The translations under genes were made by a program, and so were the position numbers. The notes under the pieces are model-generated. The model ran no database searches. It worked only from the letters and a program-made list of their open reading frames with translations, and had not been told where the DNA came from. A stretch of DNA of 64,000 bases from Aciduricibacillus chroicocephali (GTDB taxonomy: Bacteria; Bacillota; Bacilli; Bacillales; Amphibacillaceae): the NCBI RefSeq assembly GCF_030762805.1, contig NZ_CP129113.1:1564001-1628000 (forward strand), in the 5' to 3' direction. Positions 1-64,000 of this stretch are shown here, piece after piece; the stretch's first letter is position 1; every line of letters begins with the position of its first letter.

Positions 1-278
1 TCGTCTTCTTCAATTAATGTATTAAGAACTTCTTCGACCATTTCCCACTCTTCATCCGATTCAATCGGGAATAGAGCTAGGTCATCTTCTTCAGATTCCG
101 CTTCTTCATAACGGAAAGCATATACTTCCACTTCTTCATCATCCTCTGCCTCTGCAGGGACAAGTGCGATATAAGTCTGGTTGTTCTCTTCTACATCAAA
201 AGTATAGAGAACTTCAAATAGATGCTCTTCACCATTTTCATCAGGGATGATAATACGTTCGTTTTCTTCTAGTGCCAT
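1..278 (-). CDS. yrzB: DUF1292 family protein YrzB (3' end cut by window)
   Basis: Small, very acidic protein opening MALEENERIIIPDENG and running about 92 codons to the window edge without a stop, so its C-terminus is missing. The sequence is the DUF1292 pattern (IIIPDENG..HLFEVLYTFDVEENQTYIALVP, then Glu/Asp-rich). No biochemical role is established for the family. It closes the conserved ireB-yqgF-yrzB cluster. ATG at 278 follows GGAGGCG. The gap to yqgF upstream is only 13 bases, so the two are probably cotranscribed. Confidence 0.85.
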   Translation of the reverse strand, partial: MALEENERIIIPDENGEEHLFEVLYTFDVEENNQTYIALVPAEAEDDEEVEVYAFRYEEAESEEDDLALFPIESDEEWEMVEEVLNTLIEED

Positions 279-291
279 TGTAAAACGCCTC

Positions 292-708
292 CTATTTTCT
301 CGAATCAAGATAGCCTTGCAAAATCATGTTTGCAGCCATTTTATCTATTACTTTTTTGCGCTTCTTCCTGCTAAGATCTGCTTCAAGCAGGACTCGCTCG
401 GCAGCCATCGTTGTGAGACGCTCATCCCAGAGGATCGCTTTGATGCCATATTTTCTTTCCAAACGGTTTGCAAAGATGCGGGAGGCCTCGCCACGCGGTC
501 CAATCGTGCCATTCATATTCTTTGGCAGACCGACAACAGCAAGCTCAACTCCATGTGTGTTGATGATTTCCTCCAACTCCTCATCAGCCGTGGACATATC
601 TGATTCATTCCAATGTATAGTCGTAAGCCCCTGGGCCGTCCAGCCGAGCTCATCGCTCAGCGAGACGCCAATTGTTTTGGAGCCTACATCCAGTCCCATG
701 ATTTTCAT
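292..708 (-). CDS. yqgF: Holliday junction resolvase-like / pre-16S rRNA nuclease YqgF
   Basis: 138-residue RNase H-fold protein of the YqgF/RuvX family (YrrK in B. subtilis), implicated in 16S rRNA 5'-end maturation and resembling Holliday junction resolvases. Visible are the N-terminal acidic motif [15 protein letters not shown] (first catalytic Asp near residue 7), [10 protein letters not shown] near residue 60 and the late DERLTT motif near residue 95. Length is normal. Its start overlaps the ireB stop by four bases (ATGA), showing translational coupling. Family assignment is firm; which activity matters in vivo is knowledge from relatives. Confidence 0.93.
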
Positions 709-977
709 TGATTCTCCCGTTTCTTTGAATCGAGATAAAATTTAACAAGCTCCTCAATAACTTCATCTCTCTCAACTTTTCGTATCAGATTGCGGGCATC
801 CTTATGCCTCGGTATATAAGCAGGATCGCCTGAAAGCAGATAACCGACAATCTGGTTGATCGGGTTGTAGCCTTTCTCACTCAACGATTCATGCACTGAA
901 AAGAGAATCTTCTCTATATCCTGTTCGAATGGCTCTTCTGAGAAGTTAAACTTCATTGTTTTATCAATAAAGCTCAT
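705..977 (-). CDS. ireB: IreB family regulatory phosphoprotein
   Basis: 90-residue protein [15 protein letters not shown]..., the UPF0297/IreB family (YrzL in B. subtilis). In enterococci IreB is phosphorylated by the PASTA kinase IreK on N-terminal threonines and modulates cephalosporin resistance; Thr7 lies in the conserved DKTMKF motif. I chose ATG at 977 because GGGGTG lies six bases upstream and homologues begin at this Met; an in-frame TTG at 986 is less likely. It lies between alaS and yqgF, the usual alaS-ireB-yqgF order. Confidence 0.9.
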
Positions 978-1071
978 CAACAACACCCCGTTCCATACTT
1001 TGCCTTCTTTTACCCCATTCTAACATGTTTGCATCAATTATTATATCTTTTTGCGGATATAAAAGCGAATG

Positions 1072-3714
1072 TCATCCATTGATTATGTCTGAGACATACT
1101 GTTTCGCACTTTCAAGCGCTTCACCGATTTTAGAAGCATCCTTGGCACCAGCTTGAGCCATGTCCGGACGTCCACCGCCGCCGCCGCCACATATTGATGC
1201 AGCCTGTTTGATCAGATTGCCCGCATGGAACCCCTGTCCAGTCAACTCTTTGGAAATACCAGCTGCGAATTGGACTTTTCCGTCATTCGCTGCAGCGAGC
1301 AAGACGATTGCTGGTTCTAGCTTAGCTTTCAAATCATCAACCATATTACGCAATTGGTTCATATCTTTCGCATCAACTTGTTCTGCAAGCAGCTTCACAT
1401 CTCCGAAGCTTACCGCTTTATCAACAATACCTGATGCTTCAAGGTTTGCCAGTTTTGCAGCAAGTGATTCATTTGTTTTGCCAAGTGAACGAATTTCATC
1501 AAACTGGGCTGCAATGCGTTCAGGTACTTTTTCATCAGTTGTCTTGAGAGCAGCTGCTGATTTAGCAAGCACATTCAATTTACCAGTTGTCCATTCATAA
1601 GCGAATTGTCCAGTGACTGCTTCAATTCTTCGGGTACCTGCACCAATTCCTGATTCGGAAACAATTTTGAATATGCCGATTTCAGAAGTGTTGTAAACAT
1701 GGCAACCGCCGCAAAGCTCAAGGCTGTAATCGCCAATCTGTACTACACGTACGATATCACCATATTTTTCGCCGAACAATGCCATGGCACCCATCTGCTT
1801 CGCTTCATCAATTGGTTTTAAATCGATTTGTAAAGAGATTCCTTCCCAAATCTTTTCGTTAACGATCTGTTCAATCTGCGCAAGTTCTTCTTCCGTAATC
1901 GCATTGAAGTGGCTGAAGTCAAAACGCAGGCGATCTGGTGTTACAAGGGATCCTGCCTGGTTAACATGCGCACCGAGTACGTCCTTCAATGCCTGATGAA
2001 GCAAGTGCGTTGCTGTATGGTTTTTTACGATGTTCGTACGGAAACGCTTATCTACAAGCGCACGTACTGTATCACCAGCAGATACTTTTCCTTCTTCAAT
2101 GACGACTGTGTGCATGTTTTGGCCTTTTGGCGCCTTCTGAACATCTTTAACATATGCTTTGAATCCATCAGCGTACAAATAGCCGTTATCAGAGATCTGT
2201 CCACCACTCTCAGCATAGAAAGGTGTCTTTTCAAGGAATAAGAGAACTTCATCACCTGCCCCAGCATGATCAGCGACTTCACCATCACGGACGATTACAG
2301 ACACTTTTGTTTCGATATCCTTGTTTTCATAACCTACAAACTCGCTCTGAGCATCAATTTTCATCAATACTTCATCCTGGACACCCATTGACTCAGACTG
2401 CTGGCGGGCACTGCGGGCACGCTCACGCTGTTTCTCCATTTCAGCTTCGAAACCTGCCTCATCGACTGTGAAGCCTTCTTCAGCAACGTATTCTTCAGTC
2501 AGCTCTTTCGGGAACCCATATGTGTCGTAAAGACGGAACGCTTCTTCTCCAGGGAAGATGCTGTTGCCTTTTTCGCGTTCTTTTTTCATGATGGACGTAA
2601 GCATTTCCAATCCGTCATGCAATGTTTCATGGAAACGTTCTTCTTCTGTCTTGATAATCTTCTCAATGTAGTCTTTCTGGTCAATAACATTTGGATAGAA
2701 GTCCTTCATGATGTTGCCGACAGTATCGACAAGCTTGTACATGAACGGCTTATCAATGCCAATTTCCTTCGCGAAACGAACGGCACGGCGCAACAATCTT
2801 CTTAGAACGTAACCGCGACCTTCATTAGAAGGAAGAGCATGGTCAGCAATTGCAAAAGAAACAGTACGAATATGATCAGCAATTACACGATAGGCGCGAT
2901 CGTGAACTTCTGATTTACCATAATTCACATTTGCAAGTTCCTGTGTCTTTTCAATAATAGGCATGAACAGATCTGTATCAAAGTTCGTCGGCACTTCTTG
3001 AATGACGGATACAATTCGTTCCAGACCCATCCCTGTATCAATGTTCTTCTGCGGAAGCGGAGTATACGTGTCATCCGGGTTATGGTTGAACTGTGAGAAC
3101 ACAAGATTCCAGATCTCTAGATAGCGTTCGTTCTCTCCACCTGGGTACAATTCAGGATCGTCCGGGTCATTACCAAGGCTCTCACCGCGATCATAGAAGA
3201 TTTCCGTATTCGGACCACTAGGGCCTTCACCGATGTCCCAGAAGTTCTCTTCAATGCGGATGATCCGCTCTTCAGGAATCTTAATATCATTGAGCCAGAT
3301 ATCATATGCTTCGTCGTCCTCCGGGTGAACCGTTACAGATAGCTTCTCAGGATCAAAGCCAATCCATTTGTCGCCTGTAAGGAATTCCCAAGCAAATTCA
3401 ATTGCTTCTTTTTTAAAGTAGTCTCCAATTGAGAAATTCCCCATCATCTCAAAGAATGTATGATGGCGCGCTGTGAAGCCTACATTCTCAATGTCATTCG
3501 TGCGGATTGATTTCTGTACATTGCAAAGACGCGGATTCTCAGGGACAATCGTACCATCGAAATATTTCTTAAGTGTTGCAACACCACTGTTGATCCAGAG
3601 CAAAGTCGGATCATCTTTCGGGACGAGTGAAGCGCTCGGTTCAATATGATGCCCTTTTTCCTCAAAAAATTGCAAAAATAGCTTTCTAACTTCTGCTGAT
3701 GTCATTTTTTTCAT
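1072..3714 (-). CDS. alaS: alanyl-tRNA synthetase
   Basis: 880-residue class II AlaRS, the normal bacterial length. N-terminal aminoacylation core carries [13 protein letters not shown] and [15 protein letters not shown] (motif 3 region, about residues 300-315). The editing domain shows the zinc-ligand pairs HTATH (about 566-570) and CGGCH (about 665-670), which deacylate Ser/Gly-tRNA(Ala). The C-Ala domain has the conserved glycine run followed by RPDMAQAG near the end. ATG at 3714 follows AGGAGG with good spacing. Transcription is controlled by the T-box leader immediately upstream. All expected catalytic and editing motifs are present. Confidence 0.98.
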
Positions 3715-3737
3715 TCGTTGAACCTCCTATATGTAAA

Positions 3738-3998
3738 AATAAAAAACCCGTCTCTGCCTGAAGCAGGGACGAGTTTTGAAATCGCGGTACCACCCTAATT
3801 ATGGACAGTTTTCGTCCGTCCATCACTTAACCATTGTAACGGCTGGTCGCCGGCGGGTATTAGCCGCACTCGGGCCGAGCTTTCTGCGAGTTGCACATCC
3901 GGAATCCCTTTCAGCCTTGGGGAAACCTCTCTTGTCTGTCAATTGAACAAGTTTCGCATACTTATGGCCTTCTTCGTATTACTCATATCAACTATGCG
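3738..3998 (-). promoter_or_regulatory. T-box leader (Ala) controlling alaS, with terminator
   Basis: Read on the minus strand, the leader ends with the T-box AGGGTGGTACCGCGAT (around 3782-3798) and then an intrinsic terminator, stem CTCGTCCCTGC/GCAGAGACGGG with T-tract, at about 3738-3776. Stem I features CAAGAGAGG and AAGGCTGAAAG are visible upstream. The specifier appears to be GCT (Ala) at 3878-3880, in the context GAAAGCT, the position shared by the other two T-boxes of this window. The bulge UGGU would pair with a tRNA 3' end ACCA, as expected for tRNA(Ala). Uncharged tRNA(Ala) should stabilise the antiterminator. Confidence 0.93.
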
Positions 3999-4003
3999 AT
4001 ATT

Positions 4004-4032
4004 ATATTAATGGACTCGACATCATTTGTCAA
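4004..4032 (-). promoter_or_regulatory. sigma-A promoter of the alaS T-box transcript
   Basis: On the minus strand TTGACA (4027-4032) and TAATAT (4004-4009) are separated by 17 bases. The -35 lies inside the last codons of the upstream perM-like gene. The predicted start near 3998 places the whole T-box in the transcript. Confidence 0.75.
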
Positions 4033-5095
4033 TCTTTCCGTATGTCTTAAGCTGCATAAACGATGTATGAATAATCGTAAGCAGTGGTACTGCAATGACC
4101 ATCCCGATGATCCCGCCTATTTCTCCCCCGAGTAGCAATGCAAACAGGATTGCTACCGGATGAATCCGAACGGACCTTCCCATAATGAAAGGCGACAGGA
4201 GATTGCTCTCTATTAGCTGAATCCCAAAGACCGATATAAGTACATAGACGATAAGCTTCGGTGACATGCTGAGCGCAATTAGTATTGCTGGAGCTGCTCC
4301 AATAATTGGACCGAAATACGGAATCAAGTTCGTAAAGCTCATGATGATTGCAAGCAAAAGTGCATAGTCTAAGTGCAGGAAGGAAAACACGATATAGGTG
4401 GCAATCCCGACAAACAAGCAAACGAGCGCTTGTCCGCGCAAATAATTACCGAGACTGTCATCTGTAGCGCGTACAATAATTCCTGCCTGTCCATGATATC
4501 GATCCGGCAGTAGTTTCTTGAAAAATCCACGAATCAAATCATAGTCTTTCAAAAAGTAAAAAACGAGTACAGGAATGACAGTTAGGAAAATGATCAGATC
4601 GAATATTTTCGTAAAACCGCCAGCCCATTTTCCGAGCATTTGCTCCATTGCTGACTCAGCTTTCAGGAACAGTTCATCAAGCTGTCCGTGTACAGCATCC
4701 GGCAAAAATGATGTTGATGCATAAAGCCTTGCAGTCAAATCACGATACATATTGGATAATTCGGGCAGCTGATCCCGAAGTTCCGCCAATTGCCTGATTA
4801 CTGCCGGGTATAACTGATAGCAAAGTGTTCCGATACTTGCAAAGAACACGAGATAAACGATTAGAATTGCAAGCCCCTTTGGGATTTTCCACTTATATAG
4901 CGCCCCAATGATCGGTTCAAGCAAATATGCGATGAGGGCTGCTACAAAGAAAGGAGCCAGAATCCGCCATATAAATGCCAGGACAGTCTCATATAGAGGA
5001 TATAACAGAAATAGAAGGTAAATGATGACAAGGCCAAGTATTGTAAGCAATGCAAGGCGCAACAGCTGGTTGGTCCGTTCTCTGCCCGGCATCAT
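4022..5095 (-). CDS. yrrI: AI-2E transporter family (PerM/YrrI) membrane protein
   Basis: 357-residue polytopic membrane protein of the AI-2E transporter/PerM family (YrrI in B. subtilis). Hydrophobic segments lie at about residues 10-35, 38-60, 65-90, 150-175, 215-245, 250-280 and 305-345. The conserved signature TNLIPYFGPIIGAAPA is near residues 255-270. Family members export small molecules or ions, but the substrate of this branch is unknown. The start has tandem ATGs (5095/5092) behind GAGGAAAC. It lies just upstream of alaS, as in B. subtilis. Its stop codon overlaps the alaS promoter -35 region. Confidence 0.88.
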   Translation of the reverse strand: MMPGRERTNQLLRLALLTILGLVIIYLLFLLYPLYETVLAFIWRILAPFFVAALIAYLLEPIIGALYKWKIPKGLAILIVYLVFFASIGTLCYQLYPAVIRQLAELRDQLPELSNMYRDLTARLYASTSFLPDAVHGQLDELFLKAESAMEQMLGKWAGGFTKIFDLIIFLTVIPVLVFYFLKDYDLIRGFFKKLLPDRYHGQAGIIVRATDDSLGNYLRGQALVCLFVGIATYIVFSFLHLDYALLLAIIMSFTNLIPYFGPIIGAAPAILIALSMSPKLIVYVLISVFGIQLIESNLLSPFIMGRSVRIHPVAILFALLLGGEIGGIIGMVIAVPLLTIIHTSFMQLKTYGKIDK

Positions 5096-5119
5096 CGGTT
5101 AGTTTCCTCAACTATAATT

Positions 5120-5317
5120 CTACTGAACCTGCCAAGCATCTTCATTCTGCCCATCAATCAGGTCATTTATTGCCGTCAAAGTCCCGTCCGATTCAACTTG
5201 GTATATTTCGAGTTTTCCATTATTATCTGCAATTTCAATAAAACAATGCCAGCAATAGAATTGATTTTCGGCAATTCTTCCAAGGTCGATACTGTTGCAA
5301 TTCGGGCAGCGCATCAT
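5120..5317 (-). CDS. small zinc-ribbon protein (YrzR-like hypothetical)
   Basis: 65-residue protein starting MMRCPNCNSIDLG. It contains CPNC (about residues 4-7) and CWHC (about 20-23), a four-cysteine zinc-ribbon arrangement, followed by an acidic tail with no further motif. ATG at 5317 was chosen because AAGGAG lies eight bases upstream; a TTG at 5323 would be too close to that site. It sits between recD2 and the PerM-like gene, where B. subtilis has small uncharacterised genes. Metal binding is inferred from the cysteines only. Confidence 0.75.
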   Translation of the reverse strand: MMRCPNCNSIDLGRIAENQFYCWHCFIEIADNNGKLEIYQVESDGTLTAINDLIDGQNEDAWQVQ

Positions 5318-5385
5318 GGTCAAAACTCCTTGTTTTCAAAGATTTTATCCATAATGGTCGCCAGAATTTGCAAATTGTATACATA

Positions 5386-7770
5386 TTACATGAAATCATA
5401 GGGTGAAAGTGAAGGATCTTCGTCAAGTATCTCCATTTCCGTACCATCTTCAAGTTCAACTGTTGCAATCAGTTCCCCCTCTGCTGCAACAACAGCAGAT
5501 GATTCTTCCTTGCCAAACCGGATCAGAAGCTTCTCTTTAAGACTCGTATAACGGCTATTCGTATCAATCGTCCGGATTCCCCTCATGAAAGCCTCGGATT
5601 CACCGCAAATGATAAGAGTCTGCTTGCTTCTCGTAATCGCCGTATAAAGAAGATTTTTTTTCAACATGCGTGTATAGGAAAATGCGACCGGCAAGATAAC
5701 ATTTGGAAACTCACTGCCTTGCGATTTATGAATTGAGATGCAATAGGCATGCATCAGATTTCCGTAATCCGGACGCTCATAAACAACTTCCTTATCATCA
5801 AAAGCGACTACAATCTGCTCTTTCTTTTCCGTATTCTCATTCGCCCTGAAAATCGCTACAATTTCTCCAATATCACCGTTGTACACGCCATCTTCAGGCT
5901 GATTAACGAGTTGAAGCACTTTATCGCCAATCCGGAAAATCACTTCCATAAACTTGACTTCCCGCTTCTTCTCGGCCGGTGGATTGATCAATTCTTGCAA
6001 TGTTTTATTAATAATATTGATTCCAGCCTGGGATCTGTAAATCGGCGCAAGTACCTGCAAGTCACGAGTATCCATCCCCTTGGCGACAGCCCGCTGGAAA
6101 ACTTGTGTAACAACACTTACTACATCCCCCTCGCGGCATGGGATAAAGCTGAAATCTTTTGCATTTGCAAGACTTTGCGGTGTCAGCGTGTCATGCTTAA
6201 TTTCATGAGCAAGCTGGATGATTTTGGATCCCTCTTTCTGACGATATACTTCATCGAGCGTCACAGCGGGGATCATCTCGCTCTGCAAGAGGTCTGTCAG
6301 CACCTGGCCAGGACCGACTGATGGAAGCTGATCTTCATCTCCAACGAGAAGAACTTGCATATCCTTTGGAATTGCCCTAAACAGATTATGCGCAAGCCAG
6401 ATGTCGACCATTGAGAACTCATCAATGATAAGCAGTTTGCCGGAAAGCGGCTCATCCTGATCTTTGCCAAATCCAGAATGACCATCCCAGCCAAGCAGTC
6501 GGTGAATTGTCGTTGCAGGCAGCCCTGTTGATTCCTGAAGCCGTTTTGCAGCACGGCCTGTAGGAGCACAGAGTATGAATGGATACTCTTCCTTCGTCTC
6601 ATAATATTCGGGGTCTAGCTCCAGTTCATGCGCCGCAGCATAAGCTTTCAAGATACCTTTGACAACGGTCGTTTTCCCCGTACCCGGACCGCCAGTGAGA
6701 ATCATAACCTTTGAGTGGAGAGCTTTTTCAATCGCGTTGAATTGCTCTTTGCCGTAACTGAGTACTTCTGTTTCTTCAATATCTCCGATCATTTGCAAAA
6801 GTTCAGCATCTGGAAGCGAGAATTCAAGCTCCTCCCGCATAATCCGTTCCATATGTGAACAAAAGCGATCTTCAGCATAATAAAGTGATGGCAGATAGCA
6901 GCGCTCTTCCTGAATGATGACCGTTTTCTCTGCATTCAGTCTTCTCAATTGTTCAATGATTTTTTCAGAGGTAAGGTCTGGTGTCTGTAAAAGTTCAAGA
7001 ATCCGCTCCGTACATTCATCAAGCGGCAAATAAACATGTCCTTCCGAAGAACTTTTTTGCAAAACGAACATGCACCCGGCACCAATGCGGTTCGGATGAT
7101 CAGCAGCAAGGCCATTTTGTCTCGCAATATTGTCCGCAGTCTGAAAACCGAACCCTTCAATATCGTAAACAAATCTGTAAGGATCCTTATCAAGCAGCTC
7201 TACAGCCTCCTCACGATATTGCTTGTAAATCTTCTGGGCAAGCTTAAGGCCGATATCATGTTTGGATAAATAGATGACTACCCGCTCGAATCCCTGATTC
7301 TCCCGAAGTGTACGCGCAAGGCCTCTTGCCGTATCCTCCCCGAGGCCGGGAACCTCTTTCAATACATCTTCGTTTTGCAAAATCTTCTCAATCGCATTCA
7401 TGCCGAGATGTCGGATGATTTTCTGTGCAGTCTTCAAACCGACACCGAAAAAAAGGTCGCTCGCCAAATACTCAGCAAGCCCCTCCTCTGTGTCAGGTAT
7501 GAATGTCTGGTAACGTTCGACCTGATACTGCATACCAAATTTGGCATGGGTAATAAGCCTGCCGAAAAACATATATGTTTCACCAGGCTGGAGACCTGCA
7601 ATATAGCCTTTGACAACGATGTCCTTTTCGTTAATGTCTTCATTCGTCTCAATGACCCTGATTTTCGCAATTGCGAATTGCTCGGCCTCATTCTGAAAAA
7701 TCGTATGCAGCCATTCCCCTTTGATGAACCGCTCGTTTCCCTGTTCAGTTGATTGCATTTCTAAAGCCAT
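5386..7770 (-). CDS. recD2: ATP-dependent RecD2 DNA helicase
   Basis: 794-residue RecD-like superfamily 1B 5'-3' helicase that acts without RecBC, as in B. subtilis YrrC, in DNA repair and replication-fork maintenance. The N-terminal region carries the RecD2-specific extension and helix-hairpin-helix segment (VPGLGEDTARGLA, about residues 140-155). The motor shows Walker A GGPGTGKTTVVKG (about 355-367), Walker B LLIIDEFSMVD (about 440) and the late SH3-like/helicase motif YCISIHKSQGSEF (about 690). ATG at 7770 follows GAAAGG; the ORF extends to a TTG at 7779 without support. Confidence 0.96.
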   Translation of the reverse strand: MALEMQSTEQGNERFIKGEWLHTIFQNEAEQFAIAKIRVIETNEDINEKDIVVKGYIAGLQPGETYMFFGRLITHAKFGMQYQVERYQTFIPDTEEGLAEYLASDLFFGVGLKTAQKIIRHLGMNAIEKILQNEDVLKEVPGLGEDTARGLARTLRENQGFERVVIYLSKHDIGLKLAQKIYKQYREEAVELLDKDPYRFVYDIEGFGFQTADNIARQNGLAADHPNRIGAGCMFVLQKSSSEGHVYLPLDECTERILELLQTPDLTSEKIIEQLRRLNAEKTVIIQEERCYLPSLYYAEDRFCSHMERIMREELEFSLPDAELLQMIGDIEETEVLSYGKEQFNAIEKALHSKVMILTGGPGTGKTTVVKGILKAYAAAHELELDPEYYETKEEYPFILCAPTGRAAKRLQESTGLPATTIHRLLGWDGHSGFGKDQDEPLSGKLLIIDEFSMVDIWLAHNLFRAIPKDMQVLLVGDEDQLPSVGPGQVLTDLLQSEMIPAVTLDEVYRQKEGSKIIQLAHEIKHDTLTPQSLANAKDFSFIPCREGDVVSVVTQVFQRAVAKGMDTRDLQVLAPIYRSQAGINIINKTLQELINPPAEKKREVKFMEVIFRIGDKVLQLVNQPEDGVYNGDIGEIVAIFRANENTEKKEQIVVAFDDKEVVYERPDYGNLMHAYCISIHKSQGSEFPNVILPVAFSYTRMLKKNLLYTAITRSKQTLIICGESEAFMRGIRTIDTNSRYTSLKEKLLIRFGKEESSAVVAAEGELIATVELEDGTEMEILDEDPSLSPYDFM

Positions 7771-7799
7771 GAAAAACAACCTTTCTATTACTGCGCCGC

Positions 7800-10718
<2,919 letters not shown>

Positions 10719-10758
10719 CTCAATAATCCCGTCCCTGTAGCAAATTTGAATTTATTCT

Positions 10759-11178
10759 TTAAATATAGAACATATAGGACTCTCTCGGTTCGTCGTCACC
10801 ATAGTGAACGAGATCATCCAAAGTCGTTGTATCAAGTACATCCTTAACTGCATCACGGATGCGAATCCAGAGCGCCTGTTTTGCCGGTTCTTCATCCTCG
10901 ATGCCTTCTACAGGTGTGATCGGCCCTTCCAGGACACGGATGATGTCTCCCGATGTAATTTCTTTCGGGTCTTTTGCAAGCACATAGCCGCCATAAGCAC
11001 CTCGGATACTGCGGATCAAACCCGCATTTCTGAGCGGAGCCGCCAATTGCTCTAGATAATGCTCGGAAAGGTCATTCTCCCGGGCGATTACTTTCAGTGA
11101 AGTCGGTCCCTCTCCGAACTTTCTTGCAAGTTCAATCATAATCGTAAGGCCGTATCTGCCTTTAGTCGATATCTTCAT
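10759..11178 (-). CDS. cymR: Rrf2 family cysteine metabolism regulator CymR
   Basis: 139-residue Rrf2-type winged-helix protein starting MKISTKGRYGLTIMIEL, with the helix-turn-helix around residues 25-55 (SLKVIARENDLSEHYLEQ) and the wing RSIRGAYGGYVLAKD. Unlike IscR it has no cysteines at all, so it cannot bind an Fe-S cluster. This fits CymR, which in B. subtilis represses cysteine-uptake and synthesis genes in complex with CysK. ATG 11178 follows AGAGGTG. A TATAAT box lies upstream on the minus strand near 11245. Position next to the desulfurase supports the call. Confidence 0.92.
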   Translation of the reverse strand: MKISTKGRYGLTIMIELARKFGEGPTSLKVIARENDLSEHYLEQLAAPLRNAGLIRSIRGAYGGYVLAKDPKEITSGDIIRVLEGPITPVEGIEDEEPAKQALWIRIRDAVKDVLDTTTLDDLVHYGDDEPRESYMFYI

Positions 11179-11333
11179 TATTACACCTCTTGTTATCTGT
11201 CTGGTCCGTTTCGGCCTCATATGCAAGATTGCATGCCATTCAATATTATATCACGAACGCCCACGCCTTGCATTTTCGGCGAAATCATTTACGCTTATAT
11301 TCATAATCAAGTTTTCCACAAAGGACTGATTTC

Positions 11334-12608
11334 ATGAATAGAAAACCGCTCGCCTACAGGATGCGTCCTGAAAATATAAAAGAAGTCATCGGCCAGGAGC
11401 ATCTTGTCGGCCCTGGAAAAATACTCGCCCGCATGGTTGAAGCCAAACAGCTGGCATCCATGATCCTCTTTGGCCCGCCCGGCACAGGAAAGACTTCACT
11501 TGCCATGGCGCTTACGAAAAGCCTCGGACTCCGAATGAAACTAATGAATGCTGTCACGGATAAAAAGAAAGATATGGAGATAGCCGTAGAAGAAGCGAAG
11601 ATGCAAGGCGGCCTTGTCCTCATCCTTGATGAAGTTCATCGGCTCGACAAAGGAAAACAGGACTTTCTCCTTCCTTATCTTGAGAACAATCTAATTACAC
11701 TCATCGGCTGTACGACGAGCAACCCTTACCATGCGATCAATCCGGCAATCCGCAGCCGCTGTCATCTTTTTGAACTGCATTCGTTAACTCCAGCAAATGT
11801 TAAGGAAGCAATGCAACGTGCTCTGAATGATTCTGATAAAGGATACGGTAAAGAAACAATCTCAATTACAGATGAAGCACTTGATCATTTTGCAGGAAGC
11901 GCAAACGGTGATTTACGGTCCGCTTTGAATGGTCTTGAGCTTGCTGTCGCCTCCACTCCTTCAGCAGATGATGGGGTTATTTACATTGACCTCGCCACTG
12001 CCGAGGAATGTATGCAGAAAAAAAGCTTCTCTCATGATAAAGATGGCGATGCCCATTATGACGTCCTCTCAGCTTTTCAAAAGTCAATTCGCGGTTCTGA
12101 TGTCGATGCGGCACTTCATTATCTGGGCAGATTAATAGAAGCAGGCGATCTTGACAGTATCGGCAGGCGCATGATTGTAACAGCTTATGAAGATATCGGT
12201 CTAGCCAACCCTCAGGCAGGTCCTCGGGCAATTGCCGCTGTTGAAGCTGCTGAACGTCTCGGTTTCCCTGAAGCAAGAATTCCGCTTTCTGTTGCCATCG
12301 TCGAACTCGCCCTTTCACCAAAGTCCAATACGGCATATAAAGCGCTTGATGCCGCCCTTTCGGATATACGCTCAGGCCGCAGCGGCGAAATCCCTGCCCA
12401 CCTGAAAGACGCCCATTACAGTGGCGCTAAAAAACTTGGACGCGGTGTTGAATATGCTTATCCGCACAATTATCCCGGCTCTTGGGTTGAACAGCAGTAC
12501 TTGCCAGATTCTTTGAAGAACAGGCAGTATTACAAACCGAAGAATTCAGGGAAATTCGAACAGGCACTCGGACAAGTCTATGAAAAAACGAGCAAAAATA
12601 AAAAATAG
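11334..12608 (+). CDS. rarA: replication-associated recombination protein RarA (MgsA)
   Basis: 424-residue AAA+ ATPase related to clamp-loader subunits and RuvB, acting at stalled forks. Walker A is GPPGTGKTSLA (about residues 47-57), Walker B LILDEVHRLDK (about 98-108), sensor 1 GCTTSNPYHAINPAIRSRC (about 128-146). The C-terminal part is the MgsA tetramerisation domain with YEDIGLANPQA (about 284) and ARIPLSVAIVELALSPKSN (about 318). It is divergent from cymR, as yrvN is in B. subtilis. The start has only a weak AAAGGA site. Confidence 0.95.
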   Translation: MNRKPLAYRMRPENIKEVIGQEHLVGPGKILARMVEAKQLASMILFGPPGTGKTSLAMALTKSLGLRMKLMNAVTDKKKDMEIAVEEAKMQGGLVLILDEVHRLDKGKQDFLLPYLENNLITLIGCTTSNPYHAINPAIRSRCHLFELHSLTPANVKEAMQRALNDSDKGYGKETISITDEALDHFAGSANGDLRSALNGLELAVASTPSADDGVIYIDLATAEECMQKKSFSHDKDGDAHYDVLSAFQKSIRGSDVDAALHYLGRLIEAGDLDSIGRRMIVTAYEDIGLANPQAGPRAIAAVEAAERLGFPEARIPLSVAIVELALSPKSNTAYKALDAALSDIRSGRSGEIPAHLKDAHYSGAKKLGRGVEYAYPHNYPGSWVEQQYLPDSLKNRQYYKPKNSGKFEQALGQVYEKTSKNKK

Positions 12609-12721
12609 AAACATTTTGGTATATTCATAAGCCTAGCTGGTGACAATGTAACTAGAATAAAACAGCGGCTCTGAAAAAGTGCTGCTCTCTCTATAAAGAA
12701 CTAGTTACGAAGGAGATGCTT

Positions 12722-13417
12722 ATGACAATGGTAAAAGTAAGACAGGACGCATGGTCCCATGAAGATGATTTGCTGCTCGCGGAAACGGTTTTGCGTCATA
12801 TCCGTGAAGGAAGCACACAGCTTAAAGCATTTGATGAAGTTGGAGATAAATTGAATCGTACGTCGGCTGCATGTGGTTTCAGATGGAACGCGGAAATCCG
12901 CCAGAAATATGTTTCGGCAATCGATATGGCAAAGCGCCAGCGCAAGGAAAAGAAACGTGCCATGGCGCAGATGGATAAGCAATCCGTAACGGAAAAAGTT
13001 GCAGCTGTCAGCAGTACAAGTACAATGCAGCCTAGCACTTCATTCTCGTTCGAATTCGGTGCAGAACAAACAAGCGTACACACTGCTCCTTCTACAAATG
13101 AGCTTGATTTGGAGAGTGTTATTGGCTATCTGCAAAACTTGCAGAAAGAAGGCATCCCTTCTGTAAAATCAGCTGTCCAGATTGAAAAACTCGTACAGGA
13201 TAAAGAACAGATGGCAAATGAACTAAAAAATATGGAGCAGGAGCTTGCTGAAACGAAGCAAAAACTTGCAACAGTTCAGGAAGACTATAATACATTCATC
13301 AGCCTGATGGACCGGGCACGCAAACTGTCTCTCCCTGAGGAAGATAACATCCCAGCCACGTCATTCCAGCAGTCTCGAAATCCAAGCTTAGAACAGCTTA
13401 TCCAAAATTCAAATTAA
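12722..13417 (+). CDS. RsfA family (Myb/SANT-like) transcriptional regulator
   Basis: 231-residue protein. Residues 1-60 form a Myb/SANT-like domain (DAWSHEDDLLLAETVLRHI ... TSAACGFRWNAEIR) typical of the RsfA/YlbO family. A basic stretch follows (AKRQRKEKKRA), then a Ser/Thr-rich linker and a long coiled coil at about 155-205. In B. subtilis RsfA modulates sigma-F-dependent prespore genes; this paralogue's targets are unknown. ATG 12722 lies six bases after AAGGAG. It follows rarA on the same strand but with its own 113-base gap. B. subtilis has yrvM at this location instead. Confidence 0.82.
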   Translation: MTMVKVRQDAWSHEDDLLLAETVLRHIREGSTQLKAFDEVGDKLNRTSAACGFRWNAEIRQKYVSAIDMAKRQRKEKKRAMAQMDKQSVTEKVAAVSSTSTMQPSTSFSFEFGAEQTSVHTAPSTNELDLESVIGYLQNLQKEGIPSVKSAVQIEKLVQDKEQMANELKNMEQELAETKQKLATVQEDYNTFISLMDRARKLSLPEEDNIPATSFQQSRNPSLEQLIQNSN

Positions 13418-13428
13418 ACAGCGAAAAA

Positions 13429-13465
13429 CCCGGAACTCCATTTAATAAGGAGTTCCGGGTTTATT
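13429..13465 (+). terminator. intrinsic terminator after the RsfA-like gene
   Basis: Perfect 11-bp stem CCCGGAACTCC (13429-13439) and GGAGTTCCGGG (13449-13459), nine-base loop, followed by TTTATTTG. Confidence 0.9.
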
Positions 13466-13470
13466 TGCAT

Positions 13471-13676
13471 AAAAAAACAATCCCGATCGTGCCGTCCTGT
13501 TGGTTTTGATCCCGCACGCAGCAGGTGGGTGCCCAGCTTCACGCTCTCTGAACTTCCTCAAAACTTGCGAGGCATGTTCGCAGCGCGAAGACTCCGTCGG
13601 GCTCCCGTATCAAAAAGTGTTCGGTCAAAACTAAATAAAGGACGTACACATCAGGATTGTTCTTCCCGTTGTTGTT
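13471..13676 (-). ncRNA. ssrS: 6S RNA (6S-1/BsrA type)
   Basis: Minus-strand RNA of about 200 bases. Its ends pair: AACAATCCTGATGTG near the 5' end against CACGATCGGGATTGTT near the 3' end, which then runs into T7. The interior has the conserved bacterial 6S core (TACGGGAGCCCGACGGAGTC, GCGAACATGCCTCGC, AAGCTGGGCACCCACCTG). It mimics an open promoter and sequesters sigma-A RNA polymerase; pRNA synthesis releases it. B. subtilis 6S-1 sits at the same place upstream of aspS/hisS. Both ends are approximate; the 5' end is placed from the promoter. Confidence 0.9.
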
Positions 13677-13682
13677 AAACTA

Positions 13683-13711
13683 ATGTTAGCACGAGGGTCC
13701 AGACTTTTCAA
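13683..13711 (-). promoter_or_regulatory. sigma-A promoter of 6S RNA
   Basis: TTGAAA (13706-13711) and TAACAT (13683-13688) on the minus strand, separated by 17 bases and ending just upstream of the 6S RNA. Confidence 0.65.
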
Positions 13712-13758
13712 TCGGTAACCCTTCGCCAATTTCTTCCCCGATTCGCGGGGCTTTAAAC

Positions 13759-15531
13759 TTAATCTTCTTCCGGAAGATCAAGTTCCAATGCAAGTTCTTC
13801 AAGCTGTGCAGAAGATACTGTGCTTGGTGCTTCTGTCATAAGATCTGCCGCGGAAGATGTTTTAGGGAACAGGATTGTGTCACGCAAATTGCTTCTGCCA
13901 GCTAGCAGCATGACGATTCTGTCCAGTCCCATAGCTATACCCCCATGCGGAGGTGCGCCAAACTCCAAAGCGTCAAGAAGGAAGCCGAATTGTGATTCTG
14001 CCTCTTCTTCAGAGAAACCAAGCGCTTTGAACATCTGATCTTGCTGTTCACGCTTATAGATACGCAAGGAACCGCCGCCAAGCTCATAACCATTCAATAC
14101 GATATCATATGCATTCGCTTTTACTTCGCCAGGATTTTCAGCAAGCTTTTCGATGTCTGCTTCAATTGGCATCGTAAATGGATGGTGCGCTGCTGTGTAG
14201 CGTTTCAATGCTTCATCATATTCAAGAAGCGGCCAGTCTGTGACCCAAAGGAAGTTGAATTTATCTTCGTCGATCAGACCAAGATCTTTACCGATTTTAA
14301 GGCGCAATGCTCCTAGTGTGTCGTATACGACTGACGGCTTGTCTGCACCGAATAGAAGCAAGTCTCCGTCTTCTGCTCCAGCGCGTTCCTTAATGCCATT
14401 CTGTTCTTCCTCAGAAAGGAACTTCACAATCGGACCAGCCATTGTCCCATTTTCAACTTTAACCCAAGCAAGACCTTTTGCTCCGTAAATTTTCGCAAAA
14501 TCAGTAAGTGCATCGATATCTTTTCTTGAATATTTCTCAGCGCCGCCTTTAACATTAAGCAGGCTTACTTTGCCATTGTTGTCGACTGCAGCTTTAAACA
14601 CTTTAAATTCCGTACCTGCAATGACATCCTTGATGTCGATCAATTCAAGGCCAAAACGTGTATCCGGCTTGTCAGAACCGAAGCGATCCATCGCTTCTTG
14701 ATATGGAATTCGTGGAAGCGGAAGTTCAAGATCAATATTCTTTGTTTCTTTCATAACACGCTGCATCATTTTTTCAGTCATACTCATAATTTCATCTGCT
14801 GACATGAAAGAAGTTTCAATGTCAATCTGAGTGAATTCCGGCTGGCGGTCAGCACGAAGATCTTCATCACGGAAACAACGGGCGATCTGATAATACTTTT
14901 CAAATCCGCTGACCATAAGCAGCTGTTTAAACAACTGTGGAGACTGCGGCAATGCGTAGAATTCGCCTTTGTTTACACGGCTCGGTACGAGATAGTCACG
15001 CGCGCCTTCCGGAGTGCTCTTTGTCAAAATTGGTGTTTCCAGCTCAAGGAACTGCTCTTCAGTAAGGAAGTTGCGAACAACCTGCGTAATCTGGCTGCGC
15101 AATTTGAATGTATCCTGCAATTCTTTACGGCGCAAATCAAGATAGCGGTACTTCAGACGCACGTCTTCAGATACTTCAGAATGGCCGTCAATTTGGAATG
15201 GCGTAGTCTTAGATTTGTTCAAAATCTTGATTTCGTTAGCCATGATTTCAATTGTGCCTGTTTCAAGAAGCGGATTGAACGTATCAGGGTCACGCTTCAC
15301 AACTTCGCCTGTAATTTCGACGACATATTCCGTACGTACGCTATCCGCAATTTCCAATGCATCCTTTGAACGCTCAGGGTTGAAAACAACCTGGACGATA
15401 CCGGAACGGTCACGCAAATCGATGAAGATCAGTCCGCCCAAGTCACGTCGCTTGTTAACCCATCCTTTTACTGTTGCTGTTTCGCCGACATTTGCTTCAC
15501 GCAATGTCCCCGCGTGGATTCTTTCTGCCAT
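13759..15531 (-). CDS. aspS: aspartyl-tRNA synthetase
   Basis: 590-residue bacterial-type class IIb AspRS. The N-terminal OB-fold anticodon domain is at residues 1-110 ([21 protein letters not shown]). Motif 2 is [18 protein letters not shown] (about 216-233). The GAD insertion is at about 290-420. Motif 3 is [15 protein letters not shown] (about 532-546). ATG 15531 follows GGGAGGAAAG and begins one base after the hisS stop, so it is second gene of the T-box-controlled hisS-aspS operon. A short GC hairpin (13735-13750) follows the stop but lacks a clear T-tract. Confidence 0.97.
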
Positions 15532-15532
15532 T

Positions 15533-16810
15533 TTACTTTCCTCCCAGCTGCTGCTGCAAATATGGTACTAGTTCGCTCATCGCGATTTCCTGCTGTGTAC
15601 CTTCAGCCATTGCTTTTACATTAATAGTCTGTTTATCAAGCTCATCATCACCAAGTACAAGGACGTATTTGGAATGAACGCGATCTGCCGCTTTGAATTG
15701 GCCTTTGACCTTTCGGCCCTGGTAGTCTTTGTCCGCCTGGATGCCAGATTGGCGCAAGTCGTTAACAATACGGACAGCTTCAAGCTCAGCACGCTCTCCC
15801 ATTGCGACGACAAAAACATCTAGCGCATTGTCAATTGGCAATTCGATGTTCTCTGCTTCAAGAGCCTGAAGTAGTCTCTCGAGCCCCATCGCAAAACCGA
15901 TTCCTGGTGTTTCAGGTCCGCCAATATCTTGGGCAAGTCCGTTGTAACGCCCGCCTCCAGCAAGTGTTGTAATTGCTCCAAAACCTTCCGCTTCGCTCAT
16001 AATTTCAAAAGCGGTGTGATTGTAGTAATCAAGACCACGTACAAGGTTTGGATCAACAACATAGGAAATACCCATTACATCAAGAGATTTTTTAACCTTT
16101 TCAAAATAAACCCGAGACTCCTCATTCAAATAATCAAGAATTGATGGAGCACTCTTCATTGCCGGGTGATCGCGGTCAGTTTTGCAATCAAGTATACGGA
16201 GCGGATTTTGTTCCAGTCTGCTCTGACAGTCGTTGCATAGTCCATCCTTGCAAGGAGTGAAATGTTCAACAAGTGCTTCCCGGTAATTCTTTCTGCTTTC
16301 AGTATCTCCTAAACTATTGAGGACAAGTTTCAATGATTTCAAACCGAGAGCTTCGTAGCAGGAAAGTGCTAGTCCGATTACTTCAGCATCTATGGCAGGA
16401 TCATTGCTGCCGAGCACTTCGATGCCAAACTGGTGGAACTGTCTCATTCTTCCCTGTTGTGGCCGCTCGTAGCGGAACATTGGTCCAAAATAGTACAGCT
16501 TTGAAGGCTGAATTGGATCGCCATACAATTTATTTTGTACATAGGCTCTTACTGTCGCAGCTGTGCCTTCAGGTCGCAATGTGATGCTTCTACCACCGCG
16601 ATCTTCAAAAGTGTACATTTCCTTCTGAACAATATCAGTAGAATCGCCTACACCGCGTTGGAACAATTCAGTATGCTCGAAGATCGGAGTGCGAACTTCC
16701 TTATAATGATAACGGTTTGCCAACTCTCTGATCGTCGCTTCGACAAACTGCCACTTCGCAGTAGCTTCTGGCAGAATATCAACTGTGCCTCTCGGTGCAT
16801 TAATGCTCAC
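15533..16810 (-). CDS. hisS: histidyl-tRNA synthetase
   Basis: 425-residue class II HisRS. Residues 1-10 are [13 protein letters not shown]-like, as in the family. Motif 2 is [17 protein letters not shown] (about 113-129), the histidine-A signature [12 protein letters not shown] lies near 260, motif 3 [10 protein letters not shown] near 310, and an anticodon domain is at the C-terminus. GTG at 16810 was chosen: GAGGG lies seven bases upstream and the length matches B. subtilis HisS, whereas the upstream open frame runs into the T-box. First gene of the hisS-aspS operon. Confidence 0.96.
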
Positions 16811-16859
16811 CTGAAATCCCTCGCTTTCAAAATTTTTTATGTAGATTGCGGGAGAACGC

Positions 16860-17127
16860 AAAAAATCCCCTCCCTTAATAAATAAAGGGACGAGAATTAC
16901 CCGCGATGCCACCCTAATTGATGTGCGTATTGCACACCCGCTCTTCACAGTTAACGCCTGCAAAACGTCCGGGCCTACTCCACTGTTCAGCCAGGAGCCT
17001 TAGGAATGTCTTTCACCGTGGCGGTAATCGTGAAAAATGCTTTCAGCCTTGGCATTCTCTCTCTGTCCGTCCGCTTCAACGGTTACTTTTTCCTTCATAC
17101 GGCTATTTCAGATTAGGATTTTTGTTC
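16860..17127 (-). promoter_or_regulatory. T-box leader (Asp) controlling hisS-aspS
   Basis: Minus-strand leader with CAGAGAG, AAGGCTGAAAGC, a specifier loop GAAAGACA giving GAC (Asp) at 17008-17010, and a T-box AGGGTGGCATCGCGGG near 16901-16916. The terminator (TCTCGTCCCTT/AAGGGAGGGGATTTTTT) ends near 16860. The bulge UGGC would pair with a GCCA tRNA end, which fits tRNA(Asp) (discriminator G) and not tRNA(His) (C). Thus the hisS operon appears controlled by tRNA(Asp). The core reads AUCGCG instead of the usual ACCGCG. It fills the 359-base gap between hisS and dtd. Confidence 0.9.
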
Positions 17128-17133
17128 TTTAAC

Positions 17134-17162
17134 ATCTTATGCTGTCGAAATGGCGCTGTCAA
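17134..17162 (-). promoter_or_regulatory. sigma-A promoter of the hisS-aspS operon
   Basis: TTGACA (17157-17162) and TAAGAT (17134-17139) on the minus strand with a 17-base spacer, directly upstream of the T-box. Confidence 0.78.
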
Positions 17163-17169
17163 GTAGCTA

Positions 17170-17616
17170 TCACTTGTCTTTGCTGTCAAGGATAAATGTT
17201 ACTGGACCGTCATTCATCAAGTGGACTTGCATGTCCGCTCCAAACTGTCCAGTTGCTACTCTTAGACCTGCCTGTCTCAGTTCCTCATTGAAGAATTGGT
17301 ACAAAACATCCGCTTCTTCAGGCTTTGCTGCGTGCACAAAACTTGGGCGGCGGCCCTTTCTCGTATCACCATACAAAGTGAACTGAGAGATAGAGAGCAC
17401 TTGTCCCCCAGCATCAAGCAGAGATAGATTCATCTTGCCCGCTTCATCTTCAAAAATACGCAAATTCATGCATTTTTGGGCAAGATATTTCGCATCTTCC
17501 TCCGTATCACCATGGGTCACTCCGACAAGGATAACGAGACCGCGGTCAATTTCACCAACAGTTTCACCTGCAATCTCGACTCTCGCTTCCTTTGATCGCT
17601 GAATAACAAGTCTCAT
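17170..17616 (-). CDS. dtd: D-aminoacyl-tRNA deacylase
   Basis: 148-residue DTD that hydrolyses D-aminoacyl-tRNAs (D-Tyr and others) and misacylated Gly-tRNA(Ala). The active-site motif [17 protein letters not shown] lies at about residues 77-93 and the cis Gly-Pro motif NDGPVTFIL near the C-terminus (about 136). Length is normal. ATG 17616 follows GGAGGGAC. Only 21 bases separate it from relA, so relA-dtd are likely one transcript, as in B. subtilis. Confidence 0.96.
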
Positions 17617-17637
17617 CGTTGTCCCTCCTATCTCTTA

Positions 17638-19851
17638 CTATTGCACTGTTCTGCGTACTGTATAGACATCTTTGATTTGCTTCAAATGATCAACGATTTT
17701 GCGCAAATGCTCCGTATCATTAATCAGGACAGTAATATGGAAAACAGCCATTTTATTGCGGTCTGTACGTCCATTGATCTGAGTCATTGTCGTCTTCATC
17801 TCATTGACGACCTGGAGTACTTCATTCAATAGGCCGCGACGATTAAAACCGGTAATTTCCAAGTCCAAATGGTATTGCTTCGTATTTGTCTCACTGTTCT
17901 TCCATCGGACTGAAAGGAATCGCTCATCATCCTCTTCAAGATTCACATTCGGACAATCTGCACGATGGACTGAGACACCGCGCCCCTTCGTAATGAAGCC
18001 GACAATATCGTCTCCCGGTACAGGGTTGCAGCATTTCGCAAGTCTGACGAGCAGATTGTCGACACCTTCGACAATGACGCCTGAATCTTTCCGGTGTAAG
18101 GAAGATTTGCGCTGCTGTTTCGCCGTTTCCTGCTTTTTCTCTTCCATGACCGCTTCAGCAAGCTGCTCTTTCTCTTTCTTCTTGAGGATTTTATCAGATA
18201 ATCTTGTAGCAACTAGCGCCGCCGAGATCCCTTGGTAGCCTGCAGCGGCATATAAGTCATCGAGTGTCGCGAAGCTGAACTTGTCCAGCACGGTCTGAAT
18301 GTTGTCCGTTGTCAATACATCTTTCGGTTCCAGACCGTCATTGCGAATTTCTTTTTCAACAAGTTCCTTGCCTTTTGCAATATTTTCTTCACGCTTTTGG
18401 CGCTTGAAAAATTGACGGATCTTATTTTTCGCCTGGGATGTCTTCGTCAGCTTAAGCCAATCCTGTGACGGTCCGTATGAATGCTTGGACGTCATCATTT
18501 CAATGATATCGCCATTTTTCAGCTTATAGTCAAGCGACTCCATTTTTCCATTCACTTTTGCGCCGATCGTTTTATTGCCTATTTCAGTATGGATTTTGTA
18601 TGCGAAATCGAGAGGTACAGAACCGGAAGGCAGTTCATAAACATCGCCTTTCGGAGTGAACACATAAACCATGTCAGAGAACAGATCCAGTTTCAATGAT
18701 TCCATGAATTCTTCGGCATCACTTGTCTCGTTCTGCCAATCAAGAATTTCCTTGAACCATGTCAGCTTCTCTTCGAAAGAGTCCTTGCCCTTGACAACTT
18801 GCTTGCCTTCTTTGTAAGCCCAATGGGCGGCGATTCCGTATTCTGCAATTTCGTGCATCTCTTTTGTACGAATCTGAACTTCAAGGGGTTCGCCTTTTGG
18901 TCCGATAACCGTTGTATGCAAACTCTGATATAGATTCGGTTTCGGCATTGCAATATAATCCTTGAATCTGCCCGGCATCGGCTTCCACAATGTATGGATG
19001 ATACCAAGAACTGCATAACAGTCCTTAATGCTGTCAACGAGGACACGCACCGCAAGCAGGTCATAAATCTCATTAAATTGCTTGTTCTGCTTCGTCATTT
19101 TACGGTAGATGCTGTACAGATGCTTCGGACGGCCGAAAATATCAGCCGCTATATCAACCGAGTTCAGTTCATCAGTAATTTGATTGATAACCTGGTCAAT
19201 ATACTGTTCACGCTCTGCCCGCTTCTGTTTCATCAGATGAACGATGCGATAATATTGCTGTGGATTGAGATAACGTAGAGCCGTATCCTCAAGCTCCCAT
19301 TTGATAGCACTCATACCGAGTCGATGGGCTAGTGGGGCAAAGATCTCCAACGTTTCGTTCGAAATTCGGCGTTGTTTTTCCGGACGGAGATGTTTCAACG
19401 TCCGCATATTGTGAAGTCGGTCAGCCAGTTTAATCAGAATGACACGGATATCCTTCGCCATTGCGACGAACATTTTACGATGATTCTCCGCTTGCTGAAC
19501 TTCCTTCGACTTGTATTTGATTTTGCCTAGCTTCGTAACACCATCAACGAGCATGGCGACTTCATGGTTGAACTTCTCTTCAATCTCTTCTATGGTCACT
19601 TCGGTATCTTCTACAACATCATGCAAAAATCCGCCTGCCACTGTTTCGGCATCCATCTTCATGTCGACAAGGATTCCTGCAACTTGAATAGGGTGCACAA
19701 TATAGGCTTCTCCGGATTTGCGGAACTGTTCACGATGAGCCCACTCGGCATATTTGTAAGCGCGCCGAATGAATTCTGTATCTTCCACAGACAAATATTT
19801 GCCTGCTTCCGAAATTACTTCTTCTGCTGTTTTTACAACTTCCTTCGCCAT
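17638..19851 (-). CDS. relA: bifunctional (p)ppGpp synthetase/hydrolase Rel
   Basis: 737-residue long RSH protein. It contains an HD hydrolase domain with HDVVEDT (about residues 77-83), a synthetase domain with YQSLHTTVIGPKGEPLEVQIRT split around residue 300, a TGS domain near 390-450 (VYELPSGSVPLDFAYKIHT), a zinc-finger-like segment (CCNPVPGDDIVGF, about 570) and a C-terminal ACT domain. Both hydrolase and synthetase motifs are intact, so it should be bifunctional. ATG 19851 with AAGGGTG was preferred to an ATG at 19869 without a ribosome site. Neighbours are apt (upstream) and dtd. Confidence 0.96.
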   Translation of the reverse strand: MAKEVVKTAEEVISEAGKYLSVEDTEFIRRAYKYAEWAHREQFRKSGEAYIVHPIQVAGILVDMKMDAETVAGGFLHDVVEDTEVTIEEIEEKFNHEVAMLVDGVTKLGKIKYKSKEVQQAENHRKMFVAMAKDIRVILIKLADRLHNMRTLKHLRPEKQRRISNETLEIFAPLAHRLGMSAIKWELEDTALRYLNPQQYYRIVHLMKQKRAEREQYIDQVINQITDELNSVDIAADIFGRPKHLYSIYRKMTKQNKQFNEIYDLLAVRVLVDSIKDCYAVLGIIHTLWKPMPGRFKDYIAMPKPNLYQSLHTTVIGPKGEPLEVQIRTKEMHEIAEYGIAAHWAYKEGKQVVKGKDSFEEKLTWFKEILDWQNETSDAEEFMESLKLDLFSDMVYVFTPKGDVYELPSGSVPLDFAYKIHTEIGNKTIGAKVNGKMESLDYKLKNGDIIEMMTSKHSYGPSQDWLKLTKTSQAKNKIRQFFKRQKREENIAKGKELVEKEIRNDGLEPKDVLTTDNIQTVLDKFSFATLDDLYAAAGYQGISAALVATRLSDKILKKKEKEQLAEAVMEEKKQETAKQQRKSSLHRKDSGVIVEGVDNLLVRLAKCCNPVPGDDIVGFITKGRGVSVHRADCPNVNLEEDDERFLSVRWKNSETNTKQYHLDLEITGFNRRGLLNEVLQVVNEMKTTMTQINGRTDRNKMAVFHITVLINDTEHLRKIVDHLKQIKDVYTVRRTVQ

Positions 19852-19929
19852 ATTTTCACCCTTTTCCATGCAAGCCTGCCTGTCAATTTACTGCGTTCAT
19901 CATTCTTTATTTCATTATAACATTGCTGT

Positions 19930-20442
19930 CTAGTAATTCATGAGAGAGAGGATATCATAGCCCTCAAGTTTTTCACGGCCATTCAGATAATCGAGCTCAA
20001 TTAGAAAAGCACAGCCAACTACGATTCCACCAAGTTGTTCAACGAGCTTGATGGTTGCCTCTATCGTTCCACCAGTTGCCAACAAATCATCGGTAATCAA
20101 AATTCGCTGTCCCGGTTTAACTGCATCTTTATGCATAGTAAGCACATTTTCTCCATATTCAAGACCATAATTCACTTTGATTACTTCACGCGGCAACTTG
20201 CCTTCTTTTCGGACTGGGACAAAACCGACTCCCAATACATAAGAAACCGGACAACCAACAATGAAACCACGCGCTTCTGGTCCAACAACAAGATCGATTT
20301 CCTTGTCGCGCGCATACTTTACAATCTCATCAACAGAAGAACGGAACGCATCTCCATCATTCATAAGAGGTGTAATGTCTTTGAACTCTACACCTTTTTT
20401 GGGCCAATCTTGTACGATTTCAACATATTCTTTATAATTCAT
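19930..20442 (-). CDS. apt: adenine phosphoribosyltransferase
   Basis: 170-residue type I PRTase making AMP from adenine and PRPP. The PRPP-binding motif [14 protein letters not shown] is at about residues 115-128, and [17 protein letters not shown] near 52-68 forms the substrate pocket. ATG 20442 follows AGGGAG and gives the family length. The start overlaps the recJ 3' end by 11 bases, so translation is coupled to recJ. apt-relA adjacency is conserved in Bacillaceae. Confidence 0.96.
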
Positions 20443-22753
20443 GGACGAACTCCCTCTCTGCCTGCTTTTCAGCAAGGTTGCAATTTTCTACAAACCAGTT
20501 CTTCAGCTCCTGGTATGTTGAGTAATATAATGTTTTTTCAATTTCTACTTTTTTCACCCGTTCCTGATATGCAATGGATGCATCAAGCGGCCGTTTGGAC
20601 GGATTTGGAAGCGGGGTAATGACGCTGTTTTCTATGTGAATGAACTCTAACTCTCGGAACACGGTTGCCATGAAGATAATCCAATCCTTTGACCAGCCTT
20701 TGTGCTTCATGAACATGGCGAGTTCCTTCTTCAGATCAACTTCTTTCTTTTTAAGAACATAGCCATAGAGCCATTTAAAAGCATCCCGCGGCGGCATCCC
20801 GGACAAATAGCAGCTGTCCTCCAGCTCAAAACAAGCATGGAGACGGCCTGGTTTTGTCTGTTCAACTAGCTTCTGCAAGTCATCCAAATCTTCTGGAAGC
20901 TTGTACAAATATAAATCTTCAATTGTACTCTCATAACCAAGTGCCTGTTCATACGATTCAACTTGCGGGAATCCAGCAGGCATATCAGAGCCTGAGCCTA
21001 TTGCAAGACTGTCCGCTGGCGCCATCGCCAAATCTGGCCGTTTGTTCTTTCCACGGCAATCAAACAACTGCCAAGATTTGACCGCCAAATCTTTCATGAC
21101 AATCTGGACTTTTCGATGCCCATTCCATTCATTAATACCTAGCTCACCAACAACAGAAACCTCTGTATCAGGAGAAATGAGTGGTGCTAGCTCACCCATG
21201 CCAAAACCGATACCTTCCAATGCTGAACCACTCTGGGCAAACTGAAGCTTCATATGCTTGTTCATATTACCGAGCAGGCGCTTTTCCTTCGGTATATCCG
21301 TAAAATGAAACATCGGCTTCGGATTATGCATACCGAATGGACGCAACGCACCTACTTCATTAACAAGCTGTTCATTGATTTCATCAAATTGAAGTTTGCT
21401 TGCAATGAGCAACTCTTCTCTGAAATCGTCTTCGTCTAGACGTTCATGAATCCATTTATCCAGATGCTGTTCGATTGCATCACGGTTCGTAGCAGCGAAA
21501 GTCATCCCTGCTGCCTGAGCATGCCCACCAAAACCTTCGAACATTTCCCGAATGCTCATGCAAGCTTCAAACAGGTCAAATGCCGGGATGCTTCGGGCAG
21601 AACCTTTAAGCATACCACCATCTTTTTCAGCAAGCACAATTGCTGGACGGCCAAACAGACGGACAAGCTTTGATGCAACAATGCCGAGGACTCCTTCATT
21701 CCAGCCCGCTTTCGAAACAATGATGACACCTGGTAGATTCTCACGTTCTTTAAGCATCGCTTCTGCTTCTTTCGCAATATCTGCAACAATTTTTTGCCGT
21801 TCCTGATTGAGTTCCTGAACCGCAGTGGCTAGCTCTGCTGCTTCTTCTGGATCTTCCGCACGTAATAGGTCGACAGCGAGATCTGCATCCTGAAGGCGGC
21901 CGACAGCGTTCAGGCGGGGGCCGATAAGAAAGCCGATCTCCTCTTCCGTCACTTCTCCCTCAATCTTGGCTGTTTCCTTTAAAGCATTCAGACCAGGGCG
22001 CTCAGTCCGAGTTAATATGTCCAGACCTTCACTCACGAGAATTCGGTTCTCCCCTACTAGAGGCACGAGGTCAGCTACCGTTCCAATCGCTACTAGATCG
22101 AGGAAACGTTCAGGAAAATAGCCGAGCAGCGCTTCCGCAAACTTGAATGCAACACCGACACCTGCAAGCTCATCAAACGGATAATCGGCAGAACATTTCG
22201 GGTGCAAGATTGCATATGCATCCGGTAGTTCACCTTGTGCCTCGTGGTGATCAGTAACAATCAGATCCATGCCTAGCTCTTTAGCGACAACTGCTTCATG
22301 AAGTCCCGATATTCCATTATCGACAGTGATGATCAGATTAACTCCTGCCTGATGCGCTTCTCTGAACGCAGCTTCATTTGGTCCGTACCCTTCTGAAAAT
22401 CTGTTTGGAATGTAGTAGTCACAATAAGCGCCTAATTCTTCAAGTGTTTCCAGCATAACTGTCGTGGAAGTAACACCGTCTGCATCATAATCACCGTAGA
22501 CAAGAATACGTTCCCCTTCGGAAATTGCCCGATGAACCCGATCGCAAGCCTTTTCCATATCCGCAAAAAGAGCCGGTTTATGCAACTTCTGTCTTGATGG
22601 CTGGAGAAATTGCTCAGCTTCTTCAGCACTGGAAATTCCCCGCTGCATGAGTAGACTCTTCATCACCGGCGACAATCCGGCAGAACCGTCTGCCCATTCA
22701 GCACAATCTTCAGGCGTCTCGGCGAATGTCCACTTTTTCTTGCTATCCAGCAC
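20432..22753 (-). CDS. recJ: single-stranded-DNA-specific exonuclease RecJ
   Basis: 773-residue DHH/DHHA1 5'-3' exonuclease in recombination and repair. Motif I is [15 protein letters not shown] (about residue 72), the DHH motif [16 protein letters not shown] (about 150), DHHA1 glycine motif [12 protein letters not shown] (about 385), then an OB domain and a C-terminal Bacillus-type extension. GTG 22753 has GGGAGTGGG just upstream; an ATG at 22783 has no visible ribosome site. A strong sigma-A promoter lies about 130 bases upstream. Confidence 0.94.
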
Positions 22754-22881
22754 TTGACCCACTCCCGTTCTTGAATTTTCCATTTCAGCTAGCGGACATC
22801 AAAAAAAATCGCCGCTCGCAAATGCAATGCAGGCGTTTCTGTCCCTTCTATCACGTTTCCTGTCGTTCTTCATATTTGTCC

Positions 22882-22910
22882 ATTATACAAGAATGCTGGC
22901 GCCCTCGCAA
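22882..22910 (-). promoter_or_regulatory. sigma-A promoter upstream of recJ
   Basis: TTGCGA (22905-22910) and a perfect TATAAT (22882-22887) on the minus strand with a 17-base spacer. It would drive recJ-apt-relA-dtd with a leader of about 120 bases in which I see no recognised riboswitch. Confidence 0.75.
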
Positions 22911-22935
22911 TCAGACAACTTTCACCAACAGAAAA

Positions 22936-22968
22936 AGACACCTACAGAAAAATATTCTGCAAGTGTCT
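22936..22968 (-). terminator. intrinsic terminator after the LapA-like gene
   Basis: Minus strand AGACACTTGCAGAA / TTCTGTAGGTGTCT stem with one mismatch, followed by TTTTTCT. It separates lapA-secDF transcription from recJ. Confidence 0.85.
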
Positions 22969-22976
22969 GCCAATTC

Positions 22977-23291
22977 TCATTCATATTTTTGATTCTCGTC
23001 ATTCTCTGGCTCTGGCAATGAAACACCACATTCAGCAAGCTTGTTTTGAAGCTGCTTATTTTCTGCTTTCAGCAATTTGTTTTGACGTTGTAAACGAACA
23101 AAGCGGACAAGGCCTGAGCCTGTCGTAATCAATCCGCCCATGAGCACACTGAACAGAATAACAAGAATAAGCGGCAAATCACCTTTGCCGAAGAAGTAAT
23201 TCACCTCGACTGCTCCAACATTAAGCACTGCAAAAATCGAGACAATAATAATTAGAACGATTGATAGAATCGTGTATGTCTGAGCTTTCAT
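22977..23291 (-). CDS. LapA (DUF1049) family membrane protein, YrvD-like
   Basis: 104-residue inner-membrane protein with two hydrophobic helices (about residues 5-28 and 40-62) joined by VNYFFGKGDLPL, then a basic stretch and a coiled coil (QNKLLKAENKQLQNKLAE). This is the DUF1049/LapA layout. In E. coli LapA works with LapB in LPS regulation, which cannot apply here; the Gram-positive role is unknown. It lies between secDF and recJ as yrvD does in B. subtilis. Confidence 0.85.
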   Translation of the reverse strand: MKAQTYTILSIVLIIIVSIFAVLNVGAVEVNYFFGKGDLPLILVILFSVLMGGLITTGSGLVRFVRLQRQNKLLKAENKQLQNKLAECGVSLPEPENDENQKYE

Positions 23292-23344
23292 GATGAACCT
23301 CTCCTTTTAATATTTTTACCCTCTATATCTCTATTATAGACAAA

Positions 23345-23375
23345 AATCTTCCCCGCCCAATAAGCGGGGAAGATT
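23345..23375 (-). terminator. intrinsic terminator after secDF
   Basis: Perfect minus-strand stem AATCTTCCCCGC / GCGGGGAAGATT with a seven-base loop and TTTTG tail. Confidence 0.9.
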
Positions 23376-23385
23376 CCTTCAAAGC

Positions 23386-25662
23386 TTAGACTACTGGCTG
23401 GTCTGTACGTTTTTTCTTCTTGTATTCAATCGGCTTGCGTTCAATGCTACGTCCGCGCCATACGAGCCAGAGCTGGGCGGCGATGAACAGTGAAGAGTAC
23501 GCCCCAATGATCAGACCGACTGCCATAGCAATGGCAAAACCGCGGATCGAAGGTGCACCGATGAAGAGGAAGACAAGAACTGCCAGCAATGTCGTGAACG
23601 ACGTGTTGATGCTTCGTGTAAGTGACTGCACAATACTCTTGTTGACAATCTTCTGAAGCAGTTCCTTAGACTTGATAATTTTGTGTTTCCGGAGATTCTC
23701 ACGGATTCGGTCAAATATAACGATTGTATCGTTAATTGTGTAACCGACAATCGTAAGCAGCGCCGCGATGATTGTTACATCAAATTCCAACCGGAACAGA
23801 CTAAAGAATGCCAGAACAAGAATGACATTATGCAGAAGCGTAATAATTGCTGTCGTTGCAAAATACACTTCAAAGCGGAATGATACATATATAATCATCC
23901 CGATCATTGCTAAGCCAACTGCGTAAACAGCATTCTTGACGAGCTCCTTACCGACAATTGGAGAAACGACACTTACACTCGGCTCTGCCTTGTACTCATC
24001 CTTGAAATGACTCTTCATTTCATCAAGCTTGGATTTTGAGAGCACGTTATCAAAACGCATGACTGCCGTATTGCTCTTCTTGCCGGATATGACGATTGCC
24101 TTCGCCTTAAGATCGAGATCCGACAAATCCTTCTTCACTTGCTGAGATGTAAGCTTTTGATCCGCAAGCATTTCCACGCGAGAACCACTTGTGAAGTCAA
24201 TTCCCGGGTTCAACTTAAACACGACCAATGAAACTGCACCAATGAGCAAGAGAGCAATAGATATACCGAAGAATACTTTTCGGTGTTTGACTACGTTAAG
24301 TTTCTTACCCATGAATTCAGCTTCTTCATCTTCTTTATCATGAAGAGACTTAATGTTTTTCTTCGATACACCCATCAGGCCCGGACGCTTCATGAGGAAC
24401 TTGGTACGCATCCAAAGACCGAGCAGGATACGCGTTCCATAGACAGCCGTAATGAAGCTGACGAGCACGCTGACAATAAGCATTGTCGCGAAACCTTTTA
24501 CAGAGCTTGTACCGAATACGAACAAGATTGCGGCTGCAAGCAATGTTGTGATGTTCGCATCAAGAATGGTAGAGAACGAGTTCTTCGTTCCGCCCTTGAA
24601 TGCTTGCGGCAGCGACTTGCCGAGCCGCAGATCTTCCTTGATCCGCTCAAAGGTAATAACGTTCGCATCTACTGCCATCCCAACACCAAGGATCAAAGCT
24701 GCAATCCCCGGCAACGTAAGAACACCGTTCATCCAGTTGAATAGCAGCAGAATCAGATACACATAGATGCATAGATTGATTCCCGCAATGAGTCCAGGGA
24801 ATCTGTAGAATACAAGCATGAAGAGCAGGACAAGACCTACACCAATGTACCCTGCATTAATTGTCTGATGCAGTGCTTGCTCACCGAACTGGGCTCCTAC
24901 TGATGTTGAATACAGCTCTTTCATCGTAACAGGAAGCGACCCGGAGTTAATGATGTCTGCAAGCCTCTTAGCTGATTCAACTGTAAAGTTACCAGAAATC
25001 ATGACATTGCTCGTATTAAGTGTCTCACTTACTTGCGGAGCAGAAATGTATTTCTGCTTGTCTTCAGGCTGATTATATTCTTTCGCAAAAGAGTCGCCTT
25101 TTTCATAGTCCATCCAAATAACAAGCAAATTATCCTGATATGGTGTACTTGAATTATTCATATTCTTGATAGTTGATGTAACATTAGCAAACTTTTTCGC
25201 GTCTTTTAGTTTCAATGATACAATCGGCTGATTCGTTTTCTGGTCAAAGTCCTGCTTAGCACTACCTTCTTTGACATCAGATCCGTTAAGCAGCTCTTTG
25301 TCATTGACATCTCTGAAAGAAAGTTGCGCTGAAGTTGATAGAACTTCTCTCGCCTGTTCCTGATTTTGGACACCTGCGAGCTGGACACGGATGCGGTCAT
25401 TTCCTTCAATATTAATGCTCGCTTCGGAAATACCGAGACGATTGACCCGGTCATCCAGTGTCTGTACTGTTGATTCAAGCAACCTTTTCGTAGTCTTCTC
25501 ACCTTCGGCTATTGGCTTGACTTGATAAAGCACTTCAAAACCGCCTTGCAGATCAAGCCCAAGGTTAATTTTCTTGGCGATGCCTGTGACTGTTGTACCC
25601 ATCAAACTGAAAAATAGGATGACAATCAGAAAAAAGGCAACAATTCTGCCTCGTTGTTTCAT
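23386..25662 (-). CDS. secDF: protein translocase subunit SecDF (fused)
   Basis: 758-residue fusion of SecD and SecF, the Bacillus arrangement. It uses proton motive force to complete Sec-dependent export. TM1 is at residues 8-27, the periplasmic P1 domain follows with NLGLDLQGGFEVLYQV at its start, SecD TM2-6 are at about 265-430 (LILGVGMAVDANVITFERIKE). SecF begins near residue 455 with FTSGSRVEML, and its TM block has IVGYTINDTIVIFDRIREN (about 650). ATG 25662 overlaps the comN stop (ATGA) and follows GGAGG, so it is coupled to comN. Confidence 0.97.
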   Translation of the reverse strand: MKQRGRIVAFFLIVILFFSLMGTTVTGIAKKINLGLDLQGGFEVLYQVKPIAEGEKTTKRLLESTVQTLDDRVNRLGISEASINIEGNDRIRVQLAGVQNQEQAREVLSTSAQLSFRDVNDKELLNGSDVKEGSAKQDFDQKTNQPIVSLKLKDAKKFANVTSTIKNMNNSSTPYQDNLLVIWMDYEKGDSFAKEYNQPEDKQKYISAPQVSETLNTSNVMISGNFTVESAKRLADIINSGSLPVTMKELYSTSVGAQFGEQALHQTINAGYIGVGLVLLFMLVFYRFPGLIAGINLCIYVYLILLLFNWMNGVLTLPGIAALILGVGMAVDANVITFERIKEDLRLGKSLPQAFKGGTKNSFSTILDANITTLLAAAILFVFGTSSVKGFATMLIVSVLVSFITAVYGTRILLGLWMRTKFLMKRPGLMGVSKKNIKSLHDKEDEEAEFMGKKLNVVKHRKVFFGISIALLLIGAVSLVVFKLNPGIDFTSGSRVEMLADQKLTSQQVKKDLSDLDLKAKAIVISGKKSNTAVMRFDNVLSKSKLDEMKSHFKDEYKAEPSVSVVSPIVGKELVKNAVYAVGLAMIGMIIYVSFRFEVYFATTAIITLLHNVILVLAFFSLFRLEFDVTIIAALLTIVGYTINDTIVIFDRIRENLRKHKIIKSKELLQKIVNKSIVQSLTRSINTSFTTLLAVLVFLFIGAPSIRGFAIAMAVGLIIGAYSSLFIAAQLWLVWRGRSIERKPIEYKKKKRTDQPVV

Positions 25663-26000
25663 TGTTTATTACCTCCTGATTCTTCTTGCGTCGTTCCGTT
25701 CTCAACGGAATCCGCTTTCTTCCCGAATTCGGCAATTGCCTGAATCGAGGCAAGCAGATCGTTATCCCGGTATGCATTCCTCGCCATGTAGTTCATATAT
25801 GTACCAGGCTGCAAAAAGAATATATCTGCGACAATCCGGTGAAGCTTTAAGCCTTCCTGGCTGTTCTTCCATACATGATTGCAAAGGCATTCCCAGAGTG
25901 CTTCTTTTGTCACTTTCGGATAACCGAGCATTCTGAATTCCTCCAGTTTGCTGTCGAGCACATCTTCCACTTCGGGACGCCACTCCGCTGCAGATTTCAT
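25659..26000 (-). CDS. comN: post-transcriptional regulator ComN
   Basis: 113-residue helical protein starting MKSAAEWRPEVEDVLDSKLEEF, matching the ComN family (YrzD). In B. subtilis ComN acts with DivIVA and affects comE mRNA. Conserved segments are MLGYPKVTKEALWECL (about 24-39) and the C-terminal YMNYMARNAYRDN. ATG 26000 behind GGTGG gives the family N-terminus; the frame is open to 26036 without a better site. It overlaps secDF by four bases. Confidence 0.88.
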   Translation of the reverse strand: MKSAAEWRPEVEDVLDSKLEEFRMLGYPKVTKEALWECLCNHVWKNSQEGLKLHRIVADIFFLQPGTYMNYMARNAYRDNDLLASIQAIAEFGKKADSVENGTTQEESGGNKQ

Positions 26001-26121
26001 GATTTCCACCAGTTTTTTTCCCCTCCCGAGAAACACCCTGAATTGCTTGTCATGCTTGGCCGATTGTTCCCATACATATTGTATATGAATTTTTATTATT
26101 TGAGAAGGCAGGTCTTATGCG

Positions 26122-27672
26122 GTGACGAGACAAACATTCCTGAAAGGCACGCTTATTCTGATCATGGCGGGTATGATCACCAGATTTCTCGGCTTCATCA
26201 ACCGGATTGTCGTTGCCAGGCTTATGGGAGAAGAAGGTGTAGGTCTTTACATGATGGCCCTTCCGACTTTCTTCCTGGCAATGACGATAACCCAGCTCGG
26301 TCTGCCCATCGCTATTTCCAAGCGGGTTGCAGAAGCAGAAGCAAAAGGAAATACAGCAAAAATCAAACAGATTCTCGTACTGTCCCTGCTCTTTACAGGG
26401 GGTTCAGGCATTCTGCTGACAATCCTGACAATTGCCTTTGCTCCATGGATCGGGGCAAATCTGTACACGGATGAGCGGGTAGTTTTACCACTTGTCACGA
26501 TTACACCAGTAATCCCAATCGTAGCGATTTCTTCTGTACTGAAAGGATATTTCCAGGGCAGACAAAACATGAAGCCACAGAGTTATGCTCTTATCATTGA
26601 ACAAGTCGTCCGTATCATCTGTGTTGCCCTATTCATCAAGATGCTGCTCCCATATGGAATTCAGTTTGCAGCTGCAGGCGCTATGGCCAGTGTCATACTT
26701 GGCGAACTCGTTTCTCTCATGTACATGCTCTTCCTATTCAAAAGGAAAAAATCATTTAGACTGCGCACACGCTTCTTTACCTATCTGAACAATAGCCGTA
26801 CGACATTGAAAGAACTATTTAGTATCGCATTGCCTAGTACTGGAAGCCGGATGATTGGGTCCATCTCCCATTTCCTAGAACCGATTATCGTTGCCCATGC
26901 ACTCGCTATTGCGGGAGTAGCGACGGTAACCGCTACAAAACAATACGGTGAATTGACGGGATATATCATCCCTCTCCTATTCTTGCCGACTTTCATCACG
27001 AATTCTTTGTCAATCGCAATTGTTCCGGCCATTTCAGAAGCCGAAGCAAATAAGAATCACAGATTCGTTCATCACAGGATTCACCAGGCAATTCGGATTT
27101 CGCTTGCATCAGGAGCTCTAGCAACGATCATCCTGACTCTGTTCGCGCAGCCAATCCTGCAATTCATGTACGGGACAGCCAATGCCACACCACTACTTAT
27201 GCTAATGGCTCCGTTTTTTCTGCTCTACTATATGCAAAACCCGCTCCAATCCGCATTGCAGGCACTGGATCTCGCCCGCCCTGCCATGTGGAACAGTCTT
27301 ATCGGATCGGGCATCAAGCTTGTTCTGCTTTTCGTTTTGGCAGCGAACCCAAGCTTCGGGATTATGGGAGCAGCCATGGCGATGTGTGCAGGTGTCATGA
27401 TTGTAACACTGCTGCACTTGGCAGCACTAGGAAGAACCATTCAATTCAAGTTAAAATTAACCGATTTATTTAAAATAATACTTCTGCTTGGTATCACATG
27501 GGGAGCAGGAAAGATGATTCTCAATTTCTATCCAGCAGCTTCTTCCATTGCCAATCTCGGTATCGCCTTATTGTTCTTGACCATTTTGTATGTGGTTCTA
27601 CTTTTCGTCTTGCGTGTCCTCGACCGTGAAGAATTACAGCAAATACCCATTATTAAAAAATGGATCCGCTAG
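26122..27672 (+). CDS. spoVB: stage V sporulation protein B (MOP/MATE-like flippase)
   Basis: 516-residue polytopic protein with about 14 hydrophobic segments, in the MOP flippase superfamily. It begins TRQTFLKGTLILIMAGMITR and carries the family signature NRIVVARLMGEEGVGLYMMALP (split near residue 35). SpoVB is needed for spore cortex synthesis, where it is thought to move peptidoglycan lipid precursors in the mother cell. The start is GTG 26122 behind AGAAGGCAGG. It is divergent from comN, as in B. subtilis. Confidence 0.93.
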   Translation: MTRQTFLKGTLILIMAGMITRFLGFINRIVVARLMGEEGVGLYMMALPTFFLAMTITQLGLPIAISKRVAEAEAKGNTAKIKQILVLSLLFTGGSGILLTILTIAFAPWIGANLYTDERVVLPLVTITPVIPIVAISSVLKGYFQGRQNMKPQSYALIIEQVVRIICVALFIKMLLPYGIQFAAAGAMASVILGELVSLMYMLFLFKRKKSFRLRTRFFTYLNNSRTTLKELFSIALPSTGSRMIGSISHFLEPIIVAHALAIAGVATVTATKQYGELTGYIIPLLFLPTFITNSLSIAIVPAISEAEANKNHRFVHHRIHQAIRISLASGALATIILTLFAQPILQFMYGTANATPLLMLMAPFFLLYYMQNPLQSALQALDLARPAMWNSLIGSGIKLVLLFVLAANPSFGIMGAAMAMCAGVMIVTLLHLAALGRTIQFKLKLTDLFKIILLLGITWGAGKMILNFYPAASSIANLGIALLFLTILYVVLLFVLRVLDREELQQIPIIKKWIR

Positions 27673-27741
27673 ACAGCTTCTAACACTCGTTCGCGCTTCA
27701 TATAATGGACAAACACAAATATAGGAAGGTGACTTGAAAAT

Positions 27742-28122
27742 ATGCGAAATCAATTGACAGCACTCGCTTACGGCTGGACTGCATCATTCACACTAATTCT
27801 TGCCGCCAGCCTCCTGCTTGCCGGATTGCTTCGATTCACAACATTTAATGAGCCAACTCTCAGTTGGGCAACTCTTGCAACCGGAATCCTCTCCCTTTTC
27901 GTAGGTGGAACGATGGCTGGTGCAAAAGGGAAAGCGAAAGGCTGGCTTATGGGGGCAATCGTTGCAATCGGGTTCACACTGCTTTCTTTCCTTGTACAAA
28001 GCCTAAGTGTTTCATCAGCTGTGACAGGAGAACAAGCATTGCATCACCTCTTCTATCTGCTCGCCGCAATGTTCGGCGGCATGATCGGTGTCAATGTTTC
28101 CGGATCTGGCAATAAAAAATAA
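27742..28122 (+). CDS. TIGR04086 family membrane protein (YrzE-like)
   Basis: 126-residue protein with four hydrophobic segments (about residues 10-30, 40-60, 67-88, 100-120) separated by GTMAGAKGKAKGW, the characteristic glycine-rich turn of the TIGR04086 family. Function unknown. ATG follows AAGGTGAC. It lies 69 bases after spoVB, the same as yrzE in B. subtilis, and is closed by a bidirectional terminator. Confidence 0.85.
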   Translation: MRNQLTALAYGWTASFTLILAASLLLAGLLRFTTFNEPTLSWATLATGILSLFVGGTMAGAKGKAKGWLMGAIVAIGFTLLSFLVQSLSVSSAVTGEQALHHLFYLLAAMFGGMIGVNVSGSGNKK

Positions 28123-28130
28123 TAATAATA

Positions 28131-28182
28131 AAAAAGTTATGCGTTCTCGAGGGGGGTCCCGCGAGTGGCGCATAACTTTTTT
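28131..28182. terminator. bidirectional terminator between yrzE-like and yajC
   Basis: AAAAAGTTATGCG (28131-28143) pairs with CGCATAACTTTTT (28170-28182); an inner CTCG/CGAG extends the hairpin. A- and T-runs on either side allow termination of both converging transcripts. Confidence 0.9.
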
Positions 28183-28195
28183 ATTGTAATCTAAA

Positions 28196-28477
28196 TTATT
28201 CTGTTACTGCTGCTGTAGGACGTACTTCACGAATGGCGTTGCGGTCGAATTTCAACTTTGTGCCACTCTCAACAGTAATAACAACTGTCGCTTCATCGAG
28301 TGAGTGGATTAGACCATGCAAACCACCAATTGTAACGACTCCATCGCCTTTTTTCATTTCTGACTGCATCTGTCGCACTTGCTTTTGACGCTTCTGCTGC
28401 GGACGGATGAGCAGGAAGTAGAAGATGACAAACATCAAGACGAGTGTCACGAGTGAATAGAGAGAACTTCCATTCAT
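28196..28477 (-). CDS. yajC: preprotein translocase subunit YajC
   Basis: 93-residue single-span protein (TM at about residues 4-25, LYSLVTLVLMFVIFYFLLI) followed by RPQQKRQKQVRQMQ and the YajC core GDGVVTIGGLHGLI. It is an accessory of SecDF in the membrane. ATG follows AAGGAG. It is last gene of the ruvAB-queA-tgt-yajC run. Confidence 0.95.
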   Translation of the reverse strand: MNGSSLYSLVTLVLMFVIFYFLLIRPQQKRQKQVRQMQSEMKKGDGVVTIGGLHGLIHSLDEATVVITVESGTKLKFDRNAIREVRPTAAVTE

Positions 28478-28500
28478 GTGTTTTAACGCTCCTTTTCGGT

Positions 28501-29649
<1,149 letters not shown>

Positions 29650-29659
29650 TCAGCTCCTT

Positions 29660-30688
29660 CTATATAATCAGCATTGCATCGCCGAAGCTGAAGAAACGGT
29701 ATTTCTCCCGAATCGCTTCTTCATACGCATGCAAAACATGTTCCTTGCCGGCAAGCGCACTGACGAGCATGATCAATGTTGATTTTGGCAAATGGAAGTT
29801 TGTGATCAGGCCATCCACTGCCTTGTATTCGTATGGCGGATAAATGAAAATATCTGTCCAGCCGCTCGCAGCAGTAAAACCGCCGTTATGATCACGCGCA
29901 ACAGTTTCAAGCGTGCGCGTCGAAGTCGTTCCAACAGCAATAATGCGACCGCCTTCCTGCTTCGTCTTATTCAAAAGGGCGGCATTCTCTTCATCCAGCT
30001 GGTAAAATTCCGAATGCATGACATGATCCTCTACCGTATCTGCACTAACAGGACGGAATGTGCCAAGACCGACATGGAGAGTCAGGAATGCTATATTGAT
30101 ACCTTTTTCCCTTACCGCTTTAAGCAAGTCTTCTGTAAAATGCAAGCCTGCTGTCGGTGCTGCAGCTGAACCTTCAACCTTCGCATAGACAGTCTGATAG
30201 CGTTCTTTCTCAGGAAGCTGCTCCTTAATATAAGGAGGAAGCGGCATTTCACCCAGCTTATCAAGAATCTCATAAAAAATGCCTTCATACTTGAATTCCA
30301 GAATCCGGCCGCCATGTTCCAGCTCTTCCTTACATACTGCTCGGAGCAACCCATCACCAAAGACAAGTTCAGTACCGGCTTTGATTTTCCGAGCTGGTTT
30401 TGCAAGCGCCTCCCAGTGATCTCCTTCTTTCTGTTCAAGAAGAAGCAACTCAACCTTCGCTCCTGTATCAGATTTGGAGCCATAAAGTCTTGCTGGAAGC
30501 ACGCGCGTATTATTCAGTACAAGGCAATCACCAGGTTTCAGATATTCGAGGACTGCCGGGAATTGCCGATGAGCAATCTCGCCACTCTCTTTATCCAAAA
30601 CGAGCAATCTTGAAGCTGTTCTATCCTGAAGTGGTACTTGGGCAATCAGCTCTTCCGGAAGGTCAAAGTCAAATTCTTCGATATTCAT
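29660..30688 (-). CDS. queA: S-adenosylmethionine:tRNA ribosyltransferase-isomerase
   Basis: 342-residue QueA, which transfers the ribosyl part of AdoMet to preQ1-tRNA to give epoxyqueuosine. It begins [18 protein letters not shown]; conserved [18 protein letters not shown] is near 55-72, and [16 protein letters not shown] near 175-190. ATG 30688 follows AAGGAG by nine bases; a TTG at 30709 precedes that site and was rejected. Confidence 0.97.
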
Positions 30689-30763
30689 AAAAAGGAACTC
30701 CTTATTCAAAGTGTGAAAATAGCTCGTCCAAAAATGTTTTTATGAACGAGACTCCGTAAAAAA

Positions 30764-30961
30764 TCAGTTGAATCTATTAAAAAGATACATGATGATCGAG
30801 AGTACAATGCTCGCAATGATTGAAGTCATGATTGGGAAATAGAATGTCGTGTTCCCTTTTTTAAACATGAAATCTCCAGGCAGCCTGCCGAACAGTATCC
30901 AGAGACCGCCGAGGACAATGAGAACTATGCCGGCCACAATCATTAGCTTTCCAATATGCAT
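30764..30961 (-). CDS. DUF2905 family small membrane protein (YrzS-like)
   Basis: 65-residue protein with two hydrophobic segments (about 5-25 and 42-62) flanking GRLPGDFMFKKGNTTFYFPI, the DUF2905 signature. Function unknown. Its ATG overlaps the last base of the ruvB stop, so it is coupled to ruvB. Family members are regularly found beside ruvB in Bacillaceae. Confidence 0.85.
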   Translation of the reverse strand: MHIGKLMIVAGIVLIVLGGLWILFGRLPGDFMFKKGNTTFYFPIMTSIIASIVLSIIMYLFNRFN

Positions 30962-31968
30962 CAGCGTTCTCCCGCTTCCAATCCGAAATGCTGATAAGCT
31001 TTCTCTGTTACAATTCTTCCGCGTGGTGTCCGCTGAATGAATCCTTTCTGAAGAAGATATGGCTCATAGACATCCTCAATTGTTTGAGAATCCTCACCGA
31101 TTGTTGCGGCAATCGTATCAAGGCCGACCGGGCCGCCGCCGAACCCTTCAATCATTGCTTTTAGAAGCTTATGGTCAACATGGTCAAGACCGACATCATC
31201 TACTTGCAGCATATCGAGCGACATCTTTGTCGTTTCAAGTGTGATCTCTTCTTCACCCCGCACTTGCGAAATGTCACGGACACGTTTGAGCAGACGATTC
31301 GCAATCCTCGGCGTTCCTCGAGATCTTCTTGCAACGTTAAGTGCTGCTTCTTCATTGATTGATGTTTCGAAAATCTGAGCCGTTCTTTCAACGATCTGGC
31401 AAAGTTCGTCTTCTTCATAGAACTCTAACCGCTCCACGACACCGAAACGATCCCTAAGCGGTGCCGAGAGCATGCCCGCCTTCGTCGTTGCTCCTACAAG
31501 TGTAAAAGGCGGTAAGTCAATGCGGACGCTTCTTGCCGACGGGCCTGTCCCAATGACAATATCAAGGAAGAAGTCTTCCATGGCGGGATATAGCACTTCC
31601 TCGACCATACGCGGCAGCCGGTGCACCTCATCAATGAAAAGCACATCCCCTGGCTCCAACGAAGAAAGGATGGCTGCAAGATCACCTGCTCGTTCTATCG
31701 CCGGACCTGAAGTTGACCGGAACTGAACACCCATCTCGTTTGCAATAATCGCAGCAAGCGTTGTTTTCCCAAGACCAGGGGGGCCATATAACAGCACATG
31801 ATCCAACGGCTCATTGCGCATTTTGGCAGCCTGGATGAAAATATCAAGATTCTTCTTCACCTTTTTCTGGCCAATGTACTGCTGGAGCATTGCTGGTCTA
31901 AGGCTCAGCTCATCTGTCGCTTCCTCTGTATGAAGTTCCCCGTCCACGACTCGGTCTTCCATGCCCAT
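30961..31968 (-). CDS. ruvB: Holliday junction branch migration ATPase RuvB
   Basis: 335-residue AAA+ motor. Walker [12 protein letters not shown] (about residues 61-71), Walker [13 protein letters not shown] (about 109-120), sensor [18 protein letters not shown] (about 162-179), and the C-terminal winged helix with [13 protein letters not shown]. It works as hexamers on RuvA-bound junctions. It lies 12 bases downstream of ruvA. No RuvC is expected; Bacillaceae use RecU. Confidence 0.98.
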
Positions 31969-31980
31969 TCTCCCCTTCCG

Positions 31981-32580
31981 TTAGTTTTTTATAAAGAATG
32001 ACAGAGCTTTTCTGATCATTTCATCTGTAGTAGCGCCTTCCATTTTGCGCAACTCGGGCATAACAGCCTTAATTTCTTTCGGACCATAACCGAGTGCCTG
32101 AAGTGCTTCTTCTGCTTCATTCAAAGCATCATAATTTTTGTCAGGTCCCTCTCCAACATTCTCTTCTCCAATAATGAGAAGACCCGAGAGCTTGCCTTTC
32201 AAATCAAGAATGATCTGCCGTGCCGTCTTTTTTCCGACTCCCGGGAACGAGGTGAGGAACTTCTCGTTTTCCTGTTCGACTGCAGCAATGAATTTATTCG
32301 GCTCCGCGCCGGATAAAATAGCTATCCCGCTTTTCGGACCAATGCCGGAAACTGAAATCAATTTAGTAAACAAGTATTTCTCATCCTCTGTTTCAAACCC
32401 GAACAATGTAATCGCATCTTCTCTTACGTGCTGGTATGTATGCATAAGCATTTCCTGATGAAGTTTGTTCTGGAATTTGTAAGGATTTGCACAGAAAATT
32501 TCATAGCCAAGTCCTCCAACATCCAGTACGACTGTATCATCGGTAATGAAAGCAAGCTTCCCTTTTACATAGGCAATCAT
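31981..32580 (-). CDS. ruvA: Holliday junction branch migration protein RuvA
   Basis: 199-residue junction-binding subunit: N-terminal OB domain (MIAYVKGKLAFITDDTVVLD, residues 1-60), tandem helix-hairpin-helix motifs VSGIGPKSGIAILSG and FPGVGKKTARQIILDLKG (about 70-85 and 107-124), and a C-terminal three-helix domain that contacts RuvB. ATG 32580 follows AAGGGG and gives the usual length; the frame continues upstream without support. Confidence 0.97.
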   Translation of the reverse strand: MIAYVKGKLAFITDDTVVLDVGGLGYEIFCANPYKFQNKLHQEMLMHTYQHVREDAITLFGFETEDEKYLFTKLISVSGIGPKSGIAILSGAEPNKFIAAVEQENEKFLTSFPGVGKKTARQIILDLKGKLSGLLIIGEENVGEGPDKNYDALNEAEEALQALGYGPKEIKAVMPELRKMEGATTDEMIRKALSFFIKN

Positions 32581-32695
32581 CAACGCAACCCCTTTTCCAA
32601 CAGGTCCCGGCAATGAGTTGCCGTTTCCGGTACATTTGTTCCACCTCTCATTGTAGCACATTCATTCGTATTTTTGGAAATGGCTCAAATTATGA

Positions 32696-32733
32696 AAAGG
32701 AGCTTCCTGCCTGCATTCGCGGCTCGGAAGCTC
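32696..32733 (-). terminator. intrinsic terminator after yebC
   Basis: Minus strand GAGCTTCC (32726-32733) pairs with GGAAGCTC (32700-32707), with an inner GC hairpin, followed by CTTTTC. It separates yebC from ruvA. Confidence 0.75.
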
Positions 32734-32745
32734 GTATTGTACTCT

Positions 32746-33480
32746 TTATGCTTCTTCATTCTCCATATTGTGGTGAATATCCTGGACATCTTCATCATTT
32801 TCAAGAGCAGCAAGCATGTTCTGCATCTTTTCGAAGTTTTCTTCATCCAATTTTGTATATGTCTGTGGAATCAGAGTAATTTCGGCCTGGGCAAATTCAT
32901 AACCTGCATTTTCAAGATTAGAAACGACTTCGTTGAAAGCTTCCGGCTCCGTATAGATCTCATAAGCACCTTCATGGGCTTCAAAATCACTCGCTCCGGC
33001 TTCAATTGCTTCCAAAGTCAGTTCATCTTCATCAATCTTGTTCTCTTCATCTTCAATGACAATATAGCCTTTGCGATCAAACATGAAGGATACACAGCCG
33101 TTCTCACCAAGATTGCCGCCATTTTTCTTAAAAGCATGTCGGACTTCGGCTGCTGTACGGTTCTTATTATCAGTTAGGGCATGGACAATAACAGCTGTAC
33201 CGCCTGGACCATAGCCTTCGTATGTGATTTCTTCATAGCTAGCGCCGTCAAGTGAGCCTGTCGCCTTTTTAATTGCGCGTTCAATATTGTCGTTCGGCAT
33301 ATTATCGGCTTTCGCTTTGTCAATCATTGTACGCAATGTGGCATTCGTATCCGGATCACCGCCACCATCTTTAGCTGCAAGATATATATTTTTCGCATGA
33401 GTCATAAAGATTTTACCGCGTTTGGCATCTTGTGCGTTTTTTCTTCTTTGGATGTTTTTCCATTTTGAATGGCCTGCCAA
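32746..33480 (-). CDS. yrbC: YebC/PmpR family transcription/translation factor (YrbC)
   Basis: 244-residue YebC-family protein beginning [20 protein letters not shown], with [17 protein letters not shown] (about 115-131) and an acidic C-terminus. Family members act as DNA-binding regulators and, more recently, as factors helping ribosomes through proline-rich stretches; which applies here is unknown. The start is TTG 33480, placed eight bases after AGGAG and just before the invariant AGHSKW. Upstream gene is the CoxA-like lipoprotein, as in B. subtilis. Confidence 0.93.
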
Positions 33481-33557
33481 TTGAATTGCTCCTCTCCAGC
33501 GTCTATTCCAATAGTATATTATAGCAAATATGCTTTCAGCTGAAAAGGTGGAGCGGG

Positions 33558-34028
33558 CTATCTCGTTATACCTTCGTCCTTTCTCCTGTTCCAATCAATG
33601 TTATCCGTATAGATCACGACTTCTTTGCCCGGCTCCATCTCATTTACAATACGAGTCACTTTCTCTTTCAGATCCGGACTGATTTTTTTCTGAAGCATGA
33701 GTCCAATCATGACCTTCTTTTCATTCATCGCAACCTGAGCCGCTTTAATATCCTTTTCTTTACCAAGACGTTTTGCAATCCGGTTCGTCTGCTCATTTGT
33801 ATTGAGAGACGGCTTATCTTCTGCAACTTCTTCGTTATAAATTTTGTTCTGAATGTCTTGCGGCTTTCTTTCACGCTTCGTATCCGTTTCTTCATTGACA
33901 CGGAGCTGTTCTGTCATTTTACCTTCCTCATCTGCTTCCTCCAGCTTGTTTTTTCTGCTGTCCTGATTATTACTGCAGCCAACTGTAAGGAAAAGAATTG
34001 CCGCTGTCACCATCAATAATTTTTTCAT
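33558..34028 (-). CDS. YhcN/YlaJ-type sporulation lipoprotein (CoxA-like)
   Basis: 156-residue lipoprotein: signal [18 protein letters not shown] with lipobox cysteine at 18, a charged linker rich in Lys/Glu/Arg/Asn, and a C-terminal YhcN/YlaJ domain (about 80-150: [20 protein letters not shown] ... [16 protein letters not shown]). Position between safA and yebC corresponds to B. subtilis coxA (yrbB), a spore cortex protein. Sequence similarity to CoxA itself cannot be measured here, so the name is positional. A terminator lies directly upstream, so it has its own promoter. Confidence 0.8.
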
Positions 34029-34032
34029 TATA

Positions 34033-34073
34033 AAAAACCTCCCTGAACGTATTTTCTACGTTCTTGGGAGGTT
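34033..34073 (-). terminator. intrinsic terminator after nadE
   Basis: Minus strand AAACCTCCC..GAACGTA / TACGTTC.GGGAGGTT stem followed by TTTTTAT, between the nadE stop and the lipoprotein start. Confidence 0.9.
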
Positions 34074-34081
34074 TAATGTTG

Positions 34082-34840
34082 TTATTTTGCACCATTGCGG
34101 TGGAAGTGTTTGACTGGCTGGCGTTTATGCTCTGTTCTTGCATGCATTCGTTCAATAATTTCCTTATCTTTCTCAGGAATATCTCCACCTGTCAAATACG
34201 TATCGATCCGGTCGTAAGTTGTGCCCATTTCATCTTCATCTGTCTGTCCAACCCAGAGGTCTGCACTCGGCTTCTTCTCAACGACAGATAGCGGTACGCC
34301 AAGAGCACGAGCCATTTCACGTACTTCTCCTTTAGTAAAATCAACAAGAGGCAAGAGATCGACCCCGCCGTCTCCATATTTTGTGAAATAGCCTGTATAC
34401 CATTCAGCGGCATTATCTGTTCCAACAACGAGATAATTGTAATTCGTTGCAATTGTGTAAAGCGTGCTCATACGCAAACGCGCGCGAAGATTGGCATCGG
34501 CCATCCGGCTGTTTTCTTCCTTCCATTCCTGACGCGCCGAAACTTCCTGCTTCACATTGCCAAAGAGCGCTTCATGTGCTGACTCGAGATTAATTTCCAA
34601 TGAATCAATGCCAATTGCATCAATTGTTTTCTTCGCATCCGCCACGTCGTCCGGATTGCTTTTCAAAGGCATCATGACACCTAATGAATTGTCCGGGCAT
34701 GCCCGTTTGATAAGTGCAGCAACTACGGCTGAATCCAGTCCGCCGCTCACTCCGACAACAAGACCTTTGACATGTGCCTCTTCCGTACGCTCTCTTAGCC
34801 ATTTTACAATTGCCTCAATATGTGCTTCCATTTTATCCAT
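34082..34840 (-). CDS. nadE: NH3-dependent NAD+ synthetase
   Basis: 252-residue N-type ATP pyrophosphatase making NAD+ from deamido-NAD+. The P-loop is GVSGGLDSAVVAAL (about residues 29-42), and other motifs are NLRARLRMSTLYTIA (about 134) and GTDNAAEWYTGYFTKYGDGGVDLLP (about 155, split). No glutaminase domain is present, so ammonia is the donor. ATG 34840 lies eight bases after AAGGAG. It sits between safA and the CoxA-like gene, an unusual place compared with B. subtilis, where the NAD genes nadABC lie on the far side of safA. Confidence 0.95.
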   Translation of the reverse strand: MDKMEAHIEAIVKWLRERTEEAHVKGLVVGVSGGLDSAVVAALIKRACPDNSLGVMMPLKSNPDDVADAKKTIDAIGIDSLEINLESAHEALFGNVKQEVSARQEWKEENSRMADANLRARLRMSTLYTIATNYNYLVVGTDNAAEWYTGYFTKYGDGGVDLLPLVDFTKGEVREMARALGVPLSVVEKKPSADLWVGQTDEDEMGTTYDRIDTYLTGGDIPEKDKEIIERMHARTEHKRQPVKHFHRNGAK

Positions 34841-34996
34841 GTACAGCTCTCCTTTTTTGCAAAACGACATGATTATCATTTTAGCATGCTCTGGCCACAT
34901 TGCCACAATACCTTATTTTATGTACCCGATATTCATTCTGAAAAACAAAAAACGCCGAACCTCCATCTCTGTGAAAGCATGGGGTCCGGCTTTTGT

Positions 34997-36184
34997 TTAA
35001 AACTGTTCAGGATTTTCACTTGGATTGGCCGAGTCGAAAGAATTTTCGTTTTCGTCCTGTTCGCTTTCCTCATATCGGAGCGAATGAGGACTGTACAAAT
35101 TCTGATCATCAAAATAGCGAGGCATTGATTCATGATAAGTACGTTCTTGCGGCTCTCTTTGTTCCGCCGCAAGCTCTGGTGCCTGCTCGAATCGCGGATC
35201 ATTTAAATCTTGGCCATTTGCCTGCTGCTGTCCTTCGTCATCGCGGTGCATAATCGGCGTTGGATAGTTTGTCATGCCTTGTGGATACATCTGTTCACCA
35301 TGGATATCCCAAGCATGTGTCCATGGCTGCATCCCACCATGCATGTAAGGCATATGATGCCCATATTCAGAGCCACAGTATCCTACATGATGGCCATGAT
35401 CATAATGTCCATGATGGCCGTACCCTGACTCACAAGGGCTGCATTCATAACTTACTGCTTCGCACGGGCTTGGCATTGGTGGCTGAACCGGCGGCTGAAC
35501 ATGCTGTACTGGAGGCATAATTGGATAAAAATAAACAGGCAAAATTTGAATCTGTGGCTGCGTTGTCGGGCATGGCTGCTGAACTGGAGCAGGTTGTGTC
35601 GCCTGCTGTTGTGCTTGCTGGTAAATTTGGTTCTGAATCATATCAAATTCAATTTTAGGCTGCTGGTAAATTTGCGGCTGCGGTATTACCGGAGCTTCAT
35701 ATTTGGGTGCTTCGTATTTTGGAGCTTCATACTTTGGCATCTCAAATTTCGGAGCCTCATATTTTGGAGCTTGATATTTCGGAACCTCATACTTTGGTGC
35801 TTCATACTTTGGCATTGCTTTCTGTGGAGCCTCATACATCGGCATTTGCGGTTTAACCGAAACACCAGGTTTCAGATCATCCGGCTCAATAACAGGCACA
35901 GGGACTGTCGGCATTGCCTTCAAAGGAACTTCCGGCGGAACAACTTCCTCTTTAATTTGTGCAGGCATGTTCATCGGCGGCACCACACCTGGACTCGTTC
36001 CCATTGGCTTACCTTCATGCTTGGCAGGACTTGAATGACTCGGGATTTTAATTTTCATTCCCGGCATGATCATCTCTGGATTAGAAAGCTGTGTGTTCAT
36101 ACTCTTCAACTGTTCAAAATTAACGTTGTATTGTTTGGCAATCTTCCAAAGTGTGTCCCCTTTTTGGACGATATGAATTTTCAA
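34997..36184 (-). CDS. safA: spore coat morphogenetic protein SafA
   Basis: 395-residue protein with an N-terminal LysM domain (residues 1-48: KIHIVQKGDTLWKIAKQY ... PGMKIKIP) that targets the cortex-coat interface. A Pro-rich linker follows, then a tandem run of K-Y/F-E-x-P pentapeptides, then a Gln/Pro-rich and a His/Gly/Tyr-rich region (YGHHGHYDHGHH). SafA organises the inner coat and partners SpoVID, also encoded in this window. The start is TTG 36184, because AAAGGAG is upstream and LysM begins immediately; homologues start MKIH. The LysM position is diagnostic; the rest is low complexity. Confidence 0.9.
   Translation of the reverse strand: MKIHIVQKGDTLWKIAKQYNVNFEQLKSMNTQLSNPEMIMPGMKIKIPSHSSPAKHEGKPMGTSPGVVPPMNMPAQIKEEVVPPEVPLKAMPTVPVPVIEPDDLKPGVSVKPQMPMYEAPQKAMPKYEAPKYEVPKYQAPKYEAPKFEMPKYEAPKYEAPKYEAPVIPQPQIYQQPKIEFDMIQNQIYQQAQQQATQPAPVQQPCPTTQPQIQILPVYFYPIMPPVQHVQPPVQPPMPSPCEAVSYECSPCESGYGHHGHYDHGHHVGYCGSEYGHHMPYMHGGMQPWTHAWDIHGEQMYPQGMTNYPTPIMHRDDEGQQQANGQDLNDPRFEQAPELAAEQREPQERTYHESMPRYFDDQNLYSPHSLRYEESEQDENENSFDSANPSENPEQF
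35695..35845 (-). repeat. 15-bp tandem repeats encoding K-Y-E-A-P units in safA
   Basis: About nine or ten imperfect 15-base units encode KYEAP, KYEVP, KYQAP, KFEMP and similar. The array lies inside safA and is in frame throughout, so copy-number change would alter protein length in five-residue steps. Confidence 0.85.
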
Positions 36185-36370
36185 AAGAAACCCGTCTCCT
36201 TTCAGACTCTTCAAAGAAAATAAATATGGTTCCATACAACCTATGCACAAAGTAGGCAGAAGTTGTATCAAAGTGTAAAAGCGGCTCTGTCAGAGGCGAA
36301 CGCATAAGCAGAATTGTGCAGGGCTGGTGCTCTTTTCAGCCTCAACTCCCAAAGGGAAGAAAAATAATAA

Positions 36371-36494
36371 TGTTCCGCAAGCTAAAAACGCGACGTCCTG
36401 CTCCTGCGGTTACTCGTCGCAAAAAGCGTTGAGGATTATTCGAGGCAGGTATTCTTGTCAACGCTTGCACTAGCCCGTCCTGGGGGGCGGAACA
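36371..36494. repeat. structured inverted-repeat element, unassigned
   Basis: The outer arms TGTTCCGC (36371-36378) and GCGGAACA (36487-36494) are perfect. Inside are two further hairpins: GCGACG (36390-36395) with CGTCGC (36415-36420), and AAGCGTTGA (36424-36432) with TCAACGCTT (36458-36466). No open reading frame or known riboswitch is recognised. It lies between the safA start and the pheA terminator. A dispersed intergenic repeat or a structured RNA would fit; I cannot decide without a genome-wide search. Confidence 0.6.
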
Positions 36495-36502
36495 CTAAAA
36501 AG

Positions 36503-36528
36503 CCCGCTATCCAAAAAAGGATAGCGGG
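36503..36528 (-). terminator. intrinsic terminator after pheA
   Basis: Perfect 10-bp stem CCCGCTATCC / GGATAGCGGG with six-base loop; on the minus strand it is followed by CTTTTTAG. Confidence 0.92.
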
Positions 36529-36539
36529 CGTGGAGAAAT

Positions 36540-37391
36540 TTATTTCATATTGAAAACGGAATATGTGCCAAGCAAAGTAATGTCACAGCCAAGGGCTTCC
36601 AATTCGGACTGTACACCTGGGAACAGTGCATCATCATATGGCTGATTAACGTCAATAATGAAGAAATAATCACCTAGACCCGTCTTTGTAGGACGAGACT
36701 CGATTTTGGACAAGTTCATTTTCCGCCAGCTGAATGCGGAGAGTACCTGATGCAAAGCACCTGGGTTATCCGTCGGCAGCGTTACGAGCAAAGTCGTTTT
36801 CTCGCTCTGCGATTCATGATCAGGACGCATTGGTTCTTCAGCTTTTGTAAGTACAGCGAAGCGTGTATGGTTATTCGGATAATCATGAATGTTTTCACGT
36901 GCAATCTTCAAACCATATTCCTTTGCTGCAAGCACATTGCCGATCGCAGCCTGAGACCTGTCCGATGAGGCTACTATTTCAGCAGCACGTCCTGTTGAGT
37001 TAGCAAATTCAATCTTGGCCTGCGGTAGTTCCTTATGGATGAACTGGTGACATTGAGCAATTGCATGACTATGGGAGAGCACTTCCTCGATATCCCCCAA
37101 CTCTCCCTTGAAGTCTTTGTTCAGTAACAAGTGCTGCTCAATTGGCACAACAAGTTCAGCGACAATCGGGAGACGCACCTGATGAACGAGATAGTCAATT
37201 GTCAGATGCACGGTTCCTTCAATCGCATTTTCCAGCGGGACGACCCCTGCATCGACGGTTCCATTGTTAACTGCGTCAATGCATTCCGGAATCGTGTTAA
37301 ATCCATGCGTTTCTGCGTTTGGAAATGCCCAATCCACAGCAAGTTTCGTGAAAGTCCCCTTTGGACCGAGATAGCCGATTTTCTTTGTCAA
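36540..37391 (-). CDS. pheA: prephenate dehydratase
   Basis: 283-residue monofunctional PDT in phenylalanine synthesis. It begins KKIGYLGPKGTFT; substrate motifs are VPLENAIEGTVHLTIDYL (about 55-72) and NHTRFAVL (about 170). The C-terminal ACT domain (about 195-275) has TDNPGALHQVLSAFSWRKMN and ESRPTK for phenylalanine feedback. The start is TTG 37391 behind GGGGGGAG. B. subtilis has the ACT protein gene thrR/pheB between pheA and obg; here only 49 bases separate them. Confidence 0.95.
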   Translation of the reverse strand: MTKKIGYLGPKGTFTKLAVDWAFPNAETHGFNTIPECIDAVNNGTVDAGVVPLENAIEGTVHLTIDYLVHQVRLPIVAELVVPIEQHLLLNKDFKGELGDIEEVLSHSHAIAQCHQFIHKELPQAKIEFANSTGRAAEIVASSDRSQAAIGNVLAAKEYGLKIARENIHDYPNNHTRFAVLTKAEEPMRPDHESQSEKTTLLVTLPTDNPGALHQVLSAFSWRKMNLSKIESRPTKTGLGDYFFIIDVNQPYDDALFPGVQSELEALGCDITLLGTYSVFNMK

Positions 37392-37440
37392 TTGCTTCTC
37401 CCCCCTGAATTCCTCACCTGCTTTTGAAGCTCATTTCTCT

Positions 37441-38727
<1,287 letters not shown>

Positions 38728-38732
38728 TCACC

Positions 38733-39257
38733 TCAAGATTTGTATGGAATCGTTATTCGACAGTAGATTTCTTTCTGTTCTGCTTCATATTCTGTCTGAA
38801 TTTCCTTTCCTGGGCTGCAGTCAAACTCATCTGCATATTGAAAAGGCCCTTCTGCACGGAATTCAAAGTAGACTCTCTCATCGTCATTATTCACAGAAAG
38901 TGTCACTTCATGCAAAATTTCAGGGGAACTTGAGCGGAGCAGTGCATCTGCAAACTGATTGCTGATGCGGTGGAGTTCCTCGTCGTGATGAGTCAGTTTG
39001 ATTCCCGTAGTATTAATTTTATGGTACATGCGAAGACGGCTGTATAAGCTGTCAAAACGGGCTGTCCATAATGTGAATTGGGGAATACTTAAACTGGACA
39101 AACGACGGTCTTGATCACAAAGCTCTATCCAATCATCTAGCAGCTCTCTCGCTCTTTCAGGACGATTCATTGAAAGATAGCCATGGAGCAACTGAATTTG
39201 ATTAAGAACATCATGACGGTATTTCTGCAAAATTTGCATCACTTCACGTTCGTTCAT
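38733..39257 (-). CDS. spo0B: sporulation initiation phosphotransferase Spo0B
   Basis: 174-residue phosphotransferase of the Spo0F-Spo0B-Spo0A phosphorelay. The phosphorylated histidine is in KYRHDVLNQIQLLHGYLSM (His15), in a helical-hairpin dimerisation region (residues 5-60). The degenerate histidine-kinase-like C-terminal domain lacks ATP-binding boxes. ATG 39257 follows AGGTGTG. It lies downstream of rpmA after a terminator and is coupled to obg. Confidence 0.93.
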   Translation of the reverse strand: MNEREVMQILQKYRHDVLNQIQLLHGYLSMNRPERARELLDDWIELCDQDRRLSSLSIPQFTLWTARFDSLYSRLRMYHKINTTGIKLTHHDEELHRISNQFADALLRSSSPEILHEVTLSVNNDDERVYFEFRAEGPFQYADEFDCSPGKEIQTEYEAEQKEIYCRITIPYKS

Positions 39258-39396
39258 CGAATCACACCTACATTTCTACAAAATTATAGCAGATTCCTGA
39301 GACAATTTCATGATGCATTTCCTGCTGTTTAAATGACCTACCTGAATTAACCAAGAGAAATCAGGCAGAATCAATTTACACAATGATAAAAAAAGA

Positions 39397-39427
39397 AAAG
39401 CTCCAGCAAATCCGCCGGAGCTTTTCC
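39397..39427 (-). terminator. intrinsic terminator after rpmA
   Basis: AAAAGCTCCGGCGG / TTTGCTGGAGCTTTT stem on the minus strand with a following T-tract; closes the rplU-prp-rpmA operon. Confidence 0.9.
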
Positions 39428-39439
39428 TGATTAAATAAA

Positions 39440-40061
<622 letters not shown>

Positions 40062-40070
40062 GCGTAACCC

Positions 40071-40379
40071 TTACAGGCTGATCTTGTCGATGACAAGCTT
40101 AGTGTAAGGCTGACGATGACCTTGTTTACGATGGTAGTTCTTTTTCGCTTTGAACTTGATGACAGTGATTTTCTTCTGACGGCCGTGTTTCTCAACTTTA
40201 GCTGTCACAGTAGCTCCTTCAACGTATGGAGCACCAACTTTCACGTCACTTCCGCCTACGAAAATAACCTTATCGAATGTTACAGTCTCTTCTGCATCAG
40301 CAGCCAACTTCTCAACGTAGATTGTTTGTCCTTCCTCTACTTTGATCTGCTTGCCGCCAGTTTCAATAATTGCGTACAT
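40071..40379 (-). CDS. rplU: 50S ribosomal protein L21
   Basis: 102-residue L21 beginning [18 protein letters not shown], with the conserved [22 protein letters not shown] near the C-terminus that binds 23S rRNA. ATG 40379 was chosen because homologues start there and GGAGG lies upstream; the frame continues three codons. First gene of rplU-prp-rpmA, preceded by a structured leader. Confidence 0.97.
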
Positions 40380-40481
40380 GGTGCGCACCTCCTCTTGGTC
40401 TAAGACTCGCCGGGCCGAGGTACTTCCTTAAGGAAGATTTATAACCTTTGCCGTGCGGTTGTAGCACTGGTGCTACTTAAC
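40380..40481 (-). promoter_or_regulatory. L21 leader RNA of the rplU operon
   Basis: About 100-base untranslated leader containing two hairpins on the minus strand: AGTAGCACCAGTGCTACAACC and the ACCTCGGCCCGGCGAGTC region just before the ribosome site. Its position and GC-rich hairpin match the L21 leader family of Firmicutes, thought to mediate ribosomal-protein autoregulation. The assignment rests on position and hairpins. Confidence 0.65.
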
Positions 40482-40487
40482 ATATGA

Positions 40488-40516
40488 ATCTTAACAAAAT
40501 GTGAGCATACTGTCAA
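40488..40516 (-). promoter_or_regulatory. sigma-A promoter of the rplU operon
   Basis: TTGACA (40511-40516) and TAAGAT (40488-40493) on the minus strand with a 17-base spacer. Confidence 0.8.
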
Positions 40517-40523
40517 GCACTCT

Positions 40524-41372
40524 TCAATTTCTGCGTGCGAGAATTTGTCCAATCGTTTTGTCATGAGAACCGCTCGAGAAATAGGCTTTCAACAACTCAC
40601 TCTCATGTACCCTCTGTTCATTATTTTTCTCTTTAAATATGAATATATGTCGACGATTCCTTCTGATTTTGGACAATATTATAAGTAGACGCTCATCATG
40701 CCCACTTCTTGTTTCTGTTACACGTTCAATTTGCATTACAGGCCTCTTCAGCAAAAAGCGGATAAATGCATAATAACGCTGCTTCCACTCTGTCCGGTTT
40801 TCCATGAGGAGGAAAAGGACAAGACATATTGAAGTAAGCTGAAACGAAAAATAAATAAGCTGGATGGAAAGAAGCACCAGTCCAAGAAAAACGGAAAGGA
40901 TTATCGTAAAAGTGTGGGCCTTCCTGCAAGGCAGAATACTGGCGAGGACCAAAGAGAGCAACTTGCCGCCATCAAGCGGCCATACTGGTAGCATATTAAA
41001 AAGCAGAATCATCATATTCGCGTTATGTAAAGTTGAGAGAAAAGGATCTGGTATATAATTACCAAACAGAATGAGACAAGCGAAAATAAGCACATGCTGA
41101 AACGGGCCGGCAATGACGACAAGAGCTTCTTCAGAAATCGGCCTGCTTCCATGTTCAGCTGTCTTCATGACACCGCCAAATATCCAGATCATGATTTTTT
41201 CAATTCTCCATCTGAAATAAAGAGCCATTAGCACATGGCCAAGTTCATGAATACAAACAATCAACAGCATGACCGCAAATTCAGTGAACGCTCCTGTCAA
41301 ATATGCCGCCAAAAAGAAAAAAAGCAAAACCGGATGCAACTGAATCGGCGGTATTGCTTTAAGGACGTTCAT
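40524..41372 (-). CDS. spoIVFB: stage IV sporulation intramembrane metalloprotease SpoIVFB
   Basis: 282-residue site-2 protease that cleaves pro-sigma-K in the mother cell. About six hydrophobic segments; the zinc motif HELGH (about residues 42-46) and the third-ligand motif LPVWPLDGGK (about 127-136) are intact, followed by a cytosolic CBS-like domain. ATG 41372 lies inside the spoIVFA 3' end, giving a 14-base overlap and coupling to its regulator SpoIVFA. Confidence 0.93.
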   Translation of the reverse strand: MNVLKAIPPIQLHPVLLFFFLAAYLTGAFTEFAVMLLIVCIHELGHVLMALYFRWRIEKIMIWIFGGVMKTAEHGSRPISEEALVVIAGPFQHVLIFACLILFGNYIPDPFLSTLHNANMMILLFNMLPVWPLDGGKLLSLVLASILPCRKAHTFTIILSVFLGLVLLSIQLIYFSFQLTSICLVLFLLMENRTEWKQRYYAFIRFLLKRPVMQIERVTETRSGHDERLLIILSKIRRNRRHIFIFKEKNNEQRVHESELLKAYFSSGSHDKTIGQILARRN

Positions 41373-42177
41373 CAACTTTTGTCACCGGAGCAGGATCTAC
41401 ATACTGTTTGTTTCGTTCAACTGAATAATAGACTGATTTCTCTTTATCATTTGGAGAAAATTGAGCGATCTTCTGATTTTGTCCCACGTATTGATACAGA
41501 TGGACATCCAGCTTACTTAAATTCCCGTAAATAGACTTGCTCCCATCCTCATGCTGGACAACAACAGTACGCCCTGTTTTTTTATCATTTCCCGCAAAAA
41601 CGACTACTCCTTTTTTCATCGAGTTTACATCTGAAGGTTTATCGGCAGTAATTTTCACACCTTGGCCATTTGCTTCGAACGATTCGGAAATAATACCGGC
41701 AACGGGCAGTGCCTGTGGTTCTGCTTCTTCTTGCAAATTCGGATTTTTTGGCAGCAATGCAAGTGGCGCTCCGAATTTGTTCTGATACCAGGCATTTGCT
41801 TTGGCAAATTGGAAGTTCTCTGTAAAGGCATTGTTCGCCCAATATTTCACTTTTGCTGTACGGTCAGCATCTGATTGCATAAGTAGGAACATACCCGCGA
41901 ACAGACAGCAGCTCACCATCCCCTTTGCAATGAAGGCTGGAGAAATACGCACTTTTCCTTTGTTCTCTTCATCATCCCGCTTAACTGCACTAGGCTGCGG
42001 CATGCCGATAAACCCATGTTTTTCTTCTTCTTGGGGTACCAATGCAGCCAGATTGACTGACTCCTCCTGGACTTCCAATTCAGGCTCCGTATGTTCCATG
42101 TTTTTCGCTACAATATCACGGTCACGTTTCTTTTTACGCTGCATGATTGATTGACGCACTTTTTTGATTTCGCTCAT
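41359..42177 (-). CDS. spoIVFA: stage IV sporulation protein SpoIVFA
   Basis: 272-residue regulator that holds SpoIVFB inactive with BofA until forespore signalling. A basic/acidic cytosolic N-terminus (residues 1-90) precedes one TM segment (about 95-112, GMVSCCLFAGMFLLM), a linker and a C-terminal LytM/M23-like domain (about 175-260: KKGVVVFAGNDKKTGRTVVV). That domain lacks the canonical HxH zinc ligands, so it is probably non-catalytic, as in homologues. ATG 42177 follows AAAGGTGAG. Confidence 0.9.
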   Translation of the reverse strand: MSEIKKVRQSIMQRKKKRDRDIVAKNMEHTEPELEVQEESVNLAALVPQEEEKHGFIGMPQPSAVKRDDEENKGKVRISPAFIAKGMVSCCLFAGMFLLMQSDADRTAKVKYWANNAFTENFQFAKANAWYQNKFGAPLALLPKNPNLQEEAEPQALPVAGIISESFEANGQGVKITADKPSDVNSMKKGVVVFAGNDKKTGRTVVVQHEDGSKSIYGNLSKLDVHLYQYVGQNQKIAQFSPNDKEKSVYYSVERNKQYVDPAPVTKVDERP

Positions 42178-42249
42178 CGTCTTCTCACCTTTGCCATGAA
42201 TATTTATGTGTTGGTTCATTGTATGGTGGACAAGATTGTTTTATGCCAT

Positions 42250-42295
42250 AGCAAAAAAACAGATGCATACCGGTATGATACCGGATGCATCTGTT
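42250..42295 (-). terminator. intrinsic terminator after minD
   Basis: ACAGATGCATCCGGTAT / ATACCGGTATGCATCTGT on the minus strand, followed by T7. Confidence 0.92.
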
Positions 42296-42307
42296 CGTGA
42301 GATTATA

Positions 42308-43105
42308 TTATGAGCGCATACCAAAGAATTTCTTAACCTTTTGCATCATCGTTTCCTTCTTCTCCAATGCCTGTAGAGGAACGGTTTCGCCAAGGATTCT
42401 TCTTGCGACATTACGATAGGCGATGGAAGCCTTGGACTTTGGCTGGAATGCCACAGGCTCTCCATTGTTGGATGCCTTGATTACATCGTCATCATCAATA
42501 ACAATCCCGATGAGATCAATTGCGAGGATTTGCAAAATATCATCAATATCAAGCATATCCCCTTTTTGAATCATATGGCTTCTGATTCTATTGATGATCA
42601 AGTTTGGCCTGTCCATCTCTCTTTGTTCAAGGAGACCGATAACCCTGTCGGCATCGCGTACACTTGATTTCTCAGGCGTCGTTACAACAATTGCCCGGTC
42701 AGCAGCCGCAATCGCGTTCTGGAACCCTTGTTCAATTCCTGCCGGACAATCGATCAGAATATAATCGTAATCCATCTTCAATTCAGCGACAATTTTTTCC
42801 ATTCCTTCAGATGTAACGGAAGTCTTGTCACTCGTTTGTGCTGCTGGTAAAAGTGCGAGATGCTCAAATCGCTTATCGCGAATTAGCGCCTGCTGAAGTT
42901 TGCAGCGTTCTTCAATGACATCGACAATATCATAGATGATCCGATTCTCAAGTCCCATGACGACATCAAGGTTGCGGAGACCGATATCCGTATCGATCAG
43001 ACAGACTTTTTTCTCCATCAGTGCCAGTGATGTTCCGAGATTGGCTGTAGTCGTCGTCTTGCCGACCCCGCCTTTACCCGATGTAATTACAATGGCTTCA
43101 CCCAT
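42308..43105 (-). CDS. minD: septum site-determining ATPase MinD
   Basis: 265-residue ParA/MinD ATPase. The deviant Walker A is GKGGVGKTTTTANLG (about residues 10-24), DTDIGLRNLD (about 39-48) and DYDYILIDCPAGIE (about 114-127) follow, and the C-terminal amphipathic membrane-targeting helix is VKKFFGMRS. It recruits MinC to the membrane. The start overlaps the minC end by eight bases. Confidence 0.98.
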   Translation of the reverse strand: MGEAIVITSGKGGVGKTTTTANLGTSLALMEKKVCLIDTDIGLRNLDVVMGLENRIIYDIVDVIEERCKLQQALIRDKRFEHLALLPAAQTSDKTSVTSEGMEKIVAELKMDYDYILIDCPAGIEQGFQNAIAAADRAIVVTTPEKSSVRDADRVIGLLEQREMDRPNLIINRIRSHMIQKGDMLDIDDILQILAIDLIGIVIDDDDVIKASNNGEPVAFQPKSKASIAYRNVARRILGETVPLQALEKKETMMQKVKKFFGMRS

Positions 43106-43784
43106 TCAGCATTCTCCTTTCGAATCCATCGAGTTCATGCCGTCTCGCTCGTACTTTTTGCAATTTCTCCATGAGAACTTCGCTCGATGTCTCATCATAA
43201 ACACCACAGCCCATCAACATGCCTTTCCCCGAATCATCGGGTGACTGCCGTATATGGCCGGCGATGCGCAGCTGGTTCGGCTTCATATAAGAAGCGATAA
43301 TGACTGATTTCAAATCACCATCATACCCTGCATGTGCAATACCGTATAAATTACCCAATATGTATACATTACCCGTAGCACATACATGGCCGCCAGGATT
43401 GACATCACCAATCAGAAGCAGATCCCCGTTCACCTTTAGCACTTGCCCGGAGCGGACGATCCGTGAAATGGTCTTCACTTCACTTTCTTCTCTCCATTTG
43501 AGTGCATCTTCACGGCGAATGACATCTGACTCGATGGCCTGGACCGTCATCCTGTTGCCATTGGCGATCAATTCTCTTAGCCTCTGTTTCTCTTTTTCCG
43601 CCAAGTAGCGGTTTCCGAGTTTCACAGTCACACCGGCAATAGGCTCGTCTTTGTCCGGCTGGCTTGCGGCGATTTTTTCGCTTAACTCTTCAAAGGCTTC
43701 TTCAAAAGAACATAAATCGTCTATGAACAAAGTCAGACCGTCTCTGGTCCCTTTTATTGTAACTTTTTGTTTGCTTTCATGCAT
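43098..43784 (-). CDS. minC: septum formation inhibitor MinC
   Basis: 228-residue FtsZ inhibitor. The N-terminal MinC_N domain is at residues 1-100 (KVTIKGTRDGLTLFIDD). The C-terminal beta-helical domain at about 115-220 has RSGQVLKVNGDLLLIGDVNPGG and ATGNVYILGNLYG, the MinD-binding core. ATG 43784 follows AGGTGAAC. It lies between mreD and minD as in B. subtilis. Confidence 0.96.
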   Translation of the reverse strand: MHESKQKVTIKGTRDGLTLFIDDLCSFEEAFEELSEKIAASQPDKDEPIAGVTVKLGNRYLAEKEKQRLRELIANGNRMTVQAIESDVIRREDALKWREESEVKTISRIVRSGQVLKVNGDLLLIGDVNPGGHVCATGNVYILGNLYGIAHAGYDGDLKSVIIASYMKPNQLRIAGHIRQSPDDSGKGMLMGCGVYDETSSEVLMEKLQKVRARRHELDGFERRMLNG

Positions 43785-43887
43785 GTCCCGTTCACCTGCC
43801 TCGACCTTCTTTGGGCGGTCGGCGCGCTCGGCTGCCGACCTATTTCAAAAACTGGTGCCAACATAACTAGTACAGCCTGCATGGAAG

Positions 43888-44427
43888 CTAGAACGATCGA
43901 TGACTGGCAAGCTGTTCATACTGCCAGCGTTCGAATCTGCTGGCAAGGAGCGGATAGAGCACAATCAGGAAAATCAGATTGAGCAAAACTGTCGGCAGCA
44001 TGCGCTGAAGCAGATAGCCGCTCCACGCAATTTCCGTAAGACCCGCTGTCAAATAAATAAAATGAATAATCAAATCTCCCAATGCAATGCTGAAAACACC
44101 AAGTAGCATTGTTACATAAAAATTACCATGGAACCGCCCTCTTACAGAATGCATCAGGAAGATGACGAGTGTGTAGGAGAACATATACACACCTAGCACA
44201 CTCGTATATACGATATCGATCAGAAGACCGAAAATCGCAGCGTATAAGACAGAGTAGTATGTGTTCTCCTTATCATAAAACAAAACAGAGAAAAGGAGAA
44301 CAGCGAGAGCCCAATGAGGGATGATATATGTATCGCCTAGTACAATGTTGGACGGAAGCAGATTGAGAGCTACTCCTTCGAGCACGACAACGATGAACAG
44401 GATGAGCGGGATCAGAAGCTTCTTCAT
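43888..44427 (-). CDS. mreD: rod shape-determining protein MreD
   Basis: 179-residue integral membrane protein with five or six hydrophobic helices filling almost the whole chain. It belongs to the elongasome with MreB, MreC and RodA. Its ATG overlaps the mreC stop (ATGA), so translation is coupled. The hundred bases after it contain a GGTCGGC/GCCGACC hairpin without a T-tract, so min genes may be read through. Confidence 0.92.
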   Translation of the reverse strand: MKKLLIPLILFIVVVLEGVALNLLPSNIVLGDTYIIPHWALAVLLFSVLFYDKENTYYSVLYAAIFGLLIDIVYTSVLGVYMFSYTLVIFLMHSVRGRFHGNFYVTMLLGVFSIALGDLIIHFIYLTAGLTEIAWSGYLLQRMLPTVLLNLIFLIVLYPLLASRFERWQYEQLASHRSF

Positions 44428-45311
44428 TGCCCGTCATCCCCCTCCTCCGGTTCGTCTGTAGCATTATCCGTCTCCAAGCTCCGATCAACGACGATTACAT
44501 TATTAAGATTATACAAGTCAGCCGCCGGTTCAATCAGAGCGGTTTCTGTCAATCCGTACTGATCAGGTTTAACCTCTTTAACTTTACCGATCAATAGCCC
44601 GGCCGGGAATTTACCACCAAGTCCGGAAGAATATACTTTTTCTCCCTTTTTAACGTTTTGCTCAGATTCTTCGATAATACGGAACGTAAGATACTTTGAT
44701 TCCACATCGAATCCTTCAACCATGCCGAAAACATCCTTGCCCTTTTTGCGGGCGATCGTGGCTGAAATCCTGTTGAACTGGTCAAAACCGGACAGAAGCT
44801 GTACGGTTGAACTGAATTGTGCAGCTGATCGAATCTTTCCGACCATGCCATCAGCCGTTCTAACAGCCATATTCTCCTTAACACCATCATGCTTACCTTT
44901 GTTGATTGTAACTTGCTCTACCCAGCGCTCAGGAGAACGTGAAATGACAGTAGCCTGAATCGGTGTGTAATCACGGATCGATTCTGTAATATGCAACTGC
45001 GCCCTCAGCTCATCATTTTCCTCTTTTAGCTTCTGGATATGGTAGTCCATCCCTTTGTATTCAGAGATTTTCTTCTTCAGTTGTCTGTTCTCTTCGTATG
45101 CATTTCTGATATCGGAAATATTCGTCCCAATCCCTTTTACAAAACGGACAGGAGCGGAAACAATTTTCTGCGCTCCGCCTGTCGCATCCTTCATCATCTG
45201 TTCAGGCAATGTGACCCCGTCTCTTCCACTCAGCGAATAGCCGACAAGGACGACGAGCAAAATGATTCCAATTAGCAGAATGAAGAGACCTTTCTTTCGG
45301 AAAAATGACAT
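44424..45311 (-). CDS. mreC: rod shape-determining protein MreC
   Basis: 295-residue bitopic protein: TM at about residues 9-27, a coiled coil at about 65-105 (NRQLKKKISEYKGMDYHIQK), and paired beta-barrel domains with INKGKHDGVKENMAVRTADG (about 137) and SSGLGGKFPAGLLIGKV (about 228). A short acidic tail ends DEPEEGDDGQ. It links cytosolic MreB to the wall synthases. Confidence 0.95.
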   Translation of the reverse strand: MSFFRKKGLFILLIGIILLVVLVGYSLSGRDGVTLPEQMMKDATGGAQKIVSAPVRFVKGIGTNISDIRNAYEENRQLKKKISEYKGMDYHIQKLKEENDELRAQLHITESIRDYTPIQATVISRSPERWVEQVTINKGKHDGVKENMAVRTADGMVGKIRSAAQFSSTVQLLSGFDQFNRISATIARKKGKDVFGMVEGFDVESKYLTFRIIEESEQNVKKGEKVYSSGLGGKFPAGLLIGKVKEVKPDQYGLTETALIEPAADLYNLNNVIVVDRSLETDNATDEPEEGDDGQ

Positions 45312-45323
45312 CTAATCACCTGC

Positions 45324-46364
45324 TTAATCTGCGCTTTGGCGGGTTGAAACATTCGGATGGCTGCGGAAATGCTGGATGTAATCCAATGATTTCCCTGTAC
45401 CGATTGCTACACTTTCAAGAGGATTTTCCGTTACAAATACAGGCATCTTCGTTTCATCACTAATCACCTGATCAAGATTCTCAAGAAGTGAGCTTCCTCC
45501 TGTAAGAACGATTCCACGATCCATGATGTCTGCCGCAAGTTCCGGAGGAGTCTTCTCTAATGTCCCTTTTACTGCATCAACAATTGAATCAACCGTATCT
45601 GCAAGAGAAGTAGCAATCTCCTTCTTAGTTATTGTAATCGTCTTTGGCAATCCTGTCAGCAAATCACGCCCGCGGATATCGAGCTCTTCATCCTGCTTAA
45701 CTTCGCCTGCCGCTCCAATTTCCATTTTAATAGATTCGGCCGAACGTTCACCAATCATAAGATTGTAATTTTTACGGATGAAATGAATAATTGCCTCATC
45801 CATGTCATCACCAGCTGTACGAATTGAACGGCATGTTACAATACCGCCAAGTGAGATGACAGCTACTTCAGTCGTTCCGCCGCCAATATCGACAATCATG
45901 CTTCCTGTCGGTTCCCATACTGGCAAATCTGCACCGATAGCGGCTGCGAATGGCTCAGCAATCGGAAAAGCATCTTTTGCGCCAGCCTGCTTCGTCGCAT
46001 CAATAACTGCGCGCTCTTCTACCATTGTAATTCCCGATGGCACACAGACAATGACGTTCGGCTTCGAAGCGAAGAATGAACGTTTTTTCATTGCTTTCTG
46101 AATATAATATTTCATCATGGATGCAGTCGTATCATAGTCAGCAATAACGCCGTCTTTCATCGGACGGATTACTGAAATATTGCCCGGCGTACGTCCAATC
46201 ATGTTGCGAGCAGCACTGCCGACCGCTTCAATTTCGCCTGTTTCGATATTTTTCGCTACTACTGATGGTTCTCTTACCTGAACGCCTTTTCCTTTAACAA
46301 ATACAAGTGTGTTGGCTGTTCCCAGGTCGATGCCCAAATCCTGCGAGAAACTTAATTTCCCCAA
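45324..46364 (-). CDS. mreB: rod shape-determining actin homologue MreB
   Basis: 346-residue actin-fold ATPase. Phosphate 1 motif [19 protein letters not shown] (start of chain), connect 1, phosphate 2 [18 protein letters not shown] (about 158-175) and adenosine motif [12 protein letters not shown] (about 285-296) are all intact. It forms membrane filaments that guide elongasome movement. First gene of mreBCD-minCD. Confidence 0.97.
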
Positions 46365-46421
46365 AGAAATCTTCCTTTCTTCCGTGCCCCGGTATTTACT
46401 GCTTTTTTATTTAATTGCACT

Positions 46422-46451
46422 ATCATATATGAAAACGTGCATTCAAAACAA
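46422..46451 (-). promoter_or_regulatory. probable sigma-A promoter of mreBCD-minCD
   Basis: TTGTTT (46446-46451) and TATGAT (46422-46427) on the minus strand with 18 bases between. Moderate match; other start sites are possible. Confidence 0.5.
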
Positions 46452-46495
46452 TATGCTTTTAAAAAATGAATATCCTTTGAACACCACTTAAATAA

Positions 46496-46528
46496 GCGCC
46501 GATTTCCCTAATATAGGGAAAATGGCGC
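46496..46528 (-). terminator. intrinsic terminator after radC
   Basis: GCGCCATTTTCCCT / AGGGAAATCGGCGC stem (one T.C mismatch) with five-base loop, then TTATTT on the minus strand. Confidence 0.85.
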
Positions 46529-46584
46529 CAACATTCGAGCGTCTTGTCAATTATACGAAAAAAAACGCAAAATGGATAGTCATA

Positions 46585-47274
46585 TTATACATAACCTTTT
46601 TCTTTAAGAGAGACAAAACGTCTGTCACCGATAATAATATGGTCGAGCAGCTCAATACCCATCATTTTGCCTGCTTCAACAAGCCTGCGAGTTACTTGAA
46701 TATCTTCCTGGGAAGGAGCGGGGTCTCCTGAGGGGTGATTATGAATGCAGATGATCGAAGCGGCTGAACGCCTGACCGCTTCCCTGAATACTTCACGGGG
46801 ATGCACAATCGAGGCGTTAAGGCTTCCGATGAAAATCGTCTGTCTGTGCAGCACTTGATTCTTCGTGTCCAAGAAGAGGGCAACAAAATGTTCTTGTTTT
46901 AGCTGACGCATCTCTTCCATGACATAATCAGCGCCATCTTCAGGCGAACGAATAAAAAACTTTTCCTGGGGCCGATATTGATTAAGCCGCTTGCCAAGTT
47001 CGAGTGCAGCAAGTATGAGCACGCCTTTCGCATCGCCAATACCTTTAATTGCCTTCAATTCCTCGATTGTCGCCTCATTCAGCAATTTAAGTCCGTCAAA
47101 ATGAAGGAGCACACGGTTGGAGAGTGACATTACTGACTCCTGGCGTGTGCCGCTTCCAAGCAAAATGGCGAGCAGTTCCTGATTGGACAACCTTCCCGGT
47201 CCATACTGCAGCAGCCGCTCTCGGGGCCTGTCCTCGACCGGGGTATCCTTTATCATGATTGGAGCATCATCCAT
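46585..47274 (-). CDS. radC: RadC family JAMM-motif protein
   Basis: 229-residue protein with an N-terminal helix-hairpin-helix region (LKAIKGIGDAKGVLILAALELG, split near 65) and a C-terminal JAB1/MPN domain whose zinc motif CIHNHPSGDPAPSQED (about residues 173-188) is complete. It is annotated as a DNA repair protein, but the activity is not established; B. subtilis RadC is dispensable for repair. ATG follows GGGAGG. No maf gene lies between it and the SpoIIB-like gene. Confidence 0.94.
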   Translation of the reverse strand: MDDAPIMIKDTPVEDRPRERLLQYGPGRLSNQELLAILLGSGTRQESVMSLSNRVLLHFDGLKLLNEATIEELKAIKGIGDAKGVLILAALELGKRLNQYRPQEKFFIRSPEDGADYVMEEMRQLKQEHFVALFLDTKNQVLHRQTIFIGSLNASIVHPREVFREAVRRSAASIICIHNHPSGDPAPSQEDIQVTRRLVEAGKMMGIELLDHIIIGDRRFVSLKEKGYV

Positions 47275-47409
47275 GAATAAAGCCTCCCTCGCAAATTCGT
47301 CACCGCCAATTATAGACAGAGCTCGGGCATTTGACGAACAGAGGAATTCGTGTTTTTCGCTCGTTCTTCTCTTAAAAAAATTGTTTTCATTAGACTATAA
47401 GTTAAGAAC

Positions 47410-48225
47410 TCAAGAAATTTTTTCTGCGCTTTTCCAAATATTAAGCAAAGCTTGACGCACTGTATTCGAGTCTCCTGCTTTCAGCTTGTCCAAGTTTGCC
47501 TCAATGCCCTTGGCAAGATTCTGGCAAGCAGTAGATTTTGCCGGAGCACTTTTAATCAATGAGTTCCATTCTGATGCAGAGTGGGTCTCTCCAGTTTTTT
47601 GCAACGTACGATTCCATACGGTGCTGAATTCCGAGAGCCATTTTTTCTCATTGTCTTTAAGCTCACCCTTAGCGATTGGCGCAGTCCATTCCTTAATGTA
47701 AATGTCCAGTTTAGCCTTCTCTATCAATTTAGCCTGTTCTGCTGCCTGCTTCTCAGCTGGAGCTGCTCCGGCGAACAAATAATAGCTTCCATCTCTCTGC
47801 CATAGTACTGCAGGAACACCTGCTTTTTCATATTTAGCAAGCCACTCATCTGCATTTTTCTTTTTCGTGAACACGCCTCCTTGCAGAACATAGGCGGAAA
47901 GCAGCTCGGACTTCTTATTCATTGCTGCATTGGCATGGCCGGACACAGTTACAGCAGCCTCGTCCGTCTCAAAAACAGTAAGGAGCTTCAGCATAACTGT
48001 CCCGATAAGCACACCGAGTACGATCGCTGAGACTGTTGTTACAAGCAGAACTTGCAGCTTGGATCTTTTTCCAGGCACTTTTTTTGCATCCATGTGGAAA
48101 AAGGCATCATTACTTATTTCTTCTGCTCTGATTTCTTCAGCAACAGCTACTTCATGTTGATCCGAGCTTGTCCCATCTTCCGGCTTGCGACTATGCCAGA
48201 CGATAACAGGTACTTTCCCACTCAT
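47410..48225 (-). CDS. SPOR-domain sporulation protein (SpoIIB-like)
   Basis: 271-residue bitopic protein. A cytosolic N-terminus begins SGKVPVIVWHSR, a TM is at about residues 66-88 (VLLVTTVSAIVLGVLIGTVML), then an extracytoplasmic SPOR-like repeat at about 115-165 (YVLQGGVFTKKKNADEWLAKY, where the Q-G-F pattern marks SPOR) and a helical tail. SPOR domains bind denuded glycan at septa. Place between folC and radC is that of B. subtilis spoIIB, which aids engulfment-septum thinning. ATG 48225 follows AGAGGTAGG. Confidence 0.8.
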   Translation of the reverse strand: MSGKVPVIVWHSRKPEDGTSSDQHEVAVAEEIRAEEISNDAFFHMDAKKVPGKRSKLQVLLVTTVSAIVLGVLIGTVMLKLLTVFETDEAAVTVSGHANAAMNKKSELLSAYVLQGGVFTKKKNADEWLAKYEKAGVPAVLWQRDGSYYLFAGAAPAEKQAAEQAKLIEKAKLDIYIKEWTAPIAKGELKDNEKKWLSEFSTVWNRTLQKTGETHSASEWNSLIKSAPAKSTACQNLAKGIEANLDKLKAGDSNTVRQALLNIWKSAEKIS

Positions 48226-48279
48226 ATGACCTACCTCTTTCTGCAATGTTTTTCCCAACTCTACCATATGATGAACGCA

Positions 48280-48314
48280 AAAAAAGGCGGCTCCTGTCAT
48301 CAGGAACCACCTTT
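48280..48314 (-). terminator. intrinsic terminator after folC
   Basis: AAAGGTGGTTCCTG / CAGGAGCCGCCTTT stem on the minus strand followed by TTTT. Confidence 0.85.
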
Positions 48315-48326
48315 CCATCTGCAAAT

Positions 48327-49601
48327 TCAATCGTGTTTCGACAAAATATATTCCCTCACTCGCAAAATGAAGTTCAAGGAACCTGTAATGAACATGCAGC
48401 TTGCTTCTTTTTCTTCTATCATTTCATCAACAACACTGTGCCAATCTGTTTTAAGCTCCAGATTATATTTTTCAGCCAGCTTTTTCTCCTCTTCGATAGA
48501 CAACGCACGAGGGTGGTCAAAAGGGACAAGTACAATATGGTTGAATTCTTCTTTCAACTGTTCGAGCATACTACTGATATCCTTGTCTCGAAACGCACTG
48601 AATACGACTTTTGAAGACTTGCCTTCAGCGAATGCCTTGGCAGTCTTTGTAAAGGAGCGAATGCCATCCGGATTATGTGCTCCGTCCAGAATAATATCCG
48701 GATTAGAGTGAACTTTTTCAAAACGACCAGGCACCGCAGTCTCAGCCAATGCTTTGACCGCTTTCTCCATGTCAATGAGTACTCCTTCTTCATCAAGAAG
48801 CGCAAATCCAGCAATGGCGAGCGAAGCATTATGCATCTGATGTACTCCGCTCATGCCTAGCTTCACATCGTATGATTTGCCGCCGCTTGTCCAGATGAAT
48901 GAATCAGGCCATGTCTTTCGATATTGGAATTCCTCACCAATATGAAAAATTGGAGCAGATTTCCCTGTCGCTTCCTCACGAATAACGGCAAATGCTTCGT
49001 CTTTCATTTCCCCGGCAATAACAGGACGGTTATGTTTAATAATGCCAGCCTTATGTTCGGCGATATCGACAACCGTACTGCCGAGGAATGAGGCATGATC
49101 AATTGAAACATTTGTAATGATTGATAGAATTGGTTCAAAGCAGTTCGTAGTATCAAAGCGACCGCCCATTCCTGTTTCGATAACTGAAATCTCCGCCTGT
49201 TCAGCGAGATGCATAATTGCAAGCACCGTAATGATCTCAAATTCTGTCGGATGCATATCTTGTTCATCGAGCAGTTCAATTGCTGGTAATAGCTGATTCA
49301 GCAAAGAGATAAAAGCTCCTTCACTTATTGGTTCTTTATTAATGTAAATATGTCCGGTAAGACCCGAAAAGCTAGGTGAAGTGAAAAAGCCTGTCTTATA
49401 TCCATTGGCTACAAGTCCGTCAATTAGGAAGCTCGCGGTCGAACCTTTTCCATTCGTACCCGCAACATGCACAGCCTTCATCTTTTTCTCCGGGTTCCCT
49501 GCTTTGTCCAATAATGAATGGATTCGTTCCAGGCCGGGTTTAATCCCAAATTCACTTCGTTTCTTGAAAAACGTCTCAACTTCTATAAAAGTTTTAAACA
49601 T
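48327..49601 (-). CDS. folC: folylpolyglutamate synthase / dihydrofolate synthase
   Basis: 424-residue Mur-ligase-family enzyme adding glutamate to (dihydro)folate. The ATP loop is HVAGTNGKGSTASFL (about residues 45-59), with GMGGRFDTTN (about 145-154) and the C-terminal ILDGAHNPDGIRSF (about 305-318). In B. subtilis it lies just downstream of valS; here the ATP-grasp pair and two hypothetical genes are inserted between valS and folC. Confidence 0.95.
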   Translation of the reverse strand: MFKTFIEVETFFKKRSEFGIKPGLERIHSLLDKAGNPEKKMKAVHVAGTNGKGSTASFLIDGLVANGYKTGFFTSPSFSGLTGHIYINKEPISEGAFISLLNQLLPAIELLDEQDMHPTEFEIITVLAIMHLAEQAEISVIETGMGGRFDTTNCFEPILSIITNVSIDHASFLGSTVVDIAEHKAGIIKHNRPVIAGEMKDEAFAVIREEATGKSAPIFHIGEEFQYRKTWPDSFIWTSGGKSYDVKLGMSGVHQMHNASLAIAGFALLDEEGVLIDMEKAVKALAETAVPGRFEKVHSNPDIILDGAHNPDGIRSFTKTAKAFAEGKSSKVVFSAFRDKDISSMLEQLKEEFNHIVLVPFDHPRALSIEEEKKLAEKYNLELKTDWHSVVDEMIEEKEASCMFITGSLNFILRVREYILSKHD

Positions 49602-49688
49602 GACGCCACCACTTCCGTTTCTTTTCTAGTACAATCAATTATAGAATTCATTTGTGATTGAAGCAATCAGACAGAGAGGACTTAATAG

Positions 49689-50594
49689 ATGACTTATGGT
49701 TGGATCATATATAATGGCTCATTGCCAGGTAATAAATTCCTTGATTTCGCCGAAATGCTGCAAAGAGCGGCGTTGCGTGCGGGAAGCCAAGCTGATATTG
49801 TAAAAAATAACGACTTGCTCGCTGTTACAGACTCAAAAGGCATGGAGTTGCTGAAGCCGAACGGGCTTAACATCCCTGAATATTGTCTTTTTACGGACAA
49901 AGACCTCCATCTTGCACGCCAACTAGAAGCGATGGGTATCTCTGTCTTCAATAGCTCTCATGCAATTGAAGCGAGCGACGATAAAATCGCGACACATCAA
50001 GCACTTGCAAAGAGGAAGATCCCGATGCCACGGACAATTTCTGCTCCAAAAACATTCCTTCAAGATAGTCCGCTTGGGGAAAAGCAACTGCAACTTGCCT
50101 CCAAGGCACTTGGCTTCCCAATGATTGTAAAAGAAGCTTTCGGATCTTTTGGCCAGCAAGTCTACCTTGTAAACGACATGGCTGAACTACAAGAACAAGT
50201 TCAGAAAATTGGCGGCAAACCATTCCTTTTCCAGGAGTTCGTAGAGACAAGCCGCGGCATTGATCTAAGACTACAAGTTGCTGGCGATGAAGTCGTCGCC
50301 TCAGTGAGAAGAACAGCGGTTGATGATTTCCGCGCCAATGTGACGAATGGCGGCAAAATGCATAGCTATGAACCGACTGATGCTGAGTGTGAGCTTGCCA
50401 TTGCTGCAGCGAAAGCGCTCGGATGCGATTTCGCTGGTGTCGACCTGCTTCATGGGGAACTCGGACCAATAGTCTGTGAAGTAAACTCAAATGCACATAT
50501 TCATAATCTAATGGACGCAACCGGAATAGATGCTAGTGATGCCATAGTCCGTGACGTCCTCCGTAAAGTAAAAGACAGGAGGAAACAGTTTTGA
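49689..50594 (+). CDS. RimK-type ATP-grasp ligase, first of a pair
   Basis: 301-residue ATP-grasp protein of the RimK/alpha-L-glutamate ligase type. It begins TYGWIIYNG and has a pre-ATP-grasp region to about residue 95. ATP contacts are MIVKEAFGSFGQQVYLV (K148) and LFQEFVE (about 180-186). A RimK-like segment DLRLQVAGDEVVASVRR runs 192-208, and the Mg ligand motif CEVNSN is at 263-268. Such enzymes join an amino acid, often Glu, to a carboxylate on a protein or small molecule; the substrate here is unknown. GAGAGG precedes ATG. Divergent from folC and coupled to the next gene. Confidence 0.85.
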   Translation: MTYGWIIYNGSLPGNKFLDFAEMLQRAALRAGSQADIVKNNDLLAVTDSKGMELLKPNGLNIPEYCLFTDKDLHLARQLEAMGISVFNSSHAIEASDDKIATHQALAKRKIPMPRTISAPKTFLQDSPLGEKQLQLASKALGFPMIVKEAFGSFGQQVYLVNDMAELQEQVQKIGGKPFLFQEFVETSRGIDLRLQVAGDEVVASVRRTAVDDFRANVTNGGKMHSYEPTDAECELAIAAAKALGCDFAGVDLLHGELGPIVCEVNSNAHIHNLMDATGIDASDAIVRDVLRKVKDRRKQF

Positions 50595-51442
50595 AAACAG
50601 GCTGGATCATTTATCGTAAAGCCGATACACTCGGCAATGAAGGATACATTCAATGGTTTATCGATGAAGCACAAAAACAGGATATCGAATTGAAGTTTGT
50701 AATGCGGGAACAACTATCAGTCGGTATTATCGACAACAAAACGGAAATTCTAAAAAACGGGAAACCGGAAAGACCCGATTTCGCGATTATCCGAACAATT
50801 GAACCGCTGCTTAATTTACACTTTGAGACAGCCGGAATCCCTGCATTCAATTCGTATGAAGTCTCACGTATTGCCAATGACAAGGCACTCGCACACTCTT
50901 ACGTACAGCAGCTCGGTGTCCCAATGAATGATACCCTATTCCTACATACGGATCTTCTTAAACAAACACCGCCACTTGAATTTCCTTTTGTCCTTAAGCA
51001 GACGGGCGGACGCGGCGGTAAGGAAGTGTATTGGATCGGTTCCCAGGACGATTGGACTTCCCTCTTGCCGAAACTTCCACCAGTAAATCTCATCGCCCAA
51101 CGCACGAATGTGCGACATGGTAAAGATTTGCGCGTCTTTGTAGTTGGGGACGAAGTTGTCGGAGCTGTCCTTAGAGAGAGTGACGCCGACTTCCGTGCGA
51201 ACTTCAAGCTCGGCGGGAAAGCAACGTTTTATAATCTAAACGCCAATAATCTAGAACCTGTACAGAAAATCATCGACCGTTTTGATTTTGGAATGGTTGG
51301 AATCGACTTCCTCATTGGAAATGACGGCAAGCTGCTTTTCAATGAAATAGAAGATATTGTTGGGTCACGGACTTTAAGTGTGACGAGCAATATTAACATC
51401 CTGGAGAAGTATGTTGCTTTAATTAGAGAGCGGATTGAATAA
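50591..51442 (+). CDS. RimK-type ATP-grasp ligase, second of a pair
   Basis: 283-residue paralogue of the preceding gene; both begin GWIIY and share layout. ATP-binding FVLKQTGGRGGKEVYW is at 133-148, the RimK-like KDLRVFVVGDEVVGAVLR at 178-195, and the metal-ligand stretch LLFNEIEDIVGS at 248-259. The canonical E-x-N here reads E-I-E, which could alter metal binding or make this the non-standard partner. The start is TTG 50591, overlapping the previous stop (TTGA) and eight bases after AGGAGG, so the two are made together, perhaps as a heteromer. Function unknown. Confidence 0.83.
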   Translation: MKTGWIIYRKADTLGNEGYIQWFIDEAQKQDIELKFVMREQLSVGIIDNKTEILKNGKPERPDFAIIRTIEPLLNLHFETAGIPAFNSYEVSRIANDKALAHSYVQQLGVPMNDTLFLHTDLLKQTPPLEFPFVLKQTGGRGGKEVYWIGSQDDWTSLLPKLPPVNLIAQRTNVRHGKDLRVFVVGDEVVGAVLRESDADFRANFKLGGKATFYNLNANNLEPVQKIIDRFDFGMVGIDFLIGNDGKLLFNEIEDIVGSRTLSVTSNINILEKYVALIRERIE

Positions 51443-51452
51443 TAAAATCAAA

Positions 51453-51488
51453 AAATGACGGAGCATCGTATGCCCCGTCATTTTTCTA
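51453..51488. terminator. terminator after the ATP-grasp pair (possibly bidirectional)
   Basis: AAAATGACGGAGCATC / GTATGCCCCGTCATTTTTCT, a strong hairpin with A-run before and T-run after; it could serve both the plus-strand pair and the converging minus-strand hypothetical gene. Confidence 0.85.
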
Positions 51489-51523
51489 AATATCGGATCA
51501 CTTTATATACTCTATTAACAGCC

Positions 51524-52174
51524 CTAAAAATCACGTTCAAACTCACCGGCAATTAACTTAAAGTGTATGTCATTCGATGTCCCGCCACTGATAGTACGTG
51601 AAATTTTCGATATATCTATCTTTTTTTCCAAATGAATTGTCCTTTTCTCATTCGGTTTTAATGTGACTTTTTCAAGTTTAGGCTCATTCATTAATGACTC
51701 TGTTCGATAAACAGGCTTAAGATCATTATCAAGAAATTGCATTGAAAAGCTCACCGTATGATTGCTGTGATTCCTCAATGTAAGTGTGCACTCACCATTT
51801 AACAGATTCTCTCTAATGCTCTCAAAATGACAACTCCCATCTTTATCGTAGGAAATTGCGAAAATACCAGATGCGACTGTTCCCTGATACAGAGTAATCG
51901 CCACATTCGGCAAAAATAAATATAGGACGAATACAAGGATCACAGTCCTAATACGATGTTTTTTCACCCCAACAGCGAGCAAAACAAAACTTATAATAAA
52001 TAAAGCTGAACAAAAAATACCAGATAACACATACCCGTTCTGATCCTGTATCGGAAAATTCATAAACGTCGCTTGTGCCCTTAGCAATGGATTATTTGGA
52101 AATGGAAAGAAAGAATAAAGACAAATTCCTAAAAAAACAAACGAGCTAATAATGGCTAACTTGCTTCTAATCAA
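51524..52174 (-). CDS. hypothetical membrane protein
   Basis: 216-residue protein not recognised. Three hydrophobic segments (about residues 5-25, 48-70, 78-100) are followed by an outside domain of about 115 residues with short beta-like stretches (NGECTLTLRNHSNHTVSFSMQF, split; VTLKPNEKRTIHLEKK) resembling a small immunoglobulin-like fold. The start is TTG 52174 nine bases after GGAGG. Visibly more AT-rich than flanking core genes. It follows the next hypothetical gene by 21 bases, so they are probably one operon. Confidence 0.7.
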   Translation of the reverse strand: MIRSKLAIISSFVFLGICLYSFFPFPNNPLLRAQATFMNFPIQDQNGYVLSGIFCSALFIISFVLLAVGVKKHRIRTVILVFVLYLFLPNVAITLYQGTVASGIFAISYDKDGSCHFESIRENLLNGECTLTLRNHSNHTVSFSMQFLDNDLKPVYRTESLMNEPKLEKVTLKPNEKRTIHLEKKIDISKISRTISGGTSNDIHFKLIAGEFERDF

Positions 52175-52195
52175 AAATCTTATCCTCCCAACATA

Positions 52196-52729
52196 TCATC
52201 TATCTTTATATATGAAACGGTTCCCCATATACTTCTTACTGCTAAGGACGTCTTCCATAATAGCCAATGCCTTATAAGGTTCCTTATAAACATTAATAGA
52301 ACCTGCCTCAGCATCATATCCTTTTTTAAAATTAAGGATATCTTTTAAAACCTGGTTTGATTCCTCTTCACCATTTTGTTTAATTTTATTTCGAATATCT
52401 ACGAATACACCTCCATTCCAGGAGACAAGGTTTTCCGGCACTTCGCTAATATAGGCATTTAACCGTCCCTCATTCTCTGACATATAGTTGCTTGCATCCC
52501 AAAGAAGGTGCTCGTTCTTCCCTCCCTCCGTCTCATATTTTTTCGTAATCTCCTCTTCTTCAAATTCTTTCAAAAGCCTTGCTGTCTCATTGAGATTAAA
52601 CAAAAATTTTTCCACATCAATTCCTACTTCTATTCTTTTCTGTTGTTTGTCATGGATGAAGTGATACAAATTCAAACCCAGAGAAATAATTAAAATAAAA
52701 ATAAGCCTTTTCCGAGAAACCTTCTTCAT
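52196..52729 (-). CDS. hypothetical membrane-anchored protein
   Basis: 177-residue protein not recognised. An N-terminal basic segment and one hydrophobic helix (KRLIFILIISLGLNLYHFI, about residues 7-25) are followed by a helical, Lys/Glu-rich soluble domain with LLKEFEEEEITKKYE and a W-rich middle (LVSWNGGVFVDIRNKI). The AT-rich base use suggests acquisition relative to valS and folC neighbours. ATG 52729 follows GGTGAATC. Probably cotranscribed with the preceding membrane protein. No function is proposed. Confidence 0.7.
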   Translation of the reverse strand: MKKVSRKRLIFILIISLGLNLYHFIHDKQQKRIEVGIDVEKFLFNLNETARLLKEFEEEEITKKYETEGGKNEHLLWDASNYMSENEGRLNAYISEVPENLVSWNGGVFVDIRNKIKQNGEEESNQVLKDILNFKKGYDAEAGSINVYKEPYKALAIMEDVLSSKKYMGNRFIYKDR

Positions 52730-52792
52730 TGATTCACCAGCTTTTATGTATTATTCATGTTATTTTATCAGTATTTACCAAATGAGGATACA

Positions 52793-52832
52793 AAAAATCC
52801 CACAAGCCTCAATAGAAACTTGCGGGACAGTC
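52793..52832 (-). terminator. intrinsic terminator after valS
   Basis: CCCGCAAG / CTTGTGGG stem with a 12-base loop on the minus strand, followed by ATTTTTTG. Confidence 0.85.
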
Positions 52833-52838
52833 AAACTA

Positions 52839-55478
52839 TTATTTCAATTCTTCCAAGCGTGCTTTTACTTTCGCCTGCTTTTCAAGATAATCTTTTTCTT
52901 TTTGTTTTTCTTCCTCAACAACCTTCTCAGGAGCTTTTGCGATGAAGCCCTGGTTGCCGAGTTTCTTCTGGACACGTTCTACTTCTTTCGTCCATTTCTC
53001 AAGTTCTTTCTCAAGACGAGCAATCTCTTTATCGAAATCAATCAGTCCTTCAAGCGGCAAGAACAATTCAGCACCTGTCACGACAGCGGACATCGCTTTA
53101 GCAGGAGCGTCGACAGCTTCGGCAATTTCCAGTTCACTCGTATTACAGAAGCGTTCAAGATAACTACGTTCGCTGTTTAGCTCATCAACGATTGTCGCGT
53201 TCTCAGCTTGGATCATCAGCTTGATCTGCTTGGACATTGGTGTATCCACTTCAGAGCGGATATTACGGATTGCCTTGATAATTGAAGTAAGACGTTCCAT
53301 TTCCGTAACTGCTTGATCATCCTGGAATTCAGGGTTCACTTTTGGCCATTCAGCTACCGTAATAGATTCGCCCTGATGCGGAAGCTGCTGCCAAATTTCC
53401 TCTGTGATGAACGGCATGAACGGATGCAACATGCGCATTGTCTGATCCAATGTATGAGCTAGAACAGAACGAGTCATTTTCTTTGCCTTCTCATCGTCAC
53501 CGTAAAGTGGCAATTTCGCCATCTCGATATACCAGTCACACAAGTCATCCCAGATGAAGTTGTACAAATGGCGGCCTGCTTCACCGAATTCATATTTATC
53601 CGTGTTGCGTGTCACTTGCTCAATTGTTTCATTCAAGCGTGTAAGAATCCATTTGTCAGCAAGTGATTTCTCACCGGAAAGATCAATGTCTTCATATGTG
53701 AAACCTTCCATGTTCATAAGTGAGAAGCGTGATGCGTTCCACACTTTGTTGGCGAAGTTCCATGTTGATTCAACTTTTTCCCAATGGAAGCGTAAATCCT
53801 GACCCGGTGTTGAACCTGTAAGCAGGAAGTAACGCAATGAATCAGCACCATACTTCTCAATGACATCCATCGGGTCGACACCATTTCCAAGGGACTTGGA
53901 CATTTTGCGTCCTTCTGCATCACGGATAAGACCATGAATCAGAACATCTTTGAAAGGACGCTCGCCAGTGAATTGCTTGGACTGGAAGATCATGCGTGAA
54001 ACCCAGAAGAAGATAATGTCATAACCTGTTACGAGTACATCTGTCGGGAAGTAGCGCTTGAAGTCCGGTGCTTCTTCATCCGGCCAGCCCATTGTTGAAA
54101 ACGGCCAAAGTGCGGAAGAGAACCATGTGTCAAGAACATCTTCATCTTGCTTCCAGTTCTCGGCATCAGCTGGTGCTTCCATGCCTACATGGATCTCACC
54201 TGTTTCCTTATGATACCAAGCCGGAATGCGGTGCCCCCACCAAAGCTGACGGGAAATACACCAGTCACGGATATTCTCCATCCAGCGCAAATACGTCTTC
54301 TCAAAACGATCTGGCACGAAGTTCACTTTGCCTTCCGACTGCTGCATTGCTACAGCTTCGTCAGCAAGCGGCTGCATGTTTACGAACCACTGTGTTGAAA
54401 GATAAGGCTCAACGACTGCACCACTGCGTTCTGAATGACCAACTTGATGGACGTGATCTTCAATTTCAAACAGAACGTTCATATCTTGCAAGTCTTTTAT
54501 GATTTGCTTACGGCATTCGAAACGGTCCAGTCCTTCGTACTTGCCAGCACGTGCGTTCATTGTGCCATCTTCATTCATAACAAGAATGCGCTCAAGATTG
54601 TGTCGATTACCAATTTCAAAGTCATTCGGGTCATGTGCAGGTGTAATCTTAACCGCTCCGGAACCAAATTCCATATCGACATAATCATCTGCAACAATCT
54701 CAATCTCACGGCCGACGATTGGCAAAATTACCTTTTTGCCGATGAGGTGCTTGTAGCGCTCGTCTTCAGGATGAACGGCAACAGCAGTATCTCCAAGCAT
54801 TGTCTCTGGTCGAGTCGTTGCAATTTCAATTGTTTCATCAGAATCTTTGATTGGATAGCGCAAATGGTAGAACTTGCCCTGCACTTCTTCATAGATAACT
54901 TCAATATCAGAGAGTGCTGTTTTCGTAGCCGGATCCCAGTTAATGATGTATTCACCGCGGTAGATAAGTCCTTTTTCATAAAGGGTTACGAATACTTTGC
55001 GTACCGCTTCAGAAAGACCTTCATCCATTGTGAAACGCTCACGTGAATAGTCGAGGCCAAGGCCCATCTTCTCCCATTGCTTGCGGATGAATCCTGCATA
55101 CTCTTCTTTCCATTCCCAAACAGTATCAAGGAACTTCTCGCGCCCAAGGTCGTAGCGGCTCTTGCCTTCTTCGCGTAGTTTTGCCTCAACTTTTGCCTGT
55201 GTCGCAATACCGGCATGGTCCATTCCCGGAAGCCAGAGGACGTCGTAGCCCTGCATACGCTTCATACGTGAAATCGTATCTTGCATTGTCGTATCCCAGG
55301 CATGTCCCAAATGGAGCTTTCCTGTAACGTTCGGCGGCGGAATGACAATTGTGAACGGTTCTTTGTCAAGATCCTGCCCTGCTTCAAAGAACTTGCCATC
55401 TAGCCAGAATTGATAACGGTTTTCTTCAACTTCCCCCGGATTGTACTTCGGAGGCAGTGATGTCTGTTTTTCTTCCAT
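52839..55478 (-). CDS. valS: valyl-tRNA synthetase
   Basis: 879-residue class I ValRS. HIGH motif region [14 protein letters not shown] (about residues 49-62), CP1 editing domain at about 190-340, KMSKS in [14 protein letters not shown] (about 525), anticodon-binding domain, and the C-terminal coiled-coil arm ([20 protein letters not shown]) that grips the tRNA elbow. Length is normal. A T-box leader precedes it. Confidence 0.97.
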
Positions 55479-55514
55479 GGTAGTGCTCCCTTCCTAATGC
55501 GATGCATGACACCC

Positions 55515-55785
55515 CGGCAAAATAAAAAATCCTTCTCATCCCCAAAAAAGGACGAAAAGGATTCCGCGGTTCCACCTTTATTTACAGGCATAAAAATGCC
55601 GGTACACTCATGCAAGTTGTAACGGAACTTCTCCGGTCTGCCCCTACTGAATCAAGTTCAGGGCATCTGCTCGGCGGGCGACTTTCTGGAAATCCAGCTG
55701 AAGAACTCTCAGTCAAGGCTCTTCTCCCTGTGAAACTGCAACGATCCATACTACTCCCGCTTCCATGCATTTATCGCTTTGGTCT
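55515..55785 (-). promoter_or_regulatory. T-box leader (Val) controlling valS
   Basis: Minus-strand leader with CAGGGAGAAGAGCC, a specifier context GAAAGTCG giving GTC (Val) at 55680-55682, the T-box AAAGGTGGAACCGCGG (about 55564-55580), and a terminator AATCCTTTTCGTCC / ATGAGAAGGATTTTTT ending near 55526. The bulge reads UGGA rather than the UGGU expected for tRNA(Val) with discriminator A. The remaining 120 bases to the ysxE stop show no feature. Confidence 0.9.
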
Positions 55786-55791
55786 GCCTGT

Positions 55792-55821
55792 ATTTTACCG
55801 TAACTCTCTGGTAAAAAGCAA
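55792..55821 (-). promoter_or_regulatory. probable sigma-A promoter of valS
   Basis: TTGCTT (55816-55821) and TAAAAT (55792-55797) on the minus strand with an 18-base spacer, just upstream of the T-box. Confidence 0.55.
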
Positions 55822-55936
55822 GCTGCATTCACAAAGTCCAGGAACTCAAGCATAAAATGAAAAAAACAGATGAAAGCAGGTGGTCATCATATCACGACAA
55901 TACCGTTACAAATTGCCGCCATGGGCGTTTACATGC

Positions 55937-57055
55937 CTATGTGTCATTGAGCGTGCGGTCGTTCCGATCCTCATCTTCCAGGTGTTCCGTACGCTCTTCC
56001 TGCCCACTACGTTCGACATTCTCTTGCTTGGCTTCATCACTGGTCTCTTCTTCGCGTTCTACTTGCGCTGGATTTGACAAGTCATCATTGCTGCTTTGCC
56101 ATTCTTGGACAAAATTAAGCCCAAACATCATGACACGGAAATGTGCATTTAACCCTTCCACTGCTTCAAGCATGGAAACGGCTGAAGGATTTGCATCAAA
56201 CCGGCGAACCCAGTTTAAATAAGGCATAGGGTCCAGAAGGCAAATCGATAGATGGCATCTTTCAAGGTCAGACAATTCATTTGCCGCTTCATATTCCCGA
56301 TATGCCGCAATGTACTGGTCGCGTCTCATGAAGCACTCTGTCTTCATCAGCTCACTGCGGAAAAAATGATGCAGATCATCTGTCGCGTTGCCGCTCCGAG
56401 CGTTCTCCCAGTTAACAAATAAAGGTGTCGTTCCATTCAAAAAGTGCTCACTTGATAGCCGGCCATGCACAACACTCGTATGCCAATCGCCTTGTTCAAT
56501 TAAACTTGAGAGCTGTTCAAGCTGCTTAATATGTTCGGCGCAAACTCTGTCTGCTTCCATATACTGCGTACAGAAGCTGAGTTCAAAAGGAGACATATAA
56601 TGTCTTGTTTCGCATTTCTCAATGTGCTTTAAGAGCTGATTACGCAGCGTACCGATATTTTTCTTACATGTATTCACGGATCCCAGCCATGCCTCAGCTT
56701 TCGGCATGGCTGGCTCTTTTGTTTTCCGATGGATATGACCAATCGTCTTCAGCAATTGATCGGGCTTAGGATAGCTCGCATCAATCCAGGGCATTAGATA
56801 ATAGACGTCTTCATTCATGCTTACAGAAGGAAATCCGTCTAAAGTCATATAGACTGGAAGCACGCCGCGCATTGTACCGATTGCAGCTTCATTGTGCAAA
56901 CCTTGCCACAATGATTCGTCACGGATGGATGCCGTCCTTTTTTTCAAAGCATAGCTTCTGCTGCCGCATGTCGCTTTGAACAGGCGGCTTGTAATTTGCT
57001 CCATTTCGTTTGCTTCCAGACCATATCTTAAAAGTAGTTCCCTCTCCATATCCAT
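55937..57055 (-). CDS. ysxE: spore coat protein YsxE (CotS-like kinase fold)
   Basis: 372-residue protein of the CotS/aminoglycoside-phosphotransferase-like family, located on the coat in B. subtilis and dependent on SpoVID. Kinase-fold landmarks are SRLFKATCGSRSYALKK (about 22-38), VVHGRLSSEHFLN (about 198-210, a changed HGDLxxxN catalytic loop with Arg for Asp) and FVNWENARSGN (about 216). The altered loop suggests it is not an active kinase. The last 45 residues are strikingly acidic. It lies 25 bases after spoVID and shares its operon. Confidence 0.88.
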   Translation of the reverse strand: MDMERELLLRYGLEANEMEQITSRLFKATCGSRSYALKKRTASIRDESLWQGLHNEAAIGTMRGVLPVYMTLDGFPSVSMNEDVYYLMPWIDASYPKPDQLLKTIGHIHRKTKEPAMPKAEAWLGSVNTCKKNIGTLRNQLLKHIEKCETRHYMSPFELSFCTQYMEADRVCAEHIKQLEQLSSLIEQGDWHTSVVHGRLSSEHFLNGTTPLFVNWENARSGNATDDLHHFFRSELMKTECFMRRDQYIAAYREYEAANELSDLERCHLSICLLDPMPYLNWVRRFDANPSAVSMLEAVEGLNAHFRVMMFGLNFVQEWQSSNDDLSNPAQVEREEETSDEAKQENVERSGQEERTEHLEDEDRNDRTLNDT

Positions 57056-57080
57056 TTCGCTTCACCTCGCAAAACTGCTT

Positions 57081-58877
57081 CTACGCATTTGCCTCGCGGG
57101 GAACAGGGATGTAAATAAGCTGTCCGGCGCCAAGGTTCTCGTTATCTAAACGGTTATGCTGCAACAAGCGAGAAACCGGAATTTCGTATCTTTCGGCAAT
57201 AGACTCTATTGTATCCTTCTCCTGGACAATGTATAGACGCATTCTCGTAAAGCCTTCTTCATTATCTCTTCCGAACAGATCTGTCAAATTACCAAGATCC
57301 GCACCTTCTTCATCTGGCTTTTGAGCGTGGATTCCAGTTTCAGTACGCTGCTTCTTGTACACAGGAGACTCTTGTTGTTCTGACTCTTCTTGTTCCGACT
57401 CTGCTTGCTCTGGTCGATTTACTGCCTCAGAAGACTCATCAGCATCAGCTGAAGGCGTGCTTTCTTGTTCGACAGCTGACTCTTGATTTGCTTCCGGTTG
57501 CTGTTGCTGTTCAATGCGTCCCTGAACAGCTGGAGCTTCTTTAACATCCTCTGCCTCGCCGACTGGTTCAGACGCTGATATTTTTACTTCATCCGATTCT
57601 GTTTGTTCTTCTTGTCTTGGTTGCTCTTCTGCAGAAGGTGCCTGATTTTCAGTCTCTGCTTCTGTTTGCAGTTCAGAAGGCTCTTGATCTCTTGCTTCTG
57701 CTTGCTCTTCTTGTTTCCGCGCCTCGGCCTGATCTCTAGCTGCTGTAAAAGCAAGTTCCTGTGATGTTGATTCCGCTTCAGACAAATTTTGATCATTCTC
57801 TACTGCACTAGGGGCTTCTTCCTGTTGTGGCTTTGCCTCCTCTGCAGAAGGTTCCGAGTCCAATCTCACTTCTTCTCGTTCAACCTTTTCAGCTTTACTG
57901 TTTAGATTCAATGCAGGTTCCTGCTCTTCTTCTGCTTGTTGTTCGGAGCGGGCAAGTTCACAGCTTTCTTCGCTTAGAGATGCTTGATCGTTCTCTTCCG
58001 GAGTAGAGTTATTAGATAGCTCTAAACGGTGTTCAGAAGCTTCACTAGCAAGTTCCGTTTCACAGTTATTAGATTGTTTCGCTTCATCAGTTTGTTCGGA
58101 GTTCTCTGCGGAGTACCGGTCTGTAGAATTCGCTGGCTCGGACTGCTTTGCATTTTGTTTAGGTATTTCTTGTTCCGGAGTTAAAAAAGCTGACTGCAAC
58201 GTATTTGATTGATTGTCCGCCAATGCCTCTGGCTCTTCATCTCTTCTAGATGCAGATGGCTCGATCTCTTCTGCCTCCGGGATAATATCAAAATCAAACT
58301 GTGGCAGCTGGTCGCTGAAAGTCGCGAGCTTGCCCATCAACTCTTCAAGCGCATCTGCTCCAATATCCTCCGCTCCAAAGAACGGCAATGGCAAATCTTT
58401 TTCTTCTGTCAAGAGTTCTGGTTCAGAGCGTTGCTCTTCCGGAAGAATTCCCCTGATTTCGATTGAAGCAAGTAAATTCAAGCGATCATTTGAAGGGAAA
58501 TCATAGTCAAAAGTTGTTACTTGTACTTTGATTTCGTTCAAATCTTCCACTCTATCATGGGGGATGGAAATTTCAATTGGAAAATGATGCAGGAATGTAA
58601 GCTCTCCATCTTCTGTCTCACTCACTTCCTCTACACGCCGTATTGCCTGATCGTCCTCTTCCTCGTCGATAGGTACATAATCGGCATGACCATTCTCCCC
58701 GCGGCGGTATTCTCCTTTCAATTCTATGACACCGCGCAGCTGAACATATTCTGCTGGAGAATGGACGGAGATAATCGGCTCAAGAGAAATGCTGACCATC
58801 TCGCCGACTTCCTCTCCGCTCCGGAAATACAAGGATTCATTTAAATCAAAGCTGAATGCAGCTTGGTCTCTACTCAT
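57081..58877 (-). CDS. spoVID: stage VI sporulation protein SpoVID
   Basis: 598-residue coat morphogen for spore encasement. The N-terminal domain (residues 1-180: SRDQAAFSFDLNESLYF ... SIEIRGILPEE) is conserved. A very long Glu/Gln/Ser/Ala-rich low-complexity region runs about 190-530. A C-terminal LysM is at about 550-596 (RLYIVQEKDTIESIAERY ... GQLIYIP). It binds SafA and SpoIVA. ATG 58877 was chosen for its match to the SpoVID N-terminus; ribosome site GGGGCG. The linker length is likely variable among strains. Confidence 0.92.
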   Translation of the reverse strand: MSRDQAAFSFDLNESLYFRSGEEVGEMVSISLEPIISVHSPAEYVQLRGVIELKGEYRRGENGHADYVPIDEEEDDQAIRRVEEVSETEDGELTFLHHFPIEISIPHDRVEDLNEIKVQVTTFDYDFPSNDRLNLLASIEIRGILPEEQRSEPELLTEEKDLPLPFFGAEDIGADALEELMGKLATFSDQLPQFDFDIIPEAEEIEPSASRRDEEPEALADNQSNTLQSAFLTPEQEIPKQNAKQSEPANSTDRYSAENSEQTDEAKQSNNCETELASEASEHRLELSNNSTPEENDQASLSEESCELARSEQQAEEEQEPALNLNSKAEKVEREEVRLDSEPSAEEAKPQQEEAPSAVENDQNLSEAESTSQELAFTAARDQAEARKQEEQAEARDQEPSELQTEAETENQAPSAEEQPRQEEQTESDEVKISASEPVGEAEDVKEAPAVQGRIEQQQQPEANQESAVEQESTPSADADESSEAVNRPEQAESEQEESEQQESPVYKKQRTETGIHAQKPDEEGADLGNLTDLFGRDNEEGFTRMRLYIVQEKDTIESIAERYEIPVSRLLQHNRLDNENLGAGQLIYIPVPREANA

Positions 58878-58951
58878 AAAAATCGCCCCGTTCCATAAAG
58901 ATATTTCATTCTGCACCCCCATTCTATTCACTGGTAAAATAGTTTATGACA

Positions 58952-58988
58952 TAAAAAAGAGCCATTCCTATATGTGGAATGGCTCTTT
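58952..58988 (-). terminator. intrinsic terminator after hemL
   Basis: AAAGAGCCATTCC / GGAATGGCTCTTT stem with TTT tail on the minus strand. Confidence 0.9.
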
Positions 58989-58996
58989 CAGCATAA

Positions 58997-60286
58997 CTAT
59001 TTTTTCAATTTCGCAAAAGTGCGGTCAATCGCTTCTACTGTCTTTTCGATATCTTCATCTGTGTGAGCTGTTGAGAGGAACAGACCTTCAAATTGTGATG
59101 GTGGCAGGAAGATCCCTTCTTCTGCCATCGCACGATAATAGGAACTGAACCGCTCCAAATCAGAAGTGCTTGCTGTTGCAAAATCAACAACATCCTGATG
59201 TGTGAAGAAGACTCCGAACATTGAACCGGCACGGTTGATTTGCAATGGAATGTCATATTTTTCGGAAGCGACACGGAATCCTTCAGCGAGGCGATCGACT
59301 TTTTTGTTAATCTCCTCATATGTTTCCGGTGTCAAAGCTTTCAATGTTTCATACCCTGCAGTCATCGCGAGCGGGTTTCCTGAAAGTGTACCCGCCTGAT
59401 AAATATCGCCTGCTGGTGCAATTCGTTCCATGATTTCACGTTTACCACCATAAGCACCTACAGGAAGACCTCCGCCAATTACTTTACCGAGGCATGTCAG
59501 ATCAGGTGTGACACCAAAGTAACCCTGTGCACAATTGTAACCGACACGGAAGCCAGTCATCACTTCATCAAAGATTAGCAATGTTCCGTTCTGCTCAGTG
59601 ATTGTACGCAACTCTTGAAGGAAATCATTGCGTTGCGGCACGACGCCCATATTACCTGCTACAGGTTCAACGATAACACCAGCAATGTCATCTCCGAACT
59701 GCTTGAAAGCTTCACGAACGCTGTCCATATCGTTATATGGAACTGTGATCGTATTTTTCGCAATACCTTCTGGCACACCAGGACTGTCAGGAAGGCCTAG
59801 TGTAGCAACACCGGAACCTGCCTTGATCAGCAAGGAGTCACCATGACCGTGGTAGCAGCCTTCAAATTTCAAAATGAGATTGCGTCCTGTGTAACCACGC
59901 GCAAGACGGAGAACACTCATCGTAGCTTCTGTTCCTGAATTGACCATACGAACCATTTCCACAGAAGGGACACGGTCGATGACAAGCTTCGCCAGTTCGT
60001 TCTCAAGCAATGTTGGCGCACCAAAACTTGTCCCTTTTTCAGCTGCTTTTTTCAAAGCTTCAACAACATGATCAGCTGCATGGCCCAAAATGAGCGGACC
60101 CCAGCTAAGTACATAGTCAATATATTCATTGCCATCGATATCACGGATATGCGAACCTTTACCACTTTCCATGAAAATCGGATCCATGCCAACAGAACGG
60201 AATGCGCGTACAGGCGAGTTCACTCCGCCTGGCATGAGATCAACAGCCTCTTTGTATGCGTCAATAGATTGATTGAACTGTTTCAA
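58997..60286 (-). CDS. hemL: glutamate-1-semialdehyde 2,1-aminomutase
   Basis: 429-residue PLP enzyme making 5-aminolevulinate from glutamate-1-semialdehyde, third step after HemA. The PLP lysine lies in [17 protein letters not shown] (about residue 268), and [19 protein letters not shown] precedes it. The start is TTG 60286 seven to eight bases after AGGTG. Last gene of hemACDBL; a terminator follows. Confidence 0.96.
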
Positions 60287-60309
60287 AAGACTTCACCTCG
60301 GGACAGTTT

Positions 60310-61299
60310 TTAGTTATTTTCTTCCTGCAGCCATTTCGCCGCATCTTTCGCATGGTAAGTGATGATCATATTGGCACCTGCTCGCTTCATCGATAGAAGT
60401 GTCTCAAGGACAACACGTTTTTCATCGATCCAGCCATTCAGTGCAGCAGCTTTGACCATCGCATATTCGCCGCTCACATTATAGGCGACAAGCGGGACAT
60501 TGCTCATATTGCGCACTTCACGCATGACATCAAGATAAACAAGTGAAGGCTTTACGATTAGCATGTCCGCACCTTCAGCAAGGTCTGTCTCAGCCTCTTT
60601 CAATGCTTCCAGGCGGTTCGCCGGGTCCATCTGATAAGTCTTGCGATCACCGAATTGTGGTGTAGAATCTGCTGCATCGCGGAAAGGACCGTAGTATGCC
60701 GATGCGTATTTCACTGCATAAGACATAATTGGAATCTCTTTAAAACCAGCTTCATCAAGTGCAGCACGGATCACTTTTACAAATCCGTCCATCATATTGG
60801 AAGGTGCGATAATATCTGCTCCTGCCTTTGCCTGGGAAACGGCTGTTTTCGCAAGCAGTTCAAGGGACTCGTCGTTTTCAACATCGCCATCGTGCACGAC
60901 ACCGCAATGGCCATGTGAAGTATATTCGCACAAGCATGTATCAGCTACAACGAGCAACTCAGGATCAACTTCCTTCGCTTTGCGTGTTGCCCGCTGAATA
61001 ATACCTTCGTCGGAAAACGCACCGGAACCTTGCTCATCTTTCTCATTCGGCACACCAAAGAAAATGACAGAGCGAATTCCTAGTGCCTTCACTTCCTGAA
61101 GCTCTTTTTCCAGAAGGTCAAGTGTAATTTGGAAAACACCCGGCATGGAAGATACTTCGTTTTTCGTATTTTCACCTTCCAAAATGAATATCGGATAGAT
61201 GAAGTCTGTTGCATGCAAATGTGTTTCTCTTACTAAGTCTCGCATCGCAGCAGATGAACGCAATCTGCGGTGTCTTCTGAATTTCATATCTTCTGCCAT
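60310..61299 (-). CDS. hemB: delta-aminolevulinic acid dehydratase
   Basis: 329-residue porphobilinogen synthase. Zinc cysteines are in [16 protein letters not shown] (about residues 118-133), and Schiff-base lysines in [15 protein letters not shown] (about 198) and [13 protein letters not shown] (about 250). Metal ligands imply the zinc-dependent form. It lies six bases after hemD and precedes hemL. Confidence 0.96.
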
Positions 61300-61305
61300 C
61301 GTTCA

Positions 61306-62073
61306 TCAATCCTTTCCTGTAACAGCATGCCCCATCACGGAAACCATGCCTTCTATTGTAAACTCATCCGGTACGATGATATCGGCAAATCCACATGATT
61401 CTGCTTTCTCAGCAGTTGTCGTACCAATGCAGCAAATACTCGTATCTAAAAGATGAGGCAGCCCACCAAGGTCTATAAATGCTTCAATTGTAGATGGGCT
61501 AGTAAATGTGATAAACGCAAACTCATTTTCATCTAGTGTTTCGGTCAGTTTGCTGCCAATACTTTTATTATAAACAGTTTCATATACTTCAAGCGAATCA
61601 AACGCAATATTCTCGCGGCCGAACAGATGTGGCAGCACATCGCGGGAGCGTGACCCGCGGACGAGCAGGATTGTACCTGGACGTGGATGTTTACGGAGAA
61701 ATTCATGACCCATCGTTTCTGCATCATATACTGACGGGATGAAATCAGCGTGTTTGCCATGCTCTTTTAATGCGTTCTCAGTTTTGTGACCGACAACGCC
61801 AATTTTCGCTGATGCGAATCGGTTCGCCGGTATTTTCAACGCCTCAAGTTGTCTAAAAAAGCAATCAACCCCATTTGCACTCGTAAATAAAATCCAGCTG
61901 TACGAATCAAGTCTTTGCCAAATCGGCAAATTTTCTGCACGCTGTGAGCAATTTATTTCAAGAAGGGGTAGCTCAACCGGAATGCCACCGGCCAAAGCAA
62001 TTTGCCTGGAAAAAGCCTTTGCCTGGGATGCCTCTCTCGTCACAAGAATCTTCTTGCCTTGGAGAGGTTTCAT
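61306..62073 (-). CDS. hemD: uroporphyrinogen-III synthase
   Basis: 255-residue HemD fold with two alternating alpha/beta lobes; recognisable segments are [16 protein letters not shown] at the start, [15 protein letters not shown] (about 90) and [16 protein letters not shown] (about 175). Sequence conservation is low, as usual for the family, and the call leans on position between hemC and hemB. ATG overlaps the hemC stop (ATGA). Confidence 0.93.
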
Positions 62074-63002
62074 TGGCTCTCATTCTCCGCTTTTACGCGC
62101 TCTACAATATCTTTTGCTCCTCGAGCGATGAGTTTATCTGCAGCAATCTTACCAGCTTCCTGCGGCGTGGCGGCGCGTACTGTCTCTTTTAACATTGTGG
62201 AACCATCTGGTGTACCGACAAATGCTGTAAGTACAACCTCTTCCCCTTCCAAATGAGCAAAACCACCGATAGGAATTTGGCAGCCACCTTCCAGAAGACG
62301 GAGGAAAGTACGCTCTGCCTCCACTGTCCGTGTCGTATATTCGTCATTAATCCGATCGAGCAATTCTAGAAGTTCTTTATCATCTACACGAGATTCAATT
62401 GCGAGTGCACCTTGGCCAACTGCAGGAATACATACTTCCGGATCAAGATATTCTGTAATCATGTCTTCACTTTTACCGACGCGCTTCAACCCTGAAACAG
62501 CAAGAATGATTGCATCATAATCCTCTTCTTCCATCTTGCGCATGCGTGTTTCGATATTACCGCGAATCCATTTAATGTTCAGGTCAGGCCTCGCCTGCAA
62601 CAATTGCGCGGAACGGCGCAGACTGCTCGTGCCGACAATTGCTCCTTCCGGCAGTTCCATCAGTTTCTTACCGCTTTTGGAAATGAAAGCATCCCGATGA
62701 TCTTCACGTACAGGAATACAGCTGATCATCAATCCATCCGGCAAGATTGCAGGCATGTCTTTCATACTGTGTACGGCAAAATCAATTTCCTTATCATACA
62801 TTGCCTGTTCAATTTCTTTGACAAAGAGCCCCTTACCACCGACTTTGTTCAAAGTGACATCGAGAATCCGATCCCCGCGTGTGACGATTTTTTTAAGTTC
62901 AAATTCATTTTGCACGCCAGCTTTTTTCAACTGGTCGATGACCCACTCCGTCTGTGTAACAGCAAGATTGCTTTTTCTCGTTCCTACAATGATTTTGCGC
63001 AT
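62070..63002 (-). CDS. hemC: hydroxymethylbilane synthase
   Basis: 310-residue porphobilinogen deaminase. Substrate-binding arginines are in [18 protein letters not shown] (about 128-145), and the dipyrromethane cysteine in [15 protein letters not shown] (about 241). It begins [27 protein letters not shown] precedes ATG. In B. subtilis hemX separates it from hemA; here only 113 bases do. Confidence 0.97.
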
Positions 63003-63056
63003 AAATACCGTTTCCCCCTCAGCAGTATGTCAAAATGAAATGATTTCATATGAATG

Positions 63057-63098
63057 AACCAGAGGCTGCCTTATCCTGTGCGGCAGGCGCCTCTGGTT
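63057..63098. other. strong hairpin between hemA and hemC
   Basis: AACCAGAGGCTGCC (63057-63070) pairs with GGCAGGCGCCTCTGGTT (63082-63098), with a small bulge. On the minus strand the tail is CATTCATATG, not a T-run, so it is not a normal terminator for hemA; on the plus strand T6 follows it. It may partly attenuate hemA read-through or stabilise the processed ends. Confidence 0.6.
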
Positions 63099-63115
63099 CG
63101 ATTTTTTAAAAAGTC

Positions 63116-64000
63116 CTACTGTCCGGACGTGATACGGTCCGCAAGCGAAAAAGTCAGGATTCCGGAATTGCCAGCTCCGAAGGCTACTGGATTCCCCTGT
63201 TCCCGGGATGATGCCAAATCATTCTTAACAGCTTCATCAATCCCGAAAATTTTCATAAACAAAGCAAGTGATTCCTCGGGATTCTCGCTCGTCGCCAATT
63301 CCTTCGCTTGTCTGATTGGCTCTTTCAACATTTGGTTAATAATGCTTTTTGTATGTTTATTCAATACTTTCTTTTCGCGCGTTGTCAGATCTGGCATTTT
63401 CCGCTCAATACTATTCATCGTTTCAGCCTGGATCGCAAGCGCCTTGTCTCGCAATGCAGAGATGATCGGTACGACACCTAATGTCGCCAACCAACCATTA
63501 AATGCAACGATTTCTTCCTCTAGCATCGCTTCAACTTCATTAGCGGCTTTTTTACGTGCTTCAAGGTTTTCATCAACGATATCCTGCAAGTTGTCGATAT
63601 CATAAAGCTTCACACCATCAAGCCCGGCGATACCTGAATCAATATCACGCGGTACTGCAATATCGATCATAATCAAATCTGAAGGATTTCTTCGCTTGGA
63701 AAGAATCTCTTTGACCTGTTTCATATGAAGGACAATGTCAGGGGCGCCTGTTGAGCTGATGAGAACATCCGCCTCTTGCAACAAGTCTCCCAGTTTCTCA
63801 TACGGAACCGCCTCTGCCCCTGTTTCGGAAGCGAGAACAGCAGCTTTCTCATAAGTCCGGTTAAGGATACTTAACCGAGCGGGTCCAGCAGCACTCAAGT
63901 TTTTGAGTGAAAGGGTGCCCATCTTACCGGCACCAAGGACTGCGACATGCTTGTCCTTCAGCGAACCGGAAAGCGCCGACTTCGCAAGCTGGACAGCAGC
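63116..64000 (-). CDS. hemA: glutamyl-tRNA reductase (5' end cut by window)
   Basis: C-terminal part of HemA, first enzyme of C5 haem synthesis; the N-terminal catalytic domain lies beyond the window. The reading frame stays open to the window edge, giving a NADPH-binding motif VAVLGAGKMGTLSL, then the connecting helix and dimerisation domain (WLATLGVVPIISALRDKALAIQ and KVLNKHTKSIINQMLKEPI, split). It ends DRITSGQ. An ATG at 63922 is internal, not the start. First gene of the hem cluster. Confidence 0.95.
   Translation of the reverse strand, partial: AAVQLAKSALSGSLKDKHVAVLGAGKMGTLSLKNLSAAGPARLSILNRTYEKAAVLASETGAEAVPYEKLGDLLQEADVLISSTGAPDIVLHMKQVKEILSKRRNPSDLIMIDIAVPRDIDSGIAGLDGVKLYDIDNLQDIVDENLEARKKAANEVEAMLEEEIVAFNGWLATLGVVPIISALRDKALAIQAETMNSIERKMPDLTTREKKVLNKHTKSIINQMLKEPIRQAKELATSENPEESLALFMKIFGIDEAVKNDLASSREQGNPVAFGAGNSGILTFSLADRITSGQ

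Follow-up and report, generated by a model that had tools for sequence, protein, structure and literature searches.

Organization of the Locus

The window, a stretch of 64,000 nucleotides from Aciduricibacillus chroicocephali (contig NZ_CP129113.1), contained two ATP-grasp genes on the forward strand, here called P1 and P2. P1 (49689..50594) encoded a RimK-fold ATP-grasp ligase of 301 aa, and P2 (50591..51442) encoded a second RimK-fold ATP-grasp protein of 283 aa from a TTG start; both assignments were based on the ORF, profile matches, and a predicted structure. The two ORFs were intact and complete and overlapped by the four bases TTGA (50591..50594), in which TGA is the stop of P1 and TTG is the start of P2. 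A Shine-Dalgarno-like AGAGAGG (49673..49679, + strand) was located 9 nt 5' of the ATG of P1. AGGAGG (50577..50582, + strand), within the 3' end of P1, was located 8 nt 5' of the TTG of P2. The re-reading of the sequence agreed with the original prediction on the coordinates of both genes, on the overlap, and on a ribosome site for each gene.

The closing terminator of the original prediction corresponded to a strong hairpin at 51451..51485, between two converging units. Its folding energy was −17.7 kcal/mol on the + strand (z −7.0; 0/200 shuffles equal) and −23.9 kcal/mol on the − strand (z −7.2). The T-run of the + strand sat inside the 3' arm, and a consensus terminator scan, whose count of two sites was at the level of shuffled sequence (mean 2.5), called the hairpin on the − strand only. 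The hairpin is probably a bidirectional terminator shared by the two units. A consensus scan for promoter-like sites found none on the + strand.

The flanking genes are context outside the module. The divergent folC (48327..49601, − strand) had Mur-ligase domains by Pfam, and its name was taken from the original prediction and synteny; valS (52839..55478, − strand) lay downstream. The pair had been described as inserted between folC and valS. These flanks were correct, but two small ORFs on the − strand (51524-52174 and 52196-52729), without Pfam match, also lay between P2 and valS.

Identity of the Two Proteins

Both proteins passed the gathering cut-off (21) of Pfam PF08443 (RimK-like ATP-grasp), P1 with 132.2 bits and P2 with 76.3 bits; the genome of the window had four matches to this model, two of which were the pair. 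The NCBIfam subfamily model TIGR00768 (RimK-family alpha-L-glutamate ligase, cut-off 143.4) was passed by P1 (197.7 bits), and P2 was below it (119.7 bits). No equivalog cut-off was passed by P1 among the best 25 of 40 families or by P2 among 25 of 25 families. For the S6 ligase RimK (NF007764, equivalog 331), the scores were 104.7 for P1 and 40.6 for P2, and for LysX/ArgX (TIGR02144, equivalog 275.6), they were 145 and 75. MptN and CofF carry out RimK-subfamily chemistry on a small-molecule glutamyl tail. Against MptN, CofF, and GAK ATP-grasp (cut-offs 350, 300, and 300), P1 scored 108.6, 73.3, and 69.5 bits, and P2 scored 48.9, 28.2, and 19.8 bits, all below. A characterised homologue, which would have supplied a known substrate, was not found above any of the equivalog cut-offs listed.

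Neither protein matched the R2K models, which we take to be included in Pfam. The graspetide ligase models MvdD and GRASP scored 12.7 (cut-off 475) and 13.2 (cut-off 350) for P2 and were absent among the best 25 of 40 families matched by P1. Small + strand ORFs at 49000-52200 were viewed by eye for a graspetide precursor, and none was striking. A mobile-element or defence role was rejected: PADLOC gave no defence match for P1, P2, or an RNase H-P1 fusion (locus L086, described below), and a search of known plasmids with P2 found nothing.

The AlphaFold models had pLDDT values of 94.6 (P1) and 95.1 (P2). Among solved structures, P1 was nearest to RimK 5zct (27% identity) and P2 to ArgX 3vpb (21% identity). 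Both proteins had the GWIIY start, as predicted; the identity between them was 27–28%.

Catalytic Residues

Residues were compared in a MAFFT alignment of 37 P1s and 36 P2s with RimK numbering. RimK K100, K141, D187, R189, R203, N213, D248, and E260 were conserved in 37/37 P1s and 36/36 P2s. The ATP-site lysines K100/K141 corresponded to K99/K148 of P1 and K98/K136 of P2, so the ATP-binding lysines claimed for both proteins were present. D248 and E260 are metal ligands.

The position of RimK N262 was Asn in all 37 aligned P1s and Glu in all 36 aligned P2s. The E-V-N and E-I-E motifs noticed in the window pair are hence not a local peculiarity. P1 had CEVN and a canonical metal site (D252/E264/N266). 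P2 had NEIE, in which E-I-E (E252, E254) replaces E-x-N, within the signature NEIED..GSR; NEIED occurred in all 41 P2s displayed. Across the 36 P2 sequences, down to 31% identity, 25 columns were invariant, including both lysines, D239, E252, E254, and R195.

In P. aeruginosa RimK, N262 and R189 touch the final glutamate resolved in the bound chain, R64 touches another glutamate, and E178 contacts ADP (PMC10092738). P2 had Glu at this glutamate-contacting N262. R68 of P2 (36/36) paired with R64 in a profile alignment, and its equivalence is less sure because the MAFFT alignment shifts it. P1 had W, T, or others in the R64 region, followed by D70-K71-D72, invariant in the 37 aligned P1s. P1 and P2 seem to have pockets unlike each other's and unlike that of RimK, which fits two different substrates. 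RimK E178 was absent in 35/36 P2s (S, R, K, or others instead). This loss argues against an ordinary active site, and P2 could be a regulator or a pseudo-ligase; the position tolerates change, however, since it was E in only 24/37 P1s.

Distribution and Linkage of the Pair

The family sample consisted of 159 genomes (Virgibacillus, Oceanobacillus, Gracilibacillus, and relatives) of what we take to be the Amphibacillaceae. The P2 query matched 148 of them at 1e-10. By a tally made by eye, 114/159 genomes had a P2-grade match (below 1e-40; one of these frame-split), 34 had a P1-grade score only, and 11 had neither. A second match was listed in 113 of the 114 P2-grade genomes, and the remaining one, the draft genome G021, had a P1 in broken frames beside an intact P2 (L158:5654-6498). 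The frame-split P2, in two reading frames, was that of G055 (L104:6726-7585). Decay or sequencing error may account for either case. Five of the 34 P1-only genomes were read, and four of these P1 genes sat at the folC-valS site; P1 in the other 29 was assumed from the score.

In a phylum sample of 398 genomes, the sole P2-grade match was the window's own genome, and the three further matches were solo RimK-like genes with E-x-N. A class sample (presumably Clostridia) comprised 391 genomes around a Lachnospiraceae locus, L046. P2 was found in 17/391 genomes, with P1 adjacent in 17/17 (16 new loci and L046). An eighteenth pair, in G900, had a P2 cut by the contig end and adjoining an RNase H-P1 fusion. 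The P1 query found 31 genomes in this sample: the 17 pairs, G900, and 13 with solo, more divergent P1-like genes. The solo genes had other contexts: in L148, L151, and L152 the gene ended a row of like-sized genes, and in L151, the one of these three that was scanned, the row consisted of genes for type III pantothenate kinase and for homoserine dehydrogenase. P2 without any P1 sequence was not found among the 159 family and 391 class genomes.

Spacing was measured in 64 distinct loci of 70, leaving out four duplicates, L104 (frame-split P2), and L107 (P1 only). P1 and P2 overlapped in 28 loci, were 0–30 nt apart in 28, 31–300 nt apart in four, and 4–6 kb apart in four, so that P1 was within 300 bp of P2 in 60/64 loci. 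The exact four-base overlap occurred in 17/64 loci, the window locus included. The four wide spacings were all in Gracilibacillus (two by name and two by genus code). In Gracilibacillus loci (L043, L044, L106, L108, and L109), germination-receptor genes lay between P1 and P2; L043 and L109 gave Pfam GerA scores. Genes of similar sizes were seen upstream of an adjacent pair in L101.

Many genomes related to that of the host, and some Clostridia, keep P1 and P2 together. The original prediction had called for a search for conserved pairing; pairing was found far beyond the genome of the window, and the two genes were not found to be usually unlinked.

Genomic Neighbours

No constant partner gene beyond P1 and P2 was found among the selected neighbours scanned across loci, in agreement with the original view that no neighbour reveals a substrate. 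The folC-valS location was a feature of the family, and neighbours elsewhere varied. Single loci had LysM/YlxM/SRP genes (L082), a UPRTase gene (L092), rubrerythrin/sortase genes (L042), or a mannosylglycerate-hydrolase-like gene below its cut-off (L045). Genes for a VTC-domain (polyphosphate polymerase-like) protein and DUF4956 followed the pair at L089:8845-10285, with cluster relatives in L091 and L094. Of arginine and lysine genes, the neighbours scanned included just argG, which L045 carries on the opposite strand.

An RNase H-domain protein occurred with P1 in 5/18 class-sample pairs, and the Pfam RNase H domain was over the cut-off in 5/5. It was encoded adjacent to P1 in two loci (L084:9744-10481 and L085:5765-6517) and made up the N-terminal part of a fusion with P1 in three (L086:8907-10595, L087:8878-10665, and L144:473-2245). 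The first hundred or so residues of the RNase H-domain protein had no Pfam match. No RNase H neighbour was found in the clustered flanking stretches of the Clostridial pairs L042, L045, and L046, the last of which is also in the class sample. A 219-aa protein just 5' of P1 in L085 (6526-7185) was N-formylglutamate amidohydrolase-like by eye and had no Pfam match.

A folate link was also considered. Alpha-linked folate glutamates exist, folC lies beside P1, and a formate-tetrahydrofolate ligase gene was located 3' of P2 in L046 and L093. This link was weak: no relative of that ligase gene was found in the clustered stretches of 15/17 class-sample pairs or in those of L042 and L045.

Evolutionary History

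In the tree, P1 and P2 formed separate deep clades with supports of 99/99 and 100/99, which rules out a recent tandem duplication. The original prediction called the genes paralogous; with 27–28% identity and two deep clades, the term would hold only broadly, not for close or recent duplicates. On one side of a branch supported at 97/89 were P1, E. coli RimK, and three solo RimK-like proteins, and on the other were P2 and ArgX; the ArgX and E. coli RimK rows had long branches, which make the outgroup placement unsure.

The divergence of P1 correlated with that of P2 (r 0.76, 30 loci; 0/5000 permutations as high), and shared ancestry gives part of this correlation. L084–L087 had common chromosomal neighbours. 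In L084 and L085, both P1 and P2 fell within Clostridial clades. The P1 of L086/L087 grouped with the window-family locus L096 (100/96), and the P2 of L086/L087 was on the window-family side (95/81), where L103 was weakly the nearest (89/47). The pair seems to have moved or been exchanged as one unit in L086/L087, because both genes lie on the window-family side of the tree despite the chromosomal neighbours of L084/L085.

Comparison with Known Systems

The kind of arrangement is already known: linked pairs of ATP-grasp ligases have been described, such as R2K.2/R2K.3 in firmicutes, which are operon-linked, distinct ATP-grasp peptide ligases with a proposed sequential action (PMC4431377). Like these, P1 and P2 are two distinct ATP-grasp ligases together. 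The R2K pairs belong to other ATP-grasp clades, whereas P1 and P2 match Pfam RimK and no R2K model.

RimK, the S6/poly-alpha-glutamate ligase (5zct, 4iwx, 7qyr), shares with P1 and P2 the fold, the ATP-site lysines, and D248/E260. P1 departs from it in its score and in D-K-D by the R64 region, and P2 departs from it in the Glu at N262. LysX/ArgX with the carrier LysW (3vpb, 5k2m, 3vpd) includes the nearest structure to P2 and shares with P2 the signature NE-x-x-D, which reads NELND in ArgX and NEIED in P2; the P2 score is far from the LysX/ArgX cut-off (75 against 275.6). Among titles and abstract openings, in a search whose coverage excluded most subscription papers, no publication was found on a RimK-type pair whose second enzyme has E-x-E as a fixed feature.

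Proposed Function

ATP-grasp ligases form an acyl phosphate, which is then coupled to an amine. In the reading that we favour, P1 and P2 may constitute a small stand-alone two-step amide-ligase module, in which P1 acts first and P2 second; we give it a probability of about 45%. P1 would activate the carboxylate of an acceptor as an acyl phosphate and couple an amino acid onto the acceptor. P2, an anciently separate RimK/ArgX-like protein with Glu for Asn at the metal/substrate site, would add a second, different residue to the product of P1. Translational coupling would keep P1 and P2 in step. We infer that P2 is catalytic, that P1 precedes it, and that some cell component with its gene elsewhere serves as the acceptor. 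P2 was not found without P1, yet P1 alone occurs, which fits P1 acting first and P2 acting on its product, an order drawn solely from presence and absence. Where P1 is alone, it could just as well work with another partner or have a function of its own. Since the acceptor is unlinked, a housekeeping metabolite or protein may fill this role.

A related reading, overlapping the two-step module and differing by naming the acceptor as a protein, is RimK/ArgX-type tagging, in which glutamate(s) or Glu-like residues would be added to the C-terminus or a side chain of a protein encoded elsewhere. P1 scores above the cut-off of the RimK-family alpha-L-glutamate ligase model (197.7 against 143.4 bits), the nearest structures are the protein-modifying RimK and ArgX, and no constant metabolic neighbour occurred among those scanned. 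This reading is possible but somewhat doubtful: no LysW-like C-terminus (EDWGE-like, which we take to be the LysW-type motif) was found in 158 records (1.18 Mb, window and loci), and P1 has W, T, or others and the invariant D-K-D in place of the region of RimK's glutamate-contacting R64.

The original prediction proposed a heteromeric or two-step ligation. Pairing, the correlated divergence, and the fixed Asn-to-Glu change of P2 are in favour of this general proposal, and its obligate heteromeric form is weakened by the P1-alone genomes. In a heteromeric ligase, P1 would ligate and P2 would shape the pocket or regulate within a mixed dimer or tetramer. The tight translational coupling in most measured loci and the correlated divergence would suit such a complex, as would the departure of P2 from RimK at N262 and E178. 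RimK homologues form tetramers whose active sites face a channel at the centre (PMC10092738). This arrangement is nevertheless unlikely. P1 was alone, by score, in 34/159 family genomes, and four of the five that were read had it at the usual folC-valS site; this favours a two-step scheme, with P2 dependent on P1, over an obligate heteromer. P2 also retains its other catalytic residues invariant, and the Gracilibacillus P1 and P2 are 4–6 kb apart.

A role in spores or germination, with P1 and P2 acting on the coat, the cortex, or a dormancy metabolite in the manner of YheC/YheD, the endospore ATP-grasp proteins of B. subtilis, is improbable. SpoIVA was present in 111/114 P2-positive family genomes and in 16/19 P2-positive Clostridial genomes searched, GerA-type germination genes lay between P1 and P2 in Gracilibacillus, and a SpoIID gene lay near the pair in L084, with cluster relatives in L085–L087. 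The background was equally high, however. SpoIVA was over the cut-off in 14/17 P2-positive class-sample genomes against 275/391 overall (Fisher p 0.42), and P2 was found in 111/153 SpoIVA-positive and 3/6 SpoIVA-negative family genomes (p 0.35). The association, which bears on the spore coat context suggested in the original prediction, was non-significant in both samples, and Pfam YheC/YheD matched neither protein at E up to 1.

That P2 is a non-catalytic relic or pseudo-ligase retained by linkage is very improbable: it has two changes at nucleotide/metal contacts (N262 to E; E178 to S, R, or K) and is split into two frames in one family genome (L104), but Glu is fixed in 36/36 sequences, as would not be expected under decay, and 25 columns are invariant among these sequences, some as low as 31% in identity.

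Significance

As a bolder extension of the two-step reading, which we regard as rather speculative, P2 would found a new ATP-grasp class with an E-x-E metal/substrate site that acts only downstream of P1. The two enzymes would jointly make a two-residue amide modification in Bacillota, and the RNase H link would mean a nucleic-acid-bound acceptor or one from RNA metabolism. The P1-RNase H fusion is a rare handle on the acceptor, and the fixed Asn-to-Glu change in an ATP-grasp metal-binding motif is directly testable. The module occurs in 114/159 family genomes and in scattered Clostridia with no pathway linked to it, which suggests that a pair of residues is added to a cell component or a small metabolite.
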